A stretch of 64,000 nt of DNA. Source: Thermoclostridium stercorarium subsp. stercorarium DSM 8532. Its GTDB lineage: Bacteria > Bacillota > Clostridia > DSM-8532. Positions 1-64,000 of the stretch are shown here, one piece after another; position 1 is the first letter of the stretch, and each line of letters begins with the position of its first letter. Both the position numbers and the translations under genes were made by a program. The stretch covers positions 1,277,465-1,341,464 of the forward strand of contig NC_020134.1 in the NCBI RefSeq assembly GCF_000331995.1, written 5' to 3'. The notes below the pieces were generated by a model. The model was given only the letters and a program-made list of their open reading frames with translations. It was not told where the DNA came from and ran no database searches.

Positions 1-596
1 TTATGGGTTCTGTAACACAGGGAATAATCAGCGGATTAAACCGTGAGATTCAGGTTGGAAACGGAAAGACGCTGAAAGTTATTCAGACCGATGCGGCAAT
101 CAACCCCGGCAACAGCGGCGGGGCGCTGGTTAACTCAAAAGGACAGGTCATCGGTGTTAATACGGTAAAAATAAGTGGTTCAGAATATGAAGGGCTTGGA
201 TTTGCAATTCCGATTAACACTGCGATGGAAATTGCAAACAGCCTGATTTCGGACGGATATGTAAAAGGACGCCCGCAGCTTGGTGTTTCAATTGATACAA
301 GATTTACCGAAGAATTGGCAAAAAGTTATAATGTTCCGGTGGGATTGCTGGTTGCAGACGTTTCGCCTTTAAGTGCGGCTTATAATGCCGGTATTAAAGC
401 GGGAGACATAATAGTTGAATTTAACGGTGTTCCTGTAAAAACTTTCAGCGAACTGGAAAATGAAAAGAACAAGTATAAAGCCGGTGACACGGTAACGTTA
501 AGAATTTACCGCATTAAGAACACCAATGCGAGAGGTCAATACGACGGAGAATACTTGGACATACAAGTAACTCTCGGTGAAGATAAGGGTAACTGA
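1..596 (+). CDS. HtrA/DegP-like serine protease, C-terminal part (5' end outside window)
   Basis: The reading frame is open from the first base, so only the end of a trypsin-like HtrA protease is present. The visible catalytic serine motif is NPGNSGGAL, followed by the usual strand [11 protein letters not shown] and the GLGFAIP signature. A C-terminal PDZ domain covers roughly the last 100 residues, with a [13 protein letters not shown]-type binding loop and the GDIIVEFNG motif. The His and Asp of the triad and any membrane anchor lie upstream of the window. The family degrades or refolds misfolded envelope proteins outside the membrane. A hairpin terminator follows directly, so this is the end of its transcript. 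No odd features are seen in the portion present. Confidence 0.93.
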
Positions 597-626
597 TTGA
601 GTAAAATATAGCAAATAAATTTTGGA

Positions 627-660
627 AGACGGCCGCAGAATACATGCGGTCGTCTTTTTT
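627..660 (+). terminator. Rho-independent terminator after htrA-like gene
   Basis: Eleven-base arms (627-637 and 645-655, one G-T pair) enclose a seven-base loop and run into TTTTTT. It lies about 30 bases after the protease stop codon. The following 175 bases up to purL hold no gene that I can see. Confidence 0.85.
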
Positions 661-836
661 GCGTCTTTTTACTTTCAGGATTGTGTTTTCATGAATAATC
701 TTTTCACCGCCCAATGTCCATATTCCGGGTATTAGCCAGTTTTTATTGAACTGTTTTGCAAAATATGATAGATTTAGTAAGGCAGAATATGTCTTAAATT
801 AGTGTTTTAAAATTTATAAAAAAGCGAGGAAGGATA

Positions 837-3800
837 ATGGCTGTCAGGAGAATTTACGTTGAAAAGAAACCCGGTTTTGATGTAAAAGCCCGTAAATTAA
901 TGGAAGAAATAACCGAATACCTGAAAATTAAAGGAATTGAAAATGTCAGAATTATAAACAGATATGATGTGGAAGGTATTTCGGACGAAGACTATGAAAA
1001 GGCGAAAACACTTATTTTTTCCGAGCCTCCGGTTGATTACGTTTATGAAGAGGAACTCCCCCTGAGAGACAATGAAAGGGTTTTTGCAGTGGAGTATCTC
1101 CCCGGACAGTATGATCAGCGTGCAGACAGTTGTGCCCAATGTATTCAGCTCTTATCCGGAACCGAGCGGCCTGAAATACGGGTTGCCACGGTAATAGCAA
1201 TTGGCGGGGATATTTCCGACAAGGATTTTGAAAAAATTAAGGAGTATTATATAAACCCGATTGAAAGCAGGGAGGCGGCTTTAACAAAACCCGAAACACT
1301 CCGCGAAGAGTACGCCGTACCCGACATGGTTGATGTAATAAAGGGTTTTACCCTTATGGATGAAGAAGCCCTGGAAAAACTTATTACCGAATTGGGATTT
1401 GCAATGTCCGTTGAAGATCTTGTCTTCTGCAGGGAGTATTTTAAAAATACCGAAAAGAGAGATCCCACCGTTACCGAATTAAGAGTAATTGATACCTATT
1501 GGTCCGATCACTGCCGTCATACGACATTTCTTACAGAAATAGAAGAAGTTTCCTTTGACAAAGGTTCTGTATCCGAAAAAATTTCCGAAGTTTATAATCT
1601 GTATCTTGAGACGCGTAAAAAAGTGTATAAGGACAGGGAAAAACCCGTCTGCCTTATGGATATTGCAACACTGGCCATGAAAGAACTGAAAAGAGAGGGA
1701 TATCTTAATGACCTGGATGAATCCGACGAAGTCAATGCATGCAGCATCGTTGTTGATGTGGATATAGACGGCAGAAAGGAACCTTATCTGGTAATGTTCA
1801 AAAATGAGACCCACAATCACCCGACTGAAATCGAACCATTTGGCGGAGCGGCAACCTGCCTTGGCGGTGCCATCCGTGATCCGCTTTCGGGAAGGGCCTA
1901 TGTATACCAGGCGATGAGGGTCACGGGAAGCGGTGATCCAAGAACTCCGGTAACTCAGACACTTCCCGGAAAACTGCCGCAAAGGGTTATAACAAGGAAA
2001 GCGGCATTGGGTTACAGTTCATACGGAAATCAGGTGGGACTTGCGACAGGCCAGGTTAATGAGATATATCACGAAGGATATGTGGCCAAACGGATGGAAA
2101 TAGGCGCAGTAATAGCAGCAGCCCCAAAATCCAATGTGGTCAGGAAAAAGCCTGAAGCGGGTGATGTGGTTATTCTGCTCGGCGGCAGGACGGGCCGTGA
2201 CGGATGCGGCGGCGCCACGGGATCATCGAAGGCGCATACCGAAGAATCCCTGACAAAATGCGGGGCGGAAGTGCAGAAAGGAAATCCGCCGACAGAGAGA
2301 AAAATACAGCGTTTATTCAGAAATCCCGAGGTTACAAGGCTAATTAAAAAATGCAATGATTTCGGCGCAGGCGGTGTTTCGGTTGCAATCGGAGAGCTTG
2401 CCGACGGCCTTGAGATAGATTTGGACGCCGTTCCGAAAAAATATCAGGGACTTGACGGAACTGAACTTGCAATTTCGGAATCCCAGGAAAGAATGGCAGT
2501 GGTGGTTGCGAAGGAAGACGCAGAGAGGTTTATAGCCCTTTCCGCGGAAGAGAATCTTGAAGCAACCATTGTTGCAAGGGTTACCGACACTAATCGCCTC
2601 GTAATGAAATGGAACGGAGAAAAAATAGTGGATATCAGCCGTGAGTTTTTAAATACCAACGGGGTAAAACGGAGAACAAAGGTAACCGTTAAGGAACCCG
2701 GGAATATTTTTGACAATTGCGGGCAGAAGGACGGCCGGGATTTTTCCGAAAACTTTAAAAATAATCTCCTGCGGCTTAATGTATGCAGTCAGAAAGGCCT
2801 TATTGAAATGTTCGACAGCACGGTGGGGGCGGGCACGGTTCTGATGCCGCTTGGAGGCAAGAATCAGTTAACGCCTGCTGAAGGAATGGCGGCTAAAATA
2901 CCCGTAGCAAACGGAGAAACAAGAACGGGCACACTAATGTCCTTCGGATTCGATCCCGATATTTCATCAAAAAGCCCGTTTCACGGGGCGGTATATGCCA
3001 TTGTTGAGTCGGTGGCCAAAATTGTTGCTATGGGCGGGGATCACAGAAAAGTCAGACTGTCATTGCAGGAATACTTTGAAAAGGTGGGAGATGATCCCGT
3101 TAAATGGGGAAAGCCTTTCAGCGCGTTGATGGGTGCGTTTTATGCCCAAATGAAGATGAAAATTCCCGCTGTCGGCGGAAAGGACAGCATGTCGGGGACT
3201 TTTAAGGACCTTAATGTGCCTCCGACGCTTGTTTCTTTTGCTGTCAGCGTTTGCGATGTTACAAAGGTTATATCTCCGGAGTTTAAAAATCCCCGAAGTA
3301 CAGTTGCCGTTGTAAAAATAAAAAGGGACGAGCTCGGGCTTCCCGATTTTGAACATTTGGACAGGACTTATGAAAGGCTGCATGGTTTAATAACCGAAAA
3401 CAGGATTGTTTCAGCATGTACGGTGAAATGCGGGGGTATTGCCGAAGCCATTTGCAAAATGGCTTTTGGAAACGATATAGGGTTTAGCTCAAGGACAGGA
3501 ATAAGCCCTGAAAAGTGGTTTTTGCCCGACTACGGAAACATTGTGGTTGAGGTACCGGGCGGGCACGACATTGATGAACTGTTTGAAGGACTTGATTACG
3601 AAGTCCTCGGAGAAACGACTGATGAGCCCGTGATTTCCGTCGGTAATGAAAAGTGGAATTTGGATGAACTGAAGGAATTGTGGCAGTCGCCGTTGGAAAG
3701 CATATTCCCGACGAAAGTAAAGGAAGAAGAAAGAAAGCCAATGAATATAATGTTCGACGGAATGAAACCGGTGCACCACAGCGGTACTTTCGCGAAACCG

Positions 3801-4592
3801 CGGGTATTTATTCCTGTTTTTCCCGGAACAAACTGCGAGTATGAAGCCGCAATGGCCTTCGAAAGGGCTGGAGCCGTTACCGATATTTTTGTAATGAAAA
3901 ACCTTACTCCGGCAGATATAAAAGAATCAGTAAAGATCATGAAAGAAAAAATCAAAAACAGTCAGATAATAATGCTTTCGGGAGGCTTCAGTGCCGGTGA
4001 CGAACCCGACGGTTCGGGAAAATTCATCGCCACGGTATTCCGCAATCCTGAGCTTGCCGAAGCCGTGATGGAATTTTTAAAGGTGCGCGACGGGCTGATG
4101 CTCGGGATATGCAATGGCTTCCAGGCTCTGATAAAACTTGGGCTTCTGCCTTACGGCGAAATCCGGAGCCTTGACGAAAAGAGTCCTACGTTGACGTTTA
4201 ATAAAATAGGAAGACACGTCTCATGCGTTGTAAGAACAAAGGTTGTATCCACATTATCACCATGGCTGTCAAAATGCATGCCCGGAGACATTCATACGAT
4301 AGCTGTGTCCCACGGGGAGGGAAGATTTGTCGCCGATGACGATATTTTTGAAGAGCTTGCAAGGAACGGCCAGATTGCAACCCAATATGTGGATTTTGAC
4401 GGGAATCCTACATATGATATCCGGTTCAATCCCAATGGGTCGCTGCATGCAGTGGAAGGCATAACCAGTCCTGACGGAAGGATATTCGGAAAAATGGGCC
4501 ATAGTGAGCGGTATACGAAGTATACACTGAAAAACGTACCCGGGGAAAAGGATCAGAAGCTATTCGAAGCAGGGGTAGAATATTTTAAATAA
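837..4592 (+). CDS. purL: Phosphoribosylformylglycinamidine synthase, single-chain clostridial type
   Basis: This enzyme makes FGAM from FGAR, glutamine and ATP, the fourth step of cytosolic purine synthesis. The 1251 residues match the long single-chain form that replaces separate PurS, PurL and PurQ. An N-terminal PurS-like region is followed by the two-lobed ATP-binding synthetase body (FKNETHNHPTEIEPFGGAAT near residue 325; GGKDSMSG near 780). A class I glutamine amidotransferase starts near residue 985. Its triad is visible as Cys1092 in GICNGFQ plus His1222 and Glu1224 in GHSERY. The ATG is preceded by GAGGAAGG at good spacing. It stands apart from other pur genes here, and no riboswitch is evident in the 175-base leader. 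No clear terminator follows, so the next gene may be cotranscribed. Confidence 0.97.
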   Translation: MAVRRIYVEKKPGFDVKARKLMEEITEYLKIKGIENVRIINRYDVEGISDEDYEKAKTLIFSEPPVDYVYEEELPLRDNERVFAVEYLPGQYDQRADSCAQCIQLLSGTERPEIRVATVIAIGGDISDKDFEKIKEYYINPIESREAALTKPETLREEYAVPDMVDVIKGFTLMDEEALEKLITELGFAMSVEDLVFCREYFKNTEKRDPTVTELRVIDTYWSDHCRHTTFLTEIEEVSFDKGSVSEKISEVYNLYLETRKKVYKDREKPVCLMDIATLAMKELKREGYLNDLDESDEVNACSIVVDVDIDGRKEPYLVMFKNETHNHPTEIEPFGGAATCLGGAIRDPLSGRAYVYQAMRVTGSGDPRTPVTQTLPGKLPQRVITRKAALGYSSYGNQVGLATGQVNEIYHEGYVAKRMEIGAVIAAAPKSNVVRKKPEAGDVVILLGGRTGRDGCGGATGSSKAHTEESLTKCGAEVQKGNPPTERKIQRLFRNPEVTRLIKKCNDFGAGGVSVAIGELADGLEIDLDAVPKKYQGLDGTELAISESQERMAVVVAKEDAERFIALSAEENLEATIVARVTDTNRLVMKWNGEKIVDISREFLNTNGVKRRTKVTVKEPGNIFDNCGQKDGRDFSENFKNNLLRLNVCSQKGLIEMFDSTVGAGTVLMPLGGKNQLTPAEGMAAKIPVANGETRTGTLMSFGFDPDISSKSPFHGAVYAIVESVAKIVAMGGDHRKVRLSLQEYFEKVGDDPVKWGKPFSALMGAFYAQMKMKIPAVGGKDSMSGTFKDLNVPPTLVSFAVSVCDVTKVISPEFKNPRSTVAVVKIKRDELGLPDFEHLDRTYERLHGLITENRIVSACTVKCGGIAEAICKMAFGNDIGFSSRTGISPEKWFLPDYGNIVVEVPGGHDIDELFEGLDYEVLGETTDEPVISVGNEKWNLDELKELWQSPLESIFPTKVKEEERKPMNIMFDGMKPVHHSGTFAKPRVFIPVFPGTNCEYEAAMAFERAGAVTDIFVMKNLTPADIKESVKIMKEKIKNSQIIMLSGGFSAGDEPDGSGKFIATVFRNPELAEAVMEFLKVRDGLMLGICNGFQALIKLGLLPYGEIRSLDEKSPTLTFNKIGRHVSCVVRTKVVSTLSPWLSKCMPGDIHTIAVSHGEGRFVADDDIFEELARNGQIATQYVDFDGNPTYDIRFNPNGSLHAVEGITSPDGRIFGKMGHSERYTKYTLKNVPGEKDQKLFEAGVEYFK

Positions 4593-4628
4593 CCGTGCTC
4601 ACAACCCATGCCTGAAGCATAGAATAAA

Positions 4629-5264
4629 ATGAAAAAATCAATAGGGCGTGGGGTTAGCATGTTGTTGATAAGGAGGCCTGTTGATATAATTACCCGTGTA
4701 TACCGCAGGCCAGACATAACAATGTTGTATCCGCAGGCTGCGGGGCACGAAAATGTCAATGCAACTGCGCTGATGAACGTGAAAATAAGAAATGCTGTCA
4801 TGGAGCTGATAAAATCACTGGCGCAGCCGGGTTTGAAGACTACAATCAACGGTTCGTTTGAAATCAAAAACAACCAAAGGGGAATACTGAGCATATTGCT
4901 TGTGGGCATGGCGGAATTTGGCGGAGCGCATCCTATGACGGTTGCGAAGTCACTTACAATGGATACGCTGACCGGCGAAAGCTTCGAGCTCAGCCAGCTT
5001 TTCAGCCCGGGGTATGCGGATATAATCAATGCAGAAATAAAGCGGCAGATTAAGGAGAGGGATATACCGCTCCTGGACGGTTTTAAGGGTATCTCGCCCA
5101 ACCAGAATTATTATGTTTCGGATCATACTCTTGTTGTATATTATCAGCTTTACGAGCTGTCGCCGTATGCCGCGGGATTTCCGTATTTCCCGATACCCCT
5201 GTACATGCTTTCGGGTGTAATTCCGGAAAACGGCCTGCTCACACGGCTGGGGTATTTCATATGA
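4629..5264 (+). CDS. DUF3298 (RsiV C-terminal-like) domain protein
   Basis: The C-terminal half carries the DUF3298 signature around YYVSDHTLVVYYQLYELSPY with the following PYFPIPL, as in the extracellular part of the anti-sigma factor RsiV. Earlier residues (GISPNQNYYV and the preceding helix with LSQLF) fit the usual DUF4163/DUF3298 pair. There is no signal peptide or membrane segment, so unlike RsiV this is a short, probably soluble protein of 211 residues. The start is uncertain: the ATG at 4659 (MLLIRRPVD) has a slightly better GGGGTT upstream than the ATG at 4629. It begins 36 bases after purL. The molecular function of the stand-alone form is unknown to me. Confidence 0.75.
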   Translation: MKKSIGRGVSMLLIRRPVDIITRVYRRPDITMLYPQAAGHENVNATALMNVKIRNAVMELIKSLAQPGLKTTINGSFEIKNNQRGILSILLVGMAEFGGAHPMTVAKSLTMDTLTGESFELSQLFSPGYADIINAEIKRQIKERDIPLLDGFKGISPNQNYYVSDHTLVVYYQLYELSPYAAGFPYFPIPLYMLSGVIPENGLLTRLGYFI

Positions 5265-5349
5265 AGAATATTTAAATTTACATGCCCTGTATATTTTAAC
5301 CTGGTGTTACAAATAATAAGGTTGATTAAAAGCAGGGCAGGTGATTTGA

Positions 5350-5565
5350 ATGGAAGAGGCAAATGAAGTTAAAATAACGGACTATGACAGGCTTATGAGG
5401 GCATGGGAAAACTCGATGGAACTTGCGAGGGATTTTGAAGTATATTCCAAGAGGGTGGATGATGAAGAACTCAGGGAAGTGTTTAAAAAATTTGCTGAAG
5501 AAGAAGGGATGCATGCGTCAAAATTCCGCGAATTTCTTCTAAAATATCAGCAAAGGAACACGTAG
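5350..5565 (+). CDS. Small charged helical protein, rubrerythrin/ferritin-like fragment length
   Basis: This 71-residue, strongly charged and probably all-helical protein ends with an EEEGMHASKFREFL helix that resembles the ExxH-type helices of ferritin-like or rubrerythrin proteins. It is too short for the full four-helix bundle, so the resemblance is only suggestive. An AGGTGATTTGA ribosome site precedes the ATG. A bidirectional terminator follows 58 bases after the stop. Codon use resembles its neighbours. I do not recognise a specific family. Confidence 0.7.
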   Translation: MEEANEVKITDYDRLMRAWENSMELARDFEVYSKRVDDEELREVFKKFAEEEGMHASKFREFLLKYQQRNT

Positions 5566-5623
5566 ACTGATAAACGTTCCGTGCAAATAAGAAAGACATT
5601 TATACTGCCATTTTGGCAAGATA

Positions 5624-5676
5624 ATAAAAGCTTACGGCGGAAAGAATTCTTTCTCTCCGGTAAGCTTTTATTTTTG
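5624..5676. terminator. Bidirectional terminator between convergent genes
   Basis: The arms at 5624-5638 and 5657-5671 (ATAAAAGCTTAC... pairing with ...GTAAGCTTTTAT) form a long hairpin with A-rich and T-rich flanks on both sides, suited to stop both convergent transcripts. The right arm includes the stop codon of the VanW-like gene. Confidence 0.8.
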
Positions 5677-6336
5677 GGATTTTTTGTAAATTGATACACG
5701 GATTTCGTCTTCGGTGACAGTAACCTTTATTTCAATCGGGTAGTCTTTTGTATTTTTAAAGCGCAGATCCTTTGAATTGTATGCAACTGCCGCATCTTTT
5801 CCTTTTTCTACATAAGATACCTCCCGTGAATGCCTGTGGCGCTCAACTATTTTTAAACCGGCCTCCAGTGCGGCATTGTATAAAGTTGTGCTTACCTGGC
5901 AGATTCCGCCCCCGACTCCTTTGCTTTTTTCTCCGTCAACAAATATCGTCGCTTCCTTATACCCTTTTTCTTTTGTACGTCTGCCGACGGTTTCGTTAAA
6001 GGAGAAAATTTCACCGGGTTCTATTATCGTTCCGTCCAGTTCTTCCGCCGCAATTTTTATATTGTTAACCCTGTTTTCGTTTTTGTCGTAAATGACTGTG
6101 GCAAAGCTGCTTACGAGGTTTGGATCGGGTGTGGGGGTGTTTTCGGGGGCTGTTGTTACAGCCGGTGAGGTCGGTGGCATTGAAAGAGGCACAGGTGTGT
6201 CCGTAACCGGCGCCAGCTCATCCTCGGCGGCGTTTTCATTGCTTTTTTTGTCGTCCGTTCTGTTCGCTAAACAACCCGAAATAAGAATTATTGCCATAAT
6301 TGTCAAAAAAATTTTTGCTTTTTTCAATTTAACCAC
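5668..6336 (-). CDS. VanW-domain lipoprotein
   Basis: The N-terminus is a lipoprotein signal with the lipobox LISGC (Cys at about residue 22). A low-complexity Pro/Thr/Glu linker runs to about residue 75. The VanW domain follows, with the hallmark GGGICQVSTTLYNAAL and then ERHRHSREVSYV. VanW proteins occur in vancomycin-resistance clusters and widely in Firmicutes envelopes, and the biochemical role is not established. At 222 residues this is the minimal form, without the peptidoglycan-binding domain often seen N-terminal to VanW. It is transcribed alone, convergent with the small gene before it and divergent from the amidase-like gene. The surface location is inferred from the signal. Confidence 0.88.
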   Translation of the reverse strand: MVKLKKAKIFLTIMAIILISGCLANRTDDKKSNENAAEDELAPVTDTPVPLSMPPTSPAVTTAPENTPTPDPNLVSSFATVIYDKNENRVNNIKIAAEELDGTIIEPGEIFSFNETVGRRTKEKGYKEATIFVDGEKSKGVGGGICQVSTTLYNAALEAGLKIVERHRHSREVSYVEKGKDAAVAYNSKDLRFKNTKDYPIEIKVTVTEDEIRVSIYKKSQK

Positions 6337-6512
6337 CCGGAATATATTTTTTGAATAAACCCATAAAAAATGTTAAGCATATAATTGATTTATTAAAAAA
6401 TAAAGGAAAAAACAAAAATCTTCCTTAAGGACCATAAAGGATATAAATGGTATATTGGTCATATAGTAATAAATGAAAACATTTGGGGTACGGTATGCCT
6501 GAGGTTTAATTT

Positions 6513-7643
6513 ATGTTCATTTTTATCCGGCTTAAGCGTATTGTTTTGTTTTTACCGTTATTAGCCATGATTATTTCTGTCTTGCTTTTAGCACAGGATT
6601 ATAATGATTACAGTTCCTTGCTCTGGGATGAAACTGTACCCGTAAGCGGCGACCTTTCTGAAAAATTCAGTGAATATGTTAAGGAAATCATTCAAATCCG
6701 CGACAAAGCCATGCTGGAAAACGACATAGAAGCAATAAGGCCGTTGTATAATCTGAATACGAGGCTTGGAACTTATGCTTTTGAGCATGAGCAGAAAAAA
6801 ATTAAATACCTGCACAACTGGGCTGAAAAACAAGGCGTGAATTTTACCGGCATAGACACTTTTATGAAAATAAGATGGGTAAAGGAACAGGGAAACAAGG
6901 TTACTGCCAATTTTTCAGCCATTACCGAATACACGTATGAGTATGTCAATATGCCCGATACTCCGAACAAATTCAGAATTGCCACTTACCATATCATGGA
7001 TTTTGCAAAGGAAGGCGACAACTGGCTGATAACCAGGGAATGGTACACCGATCCTTTTGCGGATTCGTTAAATGCGGATACGTTAAAAGCCGAAGATAAT
7101 AAGGCATTTATTCTCAGCCAGGGCCCGAGGGATTTTTCAAATCTCAACAAAAGAAGAATAAAAGCGGTTGAATATGCCGATTTGTATTGTGGTGCAAGTG
7201 ATAATGAGGAATATTATTTCCGCTACAATACCGAATATAAAAACTATAATTCCCTTGGCGGCGACTGTGCGAATTTTGCTTCCCAGGTACTGTATGAAGG
7301 AGGGTTTAAGAAAAACGCCGCATGGAATTATGACAAGGATGGAAGCAGGGCGTGGGTGAATGCCCAGGGATTTAAGGATTACCTGTTGTACAGTGGACGT
7401 GGCTCCCTAATCATACACGGAACTTACGACAAAGTTCTGAAACTTTCCTACAAACTTCTGCCGGGGGATATAATCGCCTATGAAAAAAAGGGGAAAGTGG
7501 TTCATATTTCGGTTGTGACAGGTGCGGATTCCCGCGGTTATACACTTGTAAACTGCCATAATACAGACAGGTTTAAAGTGCCTTGGGATTTGGGATGGAG
7601 CGATGAAGGTATAAAATTCTGGCTGATCAGGGTTAATTATTAG
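6513..7643 (+). CDS. Secreted putative amidase (Amidase_6 domain)
   Basis: A hydrophobic N-terminal segment (about residues 7-25) acts as a signal or anchor. Residues of roughly 45-200 form a domain typical of these proteins, with a repeated aromatic strand pattern. The C-terminal Amidase_6 (CHAP/NlpC-like fold) domain has the catalytic Cys252 in GGDCANFASQ and His331 in KVVHISVVTG. It ends with a typical Trp-rich strand. The family is thought to cleave amide bonds in cell-wall peptides, but the substrate is unproven. The start has TGAGGT about ten bases upstream. A hairpin follows the gene. It may be a sporulation or wall-remodelling factor, which is inference from the family distribution. 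Confidence 0.85.
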   Translation: MFIFIRLKRIVLFLPLLAMIISVLLLAQDYNDYSSLLWDETVPVSGDLSEKFSEYVKEIIQIRDKAMLENDIEAIRPLYNLNTRLGTYAFEHEQKKIKYLHNWAEKQGVNFTGIDTFMKIRWVKEQGNKVTANFSAITEYTYEYVNMPDTPNKFRIATYHIMDFAKEGDNWLITREWYTDPFADSLNADTLKAEDNKAFILSQGPRDFSNLNKRRIKAVEYADLYCGASDNEEYYFRYNTEYKNYNSLGGDCANFASQVLYEGGFKKNAAWNYDKDGSRAWVNAQGFKDYLLYSGRGSLIIHGTYDKVLKLSYKLLPGDIIAYEKKGKVVHISVVTGADSRGYTLVNCHNTDRFKVPWDLGWSDEGIKFWLIRVNY

Positions 7644-7677
7644 GTTTTCTGTAAACATCCGCAACAAATTTAAAAAA

Positions 7678-7701
7678 GGCCGCCTTAAAGGCAGCCTGTT
7701 G
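7678..7701. terminator. Bidirectional hairpin terminator
   Basis: GGCCGCCTT (7678-7686) pairs with AAGGCAGCC (7688-7696) with one C-A mismatch. The A-run before it gives a strong T-run for the minus-strand HEAT gene, while the plus-strand T-run is weaker and delayed. Confidence 0.65.
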
Positions 7702-7711
7702 AAGTTTTTCA

Positions 7712-8062
7712 TTATGCGGATTCTTCCTGTTTTGCTTTTTCCTTTATTGCGGCAAGGGCGTTTTTTGCCGCTTCCTTAACCTTTTCGTCACTTTCCTTTT
7801 CCACCATGAATTTTACAAATTCAACCGCCTTGCCTGAGCCGATTTTGCCAAGCGTTTCAACCGCCGCCAAACGGATTTCCGGATTTCGGTCCCTTAACAG
7901 GTTAACCAGTGAATTAATGACATCGAGACTGTCGAAGCTGGCCAAAGCACGAATGGCGTGGATGCGGATTTCATCATTGCCGTTGTTCAGAAGTACACTG
8001 AGGAGTTTCTTTTCTTTCCTTTTTTGTTCCCATTTTTCAATCTTTTTCAGTGAAACTCCCAT
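7712..8062 (-). CDS. HEAT-repeat protein (PBS-lyase-type repeats)
   Basis: After a short basic N-terminus, two to three helical HEAT repeats are visible: IHAIRALASFDSLDVINSLVNLL, IRLAAVETLGKIGSGKAVEFV and a final VKEAAKNALAAI. Such repeats make protein-protein contact surfaces, and no catalytic motif is present. The start is set by TAAGGAGGT about eight bases before the ATG. The protein is soluble (116 residues) and single-gene, with a hairpin directly after the stop. The partner is unknown. Confidence 0.85.
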   Translation of the reverse strand: MGVSLKKIEKWEQKRKEKKLLSVLLNNGNDEIRIHAIRALASFDSLDVINSLVNLLRDRNPEIRLAAVETLGKIGSGKAVEFVKFMVEKESDEKVKEAAKNALAAIKEKAKQEESA

Positions 8063-8230
8063 AAATACTTTACCTCCTTATCTTTAATCACATATATTAT
8101 ATATAATTTTCCAGACCTTTTCAAATCAATGGAAAAAATATATCACCTGGTGCACTTGAAACACATATAAAACACATGTTGCACGGAAAGATGAGTCTGG
8201 TTCGGGATGGGAAGAAATAGCGGGATAACA

Positions 8231-8264
8231 AAAAACCGATCTTTATGCACAAAGATCGGTTTTT
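8231..8264 (-). terminator. Terminator downstream of tRNA-Leu
   Basis: AACCGATCTTT (minus strand) pairs with AAAGATCGGTT across a six-base loop and continues into TTTT. It lies just after the CCA end of the tRNA. About 165 bases between it and the HEAT gene hold nothing recognisable. Confidence 0.75.
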
Positions 8265-8266
8265 TC

Positions 8267-8352
8267 TGGTGCGGATGATGGGACTTGAACCCATACGCCA
8301 TAACGACACACGCCCCTCAAACGTGCCTGTCTGCCAATTCCAGCACATCCGC
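8267..8352 (-). tRNA. tRNA-Leu (GAG), CCA encoded
   Basis: Read on the minus strand, the acceptor stem GCGGATG (8352-8346) pairs with CATCCGC, followed by A and an encoded CCA (8269-8267). The D arm has the class II pattern AATTGGCAGAC. The anticodon stem CACGT/GCGTG encloses the loop TTGAGGG, giving anticodon GAG, which reads CTC/CTT leucine codons. A long variable arm (TGTCG...GGCG) and the T arm GGGTTCAAGTCCC complete the class II fold. The total is 86 bases. A terminator follows. Confidence 0.95.
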
Positions 8353-8473
8353 GCGTTTTTAATTTTCAACGGCAAAATTTATTATACTAAGGAACATCAA
8401 AGGTGTCAAGTATTTTTTTCATTTCTGCCGGCAATTTTGTCCTCCGCTCGTTTAGAAAAAGTAAATTTCAGTC

Positions 8474-8512
8474 AAAACTGCCGCAAAGATCGAGAGTTGC
8501 GGCAGTTTTTTT
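8474..8512. terminator. Hairpin terminator at the end of the chemoreceptor remnant
   Basis: AAAACTGCCGCAA (8474-8486) is fully complementary to TTGCGGCAGTTTT (8497-8509). It sits two bases beyond the stop of the minus-strand chemoreceptor remnant and is probably that gene's native terminator. The plus-strand T-run is longer. Confidence 0.7.
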
Positions 8513-8795
8513 ATATTTTGAACTGATTGACCAGTCTAATTAACGCCTCGGCTTTTTCATTAGATTTGTCCGCCAGCTTCACAACGTTTTCAGACATGTT
8601 GACAATCATTTCGGTTTTCTGGGCAATGTTCGCCGCACCCGTAGCTTCTTCATTGGCAGATGCCGAAATCTGATTGATGGCGTTAACCATATTTTCCATT
8701 GATACCATGAGTTCTTCTGCGGTGGAACTGAATTCGGCCACTATATCGTTAATTACCGATTTGACCTGGGCTTTTACCGTAACAGGAAAATCAAT
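8511..8795 (-). pseudogene. Methyl-accepting chemotaxis protein, C-terminal remnant
   Basis: About 90 residues match the last part of a clostridial chemoreceptor signalling helix: EFSSTAEELMVSMENMVNAI, then ISASANEEATGAANIAQKTE and VNMSENVVKLADKSNEKAE. A complete receptor would have some 500 more N-terminal residues (sensor, membrane segments, HAMP). These are absent, because homology stops near 8770-8815 where an oppositely oriented ABC permease begins. The native terminator survives. The ATG at 8813 is accidental, without a ribosome site. I infer a deletion or rearrangement that fused two unrelated genes tail to body. Confidence 0.8.
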
Positions 8796-9435
8796 TTCCA
8801 GAAATGCCGGCAATGTGGGATGGGAAGCGCTTATTTCGATTGTGGCCTCGATGAATGGCTTGTTTTTACCTGTTCTTACTTCGGTGTGTGTATCCCGGAT
8901 TTGGGATATGGAGCATAAAGGAAATACGCTGAAGATGCTGCTGACCCTTCCTGTAAGGCAAAACAGGCTTTATGCGGCAAAGTATGTTTCGGTATTCATC
9001 ATCATGGCGGCGGTATGCATGGTTCAGGTTATCGCTGTCGCAATATTCGGCTTAACCAACAGTTTTGCCCGTCCCGTGCCGGTATTTCTGCTGTCCGGAT
9101 TTTTAACGGGAACGGTTATGGTCAGTATGACTGTTATTGCGTTGCAGCAGTGGTTGTCGATGGCGGTGAAAAACCAGGCTTTTGCACTGGCCTTTGGCAT
9201 GATTGGAGGTTTTCTCGGCGTGGTGGCCGATTTGTTTCCGGAAAAAGTACGAAAAATTTTTATATGGTCGTACTATACGGGTTTGTGCCCTGTAACCCAG
9301 GTTTACATGAATGGCAGCGTCTGGTTTACCGTAAGGGACCACGGTTCATTACTGTCTTCAGCAGCGCGGCTTATTATTGTCGGAATTGTCTTTTACTTTG
9401 CAGGAAGTATTCATGTGTCAAAACAGGAAATATAG
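8790..9435 (+). pseudogene. ABC-2 permease of lantibiotic-immunity type, N-terminally truncated
   Basis: From about 8800 the plus frame encodes an ABC-2 permease of the MutE/SpaE/CprB immunity class. It has VGWEALISIVASMNGLFLP, a cytoplasmic stretch MEHKGNTLKMLLTLPVRQ and four to five hydrophobic segments ending in FYFAGSIHVSK. The family is about 245 residues; here roughly the first 40 (cytoplasmic start and first membrane helix) are missing. The open frame continues upstream only into sequence antisense to the chemoreceptor. No ribosome site and start were found at the new junction, so I call it broken. It is followed 10 bases later by a second permease of the same type, the usual pair in such transporters. 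Confidence 0.72.
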
Positions 9436-9445
9436 GAGGGGAATT

Positions 9446-10096
9446 ATGTTAAAACGGTGTATTTCCGCTGAATGGATGAAACTGCGGCATTCACGGATAT
9501 GGATGATACTTGTGATTCTCCCGGTCATAAGCGTGCTGGTTGGAAGTGCAAACTTTTCTGTTAACAGGGATATACTGACAAAAGAGTGGTACAGTTTATG
9601 GTCTCAGGTGGGGTTATTTTACGGGGAATTCTTTCTGCCCGTTCTTATAGCCGTATTGTGTGCATATATGTGGAGGCTGGAACATCTGAATAAAAACTGG
9701 AACATGATCATGACCGCACCGGTATCTGTCCCGTGTATTTTCCTGGCCAAACTTACAGTGGCTGCCTTGCTTTTGCTGTTTATCCAGACTTTTTTATTTA
9801 TACTGTATTTAATCGGCGGCAAACTGGCGGGGCTGACTTCCGGGCTTCCCGGTGAACTGACCGGATGGTTTTTCCGGGGCTGGATGGCTTCGCTGACAAT
9901 TGCCTCGTTTCAACTTGCGTTGTCAATGCGTATAAAAAGCTTTGCAGCCCCTGTTGGGATTGGGCTGTGTGCTGCATTTGCCGGTCTTGGCATGTATGTA
10001 GCGGGCTTGGGAATGTTTTTCCCGCATTCGCTGCTGACGATCGGCATGGGTGTGCTCAGCCAGACAGGCCTCTCCCATTGGGAAAATATTTTGTAA
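9446..10096 (+). CDS. ABC-2 permease of lantibiotic-immunity type (MutG-like), probably shortened at the C-terminus
   Basis: GGAGGGGAATT precedes the ATG. The 217-residue product starts with CISAEWMKLRHSRIWMILVI, typical of these permeases, and has five hydrophobic segments. Family members normally end near 245 residues with a sixth membrane helix. Here the frame stops after LLTIGMGVLSQTGLSHWENIL and no last helix is seen, so the 3' end appears to be lost. In such loci two permeases pair with an ATP-binding subunit to export lantibiotics. No ATP-binding gene is nearby, so the remaining gene is unlikely to work. It could also be called a pseudogene. Confidence 0.7.
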   Translation: MLKRCISAEWMKLRHSRIWMILVILPVISVLVGSANFSVNRDILTKEWYSLWSQVGLFYGEFFLPVLIAVLCAYMWRLEHLNKNWNMIMTAPVSVPCIFLAKLTVAALLLLFIQTFLFILYLIGGKLAGLTSGLPGELTGWFFRGWMASLTIASFQLALSMRIKSFAAPVGIGLCAAFAGLGMYVAGLGMFFPHSLLTIGMGVLSQTGLSHWENIL

Positions 10097-10179
10097 TGAA
10101 TTGTTTTTTTGTGTTAATTGCCTGCATAAGTTCGATAAACCGAATGCGCAGTTCGGATGTAGCGGCCTGAGGGTGAAAA

Positions 10180-10396
10180 TTGGCCTGGAAATAAAAAGAG
10201 GCTGCTCTGCCTCCGGAACTCCGTCCAAATAATAAAGCAGGCTTTTTCGGAGCCATTTTTTTAAAGACGCTTCAATGGAGCTTACGGTTTCCTTAAGCGC
10301 GCCCGACGGAGCATCGGTGTGTCTGTATTCCTCGAAGGCAGATAGCATGATTTTGTGAATGATAGCGGCATCTTCCGCATCGGCCTGTCTAATCAT
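10180..10396 (-). pseudogene. GNAT acetyltransferase, 5' fragment
   Basis: Reading from an ATG at 10396 with GGGGAG upstream, the first ~48 residues (MIRQADAEDAAIIHKIMLSA, then EEYRHTDAPSGALKETVSS) look like the start of a GNAT-family N-acetyltransferase. Homology then passes between frames: LLYYLDGVP in one frame, AASFYFQ in the next. It disappears before the acetyl-CoA-binding motif, where the sequence meets the end of the permease. I infer a frameshifted and truncated gene. Confidence 0.6.
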
Positions 10397-10773
10397 GGAA
10401 ACTCCCCGGATATTTTCGGTATTTTGCCGGATTAAACGGCAAAACCAGTGTTATACATATAAACCATGTTATCAACAGTTTTTTGTAAATAAACCGGCTG
10501 CTTTTATTCTTAAAAAAGGCAAATAAAGCAGAGCATACGGAATATCCTGGTGAATTCAGCCCGGTGATTAAATATGCGGAACTTGCTATTACTGTATTTT
10601 GATGTGTCCCGGTATTGATGTAAAGAAACAATAAAGGTAAAATACAAGTACTTCTGAGTTCTTTGAGCATAAACCCGTATATGAAAATGCGCCGTATGCC
10701 GATATTTAACAGTGTTTATTGAAACTCAAATCTGTAACGCAGAAGTATTTTTTATTGACAACGGGAGGTAAAA
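10397..10773. other. Intergenic stretch with no convincing gene
   Basis: The only longer frame (minus, 10389-10670) lacks a ribosome site and any recognisable motif. I see no RNA structure or repeat. It may be decayed sequence continuing the remnant region to its left. The last 40 bases hold the ribosome site of the CAP/SLH gene. Confidence 0.5.
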
Positions 10774-12585
10774 ATGAACAGAAAAGTAAAGAACGCTTTT
10801 TTTATTTTGTTTTTGGTGTGCACAATATCTGTATTGTCGCTGGATAGCCTTGCAGACGTTACCGCTCTTCAGGAGAGAACCATTGAAAAAATAAGGGGCA
10901 AATATTATGAAAAGCCTTTCAGAATAATAAATGCCGGGTGGGAGAACGTGGAATACGACGTCGAGCCCAGTTCCAAATTTCCATATGCCGCTGGCAGGGT
11001 TAAGGACAAATATCTTCAGGAGGCGCTTAATGCCCTTAATTTCGTGCGTTATGTGGCAGGTTTGCCCGATGATGTTTATATTGATGAAACCTACACAAAT
11101 TATGCCCAGCATGGCGCTGTGTTGCTGGCGGCTTTGGACACTTTGACGCATTCTCCACAAAAGCCCGGCGACATGCCTGAAAAATTTTATGAAACTGCGT
11201 ATAAAGGGCCGAGCAGTTCAAACTGCAGTTATGGTTACAATAACATCCTGAGTACAATTTTCGGGTACATGGATGATTCGGATTCATCCAACATCGATCG
11301 CGTGGGACACCGCAGGTGGCTTTTGAATCCGCCTTTGCAGAAGACCGGCTTTGGATACTGCGAAAGGTACTCGGATACATATGTATTTGACTGGTCGCGG
11401 AAAAATGCGATTAAATATGATTTTATTGCGTGGCCGGCCAAAAACTACATGCCTGTGGAGCTTATGCACAGAAATATCGCCTGGTCTGTGAATCTCGGCG
11501 ATGAATATGACTATCCTTCAATTAACGATGTCAAGGTAATTCTGGAAAGAAAAAATGACGGGAAAACATGGGTTTTCAGCCGTAACGGTATTTCCGGCGG
11601 AGACAACGGTTATTTCAATGTGGACAATAACAATTACGGAATGCCAAAATGCATTATATTCAGGCCCGATATTGACGGGTATGAAGCAAATAACATATTC
11701 GATGTAACGATTACAGGAATTTCGAAAGGCGGATCCCCCGCCGAAATCAGATACACCGTCCAGATGTTCAACCTCCTTCAGCCGGCACCTGTGAAAGCCG
11801 ACAAGAAAGAAGGCACTTATCTGAACGGAATGGAAGTGGCTTTATTCTGTGAAACGCCTGACGCGGACATTTATTATACCACCGACGGATCCATACCGAC
11901 ACCGAAAAGCAACTGGTACATGGGACCGATATATATCGATAAAACAACGGTTATAAAGGCGATTTCTTACATAAACGGAGAACAAAGTGAAGTATACACT
12001 TTCCATTACAATATAGAACAAGTCAGCGAATGGGCCGTTTCAGACATCGAAAAGGCTATATCATTGAAACTGATACCGCCATCAATGCAGAAGAGTTACC
12101 GTGAAAACATAAGCCGGGCTGATTTTTGCAGGCTGGCGGTGAATTTCCTGGTTCAGAAAACCGGGAAACCCATTGAAAAATTGCTCAGGGAAAACAATGT
12201 TTCAATACGGTATGACGTTTTTACCGATACTTCGGACAAAGAAATTCTCGCAGCCAATGCGCTGGGGATTGTAAAAGGAATCGGAGGGGGCAGGTTTAAC
12301 CCGAATGGTCTGATTACCCGTCAGGAGGCTGCCGTAATGCTGATGCGTACTGCGGCGGTTCTTGGAATTACCGAAACAAATGGTAAACCTCAGACCTTTG
12401 CCGACAGCGATGAGTTTGCCGAGTGGGCAAAGGAAGCCATTGCTTTTGTTTCGTCACTGAGGGATAAAACAGCTGACAAAGCGATTATGGGCGGAGTGGG
12501 TAACGGCCGTTTTTCTCCGAACGGCAATTACACCCGTGAACAATCCTACGTGACAATGCTCAGACTATTTAATGCCATTGAGTAA
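10774..12585 (+). CDS. Surface protein: CAP domain, chitobiase C-terminal-like domain, three SLH motifs
   Basis: A signal peptide (residues 1-27) precedes a CAP/SCP-like domain at about 80-250 (ALNALNFVRYVAGL, HGAVLLAAL, HRRWLLNP). Next is a chitobiase/beta-hexosaminidase C-terminal-like domain at about 345-410 (TPDADIYYTTDGSIPTPKS, TTVIKAISY). The end carries three S-layer homology motifs at about 415-600, such as RFNPNGLITRQEAAVMLMRT. SLH motifs bind pyruvylated wall polymers, so the protein is probably displayed on the cell surface. The role of bacterial CAP domains is unclear. The ATG has GGGAGGT at good spacing. It is transcribed alone. Confidence 0.88.
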   Translation: MNRKVKNAFFILFLVCTISVLSLDSLADVTALQERTIEKIRGKYYEKPFRIINAGWENVEYDVEPSSKFPYAAGRVKDKYLQEALNALNFVRYVAGLPDDVYIDETYTNYAQHGAVLLAALDTLTHSPQKPGDMPEKFYETAYKGPSSSNCSYGYNNILSTIFGYMDDSDSSNIDRVGHRRWLLNPPLQKTGFGYCERYSDTYVFDWSRKNAIKYDFIAWPAKNYMPVELMHRNIAWSVNLGDEYDYPSINDVKVILERKNDGKTWVFSRNGISGGDNGYFNVDNNNYGMPKCIIFRPDIDGYEANNIFDVTITGISKGGSPAEIRYTVQMFNLLQPAPVKADKKEGTYLNGMEVALFCETPDADIYYTTDGSIPTPKSNWYMGPIYIDKTTVIKAISYINGEQSEVYTFHYNIEQVSEWAVSDIEKAISLKLIPPSMQKSYRENISRADFCRLAVNFLVQKTGKPIEKLLRENNVSIRYDVFTDTSDKEILAANALGIVKGIGGGRFNPNGLITRQEAAVMLMRTAAVLGITETNGKPQTFADSDEFAEWAKEAIAFVSSLRDKTADKAIMGGVGNGRFSPNGNYTREQSYVTMLRLFNAIE

Positions 12586-12697
12586 TCTGCAATGCTGCGA
12601 ACGGTAAAATATTATCCACTGATGCATATATGGCAAAATCAATTATATTGTTTGTCGGAAGATTATCCGTGCGGATTTAACGTTGATGTGATGGCAA

Positions 12698-13423
12698 ATG
12701 GTCGGACTGGGAACAATTATTAACACAATAGGCATTATTGGTGGCGGCTTATCAGGGATGTTTTTCGGAAAATTCTTAAAGGAACGCCATCAGGAAGCCT
12801 TAAAAATGTCATGTGGAATCAGTGTTCTTTTTATAGGTATTGCCGGGGCAATGGAAGGAATGCTTACCGTTAACGACAACGTTATAAGCAGCGGTCAGAC
12901 AATGCTTATAACCCTTTGCCTTGCAATAGGTACCCTGATAGGCGAAATCATTGACATTGAACATTTGTTTGAAAGATTCGGCGAATGGCTGAGATTAAAA
13001 ACCGGGAATTCAAATGACAACAGTTTTGTTAATGCCTTTGTAACAGCGTCATTGACCGTTTGTATCGGGGCAATGGCCATTGTCGGCGCAATTCAGGACG
13101 GGATAACAGGTAACTGGTCAATTCTTGCAACCAAGGCAATACTTGATTTTATCATTGTCATGGTAATGACCTGTTCCCTTGGAAAGGGATGTATGTTCTC
13201 CGCCGTTCCTGTTTTCATATTTGAGGGGGTTATAACTGCCCTTTCTTCGTTGTTAAAGCCCATAATGACCGATTTGGCGATGAAATACCTGTCGCTTGTC
13301 GGTTCGGTTCTCATTTTCTGTGTGGGGCTGAACCTTGTATGGGGCAAAAAAATAAAGGTTGCCAATATGCTTCCGGCGATTGTTCTTGCAGTTATTGCCG
13401 CTTTTCTGCCGGTTTCTTTCTGA
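12698..13423 (+). CDS. DUF554 family membrane protein (YqgA-like)
   Basis: The 241-residue protein has six to seven hydrophobic helices and the DUF554 pattern: GTIINTIGIIGGGLSGMFFG at the start, SCGISVLFIGIAGAMEG, GALxG-like FVTASLTVCIGAMAIVGAIQ, and the final GLNLVWGKKIKVANMLPAI. It is presumably an inner-membrane transporter of unknown substrate. No strong ribosome site precedes the ATG at 12698; in-frame alternatives upstream hit stop codons. Alone in its transcript. Confidence 0.88.
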   Translation: MVGLGTIINTIGIIGGGLSGMFFGKFLKERHQEALKMSCGISVLFIGIAGAMEGMLTVNDNVISSGQTMLITLCLAIGTLIGEIIDIEHLFERFGEWLRLKTGNSNDNSFVNAFVTASLTVCIGAMAIVGAIQDGITGNWSILATKAILDFIIVMVMTCSLGKGCMFSAVPVFIFEGVITALSSLLKPIMTDLAMKYLSLVGSVLIFCVGLNLVWGKKIKVANMLPAIVLAVIAAFLPVSF

Positions 13424-13609
13424 GAAAACAAAAGGCAGTCCCGTATTTGCAAGCTGTGTCCTGACCGGAAAATCCAATGATTGCAAAAAAACTTACGTTT
13501 AATGGTCCCATTCTTGGATATCTGCCAGCTGAAAAAAATAAAATACGGAAATTAGGCAAAATGACAAAACGCTGCGTTGAGACAGCATTTTTTTGTATGA
13601 AACATATGT

Positions 13610-13639
13610 TTGACACCGGTAGCACAGTAATGATATAAT
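13610..13639 (+). promoter_or_regulatory. Sigma-A promoter of marR-ABC operon
   Basis: TTGACA (13610-13615), an 18-base spacer and TATAAT (13634-13639) form a near-consensus promoter. It ends ten bases before the repeat pair described next. Confidence 0.8.
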
Positions 13640-13648
13640 GAGCAAATG

Positions 13649-13676
13649 TTAACTAGCTAATGATTAACAAGCTAAT
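13649..13676 (+). promoter_or_regulatory. Putative MarR operator: two tandem imperfect palindromes
   Basis: TTAACTAGCTAAT (13649-13661) and TTAACAAGCTAAT (13664-13676) are direct repeats 15 bases apart. The first is itself an imperfect palindrome (TTAaCTAGcTAA). They lie at the transcription start, between the -10 box and the marR start codon. This is the standard place for autorepression by a MarR dimer and suits control of the exporter genes behind it. Confidence 0.65.
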
Positions 13677-13701
13677 AATGAGGAGGTGAGAAATTGGAAA
13701 T

Positions 13702-14181
13702 ATGGAAAGTAATGATGCTGAAAAGGTTGGTAATAAAGAAATTATTCATCAGTTGATCAGTTTTGCGATAAAACACAGGAAAATAATGCAGCATTACCTT
13801 GATAAAACAGGGGTCTACCATGCCCAGCACCGATTACTGATGGAGATTGCCCGTAATCCAAACGTGTCGCAAAACGATATTGCCAGATCGATGGACGTGT
13901 CTGCGGCTACGATAGCAGTATCGCTTAAAAAACTGGAAAATAAAGGGTATATTAGACGGGAGACCGATGAAGGAGATAACAGGCTTAATAAAATCATTAT
14001 TACGGAGAAGGGGAACAATGTTGTAGAACAAAGCAAACAGATTTTTAAACAGACCAATCAAAAAGTTTTTGAAGGGTTTACTTATGATGAAAAATGCACC
14101 CTGTTTGTTTTATTACAAAAATTGGACAATAATTTAAACAAAATGGAGGAAGAAATAAAATCCAAGAAAGAAAGGACATAA
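13702..14181 (+). CDS. MarR-family transcriptional regulator
   Basis: The 159-residue protein has the MarR winged helix-turn-helix at about residues 45-110: NPNVSQNDIARSMDVSAATI as HTH, then LKKLENKGYIRRETDEGDNR as recognition helix and wing with its DxR motif. Flanking helices form the dimer interface. AGGAGGTG is 13 bases before the ATG; other start codons nearby are out of frame. It heads an operon with two ABC exporter genes four bases downstream, and two putative operators precede it. The family usually senses small aromatic or antibiotic-like ligands, so drug-inducible export is the likely logic (inference). Confidence 0.9.
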   Translation: MESNDAEKVGNKEIIHQLISFAIKHRKIMQHYLDKTGVYHAQHRLLMEIARNPNVSQNDIARSMDVSAATIAVSLKKLENKGYIRRETDEGDNRLNKIIITEKGNNVVEQSKQIFKQTNQKVFEGFTYDEKCTLFVLLQKLDNNLNKMEEEIKSKKERT

Positions 14182-14185
14182 AGCG

Positions 14186-15922
14186 ATGAAACGGTATTGG
14201 AAATATGCAAAACCATATTTATCTGCTTTTATCATAGGTCCCATACTTATGATTGTGGAAGTTATCGGTGAAGTGGTCATGCCTCTGTTATTAAGCAACA
14301 TCATTGATAACGGTATAGTCGGAGGCAGAGGCATTTCTTATATAGTCAAAACAGGTATAATCATGATAATTACGGCATTGTGCATGATGGGAGGCGGTGT
14401 AGGCGGGGCGTATTTCGCAATTAAGGCCTCCACAGGTTTTGCCAACGACCTGAGAAAAGACCTGTTCAGAAAAATCCAGAAATTTTCCTTTTACAACATT
14501 GATCAGTACAGCACCGGCTCGTTGGTTACAAGGTTAACGAATGATATTACCCAGGTACAGAATATGATCCAGATGATGTTGAGGATGGCGTTAAGAGCCC
14601 CCGGAATGCTTATAGGTGCGCTAATTATGGCTTTTACGCTGAATTCAAAACTTGCATTGGTAATCCTGTGCGTAATTCCGCTGCTGTCTCTGGCAATTTA
14701 TATCATCCTGAAAGTCGCTTTCCCAAGGTTCAATAACATGCAGAAAAAACTCGATGCCCTTAATACTACGACTCAGGAGAATTTAACCAATATCAGGGTT
14801 GTAAAGTCATTTGTCAGGGAACGGTATGAGGAAGAAAAATTCAAAAAGGCCAATACCGATTTAAAAGAAAGTACAGTCAGTGCGATGAAAGTCGTAATTT
14901 TCACGATGCCTCTCATGATTATTACGATGAATATAACGACATTGGCCGTTGTATGGTTTGGCGGAAATCAGATTATTGCAGGCAATATGACATCGGGTGT
15001 CCTGACTGCGTTTGTAAATTACGTTATTCAGATACTGATGTCGCTTATAATGGTTTCAATAATTATTCTGAATGCCTCAAGAGCCATTGCCTCCGCAAGG
15101 CGTATCAATGAAATTCTCAATACCCGCATTGATTTGACCGATGACGAGGCAAAGCATAAAGAGCTTACCGTTAAACATGGTAAGATAGAATTCAGGGGTG
15201 TTCACTTTAAATATTACAAAAACAGCGAAAAATGGGTTTTGGAGAATATCAATCTTGTCATAAACCCCGGCGAAACCGTGGGCATAATAGGTTCAACTGG
15301 CAGCGGCAAGTCAAGCCTTGTGCAGTTAATCCCAAGGTTATATGATGCTGATCTTGGTGAAGTCCTCGTGGACGATGTCAATGTCAGGGATTATTCACTT
15401 AAAAACCTTCGCGACGGAGTGGGTATTGTACTGCAGAAAAACGTTCTGTTCTCCGGAACCATTAAGGAAAACCTCAAATGGGGAAATGAAAATGCAGATG
15501 ACGAGGAAATTTACCAATACGCCGAAAGTGCCCAGGCTCATGGTTTTATTACTTCATTTGAAGCCGGATACGATACTGAGCTTGGACAGGGTGGAGTGAA
15601 TTTGTCCGGCGGGCAGAAACAAAGGCTGTGTATTGCCAGGGCATTGCTGAAAAAACCCAAAATACTTATTCTTGACGACAGTACCAGTGCGGTTGACAGT
15701 GCTACCGAGGCCAGAATAAGGGAAAATCTAAATAAGATGCTAAAGGGCACGACGAAAATCATAATTGCCCAGAGGATTTCTTCGGTAATCAATGCCGACA
15801 AGATTGTTGTACTGGATGACGGGAAAATTGTCGGTGTGGGCACACACGAAGAATTACTGAAAAACTGTGAAACATACGCTGAAATTTATTACTCGCAGGT
15901 AGACAAGAGGGTGACGGCATAA
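14186..15922 (+). CDS. ABC exporter half-transporter, degenerate-site subunit
   Basis: Six membrane helices in the first 310 residues (type I exporter fold) are followed by a nucleotide-binding domain. Walker A is GSTGSGKSS near residue 370, with a canonical LSGGQKQR signature. Asp498 occupies the catalytic Glu position after Walker B (LILDDSTS) and Gln529 replaces the switch His (IIAQRIS). Both replacements mark the non-hydrolysing side of heterodimeric exporters such as TM287/288 or BmrCD. The stop codon overlaps the start of the partner gene (TAATG), fitting obligate pairing. It is regulated with marR. Likely cargo is a drug or peptide, which is inference. Confidence 0.93.
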   Translation: MKRYWKYAKPYLSAFIIGPILMIVEVIGEVVMPLLLSNIIDNGIVGGRGISYIVKTGIIMIITALCMMGGGVGGAYFAIKASTGFANDLRKDLFRKIQKFSFYNIDQYSTGSLVTRLTNDITQVQNMIQMMLRMALRAPGMLIGALIMAFTLNSKLALVILCVIPLLSLAIYIILKVAFPRFNNMQKKLDALNTTTQENLTNIRVVKSFVRERYEEEKFKKANTDLKESTVSAMKVVIFTMPLMIITMNITTLAVVWFGGNQIIAGNMTSGVLTAFVNYVIQILMSLIMVSIIILNASRAIASARRINEILNTRIDLTDDEAKHKELTVKHGKIEFRGVHFKYYKNSEKWVLENINLVINPGETVGIIGSTGSGKSSLVQLIPRLYDADLGEVLVDDVNVRDYSLKNLRDGVGIVLQKNVLFSGTIKENLKWGNENADDEEIYQYAESAQAHGFITSFEAGYDTELGQGGVNLSGGQKQRLCIARALLKKPKILILDDSTSAVDSATEARIRENLNKMLKGTTKIIIAQRISSVINADKIVVLDDGKIVGVGTHEELLKNCETYAEIYYSQVDKRVTA

Positions 15923-17850
15923 TGAGTCATATAAGTGAAGAGAGAAAAGAAATATTATTGCGCAGATACGGGAATATAAACGCAACTGCAGGCCCTGGAA
16001 AAATGCCTATGCCCGGTCCGGGTGGCAGAAGGCCAGGCGGCCCGCATGGACGTATAGGAGGCAGCAAACCAAAAAACGCCTCAGCGACGGTTAACAGACT
16101 GCTTGCTTATATTGGGCGGGACAAGATTAAAATTCTGTTTGTTCTTGCCTGTGTTCTGGGAAGTACTCTGACGAATCTCGCAGGAAGCTATATTCTGCGC
16201 CCGATCATAAACAATCTCGTATCGTCCGGAAAAACCGCACAGGAAAAAGTCAGCAATCTTTTAATCGGTATACTGACGATGGCAGGCATTTATCTGGTGG
16301 GGGCAGTATGTTCTTACCTGCAGCAGAGAATCATGATAGGAGTTTCCCAGAATGCTTTGATAAAAATCAGGGAAGATTTGTTCAGCAAAATACAAAGGCT
16401 TCCGTTAAAATATCACGATACCCATACCCATGGCGATCTCATGAGCCGTTTTACAAATGACCTTGATTCAGTGGGCGAGATGCTTAATAATACGCTGCCG
16501 CAGATCTTCTCAGGTATTATTAACCTCCTTGGCACTCTGGTTCTTATGTTTGTTACAAACTGGATCCTTGCGGTAATTGTCATTGTAATTACACCTTTGC
16601 TGGCCTATGTGGGAGGTTTGATAGGAAAACAGAGCAGGAAATATTTCTCGGGGCAACAACAGGCCCTTGGTGCGGTAAACGGGTATATTGAGGAAACCAT
16701 TACCGGGCAGAAAGTAATAAAGGTGTTCTGCCATGAAGAAACTACAATTGAAGAGTTTGAATTCCTAAGTGACAATCTGCGGGAAAAGCAGATGAAAGCA
16801 CAGTTTTTTGGCGGTATTATGGGACCTGTCATGGGTAATCTGAGCCAGGTAAGCTTTGCAATTGCCGCAACGGTAGGCGGGGTTCTTTGCCTGACGGAAA
16901 ACTTTGATATTGGCGGTCTGACCATATTTACAAACTATGCAAGGCATTTTTCAAGACCGATAAATGAGCTTTCGATGCAGATGAATGTTATTTATGCCGC
17001 ATTGGCCGGTGCGGAAAGGGTATTTGAAGTTATGGATGAAACACCCGAAACAAATGACTCGCCCGGAGCAATTGAAATATGTGCAAGGTCAAACCGTGTG
17101 AAAGGTGCAAGGTTAATAAAAGGGGAAGTGGTACTGAAAAATGTCACATTTGGTTATGTGCCTGGGAAAGTTGTACTGAAAAATATAAATGTAACGGCCA
17201 AACCGGGACAGAAAATAGCCTTTGTGGGTTCCACAGGGGCGGGAAAGACAACCATTACGAATCTGATTAACAGATTCTATGAAATTGATGAGGGAGAAAT
17301 ATTAATTGACGGTATAAATATCAAGAACATAAAAAAAGATTCATTAAGAAGCAATATAGCAATGGTGCTTCAGGACACCCATCTGTTCTCCGGAACTGTA
17401 CGGGAAAATATCCGGTACGGCCGTCTTGACGCAACCGATGAGGAAGTTATTGAGGCGGCCAAGATAGCCTGTGCCCATTCATTCATTGAAAGGCTGCCCC
17501 AAGGATATGATACGGTGCTTGAAGGCGACGGTGCAAACCTCAGCCAGGGTGAAAGGCAGCTTCTGAATATCGCCCGGGCCGCGATATCAAAAGCTCCTAT
17601 CCTTATACTCGACGAAGCCACAAGTTCGGTAGACACAAGAACGGAAAAATACATTGAGCGCGGTATGGACCAGTTAATGAAAAACAGGACCACTTTCGTA
17701 ATCGCCCACAGGCTGTCTACCGTCAGAAATGCCGACCTGATTATTGTACTGGAACACGGCGAAATTATAGAGCAGGGCACCCACGAAGAGCTGCTTGCCC
17801 TGGGCGGCAGGTATTATCAGCTTTACACCGGTCAGGCGGAACTGGACTGA
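15922..17850 (+). CDS. ABC exporter half-transporter, canonical ATPase subunit
   Basis: This 642-residue partner has a Gly/Pro/Arg-rich, probably flexible N-terminal extension of about 55 residues, then six membrane helices and an ATPase domain. Walker A is GSTGAGKTT, Walker B ends in LILDEATSS with catalytic Glu565, and the switch His596 is in IAHRLST. Its signature motif is the altered LSQGERQ. Together with the replaced Glu and His of the first subunit, this gives one active and one degenerate site per heterodimer. Membrane-located; the last gene of the operon, with a strong terminator 28 bases later. Confidence 0.94.
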   Translation: MSHISEERKEILLRRYGNINATAGPGKMPMPGPGGRRPGGPHGRIGGSKPKNASATVNRLLAYIGRDKIKILFVLACVLGSTLTNLAGSYILRPIINNLVSSGKTAQEKVSNLLIGILTMAGIYLVGAVCSYLQQRIMIGVSQNALIKIREDLFSKIQRLPLKYHDTHTHGDLMSRFTNDLDSVGEMLNNTLPQIFSGIINLLGTLVLMFVTNWILAVIVIVITPLLAYVGGLIGKQSRKYFSGQQQALGAVNGYIEETITGQKVIKVFCHEETTIEEFEFLSDNLREKQMKAQFFGGIMGPVMGNLSQVSFAIAATVGGVLCLTENFDIGGLTIFTNYARHFSRPINELSMQMNVIYAALAGAERVFEVMDETPETNDSPGAIEICARSNRVKGARLIKGEVVLKNVTFGYVPGKVVLKNINVTAKPGQKIAFVGSTGAGKTTITNLINRFYEIDEGEILIDGINIKNIKKDSLRSNIAMVLQDTHLFSGTVRENIRYGRLDATDEEVIEAAKIACAHSFIERLPQGYDTVLEGDGANLSQGERQLLNIARAAISKAPILILDEATSSVDTRTEKYIERGMDQLMKNRTTFVIAHRLSTVRNADLIIVLEHGEIIEQGTHEELLALGGRYYQLYTGQAELD

Positions 17851-17878
17851 AAAGGCAGCTTCTTTAAAAATGAAAAGG

Positions 17879-17915
17879 CCGGTCTGTTGCTGTTACGGGC
17901 AATAGACCGGTTTTT
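17879..17915 (+). terminator. Terminator of the marR-ABC operon
   Basis: CCGGTCTGTTGC (17879-17890) pairs with GCAATAGACCGG (17899-17910), followed by TTTTT. This is a strong hairpin. Confidence 0.88.
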
Positions 17916-18233
17916 GCGTTTTCACATCTTTATGATCTGATAACCGGTAAGGAATGAAACCAATGGCGATATAAGGTATTATATTTTTTTATATGTTTAT
18001 CACATTACAACGTGGAACAGTATATGGAACAGATATATGGGAAAATCCGGTAATAATTACGTGATTTTAAATTCTGAAGGTGATGGCGACATAATTTTTT
18101 CAAAAATTACAGCATTAAATCAATTTATTCTTGTGCTTATTTGATTTTTTATTTTCCTGTTGATATTATTATTCAGGGTGTTAAATTATATATAGAACAG
18201 AAGTAAACAATTACCGGGAAAAAGAGTGGTTAT
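17916..18233. other. AT-rich intergenic region, no gene seen
   Basis: No frame with a ribosome site and no stable RNA hairpin was noticed. A weak promoter-like TTGATA (18160-18165) with a TAAATT about 16 bases later could serve the zinc-ribbon gene. Confidence 0.4.
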
Positions 18234-18605
18234 ATGTTTTTTGTGGGAGTGTTTGGCGTACAGGACAAGGATAAGTATATAGGTGCATATAACAACATTA
18301 TATGTCCGTCATGCGGAAGCCTGGCCAGATATGAAATTTTTAAGACATACAGATATTTTCATATATTTTTTATACCAACTTTCAGGTGGAATATAAGATA
18401 CATCGCAAAAACCTCATGCTGTGGCCGGCTGTATGAACTGGATCCCGTGGTTGGCAGGGAATTTGAGAACAATCCTTATGCCGAGATCAGAGAAGAAAAT
18501 TTAAGGCCTTTGGGAAATTATTCTCCGTTTAAGTACTGCATAAACTGTAGAACCAATATACCCGCGGAATATAACTTTTGTCCGTACTGTGGAGGAAAGC
18601 TCTGA
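18234..18605 (+). CDS. Zinc-ribbon protein
   Basis: The 123-residue protein has an N-terminal knuckle CPSCGSLARYE, an aromatic middle (FHIFFIPTFRW), a CCGRLYELDP motif in place of the second knuckle, and a C-terminal ribbon CINCRTNIPAEYNFCPYCGGK. This arrangement matches small Firmicutes zinc-ribbon proteins of unknown role. Zinc binding by four-Cys sets is inferred from spacing. The ribosome site (AAGAGTGG) is modest. It is probably cytosolic or loosely membrane-associated through the middle segment. Confidence 0.8.
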   Translation: MFFVGVFGVQDKDKYIGAYNNIICPSCGSLARYEIFKTYRYFHIFFIPTFRWNIRYIAKTSCCGRLYELDPVVGREFENNPYAEIREENLRPLGNYSPFKYCINCRTNIPAEYNFCPYCGGKL

Positions 18606-18762
18606 GCAGGCGGACAAAAACCCGTATTGAATAAGGTTTTTTATTCTGTTACAATTTAGTTAATTACTTATTAGACTTTTTGTCATTAATTTTGTATTTT
18701 TGTAATGGTTTGTATTGAATAAATAATCAGAAATCAAAAATCAAAAGAAAAAGAGGTTTGCT

Positions 18763-19695
18763 ATGGCTGGGTTGTTTGGATTTTTTGACTATACAAGGGA
18801 AGGACCCGGAGTGCCCAAGGATGCGCCTCCGAAGCCGAGAATCAGGATATTCTTTGAAGTACTTGGAAGAAAATTCTGGAATATTGTCAAAGTTAACATG
18901 CTTTTTGGTGTTTTTAATATACCGGCGCTTTTATTCCTGGTCTTTTTTGCAGCTTACCTTCAGGCGCTGATAACGCAGAATGCGGTAATGGACGCTGAAG
19001 AAATGGCAAACAGTTTGTTCTTCGGAACAATTCCGTTGATGACGATATTCGTTTGCCTGCCTTTAATTACCGTAGGGCCGGCTCAGGCCGGGATGACGTA
19101 CATTCTGCGAAATTATTCCCGTGAGGAGCATGCGTTTATCTGGGGAGATTTTAAAGAGCAGGCGATAAAGAATTTTAAGCAGAGCATGATTGTAAGCATT
19201 ATAAATGCCTTTTTTACCGTGCTTGTAATTCTGGATATTTATTTCTACCTGAATTTCAACAAGGACAATCTGCTTATGACTGCCGCAACTGCTTTTATCA
19301 TTGTGGCCTTTTTGATATTTATGATGATGAGCATGTATATATACCCGATGATGGTTACGTTTGATTTAACCATAAGGCAGTTATACAAGAATGCATTCCT
19401 GTTTGCCATAATGAAATTTTTCCCGAATCTTTTAATACTGATTGTCATATTCCTGATAGTGTTTTTCTCGTTCTATTATCCGGTGATAGGCTATCTTATG
19501 TTTATCTTCATTACAATGGGGTTAACAAGCTATATAACAAACTTTTACGTTTACTCCAAGATAGACAAATACATGATACAGCCAGTTCTGCAGGCCAATA
19601 AGGAAAACGGGGAAACAAGTGACGAAGAAAAAATATTTTCAGATACGCCGATTATCGGCAATAATGATGAGACTAACAATAATGAACAAAACTGA
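18763..19695 (+). CDS. YesL-like (DUF624) membrane protein
   Basis: Residues 1-30 are soluble and Pro-rich. Five to six hydrophobic helices follow, with the DUF624 pattern GPAQAGMTYILRNYSREEHA and WGDFKEQAIKNFKQS. The C-terminus is an acidic tail rich in Glu, Asp and Asn. YesL proteins often sit next to sugar ABC transporters, but none is here, and the function is unknown. AAGAGGT lies at proper spacing before the ATG. The 310 residues exceed the common ~210 of YesL, the excess being in both tails. Confidence 0.82.
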   Translation: MAGLFGFFDYTREGPGVPKDAPPKPRIRIFFEVLGRKFWNIVKVNMLFGVFNIPALLFLVFFAAYLQALITQNAVMDAEEMANSLFFGTIPLMTIFVCLPLITVGPAQAGMTYILRNYSREEHAFIWGDFKEQAIKNFKQSMIVSIINAFFTVLVILDIYFYLNFNKDNLLMTAATAFIIVAFLIFMMMSMYIYPMMVTFDLTIRQLYKNAFLFAIMKFFPNLLILIVIFLIVFFSFYYPVIGYLMFIFITMGLTSYITNFYVYSKIDKYMIQPVLQANKENGETSDEEKIFSDTPIIGNNDETNNNEQN

Positions 19696-19736
19696 GTCCG
19701 CTTGGATTAACGGGAATAGTCTTGAAGAAATAAAAA

Positions 19737-19756
19737 GGGCGGTTTATTAGCCGCCC
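19737..19756. terminator. Terminator of the asd-dapA-dapB operon
   Basis: GGGCGG(19737-19742)...CCGCCC (19751-19756) forms a tight hairpin starting directly at the dapB stop codon. On the minus strand it runs into TTTTTATTT. It may also stop the converging DUF624 transcript weakly. Confidence 0.82.
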
Positions 19757-20512
19757 TTAAATATTTAACAAGTCTTTCATCGTATAAAAACCTGGGTTTT
19801 TGTCATGAATGAATACTGCTGCTTTCAATGCGCCCACTCCGAAGATATCCCTGCTGTTGGCTACATGCCTCAATTCGATGATTTCATCATTTCCTGCAAA
19901 AATAACGGTGTGATCGCCTGCTATTGTTCCGCCCCGCACCGAATGTATACCTATTTCGTCCTTGCTGCGTTTAACGCGGCTTGAATGCCGGTCGTAAACA
20001 TACCTGTATTTTTCAGGCACTGCCTGGTTTATTGCATCGGCAAGGGCAAGAGCCGTTCCGCTTGGTGCGTCAATTTTTTGGTTGTGATGGCGTTCAATTA
20101 TTTCAATATCAAAATTGCTGTATAAAACTTTCGCCGCTTTCTGAACAAGATCAATCAGAAGGTTCACGCCAAGGGACATGTTGGCCGAATGAAGGACAGG
20201 GATAACCTTCGAGGCTTCTTTCAGTTTTGCCGCCTGTTCATCGGAAAGGCCGGTTGTGGCGACTATAAGCGGGATTTTTTTTGCAAGGGCGAAATTTAAA
20301 ACCGTTTGAAGCGCCGAAGGGTGAGAAAAATCGATAATAACGTCCACAGGTATGTTGAAGTTTTCCAGTTGCGTAAAAACCGGATAATCGTTTTTGATAT
20401 TGTCATGTATGTCGTATCCTGCAACAATCCTGACGTCTTCACGGTCACGTGCAAGGTTTGTTATTACCTGACCCATTTTACCGTTACAGCCACTTAAAAG
20501 AATTCTTACCAT
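19757..20512 (-). CDS. dapB: 4-hydroxy-tetrahydrodipicolinate reductase
   Basis: This reduces the DapA product with NAD(P)H in the diaminopimelate/lysine pathway. Visible motifs are the nucleotide-binding GCNGKMGQ at the start, DFSHPSA, VATTGLS, the catalytic ERHHNQKIDAPSGTAL (His pair and Lys) and IGIHSVRGGTIAGDH. I choose the ATG at 20512 (MVRILLSG): AAAGGA lies eight bases upstream of it but directly abuts the alternative ATG at 20521. That gives 251 residues, normal for the family. It is the last gene of the operon and follows dapA by 32 bases. Confidence 0.96.
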   Translation of the reverse strand: MVRILLSGCNGKMGQVITNLARDREDVRIVAGYDIHDNIKNDYPVFTQLENFNIPVDVIIDFSHPSALQTVLNFALAKKIPLIVATTGLSDEQAAKLKEASKVIPVLHSANMSLGVNLLIDLVQKAAKVLYSNFDIEIIERHHNQKIDAPSGTALALADAINQAVPEKYRYVYDRHSSRVKRSKDEIGIHSVRGGTIAGDHTVIFAGNDEIIELRHVANSRDIFGVGALKAAVFIHDKNPGFYTMKDLLNI

Positions 20513-20544
20513 TCTATTCATCCTTTCGTGAAAGCAGAAATGTT

Positions 20545-21423
20545 TTAAATCAGACCGTACTCGGAAAGCGCGGCGCGCACGGTGTTCAGCCCCTTTTCGC
20601 TTATGTCAACCAGCGGCAGCCGGCATTTTCCAACATTCATTCCCATCTCGTTCATTGCGGCTTTTACCGGTATTGGGTTAACTTCGCAGAACAGGGCATT
20701 AACAAGGTTAACGATTTTAATCTGTATTTCTCGGCTTGTTTCAATGTCACCGTTCAGGAATGAACGAACCATTTTATGCATGTCTGCAGGAATTATGTTC
20801 GCGGCAACCGAAATAACCCCTTTTCCGCCAAGGGCAAGAAGAGGAACAACGTTGCCGTCTTCCCCAGAATATATTACAAGATTATCTCCGCAAAGATATC
20901 TTGTCTGCGCTACCTGATTCAGGTTGCATTCCTTTACCGCAACGATGTTCGGAATTTCGGACAGGCGTTTTAAAGTTTCGGGATTTATGTTCAGGTTTGT
21001 CCTTGACGGAACGTTATACAGTACAACGGGAATTTTAACCGATTCTGCTATGGCTTTAAAATGCTGATACAATCCTTCCTGTGTGGTTTTATTGTAATAG
21101 GGAGTTACGGTAAGTATTGAATCGGCGCCTACAGATTCGGCATATTTGCTTAGTTCAATAGCATGCCGTGTATCATTGCTTCCTGTACCGGCCATAACAT
21201 GTACTCTTCCTGCCACTTTTTCAACGGCAAACTTAATTACCGCCTTATGTTCCTCATCGGGCATTGTCGACGCTTCGCCTGTGGTTCCGCAAATAAGAAT
21301 AGCATCGGTTCCTTCTTTTATTTGCCATTCAATAAGTTCTTCGAGCTTTTCATAATTAACCCCGTCGCCGGTAAATGGGGTTATAAGGGCCACACATGAG
21401 CCCTCAAAAATAGGATTTTTCAA
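20545..21423 (-). CDS. dapA: 4-hydroxy-tetrahydrodipicolinate synthase
   Basis: This TIM-barrel aldolase condenses pyruvate with aspartate semialdehyde. Motifs are GTTGEASTM (substrate loop), [11 protein letters not shown] with the catalytic Tyr, LYNVPSRTN, the Schiff-base Lys in VAVKEC, and [11 protein letters not shown]. The start is most likely TTG at 21423 (MKNPIFEG), with AAGGAG eight bases before it. A GTG at 21432 would overlap both the asd stop codon and that ribosome site. The product has 292 residues. Its ribosome site lies in the asd stop region, suggesting translational coupling. Confidence 0.96.
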
Positions 21424-21428
21424 GGATA

Positions 21429-22430
21429 TCACTCCTTTTCGAGGTATTCGGCAAGCCGCTGAGCAATCTGGACCGCATTTGTTGCAGCGCCTTTGCGGAT
21501 ATTGTCAGCAACAACCCATAAATTTACGCCGCTTTCAACACTTTCATCTCTTCGAATCCTTCCGACAAAAACCTCGTCTTTGCCTGATGCCGTGATTGGC
21601 ATGGGGTAAAGGTTATTTGCAGGATCGTCCTGAACAATGACACCGGGTGCTTCCCTTAATGTATTTCTCAAATCATCAAGATCGAAAGGCTTTTCAAACT
21701 CGACATTTATGGATTCGCTGTGGGAGTTAAATACCGGTACCCTGACGGTTGTGGCGGTTATGCGAAGGCTTTGGTCGTGCAGTATTTTCCTCGTTTCGTT
21801 GATCATTTTCATTTCTTCTTTCGTATACCCGTTGTCTGTAAACACATCAATATGAGGCAGTATATTTCCTGCGATCGGATATGGAAACTTTTTCGGAGGT
21901 TCACCTTTAAGCCCGTCTTCCAAATCCTTGTAACCTTGCATTCCCGCACCTGAAACAGCCTGGTAAGTCGAATAAACAATCCTCTTTATGCGGTATTTGT
22001 CATGCAACGGCTTTAATACCACAACTGCCTGAATTGTAGAACAGTTCGGGTTTGCAATTATACCCTTATTCCATTTGATGTCTTCAGGGTTTACCTCAGG
22101 AACAACAAGGGGAACAGAAGGATCCATTCTCCATGCGCTGCTGTTGTCTATAACAGTGCAACCTTTTTCTGCGGCAATTGGTGCGTATTTCTGACTGACA
22201 CTCGCTCCGGCTGAAAAAAGAGCAAAGTCAATGCCTCTGTCAAATGAGTTCTCATTCAGTTCCTCAACCGTATATTCCTTTCCTTGGAAAGTAAGTTTCT
22301 GACCGGCTGATCTGCCTGATGCAAACAGAAACAGATCTGAAATAGGAAAGTTTCTTTCTTCAAGAACCTTCAGCATCATCCGCCCTACCATTCCGGTAGC
22401 GCCGACAACAGCCACTCTGTACTTTCTCAT
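21429..22430 (-). CDS. asd: Aspartate-semialdehyde dehydrogenase
   Basis: This reduces aspartyl phosphate to the semialdehyde shared by lysine, threonine and methionine synthesis. Motifs are the NADP-binding [11 protein letters not shown], the catalytic Cys in [11 protein letters not shown] and the substrate-binding [16 protein letters not shown] with its His. The 333 residues are normal. GGAGGG precedes the ATG at 22430. It is the first gene of the operon, 90 bases behind a lysine riboswitch terminator, so lysine should shut the whole pathway down by premature termination. Confidence 0.97.
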
Positions 22431-22520
22431 AACAAACCCTCCAAAATATTTATACTATATTAAATATTGATTTACAACATTAGAATAAATGCCATGTTCA
22501 CCGTTTCAAACTCGCTTTAT

Positions 22521-22553
22521 AAAATAAAAACTGCTGACGGACTCTCAGCAGTT
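22521..22553 (-). terminator. Riboswitch-controlled terminator
   Basis: On the minus strand AACTGCTGA (22553-22545) pairs with TCAGCAGTT (22537-22529), loop GAGTCCG, then a T-rich tail (22528-22521). It lies between the lysine aptamer and asd. Its descending arm can instead pair with part of the aptamer (see findings). Confidence 0.85.
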
Positions 22554-22591
22554 AACGCATACCTTTGCCGGCAGGGACAAAGGTACTTTTA

Positions 22592-22775
22592 CTACCGATA
22601 GCGCTCCATCAATTGAAAAATTGATGACAGTCCAGCAGTTATTCACTGAAGGACCAGGAAAACTCCATATGGGTGAAATTTTCCTTCGGCATTTTTTCCT
22701 TTCAGCCCATATCATCGGTACCCATATACCTCAATGGACCTACTGATAAAAAATGCACCTCTATCTTCCGATATT
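22592..22775 (-). promoter_or_regulatory. Lysine riboswitch (L box) aptamer
   Basis: Reading the minus strand, the conserved blocks of the L box appear in order: GAAGATAGAGGTGC (22768-22755), ATCAGTAG, GGCTGAAAGG, GCCGAAGG, then CTGGACTGTCATCAA...TTGATGGAGCGCTATC. The GATAG near the start closes with CTATC near the end as P1. The order and spacing parallel the Bacillus subtilis lysC leader. Its position in front of asd-dapA-dapB fits feedback by lysine. A second hairpin (22560-22586, TACCTTTG...CAAAGGTA) separates the aptamer from the terminator. Confidence 0.93.
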
Positions 22776-22890
22776 CATTTTTCAGTGCCTATGTTATAAT
22801 TTATTCGGTATCCGGCATTTTTGCTTCAGTTTTGTGAATCCGTAACCGGCAATTTTCAAGAGTTAAGGTTTATGCTTTCAGGTTACAGTA

Positions 22891-22919
22891 ATAATAACAT
22901 CAAATAATAGCCATGTCAA
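22891..22919 (-). promoter_or_regulatory. Promoter of the asd-dapA-dapB operon
   Basis: On the minus strand TTGACA (22919-22914), a 17-base spacer and TATTAT (22896-22891) form a good sigma-A promoter. It starts a leader of about 450 bases that contains the lysine riboswitch. Confidence 0.75.
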
Positions 22920-23055
22920 ACAGAAAATTCACACAAACTGAATAATTATTATTTTTTGCCCGAAATGTTCTGCTGGTAACGTTAAATATTGAATGATGGC
23001 TGAATATTGAAACAATAAAGTACAGGCGGAATAAAAAGAATTATTTAATATTTGG

Positions 23056-23085
23056 TTGACAAACATGTACCCGGGAAGGTATAAT
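23056..23085 (+). promoter_or_regulatory. Promoter of the ylxM-ffh operon
   Basis: TTGACA (23056-23061), an 18-base spacer and TATAAT (23080-23085) lie 40 bases before the ylxM start codon. Confidence 0.8.
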
Positions 23086-23125
23086 TTAAAGCTGTAAAGT
23101 AATTGTACTTGACAGGGGTTTAATT

Positions 23126-23479
23126 GTGGAAGAATATGCAAAAGTGGCAATACTGCTCGATTTGTACGGGCAGCTATTAACGCCGAGGCAATATCAGATA
23201 TTGGATTTGTATTATAACAGCGATTATACCCTTGGAGAGATTGCGTCACAACTGAATATCAGCCGTCAGGGCGTGTATGACGGTGTAAAAAAGGGGAAGA
23301 AGACGCTAAAAGAACTTGAAGAGAAGCTTGGGCACGCCAAAAGGTTTTTAAGACACGAAGAGGCATTGAAAAATATATTGTCCAGTTTACGCAGCGTGAA
23401 ATTTGTGAACAGAGAGGAAGACGAAAAAATAATCAACCTGTGTATAGAAGAGCTGGAGAGAATAATACAGGAATTGTAG
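23126..23479 (+). CDS. ylxM: YlxM/p13 family SRP-associated DNA-binding-like protein
   Basis: The 117-residue protein has a sigma-70 region-4-like helix-turn-helix (LTPRQYQILDLYYNSDYTLG, then EIASQLNISRQGVYDGVKKG). In Firmicutes it is almost always next to ffh, as here, 15 bases upstream. It is reported to associate with the signal recognition particle. The start is GTG with AGGGG eight to nine bases before it. It is the first gene of the ylxM-ffh-rpsP-khpA transcript, with a clear promoter. Confidence 0.93.
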   Translation: MEEYAKVAILLDLYGQLLTPRQYQILDLYYNSDYTLGEIASQLNISRQGVYDGVKKGKKTLKELEEKLGHAKRFLRHEEALKNILSSLRSVKFVNREEDEKIINLCIEELERIIQEL

Positions 23480-23494
23480 AATCCGGAGGAAAGT

Positions 23495-24838
23495 ATGGTA
23501 TTTGAGGGTTTATCGGAAAAGCTGCAGAATGTAATGAAGAAAATAAGAAGCGCCGGCCGCGTAACCGAAAAAGACGTTAAGGAAATGATGCGGGAAGTAA
23601 GGATGGCACTGCTGGAGGCCGACGTTAACTATAAAGTGGTAAAGGATTTTATAGCGAAGGTATCCGAAAGAGCCGTTGGACAGGAAGTGCTTGAAAGCCT
23701 TACTCCTGGTCAGCAGGTAATAAAAATAGTTCACGAAGAACTTATCCAGCTGATGGGTGGGGCGGTTGCAAAACTTACGGTGTCGCCTTCTCCGCCTACG
23801 GTTTACATGATGGTTGGGCTGCAGGGTGCGGGAAAAACAACTGTGTGCGGAAAGCTGGCTAACTACCTCAGAAAACAGGGAAAAAGGCCATTGCTTGTTG
23901 CCTGTGACGTATACAGGCCGGCTGCTGTAAAACAGTTGCAGGTTCTGGGTAAGCAGATTGACATTCCGGTTTTTGAAATGGGAACAGGCACAAGTCCTGT
24001 TGAAATTGCGAAGAAATCTGTAGACTATGCCAGATCAATGCAGTTTGACACCGTGATCATAGATACCGCAGGGCGGCTTCATATAGACGAGGAACTGATG
24101 CATGAACTTGAGAATATAAAGTTGAGTGTAAAGCCGCACGAAATTCTCCTTGTAGTGGATTCAATGACTGGGCAGGATGCCGTAAATGTGGCCGAGAGTT
24201 TCAATAACAGACTGGATATTGACGGAATAATCCTTACGAAGCTTGACGGCGACACAAGAGGTGGAGCGGCCCTTTCAACGAAGGCTGTTACGGGGAAACC
24301 CGTTAAATTTGTCGGAATTGGTGAAAAGTTAAGTGATTTTGAGCCGTTTTATCCCGACAGAATGGCTTCAAGGATACTGGGAATGGGCGATGTTTTGACG
24401 CTGATTGAAAAAGCTCAGGCGAGCTTTGATGAGAAAAAAGCGTTGGAACTGGAGAAAAAACTTAGAACACAGCAGTTTACATTGGACGATTTTCTTGAGC
24501 AGTTGCAGCAGATAAAGAATATGGGGCCGATAAGCCAGTTCCTTGGAATGCTGCCGGGTGTAAACAGCAAGGTATTAAAGGATATACAGATAGATGAAAA
24601 ACAAATGGTTTATGTGGAAGCGATTATACAGTCAATGACGAAAAAAGAACGTGAAAATCCTTCCATTATAAACTCAAGCCGTAAAAGGCGCATCGCCGAG
24701 GGAAGCGGAACATCAATCCAGCAGGTTAATCAGGTGCTGAAACAGTTCGAGCAGGTGAAGAAAATGATGAAGATGTTCTCAAATCCCCGGGCGCTGAAGG
24801 GACTGAGAGGTCTGGGCGGCTTCAGGCTGCCGTTTTAG
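23495..24838 (+). CDS. ffh: Signal recognition particle GTPase (SRP54)
   Basis: Ffh binds signal sequences and 4.5S/6S RNA and delivers nascent chains to FtsY at the membrane. The N domain occupies residues 1-90. The G domain has GLQGAGKTT (P-loop, near 108-116), DVYRPAAVKQL, DTAGRLHID and TKLDGDTRGGAA. The Met-rich M domain (about 300-447) holds the RNA-binding helix SSRKRRIAEGSGTS and the tail KKMMKMF. The 447 residues are normal. GGAGGAAAGT precedes the ATG. No SRP RNA gene is seen nearby. Confidence 0.98.
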   Translation: MVFEGLSEKLQNVMKKIRSAGRVTEKDVKEMMREVRMALLEADVNYKVVKDFIAKVSERAVGQEVLESLTPGQQVIKIVHEELIQLMGGAVAKLTVSPSPPTVYMMVGLQGAGKTTVCGKLANYLRKQGKRPLLVACDVYRPAAVKQLQVLGKQIDIPVFEMGTGTSPVEIAKKSVDYARSMQFDTVIIDTAGRLHIDEELMHELENIKLSVKPHEILLVVDSMTGQDAVNVAESFNNRLDIDGIILTKLDGDTRGGAALSTKAVTGKPVKFVGIGEKLSDFEPFYPDRMASRILGMGDVLTLIEKAQASFDEKKALELEKKLRTQQFTLDDFLEQLQQIKNMGPISQFLGMLPGVNSKVLKDIQIDEKQMVYVEAIIQSMTKKERENPSIINSSRKRRIAEGSGTSIQQVNQVLKQFEQVKKMMKMFSNPRALKGLRGLGGFRLPF

Positions 24839-24913
24839 CTCATGTGCTTAGCATAAGGAAAGTAAGAAATCTCTTTAATATATTACTCTTCGACGTGAAA
24901 GGTGGTGAGACAG

Positions 24914-25159
24914 GTGGCAGTCAAAATGCGTTTGAGAAGAATGGGTGCGAAAAAGAAACCGTTTTACAGAATAGTAATAGCAGATGAAAGAGCACCCAGA
25001 GATGGAAAATTCATTGATCAGGTAGGAACATACAATCCTCTTACAAATCCTTCCGAAATTAAGTTTGACGAGGAGAAAACAAGAGAATGGCTGAGAAAAG
25101 GCGTACAGCCTACCGATACTGTTAAGAAGCTTTTGAAGATTTGCGGAATTACAAAATAA
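24914..25159 (+). CDS. rpsP: 30S ribosomal protein S16
   Basis: The 81-residue S16 starts [20 protein letters not shown] and continues through [14 protein letters not shown] and VGTYNP. The start is GTG at 24914, matching the family N-terminus, with AGGTGG upstream. An in-frame GTG at 24902 would lie within that ribosome site. It is in the usual order after ffh. Confidence 0.97.
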
Positions 25160-25233
25160 TGCGGGATTGAAAGAGTATAAAACTTCAATTACCATAGACT
25201 AAAATATATCGTATGCTAAATGGAGGGTTATTA

Positions 25234-25464
25234 ATGAAGGAACTTTTGGAAAGCATTGCCAGATCATTAGTTGACAATCCTGATGATGTATCTGTAAGAG
25301 AAGTTGAGGGTGAGAGATCACTTATCCTCGAATTAAAAGTTGCAGAAGAAGATATGGGCAAGGTTATTGGAAAACAGGGCCGCATTGCCAAAGCTATCCG
25401 TACTGTTATGAAGGCAGCAGCAATGCGCAACAACAAACGTGTTGTAGTTGAAATAATTCAATAA
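25234..25464 (+). CDS. khpA: KH-domain RNA-binding protein
   Basis: The 76-residue single KH domain has the nucleic-acid-binding loop GKVIGKQGRIAKAIRTVMKA. KhpA dimerises with KhpB in Firmicutes and binds RNA, affecting cell elongation. The start at 25234 (MKELLES) has GGAGGG at correct spacing, better than the ATG at 25213. In many Firmicutes rimM, trmD and rplS follow; here a strong terminator comes instead. Confidence 0.95.
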   Translation: MKELLESIARSLVDNPDDVSVREVEGERSLILELKVAEEDMGKVIGKQGRIAKAIRTVMKAAAMRNNKRVVVEIIQ

Positions 25465-25503
25465 TTTGGCCCATACGAAAGGAATTCTGTTTTGTTACTT
25501 AGC

Positions 25504-25556
25504 ATGCTGTCTTAAAATCAGTTCGTCCGGTTTTAAGACAGCATTTTCGTTTTATT
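25504..25556 (+). terminator. Terminator after khpA
   Basis: ATGCTGTCTTAAAA (25504-25517) is perfectly complementary to TTTTAAGACAGCAT (25531-25544), followed by a T-rich stretch. This is a very strong hairpin. Confidence 0.88.
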
Positions 25557-25698
25557 TCCGGTGACCGATTTTCAGTGAAAAATTGCAGATTGATGTTAAA
25601 AGTGAAGTAGTTTGGGAATAAAAGATCATATATAATCATATTTGAAACCCGAATTAATGATGAAACACAGCAAAATAAAATACAAAGGAGAGATTTCA

Positions 25699-26025
25699 AT
25701 GGCAAACAATGTTTTGACGCTGACAAAGGACAATTTTGAACAGGAAGTGCTTCAGTCTGATAAGCCTGTACTGGTGGATTTCTGGGCTCCGTGGTGCGGG
25801 CCTTGCAGAATGGTTTCACCGATTGTAGATGAACTTGCCAACGAGTTTGACGGCAAAATAAAAGTCGGTAAGGTAAATGTGGATGAACAGGGTGAATTGG
25901 CTGAGAAATACAGAATTATGACAATTCCTACTTTAATGGTGTTTAAAGGCGGAAATATAGTGGATACTGTTATAGGTGCAAGATCAAAAGAGGAATTTTC
26001 CAACATGCTGAATAAACATCTGTAA
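25699..26025 (+). CDS. trxA: Thioredoxin
   Basis: The 108-residue thioredoxin fold has the redox motif Trp-Cys33-Gly-Pro-Cys36 in [11 protein letters not shown], the buried Asp in PVLVDFW, the cis-Pro loop [10 protein letters not shown] and a closing Gly in [10 protein letters not shown]. It reduces protein disulfides in the cytosol. The start at 25699 is set by AAAGGAG; an upstream in-frame ATG at 25642 gives a non-family extension. Monocistronic, with a terminator after it. Confidence 0.98.
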
Positions 26026-26029
26026 TTAA

Positions 26030-26062
26030 AGAGCCGGAGACAAAAGATTCTCCGGCTTTTTA
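26030..26062 (+). terminator. Terminator after trxA
   Basis: GCCGGAGA (26033-26040) pairs with TCTCCGGC (26049-26056), then TTTTT. Confidence 0.88.
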
Positions 26063-26079
26063 ATTGGTTAAGGAATATT

Positions 26080-26109
26080 TTGACATTAAAAGCCGGAAAG
26101 GGATATAAT
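26080..26109 (+). promoter_or_regulatory. Promoter of the deaminase gene
   Basis: TTGACA (26080-26085), an 18-base spacer and TATAAT (26104-26109) lie directly after the trxA terminator and 39 bases before the start codon. Confidence 0.8.
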
Positions 26110-26147
26110 CAAAACCGAAAGCCTTTTTGATGCAGGAGGTATTTTTC

Positions 26148-27455
26148 ATGGGATATCATATAGAAAACATTACAGTTGTAACATGGGATAATGACGAGCT
26201 GAGAATAATCAAAAATGCCACCGTGGAAACCGAAGGAAACAAAATAACCTATGTGGGCGGGAATAAAAACGATGGTTCAAAAGGCGAAGGAAAGGTCGGA
26301 ATAGACGGTACGGGAAAGGTGTTAATTCCCGGTCTTGTTAATGCGCATACCCACGTTCCGATGACTCTGATGCGAAGTTATGCCGATGATTTGGATCTTC
26401 ACACATGGCTGTTTGATCATATTTTCAAAATAGAAGACAGACTTACCGATGAAGACGTATATTGGGGTTCGCTGCTTGGAATGATGGAAATGATCGCAGG
26501 CGGTACCACCTGTTTCAATGACATGTATTATTTTGTTGACCGGATCGCCGAAGCCACTGCGGAATCCGGGATGCGTGCGTTACTTTCCCGCGGTTTGACG
26601 AATAATGAGGATAAGGATGATTACAGCGATGATTACAGAATAAAGGAAGCCGTTGAGACATTCAAAAAATGGCACGGTGCAATGAATGATCGGATTAGGG
26701 TTGCGTTTGCGCCCCATGCAATATATACATGCGCCCCAAAATATATCCGAGCGATAAGAAATACGGCTGAAAAATTCGGTACTTGCATTCATGTTCATGT
26801 TGACGAAACTTTAAAAGAGCATAATGACTCCCTTAATCAGTTCGGGAAAACGCCTGTTCGGCATTTATATGACCTGGGGCTCTTTGATTTGCCGACGATA
26901 GCCGCGCACTGTGTTCATGTAACCGAACAGGACATGGAGTTAATGAAGGAAAAAAGCGTATCTTTTGTTCACAATCCGGGAAGCAACCTGAAACTCGGCA
27001 GCGGAATCGCGCCTGTACCAGAAGCGTTAAGAAAAGGCTTAAACGTTGCTTTGGGAACCGACGGTGCGTCCAGCAATAATAATTTAAATATGTGGGAAGA
27101 AATGAACCTTGCCGCTCTTATTCATAAAGGAGTAAGGAGGGATCCGCTGGCAGTTAGGGCGGAAGAGGCGTTCAAAATGGCCACGGTTAACGGGGCAAAA
27201 GCATTGGGATTTAATAACGTGGGTCAGATAAAAGAAGGCTTTGTTGCAGACATGGTTATTCTGAATTTTTCAAAACCCCATTATCTGCCTGAACACAATC
27301 CTGTCTCCAATCTGGCATACTCCGCCCAGGCTTCAGATGTAGAGACAGTTTTCGTTGATGGGAGAATTTTGTATGATAAAGGGGAGTATAAAACACTGGA
27401 CACCGAAAAAATCCTGTATAATGTCAATAAAGTATGCCAAAGACTTTTCGGGTGA
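26148..27455 (+). CDS. 5-methylthioadenosine/S-adenosylhomocysteine deaminase-like amidohydrolase
   Basis: The 435-residue metal-dependent amidohydrolase has the first metal site NAHTHVPMTLMR (His67, His69), the FAPHAIYTC and HVHVDETLKEH strands with metal His, AAHCVHV, and the final Asp in GTDGASSNNNLNMWEEM. The motif order matches MtaD/SAH deaminases, which convert S-adenosylhomocysteine or methylthioadenosine to inosyl forms. A chlorohydrolase-like or guanine-deaminase-like substrate cannot be excluded. AGGAGG is eight bases before the ATG at 26148. It converges on rqcH, with a long hairpin (27476-27511) between them. Confidence 0.88.
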   Translation: MGYHIENITVVTWDNDELRIIKNATVETEGNKITYVGGNKNDGSKGEGKVGIDGTGKVLIPGLVNAHTHVPMTLMRSYADDLDLHTWLFDHIFKIEDRLTDEDVYWGSLLGMMEMIAGGTTCFNDMYYFVDRIAEATAESGMRALLSRGLTNNEDKDDYSDDYRIKEAVETFKKWHGAMNDRIRVAFAPHAIYTCAPKYIRAIRNTAEKFGTCIHVHVDETLKEHNDSLNQFGKTPVRHLYDLGLFDLPTIAAHCVHVTEQDMELMKEKSVSFVHNPGSNLKLGSGIAPVPEALRKGLNVALGTDGASSNNNLNMWEEMNLAALIHKGVRRDPLAVRAEEAFKMATVNGAKALGFNNVGQIKEGFVADMVILNFSKPHYLPEHNPVSNLAYSAQASDVETVFVDGRILYDKGEYKTLDTEKILYNVNKVCQRLFG

Positions 27456-27493
27456 AACAAGATATATAAACCCGTCAGTTCGTCGGGCACTTA

Positions 27494-29254
27494 TTATTGC
27501 CCGATGAACTGATTGTTCTCCGCAGACAGAAAAGCAGGTTCTTTTGGGTCCACAACCACTGTCTTATAGTTTACATATACAACCATACCAGGCTTTGCGC
27601 CGGAAGGTTTTCTGACGTATTTTGCCCTGGTATAGTCAATCTGAACTTTTGATGAATTGCGTGCCTTGCTGAACCATGCCGCAAGAGACGCAGCTTCGAA
27701 TAAAGTTTTTTCGGGTATTGGATCGGGAACGCGTACAATAACATGCGAGCCAGGGATATTTTTCGCATGAAGCCATAAATCATCCGGTTTTGCAAATTTA
27801 AGCGTCAGTTCGTCATTTTGCACGTTGTTTCTTCCAACCCATATCTGATAACCTTCCGACGATTTAAAACAAAGAGGACCGGATTTCTGAACGTTTCTTT
27901 TCGGTTTTGCCGTTTTCCGTATATAACCCTGGTTACTCAGCTCTTCACGAATTTCTTCCACCTCTTCGACAGAATTGGCTTCTTCGAGGTTGAAAAGAAC
28001 ATTTTCAAGGTATTCCAACTCTCTTTTTGCAATTTTCATCTGTTCTGCCGCGAAAGCCATGGCAGACTTTGCCTTGCTGTACTTTTTGAAATATTTCTGT
28101 GCGTTCTCCTGGGGTGTAAGACTTTCGTCAAGTTCAATATCTACATAAGTTTCCTCATGCTCATAGTAATTCAGCAACCTGCAACTTTTCATTCCTTTTT
28201 TTAGCATGTGTATGTTTGCGGTTATAAGCTCCCCGTATAACCTGTAAGTCTCCATATTGGAGTTTTCATCAATGGTTGTGGCATGAATGCTAATTTTCTT
28301 TTCGCATCTCTCAATGTTTTGTTTTACAATTTTTATCAGTTCATTTGTTTTTGACTTTATAAGGTCTTTGACGGCAGTATATCTGAAATAATTGTCAATT
28401 GCCTCACTGATGCTGCCGTATTCTTTGAACCACCCATACTGGGTAAGTTTAATTACGTGAAAGTCAACCGCCTTTTTCAGGTTTTCATCTATCACCACAT
28501 TTGGTGAATATTCTCCGCTTTTGATAGTATTGGTAATATTTTGCAATACTCTGGTCAACACGGAAAGCTTTTCGCTTTTTATGCTGTTTGCAGGAGTGCC
28601 GGGTTCAATTCCGGCCCTGTGGCAGATTTCGTTGCAAAGCACCGGACTGAAGCCCTTAATCCTGTTCAGCAGGACTTTGGAAATGGGGATTTGTTCATTT
28701 TCAAGGGATAGAATAAAATTTTCAATATTCAGTTCGGTGGGAATTGTTTTATCCTGCGGAGGAGGTAAGACATATGTCCTTGCAGGCATTATTTCCCTTA
28801 CCCGGTTTATGTCCTGATCAATGTGCTTTATTGCGTCAATAATCTTCCCTGAGCTGTTCACAAGAATTATATTGCTGTGCCTTCCCATTATTTCAACGAC
28901 GACCTTTTTTATGCTTTTGTCTCCGAGTTCATCGGAAGATTCCACATACAGGTTAATAATCCTCTCATAATCCAGACATTCAACTGCAGTTACGGTTCCG
29001 CCAATAAGGTGCTTTCTGAGAAGCATGCAAAATACCGGCGGAGTTTCAGGGTTTTCCAGGTCCAGTTCAGTTAAATGGATTCTTGCCGAATTTGCGTTAC
29101 AGTTCATTAAAAGCCTGTAGTTTTCATTATTGGCCCTGATATGAAATATCAGTGTATATTTCTCAGGTTGGTATATTTTGAAAATACGCCCGCCTGATAT
29201 TTTTTTGCTTAATTCGTCAGCCACGGCTTCCGCAACAATTCCGTCAAAAGGCAT
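27494..29254 (-). CDS. rqcH: NFACT-family ribosome quality control protein RqcH (formerly fibronectin-binding FbpA)
   Basis: The 586-residue protein has the NFACT-N domain at the start (MPFDGIVAEAVADEL, GGRIFKIYQP, RHSNIILV), a helix-hairpin-helix and long coiled coil in the middle (about residues 270-440), and the NFACT-R domain near 460-580 with LWLHAKNIPGSHVIVR. RqcH binds stalled 50S subunits and adds C-terminal alanine tails that target nascent chains for degradation. The old fibronectin-binding label derives from surface assays. GGAG precedes the ATG. The stop codon lies in the loop of a hairpin shared with the opposite gene. Confidence 0.93.
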   Translation of the reverse strand: MPFDGIVAEAVADELSKKISGGRIFKIYQPEKYTLIFHIRANNENYRLLMNCNANSARIHLTELDLENPETPPVFCMLLRKHLIGGTVTAVECLDYERIINLYVESSDELGDKSIKKVVVEIMGRHSNIILVNSSGKIIDAIKHIDQDINRVREIMPARTYVLPPPQDKTIPTELNIENFILSLENEQIPISKVLLNRIKGFSPVLCNEICHRAGIEPGTPANSIKSEKLSVLTRVLQNITNTIKSGEYSPNVVIDENLKKAVDFHVIKLTQYGWFKEYGSISEAIDNYFRYTAVKDLIKSKTNELIKIVKQNIERCEKKISIHATTIDENSNMETYRLYGELITANIHMLKKGMKSCRLLNYYEHEETYVDIELDESLTPQENAQKYFKKYSKAKSAMAFAAEQMKIAKRELEYLENVLFNLEEANSVEEVEEIREELSNQGYIRKTAKPKRNVQKSGPLCFKSSEGYQIWVGRNNVQNDELTLKFAKPDDLWLHAKNIPGSHVIVRVPDPIPEKTLFEAASLAAWFSKARNSSKVQIDYTRAKYVRKPSGAKPGMVVYVNYKTVVVDPKEPAFLSAENNQFIGQ

Positions 29255-29376
29255 TTCATTTCACTCCGTTTCGCCATGTTTCTTAGGATATAATTATGCT
29301 TTATTTTAGCATACAACGGGGAATAGAGAAATGATAACTCTCAAAAAGGGAAATATTACAGTTTTATTAGTTTTGT

Positions 29377-29405
29377 TTTACAAAATCAATAAAATGTGTT
29401 ATAAT
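29377..29405 (+). promoter_or_regulatory. Promoter upstream of the 30-residue membrane peptide
   Basis: TTTACA (29377-29382), a 17-base spacer and TATAAT (29400-29405). Transcription would start near 29412, giving a leader of about 80 bases before the small gene. Confidence 0.7.
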
Positions 29406-29493
29406 TTTTTCCAGTCAGGACAAGCCTATAGAGAGATCAAAGCAACTGCAATGTTTTTATGAGTTCATCTCAGTTCTGAAAGGAGAAATTGCT

Positions 29494-29586
29494 ATGCTTC
29501 TGAAAAAAAGATCGGTTGCGATAAGTGTTCTGATAGTTTCGATTATACTGTTTCTGATGGTGAATATGTCCACTTTCATTAAGTAA
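29494..29586 (+). CDS. Putative 30-residue single-span membrane peptide
   Basis: An ATG at 29494 with AAAGGAG eight bases upstream opens a 30-codon frame: MLLKKRSVAISVLIVSIILF followed by LMVNMSTFIK. Basic residues 4-6 then a hydrophobic stretch of about 18 residues predict one membrane helix with the N-terminus inside. A good promoter precedes it and a CvpA-type gene follows 82 bases later. It matches no family I know. The combination of promoter, ribosome site and a clean hydrophobic helix supports a real gene, but conservation is untested. Confidence 0.6.
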   Translation: MLLKKRSVAISVLIVSIILFLMVNMSTFIK

Positions 29587-29668
29587 TTGCTGTTTCGTGG
29601 TATACATGATATATTAGTGTCACGGGTATGAAAAAGCTGGTACGATGATTTTTTTTCTGGAGGTAAAT

Positions 29669-30472
29669 ATGTCGCGGGAGCGCTTAAATATAGACCGGAT
29701 TCCCATTGTGATTCTGATGATTGCCCTTGCAGCCGTAGTATTTTTGAATTATATACTGCAATGGGGCCTGAACTGGATCGATTATACCATTATTGGTGTT
29801 ATATTCATAAGTGCTTTTGTTGGCTATGTCAGGGGGCTGATTAAGGCAGTTTTCAGCTTGGCAGGGTATATAGCGGCCGTTGTATGCTCTGCCCTTTTTT
29901 CCGAACCTGTGGCTCTTTTTATTATGGAAAAGACGAATATCAGGGAAACAATAGTCAAGACCCTTGAAGAAGCCTATTCAGGATTCACCGTTCCTGCGTT
30001 CAGGCAAAGCGTTGATTTTTCGGTTATCGAAAACAGTAACCAGCTTTTTGAGAAATATCCCGTCCTGAAAGAATTTCTGAATGACAATACGATATTGGGG
30101 CAGTTGTTTGACATGGCCAATCCTTTGGAAGCTGGAGCGAATGTTTTAAGCGACGCTGTTGCGTCTTTGGCCGATCTCCTTGTTTTTTCAGTCCTTAAGG
30201 TTATTTCAATTATTATTGTTTTCTTTTTGGTTAAGCTGATTGTTTCCATCATCGGCGGAATGATTAACTCGCTGATTTCCCACAGCGGTATCTTGAGCAC
30301 TACGAACAAAACGGTAGGCATGATTCTTGGAATGGTTATAGGCTGCGTCATTGTTTATGTGGCAATGTTTTATGTCATTCCTTTTCTTGGCTCGCTCAAT
30401 ATCATAGCCATACCAAAAGAATATGGTGAATCGGTGATATTGGGATTAATTTTCGCAAAAAAATCCCTGTAA
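29669..30472 (+). CDS. CvpA-family membrane protein
   Basis: The 267-residue protein has a first hydrophobic helix, then the CvpA pattern NWIDYTIIGVIFISAFVGYVRGLIKAVFSL, a lumenal middle stretch and two further helices ending in GMILGMVIGCVIVYVAMFYV. CvpA proteins affect colicin V export in Escherichia coli and envelope integrity more widely; the Firmicutes role is unclear. The start at 29669 has GGAGGTAAAT. It may be cotranscribed with the small peptide upstream. Confidence 0.85.
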   Translation: MSRERLNIDRIPIVILMIALAAVVFLNYILQWGLNWIDYTIIGVIFISAFVGYVRGLIKAVFSLAGYIAAVVCSALFSEPVALFIMEKTNIRETIVKTLEEAYSGFTVPAFRQSVDFSVIENSNQLFEKYPVLKEFLNDNTILGQLFDMANPLEAGANVLSDAVASLADLLVFSVLKVISIIIVFFLVKLIVSIIGGMINSLISHSGILSTTNKTVGMILGMVIGCVIVYVAMFYVIPFLGSLNIIAIPKEYGESVILGLIFAKKSL

Positions 30473-30623
30473 GCATTAACATTTCCTTTAGTTTAGGTTT
30501 AACGCATATGAAACCGACCTGTCTGTTTTTGTCATATTATTGAAACAGTATTTTACTTCATTTATCCCGACACTTTTCCGATAAAAAAATATAGAATATG
30601 TTTGGTTGAAACGGGGGATAAAA

Positions 30624-32585
30624 TTGGTATTTGCGAAGAAAAACAGGAGCAGAATTGCAGTTTTGATAATTGCCCTTATTATGATAACTGTTTTTCCTGT
30701 CGATACTGTGGCTAATGATGCAGGTGTGAAATACAGGTTTGTACGTATCTTTTCGGTAAATCCGACAAACAGGACCGTCCGGGCCGAAACTCTGCTCGAG
30801 CTTTCGTCTCCTGATCCGGGATCAGTTAACCGGGATAAAATTTACAGCATTGAATCCACGGGTGTTTTTGTAGAATTGACCGTAAGCCGGGAATGTCCCA
30901 TTTATATAGGTTCAGCTCAGGGGACATTAAGTGATATAAAACCCGAGAGTTTAATGGTTGTTACGATGGAAGACAATATTGTAACCAGGATGGTTAGTGT
31001 TGACGGATTACTGTTGCAGGAAGCGGGTATTTACAACGGTATTCTTGAGGAGAATAACACCGGTTTGGGATATATAACCCTTTATTTTCCTGATGGGTCA
31101 GGTACTTCACCTGGTTTAAGGAATGCTCTTTCCTATTACCGTACATATTCATATCTGAGAGCCGATGAGGTTGAGGTATACAAAAACGGTGAGCCTGCCG
31201 ACATCGAAGATTTAAAGCCGGGGGACAGCGTTTTTGTGAAAGTGAACGGTGAAGGCACGGTAGTTAAAATAAGCGCTACCGATAATTTTTATCCGGTTTA
31301 TGGAAGGGTGAGGACAAAGGGAAACTGGTTGCTTCAGTTGGAAACAACGTCCGGAGACGTGGTGCAATACCGCATTCCTTCCAATACCCCAATTTTTATT
31401 GATAAGAAAAAGGCTCAATGGAGTGACATTAAGGAAGGAGACGAGGTACGCATATTGATCCAGACAAGCGGTAACCAGACAATAATAGGGGAAATTGTGG
31501 CTAAAAAGAAAGAAACAGAGATAGATGCCGTTTACAGAGCAAAATTTTATTCTTATGACAAACTAAGTAACAGTATCCTTGTTCATAATATCCAGCAGTT
31601 TAAGGACGGCATTTGGGAAATGCCAGGGTATGGTTTCAGTAAATTGAATATAAACGAGAACTACGTCCCGGGTATACCTAAAGGTATGAATGGTTCGACG
31701 GTATATATCGCAACCGGGAAAAATATAACAGGCAAGGAATCGGTTGTGTGCCTTGCCTTCGCAGATGACGAGCTCAAAGCCGAAATTTCCGGAGATACGA
31801 TTGTTGATGTGGATCCCGGACGTGGCCGGCTTTCTCTTTTGAATAAAAGTTCATATATAAATTATGATAACAGTTCAATAATAGTAAAAAACGGAAAACT
31901 TCTTAGTCCTAACCAGATTAAAATCATGGATGATGCCTATTTCGTTACAGGTGTTCAGAGCGACGGAACTGTCAGAGCAAATGTCATTTGGGTCAAAGAA
32001 CAGCTTTTGGATACAGGGGTGACGCTGCTCCGCGGAAGGATAGCCCAGATTGATTTGCTAAGCAGTATGACTCTTGAATCCTTCTCGGAATTCAGGGAAC
32101 CCGACTGGGAGTATAATAACGTCAGGAAGACGCTGACTATTGATCCAATGCTTACAAGGGTATTCGATGATGACGGAAGAATAGACCTGACTCTTTTTGA
32201 CGATGCGGGTGAGAAAAGTTATAAAAAACGTACTGTTTACGTTCTTGCTCAGGAGGGGAAAGCCCTTCTTGTGAGTACCGCTCCGTTCGGCGATGTGGTT
32301 TATAAGGGAAGAATATATGATTTGCCGGGATTGAAAAAGGATGCCTTCAATCATGTGGTCACACCCGCCACATCGCTGGTTATCAGGGACGGAATACGGT
32401 ACAATGACAGTCAGGCTAAGTGGGAAGAAGTAAGTGAGGTGCAGTTTTCATTCCTGCCCAATACCGTTTTTATGAAAAACGGCAAAATCATTGATGCGTC
32501 CCAGCTGGAGACAGGGGACAGGATAACCGTAATTAAGTCTGAAACGGGCGAAAACGCTTTTGTTGTGATTGTTGATACATTTTAA
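30624..32585 (+). CDS. Secreted protein with repeated small beta domains, function unknown
   Basis: After a signal peptide (about residues 1-32, ending near DTVANDA), the 653-residue protein is beta-rich. A recurring unit of about 35 residues has the shape K-N-G-K, a short helix, L-x-x-G-D-x-V, strand, strand. It appears near residues 186-222 (KNGEPADIEDLKPGDSVFVK), 259-295 (KKAQWSDIKEGDEVRILIQ), 422-460 (KNGKLLSPNQIKIMDDAYFV) and 616-653 (KNGKIIDASQLETGDRITVI). There is no catalytic motif or SLH. The TTG at 30624 is chosen because GGGGGA lies six bases upstream. It is followed 21 bases later by an SLH protein, so both probably act at the cell surface. Confidence 0.7.
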   Translation: MVFAKKNRSRIAVLIIALIMITVFPVDTVANDAGVKYRFVRIFSVNPTNRTVRAETLLELSSPDPGSVNRDKIYSIESTGVFVELTVSRECPIYIGSAQGTLSDIKPESLMVVTMEDNIVTRMVSVDGLLLQEAGIYNGILEENNTGLGYITLYFPDGSGTSPGLRNALSYYRTYSYLRADEVEVYKNGEPADIEDLKPGDSVFVKVNGEGTVVKISATDNFYPVYGRVRTKGNWLLQLETTSGDVVQYRIPSNTPIFIDKKKAQWSDIKEGDEVRILIQTSGNQTIIGEIVAKKKETEIDAVYRAKFYSYDKLSNSILVHNIQQFKDGIWEMPGYGFSKLNINENYVPGIPKGMNGSTVYIATGKNITGKESVVCLAFADDELKAEISGDTIVDVDPGRGRLSLLNKSSYINYDNSSIIVKNGKLLSPNQIKIMDDAYFVTGVQSDGTVRANVIWVKEQLLDTGVTLLRGRIAQIDLLSSMTLESFSEFREPDWEYNNVRKTLTIDPMLTRVFDDDGRIDLTLFDDAGEKSYKKRTVYVLAQEGKALLVSTAPFGDVVYKGRIYDLPGLKKDAFNHVVTPATSLVIRDGIRYNDSQAKWEEVSEVQFSFLPNTVFMKNGKIIDASQLETGDRITVIKSETGENAFVVIVDTF

Positions 32586-32606
32586 TTGCGAACACGGGGG
32601 ATTGGA

Positions 32607-34139
32607 ATGAAATTGAGAGACCGAAAAACAGCTGTTATATCTTTTATACTTTGTGCTTTTATACTCCTGAGCCCTACTGTTTCTTCGGCATATGTGGGGT
32701 CGATGGGTTTTGAGGGGGGAATATCGGCGGCGAATCCCTTTGAAGAAAACACATACACATACCGTGAAGTGTGTTTTCTTACAGGAACCCCGATTATACT
32801 TGAGGGCACAATGACTGTTAAGAAAAATGTGAAAAATGAAAAGGTTACCACCACTTATAAATATAATCTTGAAAATAAGGAACAGAATGCTACGATTACC
32901 CGGACAATTGTTATGGAAACAGTGAAGACGACGAATGAAAACGGACAGACCACTGAAAAGAGCAGTATTTCAAAAAAGCCGACAGAGATAGTTAAGGTGG
33001 GGAGCAAAATATTTGAATTAACAAATTATGAATTCACCCGTTCAGGCATCACGGATGCGCGTCCTGCTGTTTATTACAATACAGGTGAGTATATTCTAAG
33101 GAAAACCTACAGAATAAACAGCGGCGGAACGATAACTGTTGAAATGACGGGGAGCCAGTACGGATATGATCAGTACTGGAGCTCTGCAAAATCGGCGAAT
33201 GTGGATGTCGCCATTGCCGCCAGACCGGAAATAGGCGGGAAAACTGTGGCATGGGGCGGTCAGGCCAAAATTTTCGTTTCCAGCGTTGCCAAGAAGGGAT
33301 TTGAATACGTTGAAAACCAACCGTATCAGATAAGTTTTGAAGGAGGATACGTGGAGAAGGATTACGAAGAGAGTGTTCTTGAGTATGAAGCGCAGCTTCC
33401 TGAATTTGACAAGGACGGAAAACCGACCGGGGTTATGAAGGATTATAAAGAGAGAATCGGGATTGAATCCACACCGGTTCTTACCAGATTACAAGTTCCC
33501 GATTTGAAACACCTGGCAGGGTATTGGGCCGAAGAACCGGTAAAGGTACTTTTCAGCCTTGGAATAATACCGGGTATAGGGGAGGATTTTAATCCGGCGA
33601 AATATATTACAAGAAAGGAATTTACCGTAATGGTGGTAAGAGCGATAAAAGATATCCCTGAGGATCCGGATATAACAAAGAAGCAGAAAACGACCGCGAG
33701 AACCACACGGAATAAAACTCCGGAAATTTCACCTTTCCGGGACGTTTCAACCGATGATCCTTTTTATGAGGATATTAAAAAGGCAAACAGCCGTGGCATA
33801 ATTCAGGGAACAGGCGATGCATACTTTTCGCCGGAAAAGAATATAACTTCTGCGGAAGCAGTAACGATGCTGATTAGGGCTCTTGGTCTTGAAAGTCTTG
33901 CGCCGTATCCATATGCGGTAACGCCTTTTGTTGATAATGACGAAATCCCTGCCTATGCGAGGAATTATGTAGCAGTGGCCTATAAAATAGGTCTTATCAG
34001 TGGTGACAGCAGGGGTTATTTCCATCCTAACAGGTACATGACCTACGAAGATGCGTCGGTGCTTTTATACAAACTTATCAGATACATGGGCGAGGAGCTG
34101 GTAAAAGATTACCGTGAACGCTTTTTAAGCTACTGGTAA
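32607..34139 (+). CDS. SLH-domain cell-surface protein
   Basis: A signal peptide (residues 1-30, ending near VSSAYVGS) leads a roughly 260-residue Thr-rich beta domain of no known family. Three S-layer homology motifs then fill about 300-500: EPVKVLFSLGIIPGIGEDFN..., FYEDIKKANSRGIIQGTGDA... and YVAVAYKIGLISGDSRGYFH.... They anchor the protein to the wall. A basic Thr-rich linker (KKQKTTARTTRNKT) separates the first and second motifs. The ATG at 32607 has GGGGGATTGG. It is probably cotranscribed with the preceding repeat protein. Confidence 0.85.
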   Translation: MKLRDRKTAVISFILCAFILLSPTVSSAYVGSMGFEGGISAANPFEENTYTYREVCFLTGTPIILEGTMTVKKNVKNEKVTTTYKYNLENKEQNATITRTIVMETVKTTNENGQTTEKSSISKKPTEIVKVGSKIFELTNYEFTRSGITDARPAVYYNTGEYILRKTYRINSGGTITVEMTGSQYGYDQYWSSAKSANVDVAIAARPEIGGKTVAWGGQAKIFVSSVAKKGFEYVENQPYQISFEGGYVEKDYEESVLEYEAQLPEFDKDGKPTGVMKDYKERIGIESTPVLTRLQVPDLKHLAGYWAEEPVKVLFSLGIIPGIGEDFNPAKYITRKEFTVMVVRAIKDIPEDPDITKKQKTTARTTRNKTPEISPFRDVSTDDPFYEDIKKANSRGIIQGTGDAYFSPEKNITSAEAVTMLIRALGLESLAPYPYAVTPFVDNDEIPAYARNYVAVAYKIGLISGDSRGYFHPNRYMTYEDASVLLYKLIRYMGEELVKDYRERFLSYW

Positions 34140-34230
34140 AAATTATTGAAAGAACTGGTTAACGGTGATAAAATTTTAAGAGTAATGTAGGTCGAAATTG
34201 GGCTGACGATGCAGAAAGCAGGGATAAGTA

Positions 34231-35718
34231 ATGAAGAAGATTGAGAAGTTTTGTGTATGCTTTTTGTCTTTTATTATCGTTTTATCATACATATTAGTAT
34301 TACCTGTCAATGCCGCGGGAGAATATTCCGATTACCTTGACAGCGTTATGAATATGGTTCTGGAACGCTATTACAGGGACGTAACAAGAGAAAAGCTTTT
34401 GGAAGGTGCGCTGAAAGGTATTTTCGGCGGTCTGGATGATTATACGGTATTCTATGATATGGAAGAAGCAGAAAGTTTTTTCACGTCAATGGAAGGTAAC
34501 TATCAGGGGATTGGCGTTGAAATAATGCAAACCTCGGAAGGGGCGCTTATTACACGCGTGTTTGACAATTCTCCGGCTGAAAGTGCTGGGCTTTTACCCG
34601 ATGATATAATTGTGACGGTTAACGGGCAGGATGTGAAAGGGCTGTCAACACAGGATATAGCAAACCTTATAAAGGGTGAAAAGGGGACTATTGTAGAAAT
34701 CGGAGTTATACGTGGCTCGTCTGACGAGATAATTTATTTCAGCGTGGAAAGGAATGTTGTAAATTTAAGTCCCGTTGAGTGGAAAATTTATGACGATGTT
34801 ATGTATATAAAACTTGAGTCATTCAGCAGCAACAGCGCCCATTATTTCGGGCAGGCCCTGAAGGAAGCGGACAGCAGGGGAATAAAGAAACTGGTTCTGG
34901 ATCTTCGGAACAATCCCGGAGGCGAGGTCAGTCAGGCAGTAAACATTGCAAAATTCCTTGTGTCAAAAGGAATTATAACAACCCTGGATTTTAAATCCGA
35001 AGAATATCAGGATGTGGTTTACCGTTCCCATCTTGAAAAACCGAAATATGTGACAGCTGTTCTTGTTAACGGTAATACCGCGAGCGCATCGGAAATTCTT
35101 GCGGGCGCCATACAGGATTCAGGGGACGGTTTCCTGGTGGGGACCAAAACCTTCGGCAAGGGCGTTTTCCAGAATGTATACCCAATTCTTAACCCTGAAG
35201 CGTATGAAAAATATAAAAGTTTGTGCGGGGAAAGCATTGTGGATGGTTATGAGTGGATGAATAAGTACAACATTCGGGTAATGCAGTCGGATATTATTGG
35301 CTGGGTTAAGATAACCACCGGTCATTACCTGACCAGGAACGGCAGAATGATTGACGGAGTGGGATTGATACCCGACTTTGCCGTTGAAGATTATAGCCTT
35401 ATTGAAGGAATAGACATAAACAGTATTAAGGAACTGGGTTCAGACAGGACGATAGAGTTAAACGGCGTGGGCAATGACGTGTACAGCTGTGAAAAAATAC
35501 TGAAGATTAAGGGGTATGATATCGATACCCCGGATAATATTCTTGACGCAAAGACAAGTGACGCGCTGAAAAAATACCAGGCGGATAAGGGGATTAAGGT
35601 AACCGGTGTGTTGGACGGTACAACGAAGAACAAACTGAATGAAGATTTGAACAATCTTCGTTTTACGATTGACAAGCCGCTGGCAAAAGCCATTGAGCTT
35701 CTGAAACTGTTGAATTAA
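34231..35718 (+). CDS. CtpA-like S41 carboxy-terminal protease with PDZ and peptidoglycan-binding domain
   Basis: A signal peptide or anchor (residues 1-28) precedes an N-terminal helical cap, a PDZ domain near 90-170 (GIGVEIMQTSEGALITRVFD, GLLPDDIIVTVNGQDV) and the S41 core. The catalytic dyad is Ser285 in GNTASASEI and Lys310 in KTFGKG, exactly 25 residues apart as in CtpA. The last ~70 residues form a peptidoglycan-binding_1 repeat (LKIKGYDIDTPDN, DALKKYQADKGIKVTGVLD). A comparable fusion occurs in CtpB-like sporulation or wall-associated proteases. The ribosome site is weak (GCAGGGA). It lies among surface protein genes. Confidence 0.93.
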   Translation: MKKIEKFCVCFLSFIIVLSYILVLPVNAAGEYSDYLDSVMNMVLERYYRDVTREKLLEGALKGIFGGLDDYTVFYDMEEAESFFTSMEGNYQGIGVEIMQTSEGALITRVFDNSPAESAGLLPDDIIVTVNGQDVKGLSTQDIANLIKGEKGTIVEIGVIRGSSDEIIYFSVERNVVNLSPVEWKIYDDVMYIKLESFSSNSAHYFGQALKEADSRGIKKLVLDLRNNPGGEVSQAVNIAKFLVSKGIITTLDFKSEEYQDVVYRSHLEKPKYVTAVLVNGNTASASEILAGAIQDSGDGFLVGTKTFGKGVFQNVYPILNPEAYEKYKSLCGESIVDGYEWMNKYNIRVMQSDIIGWVKITTGHYLTRNGRMIDGVGLIPDFAVEDYSLIEGIDINSIKELGSDRTIELNGVGNDVYSCEKILKIKGYDIDTPDNILDAKTSDALKKYQADKGIKVTGVLDGTTKNKLNEDLNNLRFTIDKPLAKAIELLKLLN

Positions 35719-35753
35719 CTTATAACCTAAACGGGGAATATGCTGAGGTACAA

Positions 35754-36911
35754 ATGACAAAGGAAAGAACGGTAAAACCTGTTAAAATTGCTCTGAAGAT
35801 ACTTATATTGATAATTTTAATAAGTGTCATTTTGTCTGCAGTTTTAATTTCGATGGATGAAAATGATATCAATTTTGACTGGAGTACATTGAATCTCAAG
35901 GCAGTTGCTGAGAAGCTCCACATTGAAAACTCAATAAACCAGGCAAAAAACATCAGTTTTGATGATCTTGACATTTCCCGGACTGCAGAATATGACGGTA
36001 ATTTACTGGTGCTTACAAATTATGATATCAGGCTGATTTCGCCCGAGGGGGAAGAGATCTGGTACTATACTCATGAAGTGCGGCATCCCGTTCTTAATAT
36101 AAGCGGGCAATGGATACTTGTATATGAAAAAAACGGGAAATCCTACATGGTGATAAAGGACGGAAAAGTAGTTCTGAAAGAAACATTGGATGAAGAAATA
36201 GCTTTCGGGGAAGCGACCGAGAGGTATATATTGTTTATTACTGCAGGCAACAACGGTTACAAGCGTACGCTGCAGTTTGTTTCCCCCGAAACGGGTTTAA
36301 GCCTTGGTGCGATGTATATTGACGATTATTATCCTTATTATTTTAAAACATTAAATAGCGGTAACAGTTTTATACTTTATGGTCTTGGAATGAATTCGAC
36401 CGATATATCTACTATTATAAGAATATATGAAAGCAGCGGGAAAACAGCTCCGTTGGCTAATGTTGAGATTGAGGGTCTGTATCCCGTTATGTACGGCAAC
36501 GGCAGCCGGTATGTTTTCGTAGGCGATTACAGACTTTTTTGTTATAACAGTGATTTGGAGCTGCTGTGGTCGCAGAAATATACGGATAATATTGCTGCAG
36601 CGGGGCTTTTTGAGAACAACGCCGTTGTCGTAGCGTTAAACGGTGAAAAGAAAATGATAAAGTTTTACAATTCCAATGGCGATGAGACAAAAAGCATTGA
36701 AACCAGGAACAATGTTCAGAGCATTGTGACTTATAAAAATACCGCTGCTGTTGTATTTGGCTCGAAAGTAACTTTTTACGACAGTTCCGGTAAAGTTATC
36801 GGCGAGGCTTCAATGCCGGGCTTAAGCATGGATGTACATTTTGTAAATACCGGGCAGGCTTTCCTTGTAACCGAGCATGAAGCAGTTCTTTATAACATTT
36901 CTGGCAGATAG
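35754..36911 (+). CDS. DUF5711 membrane-anchored beta-propeller-like protein
   Basis: One N-terminal membrane helix (residues 12-33) is followed by an extracellular part of about 350 residues. It is made of repeated four-stranded blades (YDGNLLVLTNYDIRLISPEG, GDYRLFCYNSDLELLWSQKY, KVTFYDSSGKVIGEASM) resembling PQQ-type propellers. This matches DUF5711 of Clostridia, which has no assigned function. It starts 36 bases after ctpA and is probably in the same transcript. Confidence 0.8.
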   Translation: MTKERTVKPVKIALKILILIILISVILSAVLISMDENDINFDWSTLNLKAVAEKLHIENSINQAKNISFDDLDISRTAEYDGNLLVLTNYDIRLISPEGEEIWYYTHEVRHPVLNISGQWILVYEKNGKSYMVIKDGKVVLKETLDEEIAFGEATERYILFITAGNNGYKRTLQFVSPETGLSLGAMYIDDYYPYYFKTLNSGNSFILYGLGMNSTDISTIIRIYESSGKTAPLANVEIEGLYPVMYGNGSRYVFVGDYRLFCYNSDLELLWSQKYTDNIAAAGLFENNAVVVALNGEKKMIKFYNSNGDETKSIETRNNVQSIVTYKNTAAVVFGSKVTFYDSSGKVIGEASMPGLSMDVHFVNTGQAFLVTEHEAVLYNISGR

Positions 36912-36975
36912 CATATTTATTGTTTGTATATGCATTGTATGCGTATATATAAATATATAAAACAGGTGTTTGCAT

Positions 36976-37920
36976 ATGATTTTGACGGTTACGCCTAACC
37001 CTGCAATAGACAAAACCCTTTATGTGGAAGAACTAAAAAAGGGAGAGCTGAACATAGTTAAGAATGCGAGAACCGATCCGGGCGGAAAGGGAATAAACGT
37101 ATCCAAAGCATTGTGTTCATACGGTATGGAACAAATAGCAACGGGTTTTGTCGGCGGAGCTAACGGAAGGCTTTTCATGGATTTGCTGGACGATTATGTT
37201 TTTCGGAAAGATTTTCTTGTAATTTCAGGGGAGACCCGCATCAACATAAAAGTCATAGATATTAGAACCGGTATTGTTACAGAAATTAATGAGCCCGGGC
37301 CGGTTATTTTAAAAGAAGAAGCAGAAAAATTCACTGAACTTTTAATGAAATACCTTGAGGAATGTGAGCTTGTAATCCTGTCGGGAAGCCTTCCGAAAGG
37401 TTTGCCCTCTGATTTCTATGGCAGGTGTATTCGGCTGGCATCGGGAATGAAGGTTAGGACCGTTCTTGATGCCGACGGGGAAACCCTGAGACATGGATGC
37501 GGTGCGCGTCCTTTTGCAATTAAGCCGAACATTCACGAATTTGAACGTCTAACCGGCAAAACCTTTTCAGATTACAAAGAAATAAATTACAAAGAAATAA
37601 AGGATGAAATAAAATCTCTGCATAAATCTGGGATTGAGCTTATACTTGTTTCTCTCGGCGATAAAGGATCTATACTGAGTTACAGGAATAAAATATATCA
37701 TGCAATGCCAATACCTGTTCAGATAAAATCAACGGTTGCTTCGGGGGACGCAATGGTTGCTGCGCTCGCATATTGTATTATAAATGATTTTCCGCCTGAG
37801 AAAACAGCCAGAATAACTTCTGCCGCAGGTAGTCTCACTGCAGCTCTTGATGGCTCGGATATGGCGGAATGGGAGGATATTAAGAAAGAATACGACAAAG
37901 TCCATATTGAGGAAATTTAA
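36976..37920 (+). CDS. 1-phosphofructokinase / tagatose-6-phosphate kinase (PfkB family)
   Basis: The 314-residue sugar-phosphate kinase has the LacC/FruK N-terminus (LTVTPNPAIDKTLYV), the substrate site DPGGKGINVSKAL, the SGSLPKGLP strand, KPNIHEFERLTG and the ATP/anion-hole motif STVASGDAMVAAL, where Asp is catalytic. The usual GAGD is here ASGD, common in this subfamily. The substrate (fructose-1-P or tagatose-6-P) cannot be set from sequence alone. No phosphotransferase genes are adjacent. It is followed 16 bases later by manA. The ATG at 36976 with AGGTG is chosen over the upstream TTG. Confidence 0.88.
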   Translation: MILTVTPNPAIDKTLYVEELKKGELNIVKNARTDPGGKGINVSKALCSYGMEQIATGFVGGANGRLFMDLLDDYVFRKDFLVISGETRINIKVIDIRTGIVTEINEPGPVILKEEAEKFTELLMKYLEECELVILSGSLPKGLPSDFYGRCIRLASGMKVRTVLDADGETLRHGCGARPFAIKPNIHEFERLTGKTFSDYKEINYKEIKDEIKSLHKSGIELILVSLGDKGSILSYRNKIYHAMPIPVQIKSTVASGDAMVAALAYCIINDFPPEKTARITSAAGSLTAALDGSDMAEWEDIKKEYDKVHIEEI

Positions 37921-37936
37921 GCGGGAGTTGGTGGAA

Positions 37937-39007
37937 ATGCTGTATCCGTTGAAATTTCATCCTGTATATAAGGATTACATCTGGGGTGGCAGAAATCTTT
38001 CAAAATTCGGAAAACAGCTTCCGGAAGGGAAAGTTGCTGAAAGCTGGGAACTGGCATGTCATCCCGATGGTATGAGTGTTGTGCGGAACGGTATTTATGA
38101 AGGCAGGACACTGAAATCCATGATTGAGGAATTCGGCGGAGATATTGTCGGGGAGTTGGGCGCTGAAAGCGCAGGTTTTCCGTTGCTGATAAAACTTATT
38201 GATGCCAATGACAGGCTTTCGGTACAGGTCCATCCTGATGATGAATTTGCAAAAGCCCATGAAGGGGATAATGGCAAAAACGAGATGTGGTATATTCTTG
38301 ATGCGAAACCCGGCGCGAAACTTGTTTACGGACTGAAAAAGGGCATTACGAAATCAGATTTTGAAAAAGCGGTAAGAGAAAACAGGATAGAGGACTGCCT
38401 TAATTATATAAACGTTAAGGCTGGGGATTTTATCAACATTCCGGCGGGCCTAATTCACGCCATAGGTGACGGGATTATACTTGCCGAAATTCAGCAGAGC
38501 TCAAACGTCACTTATAGAGTGTATGATTATAACAGAAGGGATGCGCACGGAAACTTAAGGCCGCTGCATATTGAAAAGGCAATGCAGGTTATTAATTTTA
38601 ACGCAGGTGATATTAAGTATCCCTATGAAGGCCTGGAATATAAGAGATCAGATAACGTTTCCTTGAAAGTTTTGGTGGCGAATAAACATTTTTGTGTTGA
38701 ATTATATAAAATCTCGGGTAATATAACACAGGAGACAAATTTCAGAAAGTTTCACGCCTATATTTGCATTGCCGGCAGCGGGGAAATCGGATATCAAAAT
38801 GAAAGGGTGAGCATTGGGCAGGGGGAAACGGTTTTAATTCCCGCATGCATTGGAGAATACCGGATAAAGGGAAAACTGACACTCCTGAAGACATATGTGC
38901 CTGATCTGGATGCCGACATATATGGAAAACTTATGGAGATGGGATACAAAAAAGAGGAAATAAAGGAAAAAATAGCAGGACTTGATTGGCAGAAGCCTAA
39001 TAATTAG
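37937..39007 (+). CDS. manA: Mannose-6-phosphate isomerase, class I
   Basis: This interconverts mannose-6-P and fructose-6-P with zinc. Motifs are YKDYIWGGRNLSKFG, the zinc-binding QVHPDDEFA and GKNEMWYILDA, and the second cupin side IPAGLIHAIGDGIILAEIQQ. A C-terminal cupin-like domain of about 100 residues completes the 356 residues. The start at 37937 (MLYPLKFHP) has GGGAGTTGG before it. With the upstream sugar kinase it forms a small hexose-phosphate operon. Confidence 0.94.
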   Translation: MLYPLKFHPVYKDYIWGGRNLSKFGKQLPEGKVAESWELACHPDGMSVVRNGIYEGRTLKSMIEEFGGDIVGELGAESAGFPLLIKLIDANDRLSVQVHPDDEFAKAHEGDNGKNEMWYILDAKPGAKLVYGLKKGITKSDFEKAVRENRIEDCLNYINVKAGDFINIPAGLIHAIGDGIILAEIQQSSNVTYRVYDYNRRDAHGNLRPLHIEKAMQVINFNAGDIKYPYEGLEYKRSDNVSLKVLVANKHFCVELYKISGNITQETNFRKFHAYICIAGSGEIGYQNERVSIGQGETVLIPACIGEYRIKGKLTLLKTYVPDLDADIYGKLMEMGYKKEEIKEKIAGLDWQKPNN

Positions 39008-39129
39008 CAGATACGGAACGACAGAACCATTGAAAAAAAAGGATTTTACATGCTATAATTGTCTGTATTGCAAAATCCGTAGGCTATTCCCATATTATAA
39101 ATTAATCTGTTTTCAGGGGTGCTTTGAGT

Positions 39130-39336
39130 ATGGAATCTCAATTGATTTTGACAGTGAACGCCTTGACCGAAGATTGTGCTCAAACCATAAAAAACGCTTT
39201 AATAAGAATTAACGGTGTGGAGAATGTAATTATTAATATTGAAAACAAAAAAATTTATATTGAGTATGACGACGAAAAAATAAACGAAAAATTAATAAGG
39301 GAAACAATTGAAGACGAAGGCTATGAAGTTAAATAG
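39130..39336 (+). CDS. Small heavy-metal-associated-like domain protein lacking CxxC
   Basis: The 68-residue protein follows the ferredoxin-like HMA pattern: ILTVNALTEDCAQTIKNALI, then RINGVENVIINIENKKIYIE and ETIEDEGYEV. The metal-binding MxCxxC of CopZ is replaced by LTEDCAQT with a single Cys, so copper transfer is doubtful. AGGGGTG precedes the ATG. Its own stop region forms the next terminator. It is the last gene before the first IS30 copy. Confidence 0.78.
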   Translation: MESQLILTVNALTEDCAQTIKNALIRINGVENVIINIENKKIYIEYDDEKINEKLIRETIEDEGYEVK

Positions 39337-39352
39337 CCTTTGTGTTGTTTTT
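39317..39352 (+). terminator. Terminator overlapping the HMA-like stop codon
   Basis: AAGGCTAT (39317-39324) pairs with ATAGCCTT (39333-39340) around the stop codon, followed by a T-rich tail. Confidence 0.65.
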
Positions 39353-39430
39353 GTCATATAATTTTTTCATTGATTTTATCTGTTGAAACTATTGCATTTA
39401 ACAGTAGAAATTGTATATGAAACAGTACAA

Positions 39431-39445
39431 AATGCATAATTGTTA
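39431..39445. repeat. 15-bp target duplication, left (IS30 copy 1)
   Basis: AATGCATAATTGTTA, repeated exactly at 41379-41393, flanks the first IS30 element. Confidence 0.9.
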
Positions 39446-39555
39446 GGGAAGTTGTAAAATAAAATGCCGTAATATATAGAAAACTCATGGTAATCCATTG
39501 TAAAATGTTTAATAACCAAAGAAAAACATTAGCAAAGGAGTACCATGAGTTATAT

Positions 39556-39629
39556 ATGAATAATAACACAGAAACAAGAAAAAACAAACACCTAAATGAA
39601 AGAGAAAGATACGCCATATAGTTGTACCT
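39556..39629 (+). pseudogene. IS30 transposase, 5' fragment (copy 1)
   Basis: This encodes MNNNTETRKNKHLNERERYA, identical to copy 2, then a TAG stop and the IS256 insertion at 39630. Only about 25 codons remain. The start ATG overlaps the TGA of a four-codon frame (ATG AGT TAT ATA TGA) whose ATG has the AAAGGAG site. Confidence 0.8.
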
Positions 39630-40924
39630 GAGAGTTGTCAAGAATTTTGTGTCTGATTAAAGTAACGTAACTGGAAAATTTGTTGTATTTCATAAATGTG
39701 AGCATTTATCATTGGTACCGCTTTTTTCCATTTTGTCCGCCTCAAGTTCTCCCTCTGTAAATATATGTTAATTTCCAATACTTCGACAGAGTTAAAGTAA
39801 CCACCCGATCTTATCCGAATTTTTTCAACTAGACTGTTGATACTCTCTACACTGTTGGTAGTATAAACATGCTTCCTCAAGGATTCGGGGTATTTAATGA
39901 AAGCCATATAATGTTCTGCTTTCTCCATGAGAATGTTCATATATCGGCTATATTTACTCTTAAATTTACTGCAAAGGTCATAAAACTTTTGAACAGCTTC
40001 ATCAAAGGAAGAAGCAAATTTTATTTTATCGAGTTCTTTATTGAATTCTGCGGCATCAGCTTTGGTCATGTATTTGCGGATATTTCTCTGAAGGTGTACA
40101 AAACAGAGCTGATGATCAGCATATGGATATACAGCTTTGACGGTCTCGATAATACCTGGGAAATCATCACTTACAACCACTAAAACTCGTTTAAGACCGC
40201 GGTTTATCAAGTCTTCAAAGACCTTGTTCCAATCGGCTCTGTTTTCTTTGCCGAAGAAGGTGTAAAGGCCAAAGATGTCTTTCTTACCTTCCATATCAAC
40301 GCCAAGGATTATGTAGCATGCGGCTTTCTTCACTTTTGAGCCGTCTTTTATCTCACAATGATAAGCATCGATTAATAAAGCAAACACCGATTCGGGTAAT
40401 TCCCGTTGTTTGAAAAGGTCTAATTCACTTTTTAGGTCATCTTTGATTTTGTTGAGTTCATCATCAGAGTAAGGAAGGTTGAGGCTTTTGAGGGTATTTA
40501 AGAGAGAAGATTCTGAATAACCGTTGACAACAAGGGACATAAGAAGGTCTGTATAGGATTCATCCACCCTTTTATACGGTTCAGGTAGGATGTGGGGTCT
40601 GAAATCGCCAGTGCGAGTTCTTGGGACAGAGATGTCCAGGTTACCCATAGGTGTACCAAGTTTTCTATCATAAAAGCCGTTGCCTTTGTCGTTCTCGTTT
40701 TTCAAGAGATAGATTTGGCGTTCAGACAACATAAACCAGTCGAGCAAATCCTCCAGCAACTTTTTGAGGGCAGGGCGTGATGGATCTGAATCAGAGCAAT
40801 ACTGGTTTAATACTTTTTCAACCGCCATATTTTTGACTGTTTCATAATAGGTATTTTTATCCATAATTACCAGCCTCCTTTGTGATTTTATTATACACCA
40901 GACACAATTTTATTTTAACACCCA
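39630..40924 (-). mobile_element. IS256-family element A, copy 1
   Basis: This 1295-bp unit is repeated with identical transposase at 54834-56128. The comparison sets its ends: left GAGAGTTGTCAAGAATTTTG, right ...TTTTAACACCCA. The end sequences form an imperfect inverted repeat sharing TTTTGTGTCTG / CAGACACAA. The flanks show no matching 8-9 bp duplication. Because adjacent IS30 sequence is missing, I infer an adjacent deletion after insertion. Confidence 0.88.
39638..40864 (-). CDS. IS256-family (mutator-type) transposase A, copy 1
   Basis: The 408-residue transposase carries the DDE residues Asp in ALLIDAYHCEIKDG, Asp in VVVSDDFPGI and Glu in TTNSVESINSLVEKIRIRSG, with the CxxH-like QLCFVHLQRNIR between. 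The length is normal. AGGAGGCTGGT precedes the ATG at 40864. The protein is identical to copy 2, implying recent transposition. It cuts and pastes its own element. Confidence 0.95.
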   Translation of the reverse strand: MDKNTYYETVKNMAVEKVLNQYCSDSDPSRPALKKLLEDLLDWFMLSERQIYLLKNENDKGNGFYDRKLGTPMGNLDISVPRTRTGDFRPHILPEPYKRVDESYTDLLMSLVVNGYSESSLLNTLKSLNLPYSDDELNKIKDDLKSELDLFKQRELPESVFALLIDAYHCEIKDGSKVKKAACYIILGVDMEGKKDIFGLYTFFGKENRADWNKVFEDLINRGLKRVLVVVSDDFPGIIETVKAVYPYADHQLCFVHLQRNIRKYMTKADAAEFNKELDKIKFASSFDEAVQKFYDLCSKFKSKYSRYMNILMEKAEHYMAFIKYPESLRKHVYTTNSVESINSLVEKIRIRSGGYFNSVEVLEINIYLQRENLRRTKWKKAVPMINAHIYEIQQIFQLRYFNQTQNS

Positions 40925-41296
40925 CTACCAGACAAAACGCAGGAATCAGTAATCAAAGCAATAGATGAATTAAAAAGGAAGTATAGAAGGAAATTTAGGG
41001 AGAAGTTTAAAACGATAACAGTAGATAACGGGACAGAGTTTTTGGACTATAGAGGGATAGAGAAATCAAAAACAGAGCCAGGCAAGGACAGGACGAAAGT
41101 GTATTATGCTCATCCTTATAGTTCTTGGGAAAGAGGAACGAACGAAAATATTAATAAACTGATAAGAAGATTTATACCAAAAGGAACAGATATATCAAAA
41201 GTAAGTAAAGCAAAAATAAAAAGTATAGAGAGATGGATTAATGAATATCCAAGAAGAATGTTTGGTTATAGGTCAGCCATAGAAATGGCGGTATGA
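40925..41296 (+). pseudogene. IS30 transposase, 3' fragment (copy 1)
   Basis: The frame restarts mid-gene with ESVIKAIDELKRKYRRKFRE and keeps the second Asp (ITVDNGTEFLDY) and the Glu region (SSWERGTNENINKLIRRFIP) of the IS30 DDE core, ending in GYRSAIEMAV. The first catalytic Asp and the N-terminal HTH are lost. It is not translatable on its own. Confidence 0.85.
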
Positions 41297-41378
41297 TGTA
41301 TAGAATTTATTCCAGTAATTATTCCAGTAAGCAATGGATTTACCAAATTTTTCACGGCATTTAATATTGCAATTTATA

Positions 41379-41393
41379 AATGCATAATTGTTA
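41379..41393. repeat. 15-bp target duplication, right (IS30 copy 1)
   Basis: AATGCATAATTGTTA, identical to 39431-39445. It ends 11 bases before the -35 box of the oadB transcript. Confidence 0.9.
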
Positions 41394-41404
41394 AGTAGAA
41401 AACA

Positions 41405-41433
41405 TTGATATTTTTGTTTTTTTAGGATATAAT
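41405..41433 (+). promoter_or_regulatory. Promoter of the oadB-oadG operon
   Basis: TTGATA (41405-41410), a 17-base spacer and TATAAT (41428-41433). Transcription would begin near 41440 with a leader of about 175 bases. Confidence 0.78.
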
Positions 41434-41439
41434 GTTGCA

Positions 41440-41548
41440 TTGAAAGGTTTAAGACGGTAGCTTGCAGGGGTCCCTGTTTAACTGATCGCCAGGCAGATGC
41501 TCAGGCATCCGGTCAGTTAATCATAATTAATTATGAAAGCGAAGCTTA
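41440..41548 (+). ncRNA. Structured 5' leader, candidate riboswitch before oadB
   Basis: An 8-bp outer stem TTAACTGA/TCAGTTAA (41478-41485 with 41513-41520) encloses ATCGCCAGGCA and an inner stem GATGC/GCATC (41496-41500, 41505-41509) with a TCAG loop. Before it, CAGG/CCTG (41465-41468, 41473-41476) forms a small hairpin after GACGGTAGCTTG. A 16-bp palindrome TCATAATTAATTATGA follows at 41521-41536, then a terminator. This is the layout of a transcriptional riboswitch. I cannot assign a class with certainty. A sodium-sensing type is plausible because the next genes encode sodium-pump subunits. Confidence 0.55.
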
Positions 41549-41577
41549 TACCGGAACTTAAGTTTTGGTATTTTTTT
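41549..41577 (+). terminator. Leader terminator upstream of oadB
   Basis: TACCGGAAC (41549-41557) pairs with GTTTTGGTA (41562-41570, two G-T pairs), loop TTAA, then seven T. It lies between promoter and coding sequence, so it is presumably conditional. Confidence 0.75.
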
Positions 41578-41616
41578 ATGCATACATAAAAATCCTTATA
41601 ATATGAGGTGTTTTTT

Positions 41617-42879
41617 ATGGAACAACTTGCACAAATCTTCGGAGGAGTTCTGGAGTTTAAGTGGCAGTATTTGATCATGTATGCAATCGGCGGAATACTG
41701 ATTTATCTGGCCATCAAGAAGGATTATGAACCCATGCTGCTGCTGCCAATCGGTTTCGGTGCAATTCTGGTTAACTTGCCCTTCAAGTCCATTTGGGAAT
41801 ATGAACCCGTGTTGGATGAGACAGTAACGAAAATAGTAAATCAGTTCCCAGCTTTACAAGAATTCTTCACCGAGCATTTCAATTATGTTTTTGAAAATGG
41901 ACAGGCTTACAAAGTCGAACCCGGTTTAATGCAGATAATATTCAATTCAGGTATCCTTACAGAATTATTCCCGTGCCTTATATTCATCGCGGTTGGTGCA
42001 ATGTGTGATTTTACTCCCCTTCTTAAAACTCCGAAAATGATTTTCTTTGGGGCTGCCGCTCAGTTTGGTATATTCTTTACCGTACTGGTTGCACTTGTTT
42101 TGAACAAGATTTTCCCGGGCTTGGGATTTGATTTGAAAGCCGCTGCCTCAATAGGCATTATCGGTGCTGCTGACGGACCGACGTCAATATTCGTCGCATC
42201 CAAGTTCGCAAAACACCTGTTAGGGCCAATATCCGTAGCTGCTTATTCGTATATGTCCCTTGTGCCCATCATTCAGCCTCCTGTCATTAAAGCGCTTACA
42301 ACCAAAAAAGAACGCATGATCAGAATGGAATACAAAGACGTTAAGGTATCAAAGACAGCACTGATTCTGTTCCCCATTTGCGTAACCATTATTGCAGGTA
42401 TAATTGTGCCGAGCAGTGTTGCTCTTGTCGGTTTGTTAATGTTCGGTAACCTGTTAAGGGAGTGCGGGGTTGTTGAAAGACTGTCAAAGGCTGCCCAGAA
42501 CGAACTTTCAAACCTTGTTACGTTGCTTCTCGGTATTACAATCGGTTCAACGATGTATTATGAAAATTTCTTAAGCCCGACCACTCTCTTTATAATGTTA
42601 ATGGGTCTTGTAGCATTTGTTTTCGATACAGTGGGCGGAATTCTGCTGGCAAAACTGATGAATCTGTTCTCGAAAGAGAAGGTTAATCCGATGGTCGGTG
42701 CTGCCGGAATTTCCGCATTTCCGATGTCTGCAAGAATTGTCCAGAAGATGGCCATAAAAGAAGATCCCAGTAACTTCATATTAATGCATGCGGTCGGAGC
42801 CAATGTCGCAGGGCAGTTGGGTTCTATCGTAGCAGGCGGTATGGTCCTTGCCCTTGTACCGTGGTTGCTGACATTATAA
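41617..42879 (+). CDS. oadB: Sodium-pump decarboxylase beta subunit (OadB/MmdB/GcdB)
   Basis: The 420-residue membrane protein has about ten helices and the OadB core: PCLIFIAVGAMCDFTPLL, the sodium-site region GIIGAADGPTSIFVASK with its conserved Asp, VPIIQPPVIKALTTKKER, and the second repeat NFLSPTTLF and AGISAFPMSARIVQKMA. The beta subunit couples decarboxylation of carboxybiotin to sodium export. Which acyl substrate is used (oxaloacetate, methylmalonyl-CoA or glutaconyl-CoA) depends on the alpha subunit, which is not in this window. The ATG at 41617 has TGAGGTG. It is followed by a small gamma-like gene. Confidence 0.94.
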   Translation: MEQLAQIFGGVLEFKWQYLIMYAIGGILIYLAIKKDYEPMLLLPIGFGAILVNLPFKSIWEYEPVLDETVTKIVNQFPALQEFFTEHFNYVFENGQAYKVEPGLMQIIFNSGILTELFPCLIFIAVGAMCDFTPLLKTPKMIFFGAAAQFGIFFTVLVALVLNKIFPGLGFDLKAAASIGIIGAADGPTSIFVASKFAKHLLGPISVAAYSYMSLVPIIQPPVIKALTTKKERMIRMEYKDVKVSKTALILFPICVTIIAGIIVPSSVALVGLLMFGNLLRECGVVERLSKAAQNELSNLVTLLLGITIGSTMYYENFLSPTTLFIMLMGLVAFVFDTVGGILLAKLMNLFSKEKVNPMVGAAGISAFPMSARIVQKMAIKEDPSNFILMHAVGANVAGQLGSIVAGGMVLALVPWLLTL

Positions 42880-42891
42880 GGAGTGATTTGA

Positions 42892-43029
42892 ATGAGCGAT
42901 ATTTATTTGGGGTTAAAACTTATGGAATATGGTTTATTGGGCACTTTTGCAGTAATAATACTTTTTTATATAGTTATATTGATTCTGAGAAAAATTTTAC
43001 CATATCGCAATGAGGACAATAAAGATTAG
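42892..43029 (+). CDS. Small OadG-like gamma subunit of the sodium-pump decarboxylase
   Basis: This is a 45-residue frame with AAGGAGTG before its ATG, 12 bases after oadB. The product starts MSDIYLGLKLMEYGLLGTFA and continues with one membrane helix (about residues 15-34) and a charged tail (PYRNEDNKD). Its size, topology and position match OadG-type subunits, which anchor the complex. The biotin carrier and carboxyltransferase must be encoded elsewhere. A strong terminator follows. Confidence 0.82.
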   Translation: MSDIYLGLKLMEYGLLGTFAVIILFYIVILILRKILPYRNEDNKD

Positions 43030-43044
43030 AATAAATTCGGTTTC

Positions 43045-43072
43045 GGCGGTTAATGACTAACCGCCATTTTTT
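43045..43072 (+). terminator. Terminator of the oadB-oadG operon
   Basis: GGCGGTTA (43045-43052) pairs with TAACCGCC (43058-43065), then ATTTTTT. Confidence 0.88.
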
Positions 43073-43245
43073 ATTTATAAAAAAGTCAAATTAATGGTAT
43101 ATTTTGTTATAATACTGCAATATCATGAGTTGGGTTGCTGATAAAATCATTAACGGAAAATATGTTTTTGAAAGCTGCCTCATACCGTTTTGAACTTTTT
43201 GTAAAAATGTCCCGAAAATACTCTTAGATTCAGGGGTGAAAAAAC

Positions 43246-46089
43246 GTGACGGTAAATAACAAAAGCCGGTTTCTTAACGAGGATCTGCCATTGGAAGAGA
43301 GAATAAAGGATTTACTGGAAAATCTGACACTGGACGAGAAAATATCGCTGCTTCCGACAAAACAAGCCGCAATACCCAGGCTTGGCATAAAAGAATATAC
43401 AGTCGGCGGGGAAGCGGCTCATGGAGTGGCGTGGCTCGGAAAAGCCACCGTATTTCCTCAGACAATAGGTCTTGCTTCTACATGGGATACGGGATTAATG
43501 GAGGAAATAGGGAATGTAATTGGCGATGAATACAGGGTTTATTATCAGAAAAGTGATGAAAAACACGGGCTGAGCATATGGTTTCCCACCGTTGATATGG
43601 AAAGGGATCCGCGATGGGGAAGGACCGAGGAAGCGTACGGAGAAGATCCGTATTTGACGGCGGCAATGGCAGGAACACTTGTGAAAGCGGTGCAGGGAAA
43701 TCATCCCTTCTACTTAAGGGCGGCCACGACTTTAAAGCACTTTTTTGCCAACAATAACGAAAAAGACAGAACTAAATGTTCCGCAAGCATTAATCCGAGG
43801 AGTATAAGGGAATATTACTGGGAGCCCTTCAGAAGGATTATAACCGAATATGGTGCCAAATGTATTATGACGGCATACAATGAGGTAAACGGGTTGCCAA
43901 TGATTGTAAATCCGTGGGTGAAAAGCGTTGTAAAGGAAAAATGGGGGCTTGAAGGTTTTGTCGTATGCGATGCCGAAGATTTCAGGCAAAACGTAAATGA
44001 CCATAAATTCTGCAGAACCCATGCCGAGACATTTGCACTCGCGTTAAAGAACGGGGTGGACTGTTTCACCGACGAGCCTGAACTGGTTATAAATTCCGCA
44101 AGGGAAGCGCTTGAAAGAGGTTTAATTACCGAAGAGGATATTGACCGGGCAATATCTAATATTTTCAGAATGAGGATCAGGTACGGTCAGTTTGATAAAA
44201 GTGATAAGAATCCATACAAAAATATCCCGGAAAATGTACTTTGCTGTGAGAAACATTGTAAAGTCGCATATAAAGCCGCGCAGAAAGCCATAGTGCTTCT
44301 GAAAAATGAAAATATTCTTCCGCTGAAAAAGGAGAAAATAAAAAAGATAGCCGTTATCGGACCTATGGGTGATGAGCTTTATAATGACTGGTACAGTGGA
44401 ACGTATCCGTATAAGGTTACAATTCTTGACGGCCTGAAAAATAAGCTCCCGAATGCAGAAATCAGCTTTACGGACGGTTCTGATCTCGTTCGGATAAAAT
44501 CGGTGCGCGGTATGAAATATATTGAGCCGGATGATAGCGGGGTACTGCGTGCCTGCGGCGCCGAGCCCTCGGATAAATCGCTGTTCAGTCTTACCGACTG
44601 GGGATGGGGGAGCTTTACTTTGAAAAATATTACGAATAAAAAGTATGTTACCTGCGAAGGCAGGCTTTCGGCGGTGTCAGACAGGGCCTTCGGCTGGTTT
44701 GTCAAGGAATTGTTCAATTTAATTCCGAAAGGCGGCAATGAGTACACAATTAAAACATACAACGGAAACGTTGCCGGATTTTCGGATGAAAGTTCGGGTA
44801 TTATCGTTGAAAAGGATTACCTTAACAGAAGTGAAGATGACATATTCATTCTTGAAACTGTTAAGGACGGCATAAGTATGGCAAAAGCCGTTGCTGCGGA
44901 TGCGGACATAGTATTGGTTACGCTTGGAAACAATCCTGTGATTAACGGCAAGGAGGAAATGGACAGGCCTGAAATATCTTTGGCGCCTCATCAGGAAAAA
45001 TTGCTGAAGGAAGTATATTCGGTGAACAAAAACACCGTCCTGGTATTAATAAGCTCATATCCGGTGGCAATTAACTGGGCGAATGAAAATATACCTGCAA
45101 TAATTTACTCCGCCCATGGCGGGCAGGAAATGGGAAATGCCATTGCAGATGTTCTGTTCGGCGATTATAATCCCGCCGGCCGGTTACCCATGACATGGTA
45201 TAAATCGTCTGAGCAGCTTTCATCGATTATGGATTACGACATAATCAAAACTAAACGGACATATATGTATTTTGACGGGGAGCCTTTGTATCCGTTTGGG
45301 TATGGCCTTTCATATAGCTCGTTCGAATATGGGAACATGAAGCTCAGCGCCGATGTCCTGAAAAAAGGATCGGAATTGAGGATAAGTCTTGATGTGACAA
45401 ATGTAAGCGAAATTGCCGGCGAGGAAGTGGTACAGCTTTATATTTCATTTAGTGAATCAAAGGTTAAAAGGCCGAAGAAACAGCTTAAAGGCTTTAAAAG
45501 GATTTGCCTTAACCCGGGCGAAACCCAAACGGTTGAATTTGAACTTAAACCCGAGGAGTTTTGTTTTTACGACGTAAGCCGGGAAATATACTGCGTTGAA
45601 AAATGCCTGCTTACGATAATGGCCGGCGCCTCATCCGAAGACATACGGCTTCAGAAAACGATTCCGGTGGACGGTGAGGTTATTCCTGAAAGGGATCTGA
45701 CTTTTACAACCTGGGCGGAAAACTGTGATTATTATGAAAACATAGTTTTTGACATGTTTGAAAACGGCAGAAGCTCGGTAAAGGCGCTTGGAAAAGGAAG
45801 CTGGATATCTTTTCACAATGTATTGTTCAAACGGGAAGTGAGCTGTCTAACTGTACAGGCGAGTGCCGCCGCCCCGGGGGCAAATGTTACGGTAAGGATT
45901 GATTCACCGGACGGCGAGGTAATCGGTAAGTTTTTCATACCGAATACCTGTGCCCCGTCAATGCCGGAAGGACGGCTTAGCATGGAATGGGCCCATATAC
46001 AGTGTAATGTTGCCCGGACGTCAGGACATCATGATATATATTTTGTTTTCGACGGCAGCGCCAATATCAGTAATTTTAAATTTACATAA
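43246..46089 (+). CDS. Glycoside hydrolase family 3 with inserted beta domain and C-terminal CBM6-like module
   Basis: The 947-residue enzyme has the GH3 N-terminal barrel (VGGEAAHGV, FPTVDMERDPRWGRTEEAYG, ATLKHFFANNNEKDR). The nucleophile is Asp242 in VVCDAEDF, and the alpha/beta sandwich follows with AIVLLKNENILPL. Residues about 415-540 are an inserted fascin/ricin-like segment (WGSFTLKNITNKKYVTCEGR) not present in classical GH3. A fibronectin III-like domain (about 700-790) and a CBM6-like module (about 800-947) close the protein. No signal peptide, so it probably acts on imported oligosaccharides as a beta-glucosidase or beta-xylosidase. The start is GTG with AGGGGTGA. A -10-like TATAAT lies at 43108-43113. 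The stop is ten bases from the converging oxidoreductase. Confidence 0.9.
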   Translation: MTVNNKSRFLNEDLPLEERIKDLLENLTLDEKISLLPTKQAAIPRLGIKEYTVGGEAAHGVAWLGKATVFPQTIGLASTWDTGLMEEIGNVIGDEYRVYYQKSDEKHGLSIWFPTVDMERDPRWGRTEEAYGEDPYLTAAMAGTLVKAVQGNHPFYLRAATTLKHFFANNNEKDRTKCSASINPRSIREYYWEPFRRIITEYGAKCIMTAYNEVNGLPMIVNPWVKSVVKEKWGLEGFVVCDAEDFRQNVNDHKFCRTHAETFALALKNGVDCFTDEPELVINSAREALERGLITEEDIDRAISNIFRMRIRYGQFDKSDKNPYKNIPENVLCCEKHCKVAYKAAQKAIVLLKNENILPLKKEKIKKIAVIGPMGDELYNDWYSGTYPYKVTILDGLKNKLPNAEISFTDGSDLVRIKSVRGMKYIEPDDSGVLRACGAEPSDKSLFSLTDWGWGSFTLKNITNKKYVTCEGRLSAVSDRAFGWFVKELFNLIPKGGNEYTIKTYNGNVAGFSDESSGIIVEKDYLNRSEDDIFILETVKDGISMAKAVAADADIVLVTLGNNPVINGKEEMDRPEISLAPHQEKLLKEVYSVNKNTVLVLISSYPVAINWANENIPAIIYSAHGGQEMGNAIADVLFGDYNPAGRLPMTWYKSSEQLSSIMDYDIIKTKRTYMYFDGEPLYPFGYGLSYSSFEYGNMKLSADVLKKGSELRISLDVTNVSEIAGEEVVQLYISFSESKVKRPKKQLKGFKRICLNPGETQTVEFELKPEEFCFYDVSREIYCVEKCLLTIMAGASSEDIRLQKTIPVDGEVIPERDLTFTTWAENCDYYENIVFDMFENGRSSVKALGKGSWISFHNVLFKREVSCLTVQASAAAPGANVTVRIDSPDGEVIGKFFIPNTCAPSMPEGRLSMEWAHIQCNVARTSGHHDIYFVFDGSANISNFKFT

Positions 46090-46098
46090 AGACAAATG

Positions 46099-47127
46099 TC
46101 AGTCGAAGCTGAAATTAACCGGATGGCTGATACGTATTACCTCCCTTTTGTCTGCGGACTCCTGTGCACGGATTGCGGTATAAGCATTTAAAAACGTTTC
46201 ACGCATGCTGAATATTCCGGAAATGCGGCCTTCAATGGTATGGACGAAATCCTCGAATATCATTGGAGGCTGTAATTGTTTTATCGGCGTAAAGCCGTTG
46301 TTTGAAGCATTTATTAACCGTACCTCATGTTCTCCGTCACGGCGGGCTGCTTCAATAATTCCTTCGGTGCCTACCACTCTCAGCCTGTCGTCGTCATGGG
46401 AATGAGCATTCGCGGGGCGGTAGTAGTCGGTGGAAATTGTTGCAAGAATGTTGTCTTCCAATTCCAAAGTTGACGTTGCTATGATTTCCATTTCACCGTT
46501 GCCGAAATTGTCAGCAGAAGACTGGGTTGAATACACCGAAAGGCATTCCTTTCCCGTGACCATGCGAATCATGTCTATGGCATGGATTGAAACCCATAAA
46601 ATTGTGCCGCCGTAGGTTTCCCTTTTTTTAAAAAAATCAGGCCTCGTCCCAAGGCGGTAGGATTTCTGACAGTTTACCATTCTTACCTTTCCAATGGCGC
46701 CGTTCAGTATTAACTGCCTGACGGTGTAAAAATGCAGTTCATAACGCGTTGTATGCATTGCCCAAAGGTGCTTGCCCGTTTCCCTGACTGTTTTGTACAG
46801 ATCAAAAAGGTCAGAAAGATTTGTGGCAATGGGTTTGTCGGCATAAACATGTATCCCCGCCAGGAGGGCTTTCGTTTCAACGGGATACCGTTCGGCAAAG
46901 CGGTTGTCCACAACAAGAATATCGGGTTTTTCCGCATCGAGCATTTCATCAAGGCACGAATACTGAAGAAGGGTGATGCCGAGTTTTTTCGCCGTAGTAT
47001 GAAGCTTGTTCAGGTTTTCTCCCGGATAACTCGGACAGCAGGCGGTGTACTGAACCCCGGGGAGTTTGTTCCTTGCAGCCAGTGCTGTTGTGGCGTGGCC
47101 TGTATTTCCGTAAAAACATACTTTCAT
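46099..47127 (-). CDS. Gfo/Idh/MocA-family oxidoreductase
   Basis: The 342-residue dehydrogenase has an N-terminal Rossmann domain with a slightly atypical GNTGHATTAL, then HVYADKPIATNLSDL with the family Lys (EKP-type ADKP). The catalytic region reads LWVSIHAIDMIRMVTG with its conserved His. The family oxidises or reduces sugars and cyclitols with NAD(P). GGGGGAAATTTC precedes the ATG. Its place between GH3 and GH31 genes suggests a role in glycoside-derived sugar metabolism, but the substrate is unknown. Confidence 0.88.
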   Translation of the reverse strand: MKVCFYGNTGHATTALAARNKLPGVQYTACCPSYPGENLNKLHTTAKKLGITLLQYSCLDEMLDAEKPDILVVDNRFAERYPVETKALLAGIHVYADKPIATNLSDLFDLYKTVRETGKHLWAMHTTRYELHFYTVRQLILNGAIGKVRMVNCQKSYRLGTRPDFFKKRETYGGTILWVSIHAIDMIRMVTGKECLSVYSTQSSADNFGNGEMEIIATSTLELEDNILATISTDYYRPANAHSHDDDRLRVVGTEGIIEAARRDGEHEVRLINASNNGFTPIKQLQPPMIFEDFVHTIEGRISGIFSMRETFLNAYTAIRAQESADKREVIRISHPVNFSFD

Positions 47128-47208
47128 GAAATTTCCCCCATATTTACAGTTTAATCTTAGTAAAATGATATCCTTAAATGCGTTCTTTTGTCCATGGATA
47201 TTAGAATA

Positions 47209-47976
47209 TTATTTGTTCAATTCAGCAACTATCTTTTGCGGTTTAACTGTCATTTCCGCCCATGCCGGAACAAAACCGCTTTTTACGGCGGTTCGCGCCG
47301 ATCTGATGTTTGACCATGCGGAACAATAAAGCGGAACTTTACCGCGAGCCAATATTTCGAGCGCCAGTCTGCTGGTAAGCGCTGAAGCAATTCCCTTCCT
47401 CCGGTAATCGGGCAGCACATCCACACCAATCTGCCACATCATGTCGCAATCGGCGGAACATCCGGCAAGACCGATGAGTTTGTCCCCGTCAAAAGCTCCA
47501 ATCCCAAGAATGTCCAGTTCTTTACGGTCTTTACATAACGCATTGCTCCATTCAGGCCTGTATAAATTCACAAAGTCGGGCTGTTCCAGTATTCTGAGTT
47601 CGTAATTGCATGGAAGTGGGATTAATTTATTAACGTCAGGCAGGTAATATTCGGCCATTAGGCAGACTTTCTGACCTTTTTCAGCCAACCGCTCATCCAG
47701 CCAATGAAGGTTTGGCGTCTCAAAACAATGGTAGAATTCAAATTTGCTGATATATTCGGTTACAATGTCGTGAAATTCGTCTTTTACGGAAGCCACTATA
47801 TTGTTTCCGTATGACACAAAAATGCATGATATGGGTTCTTTGTAATATTTTTTGGCCGACTGACCTAATTTGTGTTTGACAACTACGTTGCAGTCTTTTA
47901 AAAAATCCCCGGCGTTGCAGTTGATATCCAGGGCTGACTGTTCCATGGCAATCTGAAATATTTCTTTGTTCGTCAT
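47209..47976 (-). CDS. GNAT-family N-acetyltransferase
   Basis: The C-terminal half carries the acetyl-CoA motif VDVLPDYRRKGIASALTSRL and the following GKVPLYCSAWSNIRSARTAV with FVPAWAEM. The N-terminal ~110 residues form a domain seen in larger two-part GNAT proteins. AGAGGT precedes the ATG at 47976. The acceptor substrate is unknown. It is 81 bases upstream of the oxidoreductase gene and on the same strand. Confidence 0.86.
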   Translation of the reverse strand: MTNKEIFQIAMEQSALDINCNAGDFLKDCNVVVKHKLGQSAKKYYKEPISCIFVSYGNNIVASVKDEFHDIVTEYISKFEFYHCFETPNLHWLDERLAEKGQKVCLMAEYYLPDVNKLIPLPCNYELRILEQPDFVNLYRPEWSNALCKDRKELDILGIGAFDGDKLIGLAGCSADCDMMWQIGVDVLPDYRRKGIASALTSRLALEILARGKVPLYCSAWSNIRSARTAVKSGFVPAWAEMTVKPQKIVAELNK

Positions 47977-48347
47977 ATTTTTTACCTCTGTTTTTCAGGT
48001 TTTAATTCAATACCGGCATAAGTTCCATACCGGTAAGCCTTTTTGCAGCACTGAAAAACTGAAAATTGTTATGGGTATACAGGGATATGTATATTTTAAC
48101 AGGAATACGCAACAAATTACAGCTGTCTGAATGAGATTTGCCTATCCTTTGTCATCGCACTGATATCGGCAATGTGAGTGCCCATACATTGCCATTTACG
48201 CATGAATGGTTATTCATGATAAACATAAACCGGCATGTCCAGACCGTCTTTCCTTAACAGCGGTAAAAACAAGGGCTGAAACTTTTTACCTGTGGACTGA
48301 AAATCGTGACAGTGATTAAAGTAACGGCACTGCAGGAGCCGGAGTGT
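47977..48347. other. Intergenic stretch, no gene seen
   Basis: No supported frame, RNA fold or repeat was found between the GNAT gene and the end of the GH31 gene. The promoter of the GNAT gene should lie in its left part. Confidence 0.45.
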
Positions 48348-50681
48348 TCAGAACCGTTCATTAACCGTTATGGAGAATTCTCCGAAGTTGCCTGCCGGTT
48401 CAATAATGACGCCAAATTTATCCGGTAACACGTCGAACTGGTCTGTTTTTTGTATATCAAATATGTTCCGAAGGAGTATTCTCCATGGCTTGCCGTTTCC
48501 TTTTGCGTTTACCACAAGAGTGTTGCCTTTTCTCGTTACCTTGAGTGTAAGTTCGGTTATGCCGTATTGATTGTATACCAGTGATTCGGCGCTGTGTCCG
48601 TCCTGAAGCTCAAACAGATGGAAAGTAACGTTTTCCGCGTAATCGTAATCGGGCCTGTTTTCGTTACTGCCGACTGCAATCAGACTGTCAGGCCGTACAA
48701 GAAGCGGAAGGCTGAAATAACCGTGAACCTCTTTGAGCCATTTTCCGCCCTGAATTTTTTCATTGCTGAGAAAATTGGTCCAGGTTCCTTCCGGTACATA
48801 ATAATTCACCGATCCATCTTCCGAAAAAACCGGTGCCACAAGAATCCTTTCGCCCAGCATATATTGCCTGTCAAGATAGTCGCATGCTGGATCATCCGTG
48901 AATTCAAGGACCATCGGCCGCATTACCGGTATACCGTTCGTTGACGCTTCGTATGCGGCGGCGAATATATATGGCATAAGTTTGTATTTCAGTTTTGTGA
49001 AAAAGCTTAAGACTTCTGAAGCCTCTTCGTCAAAAAGCCATGGTACCCGATAGGATTCACTTCCGTGCAGCCGGCTATGAGTGGATAAAAGCCCAAAAGC
49101 CACCCAGCGCTTATATAAATCAGGAGTTGCGGTATTTTCAAATCCGCCTATGTCATGGCTCCAGAAAGCAAACCCTGAAGCGCACAGGGAAAGCCCGCCG
49201 CGAAGTGATTCTGCCATTGACGGGTAGTCTGCGGTGCAGTCGCCTCCCCAGTGAACCGGGAATTTCTGTGAGCCAGCGGTGGCTGAGCGTGCAAATACGA
49301 CGGCTTCTCTGTCACCCCGTTCGCGTTTTAACAGATCAAAAACAGTTTTATTGTACAGATAAGTGTAGTAATTATGCATTTTTTCAGGATCGGAACCATC
49401 GTAATACACTACATCGGTGGGAATCCTTTCGCCAAAGTCGGTTTTAAAACAGTCTACTCCCATGTCAAGAAGTGCTTTGAGCTTTTCCTGATACCATTTG
49501 CACGCATCGGGATTGGTAAAGTCAATAAGTGCCATGCCTGCCTGCCACATATCCCATTGCCAGACATCGCCGTTTTTGTTTTTCAGCAGATACCCCTTTT
49601 CCATTCCTTCATCGAAAAGGTAAGATTTCTGAGCAATATACGGGTTAATCCATACGCATATTTTAAGTCCTTTTGCCTTTAGTTTCTGAAGCATGCTCTC
49701 GGGATCAGGAAACACATCTTTGTCCCAGGTGAAGTCGCACCATTGAAATTCCTTCATCCAGAAACAGTCAAAGTGAAAAACACTGACCGGAATGTCCCGT
49801 TCAAACATTCCGTTTATAAAGCCTAATACCGTTTTTTCATCATAATCTGTCGTAAAGGAGGTGGAAAGCCATAAACCAAATGACCACGCAGGCGGAAGGT
49901 GAGGTCTTCCTGTTAAGGCTGTATAATTCTTAAGTACGTCTTTTAATGTTTCACCGCCGATAATAAAGTACTCAAGATATTCCCCCGGAACGCTGAACTG
50001 GACTTTGGTCACAACCTCGGAGCCTATTTCATACGAAACCCGTTCGGGATGATTTACAAAAACGCCGTACCCCCTGTTTGTTATATAAAACGGGATATTT
50101 TTATATGCCTGCTCGCTGCTTGTACCGCCGTCCTCATTCCATATATCCACAGTCTGCCCGTTTTTAACGAAATGGGTAAATCTTTCGCCAAGACCATATA
50201 CACATTCCCCGATGCCGAGATTTAACTGTTCACGGACGTAAGTTAAGCCTTCCGAAGTCTTGATATAGCCTGCGCTTCTGCCGGAGCTCCCTGTTAAATA
50301 CCTGTCGCCATAAAAGAAATCCGCGCGCCATTGGGTTCCTTTTTTGACTTTTACCGATAGTTTGCCGCTGGTGAGAATTGCTTCGTCATTTGCAATTTTC
50401 ACGTCGACGGGGGTGTCTGGCTGTTTTCTGAGCTCGAATTCCGGTCCCTTTGTTTTTTTACCCTTATGGTGATAAATTTTTACACCGATGATGTCAGGCA
50501 ATGGAGAAGAGTATTCAACTGTAATCACCGGCAGGTTAAGAGTGTCTCCGCGGTGGCGGATTACTTTTGTGGCTGCATAGACAGTGAGTTTGTTATCGGA
50601 AAATTTAATATCCCGTATATCGACCGGAGTGAAAAGTGAAATCCCGTCTTTTAACTTCCAGTAACCATCACTGAATTTCAA
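48348..50681 (-). CDS. yicI: Alpha-xylosidase, glycoside hydrolase family 31 (YicI-type)
   Basis: The 777-residue enzyme closely follows YicI. The nucleophile is Asp415 in FKTDFGERIP and the acid/base is Asp481 in HWGGDCTADYPSMAESLRGG, with FWSHDIGGFENTA after it. An N-terminal beta sandwich (about 1-240) with LGIGECVYGLGERFT and two C-terminal beta domains complete it. It releases alpha-linked xylose from xyloglucan oligosaccharides in the cytosol; there is no signal peptide. The start is TTG with AGGAGGTG eight bases upstream. A divergent AraC-type regulator gene suggests induction by its substrate. The motifs agree with alpha-xylosidase better than with alpha-glucosidase. Confidence 0.94.
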   Translation of the reverse strand: MKFSDGYWKLKDGISLFTPVDIRDIKFSDNKLTVYAATKVIRHRGDTLNLPVITVEYSSPLPDIIGVKIYHHKGKKTKGPEFELRKQPDTPVDVKIANDEAILTSGKLSVKVKKGTQWRADFFYGDRYLTGSSGRSAGYIKTSEGLTYVREQLNLGIGECVYGLGERFTHFVKNGQTVDIWNEDGGTSSEQAYKNIPFYITNRGYGVFVNHPERVSYEIGSEVVTKVQFSVPGEYLEYFIIGGETLKDVLKNYTALTGRPHLPPAWSFGLWLSTSFTTDYDEKTVLGFINGMFERDIPVSVFHFDCFWMKEFQWCDFTWDKDVFPDPESMLQKLKAKGLKICVWINPYIAQKSYLFDEGMEKGYLLKNKNGDVWQWDMWQAGMALIDFTNPDACKWYQEKLKALLDMGVDCFKTDFGERIPTDVVYYDGSDPEKMHNYYTYLYNKTVFDLLKRERGDREAVVFARSATAGSQKFPVHWGGDCTADYPSMAESLRGGLSLCASGFAFWSHDIGGFENTATPDLYKRWVAFGLLSTHSRLHGSESYRVPWLFDEEASEVLSFFTKLKYKLMPYIFAAAYEASTNGIPVMRPMVLEFTDDPACDYLDRQYMLGERILVAPVFSEDGSVNYYVPEGTWTNFLSNEKIQGGKWLKEVHGYFSLPLLVRPDSLIAVGSNENRPDYDYAENVTFHLFELQDGHSAESLVYNQYGITELTLKVTRKGNTLVVNAKGNGKPWRILLRNIFDIQKTDQFDVLPDKFGVIIEPAGNFGEFSITVNERF

Positions 50682-50758
50682 GGTTTACACCTCCTGACAC
50701 TTATAATAAAACGGTGGTTTATATATAAATTCCATTCTGCCGATAAATACAATAAAAT

Positions 50759-50824
50759 TATATTGATATTTTGCAATGATGATCTTGCGATATATTTATT
50801 GTTTATACAAATATATTGATATTT
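50759..50824. promoter_or_regulatory. Direct repeat pair in the GH31/AraC divergent promoter region
   Basis: TATATTGATATTT occurs at 50759-50771 and again at 50812-50824, 53 bases apart (about five helical turns). Both lie in the gap between the divergent genes, suitable for an AraC-family regulator. No binding is shown. Confidence 0.45.
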
Positions 50825-50837
50825 CAGGTGGTCGGCG

Positions 50838-51704
50838 GTGGATTTTAATTTATTGAAAGAAAACAGGCAACACGGAGATTTTACTTTCCCGATAGGCTTT
50901 TATACGATGGTTTACCACGATCCTTCCGGGATGCTGGACTTGCACTGGCACGATGAACTGGAATTTCTCCTTATGACTGCAGGAACGGCTACTTTCAGGG
51001 TAGGGGACAATCAAATCATGGTGAAGGAAGGGCAGGCGCTGTTCATTAAAAGCGGTGAAATTCACAGCGCATTTTCGGACGGCGGAGTATGGGGCTTTTC
51101 AGCAATTGTGTTCCACCCGAACTTACTAAACAGCAATCCCTATGATAAAATACAAAATGATTATGTTAACCCGATAAAAAACAGGCAGTATGTTTTTACC
51201 ACGCTAATAGCGGGCGAGGAACTGTGGGAGAGGGAATTGATAGACCATCTGAAAAAAATCATTGAGATTGCAGGGAAAAAAGAGTATACTTATGAGTTGT
51301 TAATAAAAGCGCACCTGTATTCGATATTTTCGTTACTTTTGAGAAATGCGAAGACTGAAACTGAACGCGATTTAAAGTATAAATGTGACAGGCTGAAGAA
51401 CGTAATACAATATATTCAGACAAACTACAACAGGCATATACATTTAAGCGAGCTTTCACGGATGGCCAATATGAGTGAAGGCCATTTTTGCAGATATTTT
51501 AAGAAAATTGTTGCAAAAACGCCGATTGAATATTTAAATTATATAAGGGTTATTAAAGCCTGTGATCTGTTGAGAAATACCGACAGAAAAATACTTGATG
51601 TAGCGATGGAAGTAGGATTTAATAACTTCAGTTATTTCATAGACAGGTTTAAAAAATACATGAAAATAACCCCGGCGGAATACCGTAAGAAATATCGTTT
51701 TTGA
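50838..51704 (+). CDS. AraC-family transcriptional regulator
   Basis: An N-terminal cupin-type sensing domain (about residues 15-110; DLHWHDELEFLLMTAGTATF, EGQALFIKSGEIHSAFS) is joined to the C-terminal double helix-turn-helix (about 190-288; HLSELSRMANMSEGHFCRYF and GFNNFSYFIDRFKKYMKITP). The start is GTG preceded by AGGTGGTCGGC. It is divergent from the alpha-xylosidase gene, so that gene and perhaps the GH3 cluster are likely targets. The inducer is presumably a sugar. Confidence 0.92.
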   Translation: MDFNLLKENRQHGDFTFPIGFYTMVYHDPSGMLDLHWHDELEFLLMTAGTATFRVGDNQIMVKEGQALFIKSGEIHSAFSDGGVWGFSAIVFHPNLLNSNPYDKIQNDYVNPIKNRQYVFTTLIAGEELWERELIDHLKKIIEIAGKKEYTYELLIKAHLYSIFSLLLRNAKTETERDLKYKCDRLKNVIQYIQTNYNRHIHLSELSRMANMSEGHFCRYFKKIVAKTPIEYLNYIRVIKACDLLRNTDRKILDVAMEVGFNNFSYFIDRFKKYMKITPAEYRKKYRF

Positions 51705-51739
51705 TTACAGAAAACGCAGTGAAAAAAGGGGAAAAAAGA

Positions 51740-52150
51740 ATGAGAATAGCAGTTATAGATGCCCAGGGCGGAGGTCTGGGCAAAGTAATTGTTGAAAGGA
51801 TAAAACAAAGGATGCCGCAGGCAGAAATTCTTGGTTTGGGAACAAACGTAATTGCAACTAATGCGATGCTTAAAGCCGGCGCAGACAGGGCCGCGACCGG
51901 AGAGAACGCCATCGTTTTTAATATCAGGAACGTAGATGTTATAATCGGCGGGATAGGTATTATTGCCGCAAACGGGATGATGGGGGAGATAACTCCGAAA
52001 ATTGCGGAGGCAGTGTCTTCTTCCGAGGCGGTTAAGGTCTTAATACCTATAGGAAAATGCAATATAATTATACCCGGATCCGAGAATTATACAACTAATG
52101 AACTTATTGACAAGGCCATCTGGCATATAACGCAATGCCTGCCCGAATAA
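51740..52150 (+). CDS. DUF3842 family protein
   Basis: The 136-residue protein starts MRIAVIDAQGGGLGKVIVER and has a Rossmann-like alternation with GLGTNVIATNAMLKAGADRA and VDVIIGGIGIIAANGMMGEI. This matches DUF3842, a clostridial family of unknown role. The start at 51740 has GGGGAAAAAAGA. It precedes nadD by ten bases, so it is probably cotranscribed. Confidence 0.85.
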   Translation: MRIAVIDAQGGGLGKVIVERIKQRMPQAEILGLGTNVIATNAMLKAGADRAATGENAIVFNIRNVDVIIGGIGIIAANGMMGEITPKIAEAVSSSEAVKVLIPIGKCNIIIPGSENYTTNELIDKAIWHITQCLPE

Positions 52151-52160
52151 CAGAAAGGTA

Positions 52161-52772
52161 GTGAACGGATTGCTTGGTATTTTCGGCGGGTCTTTCAACC
52201 CTATCCATAGCGGACATTTGATTTTGGCAGAATTTATACGTGAAGAATTCAAACTGGACAGGATTATTTTTATACCTACCGGTAATCCACCTCATAAAAA
52301 AGTTGGTGACCTGGAACGGGCGCAGTACCGGTATGATATGGTAAAACTCGCAATTGAGGATAATCCTTTTTTTGATATATCGGATATTGAACTGAAGCGG
52401 GAAGGGTTTTCCTATACTTCGGATACGTTGAAAAAAATGAAAGAAATATATCCCGACGAGGAATTGTTTTTTATCTGCGGAGGGGATTCAATCATACAGT
52501 TCCCGACATGGCATGAAATAGGAACAATATTTGAACTGGCCAGTATCATAGTGGCTGAAAGGCCCAATGTATTAAAGGAAAAGCTTGAAAATATGATAAA
52601 TGAATTCAGGGAAAAATACGGTGCCAGAATTCTCTGTTCCAGTGCCCCGCATATTGGAATTTCCGCGTCGGAAATACGAAAAAGGTTGAAACAGGGGCTT
52701 TCGGTGCGGTACATGGTGCCCCGGGCGGTATATGAATATATAGAGAAAAACAATTTGTATCGGGGAGTATAA
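52161..52772 (+). CDS. nadD: Nicotinate-nucleotide adenylyltransferase
   Basis: This joins nicotinate mononucleotide and ATP to make deamido-NAD. Motifs are the nucleotidyltransferase GIFGGSFNPIHSGHL (HxGH), FIPTGNPPHKK, FFICGGDSIIQFPTW and the ISASEIRKRL near the end. The start may be TTG at 52170 (MLGIFGG), which fits both the family N-terminus and the AAAGG spacing better than GTG at 52161. The length of about 200 residues is normal. yqeK follows two bases after the stop, the usual Firmicutes order. Confidence 0.95.
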   Translation: MNGLLGIFGGSFNPIHSGHLILAEFIREEFKLDRIIFIPTGNPPHKKVGDLERAQYRYDMVKLAIEDNPFFDISDIELKREGFSYTSDTLKKMKEIYPDEELFFICGGDSIIQFPTWHEIGTIFELASIIVAERPNVLKEKLENMINEFREKYGARILCSSAPHIGISASEIRKRLKQGLSVRYMVPRAVYEYIEKNNLYRGV

Positions 52773-52774
52773 CC

Positions 52775-53356
52775 ATGAATATTTATGAAATGAAAAGAAA
52801 GCTGAAAGAAAATTTGACTGAAAAACGTTATATTCATTCTTTGAATGTTATGGAAGAAGCCGTCAGGCTTGCTAACCGTTACGGTGCGGACGTGGAAAAG
52901 GCAAGAATAGCAGGCCTTTTGCACGATTGCGCAAAAAATGTCGGCAGGGAAAAAGAAGATGAATTGATAAAAAAATACGGCATAGAAACGGATGAAATAC
53001 AAAAACATTCCCATGCTCTGATGCACAGCATATTGGGAAAATATATTGCAAGGGAAGAATACGGGATTTATGATGAAGAGATATTGAATGCGATATACTG
53101 GCACACAACGGGTAGGCCTGGCATGACGATGCTTGAAAAGATTATATTTGTAGCAGATTTTATTGAACCCGGCAGAGATTTTGACATGGCGAAAAAAGCC
53201 CGGGAATATGCGTATAAGGACCTGAACAGATGCATAGTCATGTGTGCCGATGCGACGATTATGTATCTGCTTGACAGTGGAAAACTTATACATCCGTACA
53301 CGCTGGAGACGAGGAATGACGCAATTTTGGCCCTGCTCAGAAAAAGCCTTGATTAG
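52775..53356 (+). CDS. yqeK: HD-domain hydrolase YqeK (symmetrical Ap4A hydrolase)
   Basis: The 193-residue HD-superfamily protein has RYIHSLNVMEEAVRL with the first His, then GLLHDCAKN (HD pair), HSHALMHSILG and ADFIEPGRD. YqeK-type proteins cleave diadenosine tetraphosphate to two ADP using iron. GGGGAG precedes the ATG. It is linked to nadD. The rsfS gene often found next is absent; lepB follows instead. Confidence 0.93.
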   Translation: MNIYEMKRKLKENLTEKRYIHSLNVMEEAVRLANRYGADVEKARIAGLLHDCAKNVGREKEDELIKKYGIETDEIQKHSHALMHSILGKYIAREEYGIYDEEILNAIYWHTTGRPGMTMLEKIIFVADFIEPGRDFDMAKKAREYAYKDLNRCIVMCADATIMYLLDSGKLIHPYTLETRNDAILALLRKSLD

Positions 53357-53424
53357 GCCTAATCCACATTAAGCAGCTGAAGTTTTCGGAAATGGGAAAG
53401 CATTAAAAAGAACGGAGGATGGCA

Positions 53425-54036
53425 ATGAATGAAGAACAGAAGACTAATAAAACAAATATAGGGAAAGAAATACTGGAATGGATTCTTTATTTTATTGGTG
53501 CGGTAATTGTGGCATCATTGCTGCAAAGCCAGTTTTTTGCGCTGACAACCGTCCATCAGTCTTCGATGCAGAACACATTACAGGAGGGGCATACCCTTAT
53601 TATAAATAAACTCAGCTATCAGTTTTCGAAACCTCAAAGAGGGGATATTGTCGTTTTTCTCAGAGGTGAGAATACCAGCGGGTTTGTAAACAAATACAAA
53701 GTATTTTTGCAGGATGTGAAGTTACGCTTCAGGAAAAGTTTCAGAACAAACCGACTTATAAAAAGAATAATTGCGGTTGAAGGCGATGAAATTGACATAC
53801 ATGACGGTAAAGTATATATAAACGGCGAGCTGCTGGAGGAGCCTTATGTCAAGGGAATAACCCCGGAGATGGGGATGGAATACCCTTTAACGGTTCCTGA
53901 AGGATATGTTTTTGTAATGGGCGATAACCGGGAGAACAGTCTTGACAGCCGCACTTTCGGCCCAATTCCCGTTACAAGTATAGAAGGTAAAGCAATCTTC
54001 AGAGTGTTTCCGTTTTCAGAAATCGGCAAACCCTGA
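53425..54036 (+). CDS. lepB: Signal peptidase I
   Basis: One N-terminal membrane helix (residues 16-40) precedes the catalytic Ser47 in HQSSMQNTL, then Lys113 in RLIKRIIAVEGD and the GDNRENSLDSRTFGPI box. It removes signal peptides outside the membrane. The start at 53425 (MNEEQ) is preferred because GGAGG directly abuts the alternative ATG at 53419. An additional basic stretch of about 20 residues (KVFLQDVKLRFRKSFRTNR) precedes the catalytic Lys. The second IS30 copy starts about 100 bases downstream. Confidence 0.95.
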   Translation: MNEEQKTNKTNIGKEILEWILYFIGAVIVASLLQSQFFALTTVHQSSMQNTLQEGHTLIINKLSYQFSKPQRGDIVVFLRGENTSGFVNKYKVFLQDVKLRFRKSFRTNRLIKRIIAVEGDEIDIHDGKVYINGELLEEPYVKGITPEMGMEYPLTVPEGYVFVMGDNRENSLDSRTFGPIPVTSIEGKAIFRVFPFSEIGKP

Positions 54037-54125
54037 TCTTTTTATGTATAATTTGTTCCATTCATTCTTGTGCAGTTCTGTGTTTTTCATCCAACCATAT
54101 ATTGTCATATATGGTTTCGACTATT

Positions 54126-54140
54126 GTCTTGAAATATTTT
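54126..54140. repeat. 15-bp target duplication, left (IS30 copy 2)
   Basis: GTCTTGAAATATTTT, repeated exactly at 61706-61720, shows that everything between arrived with or into the second IS30 copy. Confidence 0.9.
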
Positions 54141-54250
54141 GGGAAGTTGTAAAATAAAATGCCGTAATATATAGAAAACTCATGGTAATCCATTGTAAAA
54201 TGTTTAATAACCAAAGAAAAACATTAGCAAAGGAGTACCATGAGTTATAT

Positions 54251-54833
54251 ATGAATAATAACACAGAAACAAGAAAAAACAAACACCTAAATGAAAGAGA
54301 AAGATACGCCATAGAGTTGTACCTAAAAGAAAAGTATACAGTAACGGAAATAGCAAAGAGGTTGGGCAGGCACAGAAGGACAATAGAAAGAGAAATAACC
54401 CGTGGGACAATATATTTACAAAATAGTGATTTAACATACAGAAAAGAGTATTGTGCAGATGTAGCCCAAAGGAGATATGTAGAGAACGGGAAGAATAAAG
54501 GTCCACGGTTAAAGATAGGAAATGACCATGAATTAGTGAGGTATATAGAATCAAAGATAATAAATGAAAAATATTCTCCTGATGCTGTTATTGGACAAAT
54601 AAAAGCAAAGGGACTGAAGTTTAAAACGAGTATCTGCACGAAAACACTATATAACTACATTGACAGAGGGGATGTATTTTTAAGACTAACGAATAAATAT
54701 TTGCCAGTGAAGAAGGATGGTAAAAAACGCATATATCAAAGGGTTAAGAAGATAGCACTGAAAAATCTTAAGGGAAGCAGCATAGAGGAAAGGCCGAAAG
54801 AAGTTAACGATAGAAAGGAATATGGACACTGGG
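54251..54833 (+). pseudogene. IS30 transposase, 5' fragment (copy 2)
   Basis: About 194 codons remain: the helix-turn-helix (LKEKYTVTEIAKRLGRHRRT, IEREITRGTIYL), a second HTH-like stretch with YSPDAVIGQIKAKGL, and the lead to the catalytic core ending EYGHWG. The frame then enters element A. As in copy 1, the ATG overlaps the stop of a four-codon frame (MSYI) carrying the strong ribosome site. An upstream in-frame ATG at 54182 has no ribosome site. Confidence 0.85.
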
Positions 54834-56128
54834 GAGAGTTGTCAAGAATTTTGTGTCTGATTAAAGTAACGTAACTGGAAAATTTGTTGTATTTCATAAA
54901 TGTGAGCATTTATCATTGGTACCGCTTTTTTCCATTTTGTCCGCCTCAAGTTCTCCCTCTGTAAATATATGTTAATTTCCAATACTTCGACAGAGTTAAA
55001 GTAACCACCCGATCTTATCCGAATTTTTTCAACTAGACTGTTGATACTCTCTACACTGTTGGTAGTATAAACATGCTTCCTCAAGGATTCGGGGTATTTA
55101 ATGAAAGCCATATAATGTTCTGCTTTCTCCATGAGAATGTTCATATATCGGCTATATTTACTCTTAAATTTACTGCAAAGGTCATAAAACTTTTGAACAG
55201 CTTCATCAAAGGAAGAAGCAAATTTTATTTTATCGAGTTCTTTATTGAATTCTGCGGCATCAGCTTTGGTCATGTATTTGCGGATATTTCTCTGAAGGTG
55301 TACAAAACAGAGCTGATGATCAGCATATGGATATACAGCTTTGACGGTCTCGATAATACCTGGGAAATCATCACTTACAACCACTAAAACTCGTTTAAGA
55401 CCGCGGTTTATCAAGTCTTCAAAGACCTTGTTCCAATCGGCTCTGTTTTCTTTGCCGAAGAAGGTGTAAAGGCCAAAGATGTCTTTCTTACCTTCCATAT
55501 CAACGCCAAGGATTATGTAGCATGCGGCTTTCTTCACTTTTGAGCCGTCTTTTATCTCACAATGATAAGCATCGATTAATAAAGCAAACACCGATTCGGG
55601 TAATTCCCGTTGTTTGAAAAGGTCTAATTCACTTTTTAGGTCATCTTTGATTTTGTTGAGTTCATCATCAGAGTAAGGAAGGTTGAGGCTTTTGAGGGTA
55701 TTTAAGAGAGAAGATTCTGAATAACCGTTGACAACAAGGGACATAAGAAGGTCTGTATAGGATTCATCCACCCTTTTATACGGTTCAGGTAGGATGTGGG
55801 GTCTGAAATCGCCAGTGCGAGTTCTTGGGACAGAGATGTCCAGGTTACCCATAGGTGTACCAAGTTTTCTATCATAAAAGCCGTTGCCTTTGTCGTTCTC
55901 GTTTTTCAAGAGATAGATTTGGCGTTCAGACAACATAAACCAGTCGAGCAAATCCTCCAGCAACTTTTTGAGGGCAGGGCGTGATGGATCTGAATCAGAG
56001 CAATACTGGTTTAATACTTTTTCAACCGCCATATTTTTGACTGTTTCATAATAGGTATTTTTATCCATAATTACCAGCCTCCTTTGTGATTTTATTATAC
56101 ACCAGACACAATTTTATTTTAACACCCA
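54834..56128 (-). mobile_element. IS256-family element A, copy 2
   Basis: This is the same 1295-bp unit as at 39630-40924. Its right end ...AACACCCA abuts the left end of element B without any intervening base. No duplication flanks it, so one side has been removed or rearranged. Confidence 0.88.
54842..56068 (-). CDS. IS256-family transposase A, copy 2
   Basis: The 408-residue protein is identical to the one at 39638-40864, with the same DDE residues and ribosome site (AGGAGGCTGGT). Intact and potentially active. The identity of the two copies points to recent movement or gene conversion. Confidence 0.95.
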   Translation of the reverse strand: MDKNTYYETVKNMAVEKVLNQYCSDSDPSRPALKKLLEDLLDWFMLSERQIYLLKNENDKGNGFYDRKLGTPMGNLDISVPRTRTGDFRPHILPEPYKRVDESYTDLLMSLVVNGYSESSLLNTLKSLNLPYSDDELNKIKDDLKSELDLFKQRELPESVFALLIDAYHCEIKDGSKVKKAACYIILGVDMEGKKDIFGLYTFFGKENRADWNKVFEDLINRGLKRVLVVVSDDFPGIIETVKAVYPYADHQLCFVHLQRNIRKYMTKADAAEFNKELDKIKFASSFDEAVQKFYDLCSKFKSKYSRYMNILMEKAEHYMAFIKYPESLRKHVYTTNSVESINSLVEKIRIRSGGYFNSVEVLEINIYLQRENLRRTKWKKAVPMINAHIYEIQQIFQLRYFNQTQNS

Positions 56129-57523
56129 GTTATAGTCTCAAGTAGTGGTGTAAATTTCGTGGAGGCTAATTGACAAAAGTAACCACGATATGATTTCTAC
56201 TTTATTAGGGAAACAAAACAAAACAAATAAAGTAGAGGAGGTCATACCGTGGCTACTAATAATAGAATGGCACTTTTAGAACAACTTAGCAAGTATGTTG
56301 TTGAAAAAGATAAAGATTTTTTAAAAGAAGCATTAACATTACTCATTAATGCCCTAATGGATGCGGAAGTTACATCAATAATAGGTGCTGAAAAGTATGA
56401 AAGAAATAATAATAGAAACAACTATCGCAATGGATATCGTCTAAGAGAATGGGATACTCGAGTAGGAACATTACAGTTAAGCATTCCCAAGTTACGTCAC
56501 GGAAGTTATTTTCCAAGTCTTTTAGAACCGAGGAAAATGTCAGAGAAAGCATTATTGAATGTAGTTCAGGAAGCCTATGTTCATGGAGTAAGTACCAGGA
56601 AGGTGGATGAACTTGTAGAAGCTCTTGGAATGAAAGGGATTGATAAAAGCGAAGTATAAAGAATCAGTAAGCAACTGGATGAATTTGTAGAAGAATTTAA
56701 AAACCGTAGACTGGAAGGAGAATATCCTTACCTTTGGCTTGATGCCACTTTCCCCAAGGTTCGGGAAGGAGGCAGGGTATGCAGTATGGCACTAGTTATA
56801 GCAGTAGGAGTTAATCAACAAGGTGAACGGGAAATATTAGGTTTTGATGTAGGGATGAGTGAAGACGGGGCTTTTTGGGAGGAGTTTTTAAGAAGGCTGG
56901 TAGCAAGGGGTCTAAAAGGTGTAAGGCTTGTAATCAGTGATGCACATGAAGGGCTGAAGGCTGCAATAAAGAAGATTTTAACGGGAAGTGCATGGCAAAG
57001 ATGCCGTGTACATTTTATGAGAAATGTATTAAGCCAGGTACCAAAGCATTATCAGGGGATGGTATCATCGATAATACGGACAATATTTGCCCAGAATGAT
57101 CAGGAATCTGCGAGGGAACAGTTAAGGCATGTAGTAGATGAGCTTAAAAATCGTTTTCCAAAAGCAATGAAAATTCTTGAAGAAGCAGAAGAAGAAATCC
57201 TGGCATATATGGCTTTTCCTCGTGAGCATTGGGCACAGATACACTCTACCAATCCGCTGGAGAGACTTAACCGTGAAATTCGCCGTCGAACGGATGTTGT
57301 TTGCATATTTCCAAATCGTGAGGCGGTAATCCGATTGGTAGGAGCAATGCTCATGGAACAAAATGATGAATGGAAAGTAGGGCGGCGTTATTTCAGTTTG
57401 GAATCAATGTCAAAGATTACATCGATAAATGAATTTACATTGACGCCAGTAGCTTTATTACATAAATGAGGTGAAAAAATGATAAAGTAGAAATCATTTT
57501 ACACCACTTGACAAGACACTATC
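56129..57523 (+). mobile_element. IS256-family element B, left copy
   Basis: The ends GTTATAGTCTCAAGTAGTGG and ...CCACTTGACAAGACACTATC form imperfect inverted repeats sharing GTGGTGTAAA. The 1395 bp differ from the right copy (60089-61484) at only a few positions noted by eye: a one-base indel before the start codon, a few substitutions in the 5' third, and a nonsense change. It forms the left arm of the composite transposon. Confidence 0.88.
56249..57469 (+). pseudogene. IS256-family transposase B, left copy, nonsense-mutated
   Basis: It is the same length as the intact right copy (407 codons counting the stop) and starts with GTG after GAGGAGG. Codon 137 is TAA (56657-56659) where the right copy has TCA, cutting the protein before all three catalytic residues. 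The remaining part contains WLDATFPKVREGG, LVISDAHEGLKAA and NPLERLNREIRRRTD. It could be moved only by the right copy's transposase. Confidence 0.93.
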
Positions 57524-57600
57524 CTTTTTTTATAGTTTAAATAAATATTAGTCTACATTGAACAATAGCTACAGGAAAAGTTATAAATGTCGAAAGAGTA

Positions 57601-57630
57601 TTGACACATACATATATGTATGGTTAAAAT
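57601..57630 (+). promoter_or_regulatory. Methyltransferase promoter with palindromic operator in the spacer
   Basis: TTGACA (57601-57606) is followed by the perfect 16-bp palindrome CATACATATATGTATG (57607-57622) and a TTAAAA/TAAAAT -10 region (57624-57630). A repressor dimer here would block RNA polymerase. The rest of 57524-57810 is AT-rich and holds no gene. Confidence 0.65.
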
Positions 57631-57810
57631 GAGTGAGGTTTTTATATACGTTGTGATAATAAGCTCCATATTAAAACATCATAATCGTTTAATGATTTAA
57701 AATATATTAGAAAATTGGATTAATGTAATAAAAGCAGAGTCTGAATCTGTATTTGTGGTGTTTTAAAATTTTATTGAAAATCCTAAATGATACTCAAGAA
57801 AGGAATACAT

Positions 57811-58878
57811 ATGAAGACATATCAAAAAGTTTTTTATAAATCGTCTCAAGATATGACCGAAATTGATAATGAATCAGTAGCATTAGTTATTACATCACCA
57901 CCTTATCCAATGATCGAGATGTGGGATGATATTTTTTCCAAGCAAAATCCTAAAGTAGCTGAAGCATTTTACAAGAAAGATTATGATGCTGCTTTTATGC
58001 TAATTCATGAATTTCTAAACTATGTATGGAAAGAGATTTATAGAGTTTTAATTCCAGGTGGTATTGCTTGCATTAACATTGGAAATGCAACAAGGACTAT
58101 TAATAAAGTATTCCGGCTTTTTACTAATCATTCGCGGATAATATATAACTTTGAAAATATAGGTTTCATTTCTCTTCCAGATATTATCTGGAGAAAGCCT
58201 ACAAATGCACCAAATAAATTTATGGGTTCGGGGATGTACCCCCCTGGCGCCTATGTTACTTTTGAACATGAATACATTTTAATATTTCGAAAAGGTGATA
58301 AAAGAATATTTAAAAATAGCAAAGACATACAAAAAAGGCGTGAAAGTGCCTACTTTTGGGAAGAGCGTAATGTTTGGTTTTCTGATGTTTGGGAATTTAA
58401 GGGCACTAGTCAAAATATCACTGGTTTTACTTCAAGAGAACGAAGCGCTGCCTTCCCGTTTGAATTAGCATACAGGTTAGTAAATATGTATTCAATAAAA
58501 GGTGATACAGTACTAGATCCTTTTTTAGGAACAGGTACAACCTTAATAGCAGCACTTGCTTCTGAGCGAAATGGAATAGGTTATGAAATAGATGAGTCTT
58601 TCTCTGATTTAATTCATAAAAATATTATGAGTTCAGTTGCGGAATTAAATAATTACATTAATGATAGACTTATTAGGCACATAAATTTTATAAAGAATGA
58701 AGAGTCTAAGGGTAAAAAATTATATTTGTGCTCTCATCATGGATTTAGTGTGAAAACTAAACAAGAAACTGATATAGTGATAAATAGAATATCAAATATA
58801 TCATATACAGGCAATAACTGTTATTGTGTAGATTATGAACCAATTCAAAATATTAGTCAGCAATTGAAAATGTTCTGA
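57811..58878 (+). CDS. Type II DNA methyltransferase, beta class, probably N4-cytosine (MjaI/MthZI-like)
   Basis: The 355-residue enzyme has the catalytic motif IV SPPY at residues 29-32 (VALVITSPPYPMIEMW) before the AdoMet-binding motif I DPFLGTGTT at 236-244. That order defines beta-class amino-methyltransferases, and SPPY favours N4-cytosine. FTSRERSAAFPFELAYRLV precedes motif I. The partner endonuclease looks MjaI-like, so a CTAG target is a reasonable guess. The start at 57811 has AAAGGA. It faces the endonuclease genes across a shared terminator. The AT content is clearly higher than in neighbouring chromosomal genes, suggesting transfer. Confidence 0.88.
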   Translation: MKTYQKVFYKSSQDMTEIDNESVALVITSPPYPMIEMWDDIFSKQNPKVAEAFYKKDYDAAFMLIHEFLNYVWKEIYRVLIPGGIACINIGNATRTINKVFRLFTNHSRIIYNFENIGFISLPDIIWRKPTNAPNKFMGSGMYPPGAYVTFEHEYILIFRKGDKRIFKNSKDIQKRRESAYFWEERNVWFSDVWEFKGTSQNITGFTSRERSAAFPFELAYRLVNMYSIKGDTVLDPFLGTGTTLIAALASERNGIGYEIDESFSDLIHKNIMSSVAELNNYINDRLIRHINFIKNEESKGKKLYLCSHHGFSVKTKQETDIVINRISNISYTGNNCYCVDYEPIQNISQQLKMF

Positions 58879-58881
58879 ATA

Positions 58882-58907
58882 AAAGGCTCTAAAAGAGCCT
58901 TTTTATT
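58882..58907. terminator. Bidirectional terminator between methyltransferase and endonuclease genes
   Basis: AAAGGCTCT (58882-58890) pairs with AGAGCCTTT (58894-58902), loop AAA, with A and T runs on both sides. Confidence 0.85.
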
Positions 58908-58909
58908 TA

Positions 58910-59248
58910 TCATTCATGTTTACCTTTTGGCATAGACAACAGTCTATTGTATTCATCAATTATTTTTTGTTCTGTTATTGCATCAACTTTTCCTTCCTTT
59001 GGCACGATTATAAATACTTTTCCACCATATTTTTGCTGAAATAACTTATGCCCTTTCTCTTGAGAAGTTCGGCTTTTCCCTGTATATATAGCCATTGACG
59101 CAGATTTATATGAATTAGGTTTAATCTGAAGTCCAATTTTATAACCGTTAACTGATGCCCATAAGTCTACCCAGTATGGAGAACCTTCAATATCTGATGG
59201 GGTATCATAAAATGGGATTCCTCCAATTATTAAAGCAGCTTCATTCAT
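58910..59248 (-). CDS. Restriction endonuclease, catalytic C-terminal part (MjaI-like)
   Basis: The 112-residue product contains SPYWVDLWASVNGYKIGLQI followed by KP, resembling a PD-(D/E)xK core in which Asp in VDLW and Gln-Ile-Lys in LQIK would bind metal. Then come KGHKLFQQKYGGKVFIIVPK and a closing helix. This resembles the end of the MjaI restriction enzyme family as I remember it. Its ATG overlaps the stop of the upstream ORF by ATGA (59245-59248), so it is translated by coupling, or the two were once one gene separated by a frameshift. No separate ribosome site is clear. Confidence 0.72.
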   Translation of the reverse strand: MNEAALIIGGIPFYDTPSDIEGSPYWVDLWASVNGYKIGLQIKPNSYKSASMAIYTGKSRTSQEKGHKLFQQKYGGKVFIIVPKEGKVDAITEQKIIDEYNRLLSMPKGKHE

Positions 59249-59817
59249 TTTCCATGCTCCTTCATATATCCTTCGTATGTTCTTCTTAAAACAACATCAA
59301 ACATGTAATCAATACAATCTTGTTCACTTATGCTTTTTAAAAGGTTTGGATGAAATCTTTCTTCTTCGGGTAGAACCGTACTAATTTTTTCATAAAGAAT
59401 TTTACCTAATTTCTCAATATGTGATTCACTCTTTCCATGATTAAAATAATACTGTTTCCATTCTTCAAAATTATGCGGTGCACAAGAACGTATTAGCTCA
59501 GATGTAGGCCCAACATTCTTTTTAAAGTTTAGTTGCCATCTATTCATGGCATAGTTTAAAACAAATTCTTTTGTTGCTCTTGGCATATTCTTTTCCTCAC
59601 TTTCTATAAAGAATTTATATAATGGAATTCCTAATGCATTTGCCAAAGTTTCAGCACTATATAGTGTTAAATTGCTTAAACCACGTTCAACACGACTTAT
59701 AAATGTTCTGTCATAACCAGCTTTTAAAGCGAGTTGTTCTTGAGTTAAACCAAGGTTATTACGGAATTCTCGTAATAGCCTTCCAAAGCGAGCATTAGCA
59801 GATTCATTTTCTAACAT
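59245..59817 (-). CDS. XRE helix-turn-helix fused to MjaI-like restriction endonuclease N-terminal part
   Basis: From the ATG at 59817 (GAGGTG six bases upstream) the 190-residue product has an XRE domain at about residues 5-70 (FGRLLREFRNNLGLTQEQLA, AGYDRTFISRVERGLSN). Then comes an endonuclease-like helical region, MPRATKEFVLNYAMNRWQLN, KNVGPTSELIRSCAPHNFEE, ending CIDYMFDVVLRRTYEGY. The XRE part looks like a restriction controller (C) protein. An internal ATG at 59586 (residue 78) has GAGGAAAAGAAT before it, so the endonuclease part could also be made alone. The join of controller and enzyme in one frame is unusual. The catalytic core is in the next, overlapping gene. Confidence 0.75.
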   Translation of the reverse strand: MLENESANARFGRLLREFRNNLGLTQEQLALKAGYDRTFISRVERGLSNLTLYSAETLANALGIPLYKFFIESEEKNMPRATKEFVLNYAMNRWQLNFKKNVGPTSELIRSCAPHNFEEWKQYYFNHGKSESHIEKLGKILYEKISTVLPEEERFHPNLLKSISEQDCIDYMFDVVLRRTYEGYMKEHGK

Positions 59818-59836
59818 TTCCCACACCTCTATGGGT

Positions 59837-59873
59837 ATAATAAAGCAAAACTGAAATATTGTCTGTAGACAAT
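59837..59873 (-). promoter_or_regulatory. Promoter and palindromic operator of the controller-endonuclease genes
   Basis: On the minus strand the inverted repeat ATTGTCT-AC-AGACAAT (59873-59858) covers a -35-like CAGACA (59865-59860). A 17-base spacer leads to TATTAT (59842-59837), 20 bases before the start codon. This is a position suited to autoregulation by the XRE domain. The region 59881-60088 up to element B is AT-rich and without a gene. Confidence 0.62.
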
Positions 59874-60088
59874 AAATCACATTGTTAAAGTTAGATTATA
59901 CATATCAAAATTTGTTGAGTTTAGCAGGTTGGATGGCCTGTTTTTTTGAGAACACGTGTATTTGGAGTGGTAAATTTTCTAATACTTCTAAACTAATGTT
60001 AAAAAATATATTACATCCAAATAAAGGAACATAATTTGGGTAGTAAAGTATGGAATTAAATAAATATATTCTAGTTACTAAAGAAATG

Positions 60089-61484
60089 GTTATAGTCTTA
60101 AGTAGTGGTGTAAATTTCGTGGAAGCTAATTGACAAAAGTAACCACGATATGATTTCTACTTTATTAGGGAAACAAAACAAAAACAAATAAAGTAGAGGA
60201 GGTCATACCGTGGCTACTAATAATAGAATGGCACTTTTAGAACAACTTAGCAAGTATGTTGTTGAAAAAGATAAAGATTTTTTAAAAGAAGCATTAACAT
60301 TACTCATTAATGCCCTAATGGATGCGGAAGTTACATCAATAATAGGTGCTGAAAAGTATGAAAGAAATGATAGTAGAAACAACTATCGCAATGGATATCG
60401 CCTAAGAGAATGGGATACTCGAGTAGGAACATTACAGTTAAGCATTCCCAAGTTACGTCACGGAAGTTATTTTCCAAGTCTTTTAGAACCGAGGAAAATG
60501 TCAGAGAAAGCATTATTGAATGTAGTTCAGGAAGCCTATGTTCATGGAGTAAGTACCAGGAAGGTGGATGAACTTGTAGAAGCTCTTGGAATGAAAGGGA
60601 TTGATAAAAGCGAAGTATCAAGAATCAGTAAGCAACTGGATGAATTTGTAGAAGAATTTAAAAACCGTAGACTGGAAGGAGAATATCCTTACCTTTGGCT
60701 TGATGCCACTTTCCCCAAGGTTCGGGAAGGAGGCAGGGTATGCAGTATGGCACTAGTTATAGCAGTAGGAGTTAATCAACAAGGTGAACGGGAAATATTA
60801 GGTTTTGATGTAGGGATGAGTGAAGACGGGGCTTTTTGGGAGGAGTTTTTAAGAAGGCTGGTAGCAAGGGGTCTAAAAGGTGTAAGGCTTGTAATCAGTG
60901 ATGCACATGAAGGGCTGAAGGCTGCAATAAAGAAGATTTTAACGGGAAGTGCATGGCAAAGATGCCGTGTACATTTTATGAGAAATGTATTAAGCCAGGT
61001 ACCAAAGCATTATCAGGGGATGGTATCATCGATAATACGGACAATATTTGCCCAGAATGATCAGGAATCTGCGAGGGAACAGTTAAGGCATGTAGTAGAT
61101 GAGCTTAAAAATCGTTTTCCAAAAGCAATGAAAATTCTTGAAGAAGCAGAAGAAGAAATCCTGGCATATATGGCTTTTCCTCGTGAGCATTGGGCACAGA
61201 TACACTCTACCAATCCGCTGGAGAGACTTAACCGTGAAATTCGCCGTCGAACGGATGTTGTTTGCATATTTCCAAATCGTGAGGCGGTAATCCGATTGGT
61301 AGGAGCAATGCTCATGGAACAAAATGATGAATGGAAAGTAGGGCGGCGTTATTTCAGTTTGGAATCAATGTCAAAGATTACATCGATAAATGAATTTACA
61401 TTGACGCCAGTAGCTTTATTACATAAATGAGGTGAAAAAATGATAAAGTAGAAATCATTTTACACCACTTGACAAGACACTATC
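60089..61484 (+). mobile_element. IS256-family element B, right copy
   Basis: This 1396-bp intact copy has the ends GTTATAGTCTTAAGTAGTGG and ...CACTTGACAAGACACTATC. It is in the same orientation as the left copy, giving a direct-repeat composite transposon. Its right side abuts the IS30 3' fragment. Confidence 0.9.
60210..61430 (+). CDS. IS256-family transposase B, intact
   Basis: The 406-residue mutator-type transposase has Asp in YLWLDATFPKVREGG, Asp in RLVISDAHEGLKAA, CRVHFMRNVLSQVPKHYQG, and Glu in NPLERLNREIRRRTDVVCIF. The start is GTG after GAGGAGG. The N-terminus (LLINALMDAEVTSIIGAEKY) is typical of IS256. It should be able to move itself and, with the left ends, the restriction module. 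Confidence 0.96.
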   Translation: MATNNRMALLEQLSKYVVEKDKDFLKEALTLLINALMDAEVTSIIGAEKYERNDSRNNYRNGYRLREWDTRVGTLQLSIPKLRHGSYFPSLLEPRKMSEKALLNVVQEAYVHGVSTRKVDELVEALGMKGIDKSEVSRISKQLDEFVEEFKNRRLEGEYPYLWLDATFPKVREGGRVCSMALVIAVGVNQQGEREILGFDVGMSEDGAFWEEFLRRLVARGLKGVRLVISDAHEGLKAAIKKILTGSAWQRCRVHFMRNVLSQVPKHYQGMVSSIIRTIFAQNDQESAREQLRHVVDELKNRFPKAMKILEEAEEEILAYMAFPREHWAQIHSTNPLERLNREIRRRTDVVCIFPNREAVIRLVGAMLMEQNDEWKVGRRYFSLESMSKITSINEFTLTPVALLHK

Positions 61485-61635
61485 AAATATTAATAAACTG
61501 ATAAGAAGATTTATACCAAAAGGAACAGATATATCAAAAGTAAGTAAAGCAAAAATAAAAAGTATAGAGAGATGGATTAATGAATATCCAAGAAGAATGT
61601 TTGGTTATAGGTCAGCCATAGAAATGGCGGTATGA
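61485..61635 (+). pseudogene. IS30 transposase, 3' fragment (copy 2)
   Basis: The last ~50 codons of the IS30 transposase (NINKLIRRFIPKGTDISKVS to GYRSAIEMAV) are identical to copy 1 and resume right after element B. The catalytic Glu lies just upstream of the break. Confidence 0.85.
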
Positions 61636-61705
61636 TGTATAGAATTTATTCCAGTAAGCAATGGATTTACCAAATTTTTCACGGCATTTAATATTGCAAT
61701 TTATA

Positions 61706-61720
61706 GTCTTGAAATATTTT
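61706..61720. repeat. 15-bp target duplication, right (IS30 copy 2)
   Basis: GTCTTGAAATATTTT, identical to 54126-54140. Confidence 0.9.
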
Positions 61721-61774
61721 AAAAATATATATTGACATACCCTGTAAAACATGCAATAATATAATTCGTTCTGA

Positions 61775-61832
61775 GTTTAGCAATATTAAACTTTAAGTTT
61801 TATACAAAATTTGGGGTTTAATATAACTAAAC
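61775..61832 (+). promoter_or_regulatory. Inverted operator pair before the cupin-XRE regulator
   Basis: GTTTAGCAATATTAAAC (61775-61791) and, inverted, GTTTAATATAACTAAAC (61816-61832) match at 15 of 17 positions, with centres 41 bases apart (about four helical turns). A third palindrome AAACTTTAAGTTT overlaps the first at 61788-61800. A TTGACA (61732-61737) with AATAAT 17 bases later gives a promoter just upstream. This is a likely autoregulatory site. Confidence 0.6.
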
Positions 61833-61948
61833 TTTTTTATCTTAATAAACTGTTTTTAAGAGAAAAATTTTAGTTTTAAAATACCTATAATGCTGATTGC
61901 AGGCTGGTTTTATGTTTATATGGGTGCAGATTGTTTTGGAGGGATTAT

Positions 61949-62488
61949 ATGCAAATAGGTGCTAAACTTAAAAGGTTAAGGCTGGAATATGGATTGACCC
62001 AGGAAGAACTGGCTGACCGGTGCGAACTTACCAAGGGATATATTTCTCAGCTTGAAAGAGATTTAACATCCCCGTCCATTGCCACCCTTCAGGATATACT
62101 GGAATGCCTCGGCAGCAGTATACCTGAATTTTTTAGTGAACAAAAAGCCGAACAGGTGGTTTTCAAGGAGAAGGATGTTTTTGTGAAAGAAGTTGAGGAA
62201 AAGGGTTACCGGATAAAATGGATTGTTCCGAATGCGCAGAAGAAGGATATGGAGCCTATTATCCTTGAACTGAGTGAAAACGGGGAAACCGAAGAGGATG
62301 ATCCCCATCAGGGTGAGGAATTCGGATATGTATTACAGGGTACTATAATTTTAACCCTTGGAAAAGAGCGTTACAAGGTAAAAAAAGGAGAGTGCTTCCA
62401 TTATAAGGCAAACCAGCCCCACAGCATAAAAAACGGTGGAAAAAGGACAGCACAGGTACTCTGGATTTCGACTCCGCCGAGTTTCTGA
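61949..62488 (+). CDS. Cupin-containing XRE-family regulator (PuuR-like)
   Basis: The 179-residue protein has an N-terminal XRE helix-turn-helix (about 5-60; LRLEYGLTQEELADRCELTK, YISQLERDLTSPSIATLQD) and a C-terminal cupin (about 105-178; HQGEEFGYVLQGTIILTLGK, KKGECFHYKANQPHSIKN). Such regulators often control polyamine genes, and potA follows 22 bases later. GGAGGGATT precedes the ATG at 61949. The paired inverted repeats upstream suggest autoregulation and polyamine-responsive control of the transporter. Confidence 0.92.
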   Translation: MQIGAKLKRLRLEYGLTQEELADRCELTKGYISQLERDLTSPSIATLQDILECLGSSIPEFFSEQKAEQVVFKEKDVFVKEVEEKGYRIKWIVPNAQKKDMEPIILELSENGETEEDDPHQGEEFGYVLQGTIILTLGKERYKVKKGECFHYKANQPHSIKNGGKRTAQVLWISTPPSF

Positions 62489-62510
62489 ATATTGCAGGGA
62501 GGTGGTTTGA

Positions 62511-63551
62511 ATGAGCAAAAAAATAATTGAGCTTGTGAATGTGACCAAAAGATATAACGGTGTTACGGCTGTAAAAAATATTAATCTTTACATCAGGGAA
62601 AATGAGTTTGTTACCCTTTTAGGCCCAAGCGGCTGCGGGAAAACAACTACTCTGAGAATGATAGGCGGTTTCGAGGACCCTGATGAAGGAGACATTTACT
62701 TTGACGGTGTGAGGATTAATGATGTACCTCCGTATAAAAGGAACATAAATACGGTGTTTCAGCGATATGCATTGTTTACTCATATGAATGTGTATGAGAA
62801 TATAGCTTTTGGGTTGAGAATAAAAAAACTCCCGAAAGATGAAATAGACAGAAGAATAAAGCGCATGCTGAAACTTGTCGACCTTGAAGGATTTGAAAAC
62901 AGACATGTGGATTCTTTAAGCGGCGGACAACAGCAGCGTGTTGCAATTGCCAGGGCTTTGGTCAATGAACCGAAAGTTCTTCTGCTGGATGAGCCGTTGG
63001 GTGCCCTGGATTTGAAGCTCCGTAAGGAAATGCAGATTGAGCTTATGGATATGCAGAAAAATGTGGGGATTACGTTTATTTATGTAACCCACGACCAGGA
63101 AGAAGCCCTGACGATGTCTGACACCGTTGTGGTAATGAATAACGGTGAAATACAGCAGGTGGGAACACCGGTGGATATATACAATGAGCCGGTAAACAGG
63201 TTTGTGGCTGACTTTATAGGGGAGAGCAACATCATTGAAGGCGTGATGATAGAGGATTATTTGGTGGAGTTTTCAGGGCGGAAGTTTAAATGCCTGGATA
63301 AGGGATTCGGCCACAATGAACCCGTGGATGTGGTTATAAGGCCCGAAGACATAGATATCACCGATCCGGATAAGGGGCTTATCCAGGGCGTGGTTACGTC
63401 GGTTGTGTTTAAAGGCGTTCATTATGAAATGCTTGTTGAAGGCGGCGGCTTTGAATATATGATTCAAAGTACCGATATGGCGCCGGTTGGTGCTAATGTA
63501 GGTTTAACTTTTAATCCGGAAGACATACATGTAATGAAAAGAGGGAGCTAA
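62511..63551 (+). CDS. potA: Spermidine/putrescine ABC transporter ATP-binding protein
   Basis: The 346-residue ATPase has Walker [10 protein letters not shown], the Q-loop VFQRYALF (Gln followed by Arg rather than the usual Asn or Asp), signature LSGGQQQR, Walker [13 protein letters not shown] and switch His in [16 protein letters not shown]-terminal TOBE domain (about 240-346) binds regulatory ligands. It powers polyamine import. GGGAGGTGG lies before the ATG, and the stop codon directly abuts the potB start. Confidence 0.95.
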
Positions 63552-64000
63552 GTGAAAAATAAAGCAAGATTCCTTGCATATCCATATATGGTGTGGATGG
63601 TCATCTTCATTGTTGTTCCGCTGCTTTTGGTGCTGTTTTACAGTCTGACCGAAGGCAACATCAAGGACCCGTCTTCGCTCACTTTTTCGCTGAACAATTA
63701 TAAACGGGTTTTTGATGTTATGTATTTGAACGTAATATGGAAATCTTTCAAGCTGGCGATAATTTCGACTATATGCTGCCTTATCCTTGGCTATCCTGTG
63801 GCTCTTATAATATCGACCATTAAGGCCAAATATAAGAATATAGTGCTGATGTTTTTTCTGGTTCCGATTTGGATGAATTTTCTTTTGCGGACATATGCGT
63901 GGATGTCAATACTGTCGCCAAACGGTTTTATAAACAGACTTCTTTCGTGGATGGGATTACCCACGCTTTCGATAATGCCGGGGCAAACGGCGGTTATTTT
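63552..64000 (+). CDS. potB: Spermidine/putrescine ABC transporter permease, 5' part (runs off window)
   Basis: GTG at 63552, directly after the potA stop and with GAGGGAG upstream, starts MKNKARFLAYPYMVWMVIFI followed by VVPLLLVLFYSL. The visible 149 codons include three to four membrane helices and the PotB-typical VPIWMNFLLRTYAWMSILS with GFINRLLSWMGL. The rest, including the coupling EAA loop, lies beyond the window. potC and potD would be expected next. Confidence 0.93.
   Translation, partial: MKNKARFLAYPYMVWMVIFIVVPLLLVLFYSLTEGNIKDPSSLTFSLNNYKRVFDVMYLNVIWKSFKLAIISTICCLILGYPVALIISTIKAKYKNIVLMFFLVPIWMNFLLRTYAWMSILSPNGFINRLLSWMGLPTLSIMPGQTAVI

What the first reader, a model, noticed from the sequence alone, without database searches (positions are those of the whole stretch)
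58910..59817. Controller (XRE) domain joined in frame to an MjaI-like endonuclease that is itself split by an ATGA overlap
Normally the C protein and the restriction enzyme are separate genes. Here the XRE domain runs straight into the endonuclease-like region, with an internal ATG (59586) that has its own GAGGAA site. The presumed catalytic Asp...Gln-Ile-Lys core lies in a second ORF overlapping by four bases. Possible outcomes are a two-subunit enzyme, a frameshift-inactivated enzyme, or dual products from two starts. The family assignment is from remembered motif patterns.
Basis: partly seen in the sequence, partly recalled or inferred. Interest (0 to 1): 0.7.

Follow-up and report, generated by a model that had tools for sequence, protein, structure and literature searches.

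The report
Regulator-fused restriction enzyme in two pieces
A bacterial DNA-cutting defence gene is joined to its own regulator at one end and broken into two overlapping reading frames at the other, so it either makes an unusual two-part enzyme or has been switched off.

Summary
Window 59245-59817 (-) encodes an XRE domain joined in frame to the N-terminal half of an MjaI-family (PF09568) endonuclease. ORF 58910-59248 (-), overlapping by ATGA, encodes the catalytic half (Asp, then Gln-Ile-Lys). A convergent N6/N4 methyltransferase lies at 57814-58878 (+). Of 41 relatives of this endonuclease subtype, 33 are single ORFs and 8 are interrupted elsewhere; none is split here, and in none was an XRE fusion found. 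In a relative's model the break falls between two helices, about where PD-(D/E)XK domains of solved structures begin. The invariant Glu ends chain one; Asp, Gln and Lys are in chain two; all are kept. The second ATG has a strong ribosome site; simulated one-base indels in this window's genes gave that combination in 59 of 85736 cases. I put two coupled chains forming one enzyme slightly ahead (0.5) of frameshift inactivation (0.38). A same-genus MjaI gene broken by a shift that also yields ATGA, and the frequent decay of such genes, warn against certainty. Controller-endonuclease fusions are published, as are two-subunit enzymes; my searches listed no MjaI-type gene with both. Specificity (CTAG) is untested.

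The parts
59245..59817 (-). ORF1, XRE domain fused to the N-terminal (helical) half of an MjaI-family endonuclease, 190 aa; starts ATG 59817
   Evidence: start has SD energy -7.1, reached by 2.8% of window ATGs
59617..59775 (-). XRE/C-protein-like helix-turn-helix domain (ORF1 residues 15-67)
   Evidence: HTH_3 1.9e-13, Control_protein 1.3e-12
59257..59565 (-). N-terminal half of RE_MjaI domain (ORF1 residues 85-187; profile 2-94 of 164)
   Evidence: 7e-24
59584..59598 (-). Internal ATG (59584-59586) with GAGGAA (59593-59598): probable original start of the endonuclease gene
   Evidence: intact relatives start near the matching residue; inference
59257..59262 (-). AAGGAG ribosome site for ORF2; its GAG is also the codon of the invariant Glu (E110 counted from the ATG at 59586)
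59245..59248 (-). ATGA: stop of ORF1 overlapping start of ORF2
58910..59248 (-). ORF2, C-terminal PD-(D/E)XK-type nuclease half, 112 aa; D28, Q41-I42-K43
   Evidence: PDLC03450 5.7e-4; alignments; model and structural matches to Hjc
57814..58878 (+). N6_N4 DNA methyltransferase, convergent with the endonuclease operon (an upstream in-frame ATG at 57787 lacks a ribosome site)
   Evidence: PF01555 1.2e-45; MTase_II PDLC03283 2.3e-141
58881..58903 (+). Intrinsic terminator-like hairpin between the convergent genes
   Evidence: 2 such sites found in the region, 1.1 expected in shuffles
59852..59879 (.). 13-nt inverted repeat (85%, 2-nt spacer) upstream of ORF1: candidate operator
   Evidence: function inferred
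57601..57630 (+). Promoter-like TTGACA-18-TAAAAT (11/12) of the methyltransferase, with a perfect 8-nt palindrome in the spacer (57607-57622)
   Evidence: promoter-like sites in the region are no more frequent than in shuffles (16 against 15.8)

Best explanation
This is a type II restriction-modification cassette whose restriction gene makes two translationally coupled chains. Chain one is a C-protein-like XRE regulator fused to the helical N-terminal half of an MjaI-family endonuclease; the internal start at 59586 may also give that half without the XRE domain. Chain two is the PD-(D/E)XK nuclease half, started by ribosomes at its own AAGGAG site as they end chain one at ATGA. The two chains associate into one enzyme whose active site takes its Glu from the end of chain one and its Asp, Gln and Lys from chain two, while the XRE part controls its own operon. 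Shown: the ORFs, the domains, the retained residues, the ribosome sites, the position of the break at a domain border of a relative's model. Inferred: translation of ORF2, association, cleavage, regulation, and the catalytic role of the residues.
For: The break maps between helix 78-101 (holding the invariant Glu) and helix 104-112 of the model of the intact relative L069 (pLDDT 90); in 33 of the 50 structural matches listed, many of them stand-alone PD-(D/E)XK enzymes such as Hjc, VRR-NUC and RecU, the alignment begins at model residue 95-103. ORF2's own model matches Hjc from residue 2-5 on (Z up to 5.9). Residues invariant in 33 relatives: E110 kept in ORF1; D141, Q154, I155, K156 kept in ORF2. 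ORF2 has a ribosome site that 1.9% of window ATGs reach; overlap plus a site of -7 or better followed 59 of 85736 simulated indels in 39 window genes and 5 of 39694 in 33 relatives, where ORF1 ended near this border in 1627. ORF2 stays open although far diverged: neutral substitution to about 35% identity left 0 of 2000 simulated copies open, and 1 of 2000 at each of two higher doses. Residues conserved in 15 close relatives: 30 of 36 kept in ORF1, 0 of 11 at the junction, 14 of 22 beyond it, as expected if new ends were shaped there.
Against: 33 of 41 relatives are one ORF and none has this split. In two alignments the residues on either side of the break line up with relatives without a gap, so a one-base frame change of a formerly single gene would look the same; two other alignments put a four-residue gap just before the break, so the junction is not firmly aligned. 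8 of 41 relatives are interrupted, so these genes often decay. In the same genus (G024, L004) a canonical MjaI gene is broken by a frame change that also ends in ATGA. Five of 15 residues invariant in 33 relatives are lost in the rest of ORF2, near its C end, and the one at the junction too. The low C-half identity of ours (26-40% in the 50-60% band) overlaps the range of other pairs in the same band (minimum 27%). ORF2's model is only moderately confident (78) and has no first helix. Foldseek itself gave no match to the L069 model at E <= 0.001 (best 2.1e-3). The finding was picked because of its overlap, so the chance figures are optimistic. There are no expression or activity data.
Confidence: 0.5

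Rival explanations
1. Frameshift-inactivated endonuclease. A single-ORF XRE-MjaI fusion suffered a one-base frame change; the XRE part may still regulate and the methyltransferase survives as an orphan.
For: 33 of 41 relatives uninterrupted, 8 of 41 broken by stops, shifts, deletion or truncation; alignment without a gap at the break; same-genus look-alike L004; the neighbourhood holds a nonsense-broken IS copy.
Against: Ribosome site plus overlap plus domain border is improbable for a random indel; strong divergence in the junction and C half, with catalytic residues kept, is not what a fresh frameshift in an ordinary gene would show.
Confidence: 0.38
2. Recoding: a fraction of ribosomes slips back one base on the short A run before the stop and makes the full-length XRE-MjaI protein.
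For: ORF1 ends in an A run followed by UGA, and the joined frames align with no lost residue at the break.
Against: No stable structure around the site (z = +1.45, 189 of 200 shuffles fold at least as well); the purine-rich site is nearer to the A run than in usual -1 stimulators (spacing recalled, no call) and is well placed for an ordinary start.
Confidence: 0.07
3. The endonuclease half no longer matters; the locus is kept as an XRE repressor with a protein-binding tail next to a methyltransferase.
For: XRE domain and the N half are the better conserved parts.
Against: ORF2 retains D, Q-I-K and the GGKVF stretch after long divergence.
Confidence: 0.05

Closest known systems
C-REase fusions of the PvuII group (CR.NsoJ138I; PMC3850674: abstract and Discussion read, plus one term search)
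   Same: C-type regulator fused to the N-terminus of a type IIP endonuclease; there shown active as both
   Different: PvuII-type enzyme in one uninterrupted chain; here MjaI-type and split before the nuclease core
MjaI-family endonucleases, Pfam PF09568
   Same: ORF1 matches profile positions 2-94 of 164; intact relatives L069, L023, L009 match nearly the whole profile
   Different: C half too diverged for the Pfam model; split; XRE-fused; specificity unknown
BtsI and other two-subunit type II enzymes (PMC2909958 abstract; PMC4081073 passages)
   Same: One catalytic domain shared between two chains (stated for BtsI)
   Different: BtsI is type IIS with two catalytic domains; no relation by sequence was tested
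C-R gene pairs of other MjaI-type systems (L007, L027, L045, L059, L061, L065, L087)
   Same: XRE gene directly upstream of a canonical MjaI-type R gene
   Different: XRE and R are separate, adjoining or overlapping genes there
Frameshifted canonical MjaI gene of a same-genus genome (L004/L076)
   Same: Two ORFs joined by ATGA
   Different: Out-of-frame tail on ORF1, no purine-rich site before the second ATG (by reading), well conserved flanks: a plain broken gene

Membership tests
MjaI-type restriction endonuclease (PF09568) | Profile match over the curated cut-off | tested here: met
   ORF1 84.9 bits against 22.7, but only profile 2-94 of 164
MjaI-type restriction endonuclease (PF09568) | C-terminal catalytic part of the profile | tested here: inconclusive
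   ORF2 has no Pfam hit to it; it aligns with intact members and keeps D, Q-I-K; PDLC03450 5.7e-4
MjaI-type restriction endonuclease (PF09568) | Cleaves CTAG | not testable with these tools
   No activity data
C protein (controller) of R-M systems | XRE/HTH_3 protein encoded upstream of R | tested here: met
   HTH_3 and Control_protein hits; fused to R instead of separate
C protein (controller) of R-M systems | Binds C-box operators and activates/represses its operon | not testable with these tools
   Only a 13-nt inverted repeat upstream
C-REase fusion | C and REase sequence in one reading frame | tested here: met
C-REase fusion | Complete REase in that frame | tested here: not met
   Nuclease half is in a second ORF
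PD-(D/E)XK nuclease | Fold and catalytic residues | tested here: inconclusive
   Motif kept; L069 and ORF2 models resemble Hjc, VRR-NUC, RecU with Z about 3.5 to 7, below 8; no Foldseek match at E <= 0.001
Type II R-M system | Methyltransferase gene beside the endonuclease | tested here: met
   M gene 57814-58878; 33 of 92 loci fetched by similar M genes hold an ORF matching a canonical MjaI profile at E <= 1e-5

The most novel reading that the evidence does not exclude
A restriction enzyme that is both fused to its own controller and split at the border of its nuclease domain, with the active site built across two chains (Glu from the controller chain, Asp-Gln-Lys from the other), so that regulator, DNA-binding half and cutting half are titrated against each other by coupled translation and up to three start sites.
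Probability: 0.4. Interest if true: 0.62.

Novelty: new variant of a known kind. Interest (0 to 1): 0.42.

Why it matters
If the two chains work together, this is a natural split nuclease cut at a domain border, with a regulator tied to one half: a simple way to delay cutting until both chains accumulate after the cassette enters a new cell. If it is dead, it is a clear case of how restriction genes decay while their methyltransferase stays, and a caution that ATGA overlaps arise by chance from frameshifts.

Tried and rejected
Tried without yield: searches for relatives of either half in viral contigs (none confirmed), in phages and plasmids with ORF1 (2 and 209 records; the 2 and the 40 listed match only within residues 1-92, that is the XRE side), and with the halves apart (none); a search for relatives of ORF2 in 398 genomes of the phylum, which gave only the own genome, G481 and G717. 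Hidden homology in another frame at the junction was looked for by eye in all three frames and not seen. A composite transposon made by the flanking IS copies was considered and not supported: no matching target duplication was seen on reading the flanks. Programmed frameshifting was tested by folding and not supported. An assembly error cannot be excluded, but the run is short and the genome is one contig. Literature: the rows listed (2 of 2; 20 of 43; 20 of 92; 10 of 41433) show no title or abstract on a split or controller-fused MjaI-type enzyme; the two papers were seen as listing only. One search used a species name guessed from recall and told nothing about this genome.

Dropped rows: L123, L125 and L126 are cut by contig ends and L146, L147 belong to other groups, so they are not among the 41. 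Duplicate loci L105-L110 were not counted twice. An XRE-like ORF in L132 (E=0.0015, over 1.3 kb from its R gene) and the XRE gene of L065 (beside its other, canonical R gene) are not next to the R genes counted.

Full report
Check of the observation. ORF1 (59245-59817, minus, 190 aa) carries an XRE domain (HTH_3, 1.9e-13, residues 15-67) and, in the same frame, the first 94 of 164 positions of RE_MjaI (7e-24, residues 85-187). PADLOC models call the first part a control protein and the second a type II endonuclease. ORF2 (58910-59248, minus, 112 aa) starts inside ATGA, four bases shared with the stop of ORF1. One PADLOC endonuclease model continues from ORF1 (positions 3-89) to ORF2 (103-181 of 197). 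The internal ATG at 59586 has a good ribosome site, and so has the ATG of ORF2: AAGGAG, 8 nt upstream, an energy that 1.9% of the 2358 window ATGs reach.

The cassette. A DNA methyltransferase (N6_N4_Mtase, 1.2e-45; MTase_II 2.3e-141) is convergent with the endonuclease operon, with a terminator-like hairpin between. Two copies of an IS with a Mutator-type transposase, 1389 of 1396 positions alike, flank the cassette; the genome holds five full-length copies.

Relatives of the endonuclease. The closest full-length proteins are not the canonical MjaI type but a second group (L069, L023, L047, L009), 211-228 aa; three of these were scanned and match RE_MjaI over nearly its whole length. An alignment of this group with ours found matches in 38 of 393 genomes of the order of L069, two of them of other groups. 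Of 41 loci of this group that are not cut by contig ends, 33 are single ORFs and 8 are interrupted: L065, L119 and L128 by in-frame stops, L145 by a shift, L034 by a deletion with shift, L010 by several changes, L149 and L124 truncated. None is split where ours is, and in none did our XRE domain find an XRE domain or gene next to that R gene within the DNA held. Seven canonical loci (L007, L027, L045, L059, L061, L065, L087) have a separate XRE gene directly upstream of R; loss of the boundary between such genes would give our fusion (inference).

Anatomy of the break. In the alignments our residues on either side of the break line up with intact relatives without a gap at the break: GYMKE-HGK | MNEAAL against GYMTE-IQT | IYGQLQ; small gaps follow further on, and the alignments place a four-residue gap just before the break. 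With 33 single-ORF relatives the ancestor was most likely one ORF, and the frames part within a few codons after the invariant Glu. In the model of L069 (pLDDT 90) this point lies between helix 78-101, which holds that Glu, and helix 104-112. The best structural matches are PD-(D/E)XK nucleases; in 33 of the 50 rows the alignment starts at model residue 95-103 (Hjc, VRR-NUC, RecU, DdmD among them; Z 5-7, under 8, so only a fold resemblance), while Foldseek alone gave none at E <= 0.001. ORF2 is thus about the nuclease domain alone. Its own model is moderate (pLDDT 78), lacks the first helix, and resembles Hjc (Z up to 5.9). The codon of the Glu is part of the ribosome site of ORF2 (read).

Uneven divergence. 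Against 12 relatives of the order of L069 the N half of ours is 58-60% identical, the junction 4-15%, the C part 30-40%. Among other pairs with 50-60% in the N half (77 pairs) the means are 60% and 49% (C minimum 27%); for our 13 pairs in that band 10% and 32%. The terminal branch of ours is 0.53 in the N-half tree and 1.77 in the C-half tree; the longest other is 0.48 and 0.43. Of residues invariant in 15 close relatives ours keeps 30 of 36, 0 of 11 and 14 of 22 in these parts; of those invariant in 33, 18 of 19, 0 of 1 and 10 of 15. The catalytic-type set is complete. Neutral substitution this far would have closed the frame (0 of 2000 simulated copies open at 35% identity, 1 of 2000 at each of two higher doses; started from ORF2 itself, no indels). 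So ORF2 diverged mostly under selection. Whether the split came before or after that divergence, or whether the C half came in by recombination, is not settled.

Chance. One-base indels simulated in 39 window genes gave a stop overlapping an ATG of the old frame in 6448 of 85736 cases, and with a ribosome site of -7 or better in 59. In the 33 relatives: 1639 and 5 of 39694; ORF1 ended within model residues 99-107 in 1627, none of those with an overlap. The overlap alone is therefore weak evidence. L004, a same-genus canonical MjaI gene, shows it: a frame change gives an out-of-frame tail and an ATGA, without a purine-rich site before it. The combination here is much rarer, but the finding was selected for its overlap.

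Judgement. A functional split is rare (recalled) and decay of R genes common, which pulls one way; ribosome site, domain border, retained active site and reshaped junction pull the other. I put two coupled chains at 0.5, inactivation at 0.38, recoding at 0.07, regulator-only at 0.05.

Known work. A C-REase fusion active in both roles is described for a PvuII-like system (PMC3850674, abstract and Discussion read). Translation of the overlapping R gene appears independent of C in PvuII (PMC2997769, abstract). BtsI shares a catalytic domain between two subunits (PMC2909958, abstract), and type IIT enzymes such as BbvCI are heterodimers (PMC4081073, passages). The rows listed show nothing on an MjaI-type fusion or split.

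Noticed in passing
window 56129-57523 and 60089-61484: Two direct copies of a Mutator-type IS flank the cassette; the left copy has a nonsense codon at 56657-56659, seven differences in all, the right is intact; five full-length copies in the genome.
   Followed up: partly
window 61485-61705 and 41146-41378: Right flank of the right IS repeats part of a sequence at 41146 that reads like a transposase end (IS30 type by recall): one IS inserted into another.
   Followed up: partly
L004 1364-1953 (genome G024, same genus): Canonical MjaI gene broken by a frame change, with an ATGA overlap by chance and a methyltransferase on the same contig (L076).
   Followed up: yes
L059 6519-7747, L147 682-2071, L096 5986-7380, L026 5066-6414: Two different MjaI-type R genes in tandem, in L059 and L147 behind an XRE gene (in L026 one of them is interrupted): possible heteromeric MjaI-type enzymes.
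   Followed up: no
L069 4001-6400: MjaI-type R gene between two methyltransferase genes of different type.
   Followed up: no
window 57607-57622: Perfect palindrome CATACATATATGTATG between the -35 and -10 like boxes of the methyltransferase promoter: candidate regulator site.
   Followed up: no
window 22591-22771 (-): Lysine riboswitch (RF00168, 139 bits).
   Followed up: no
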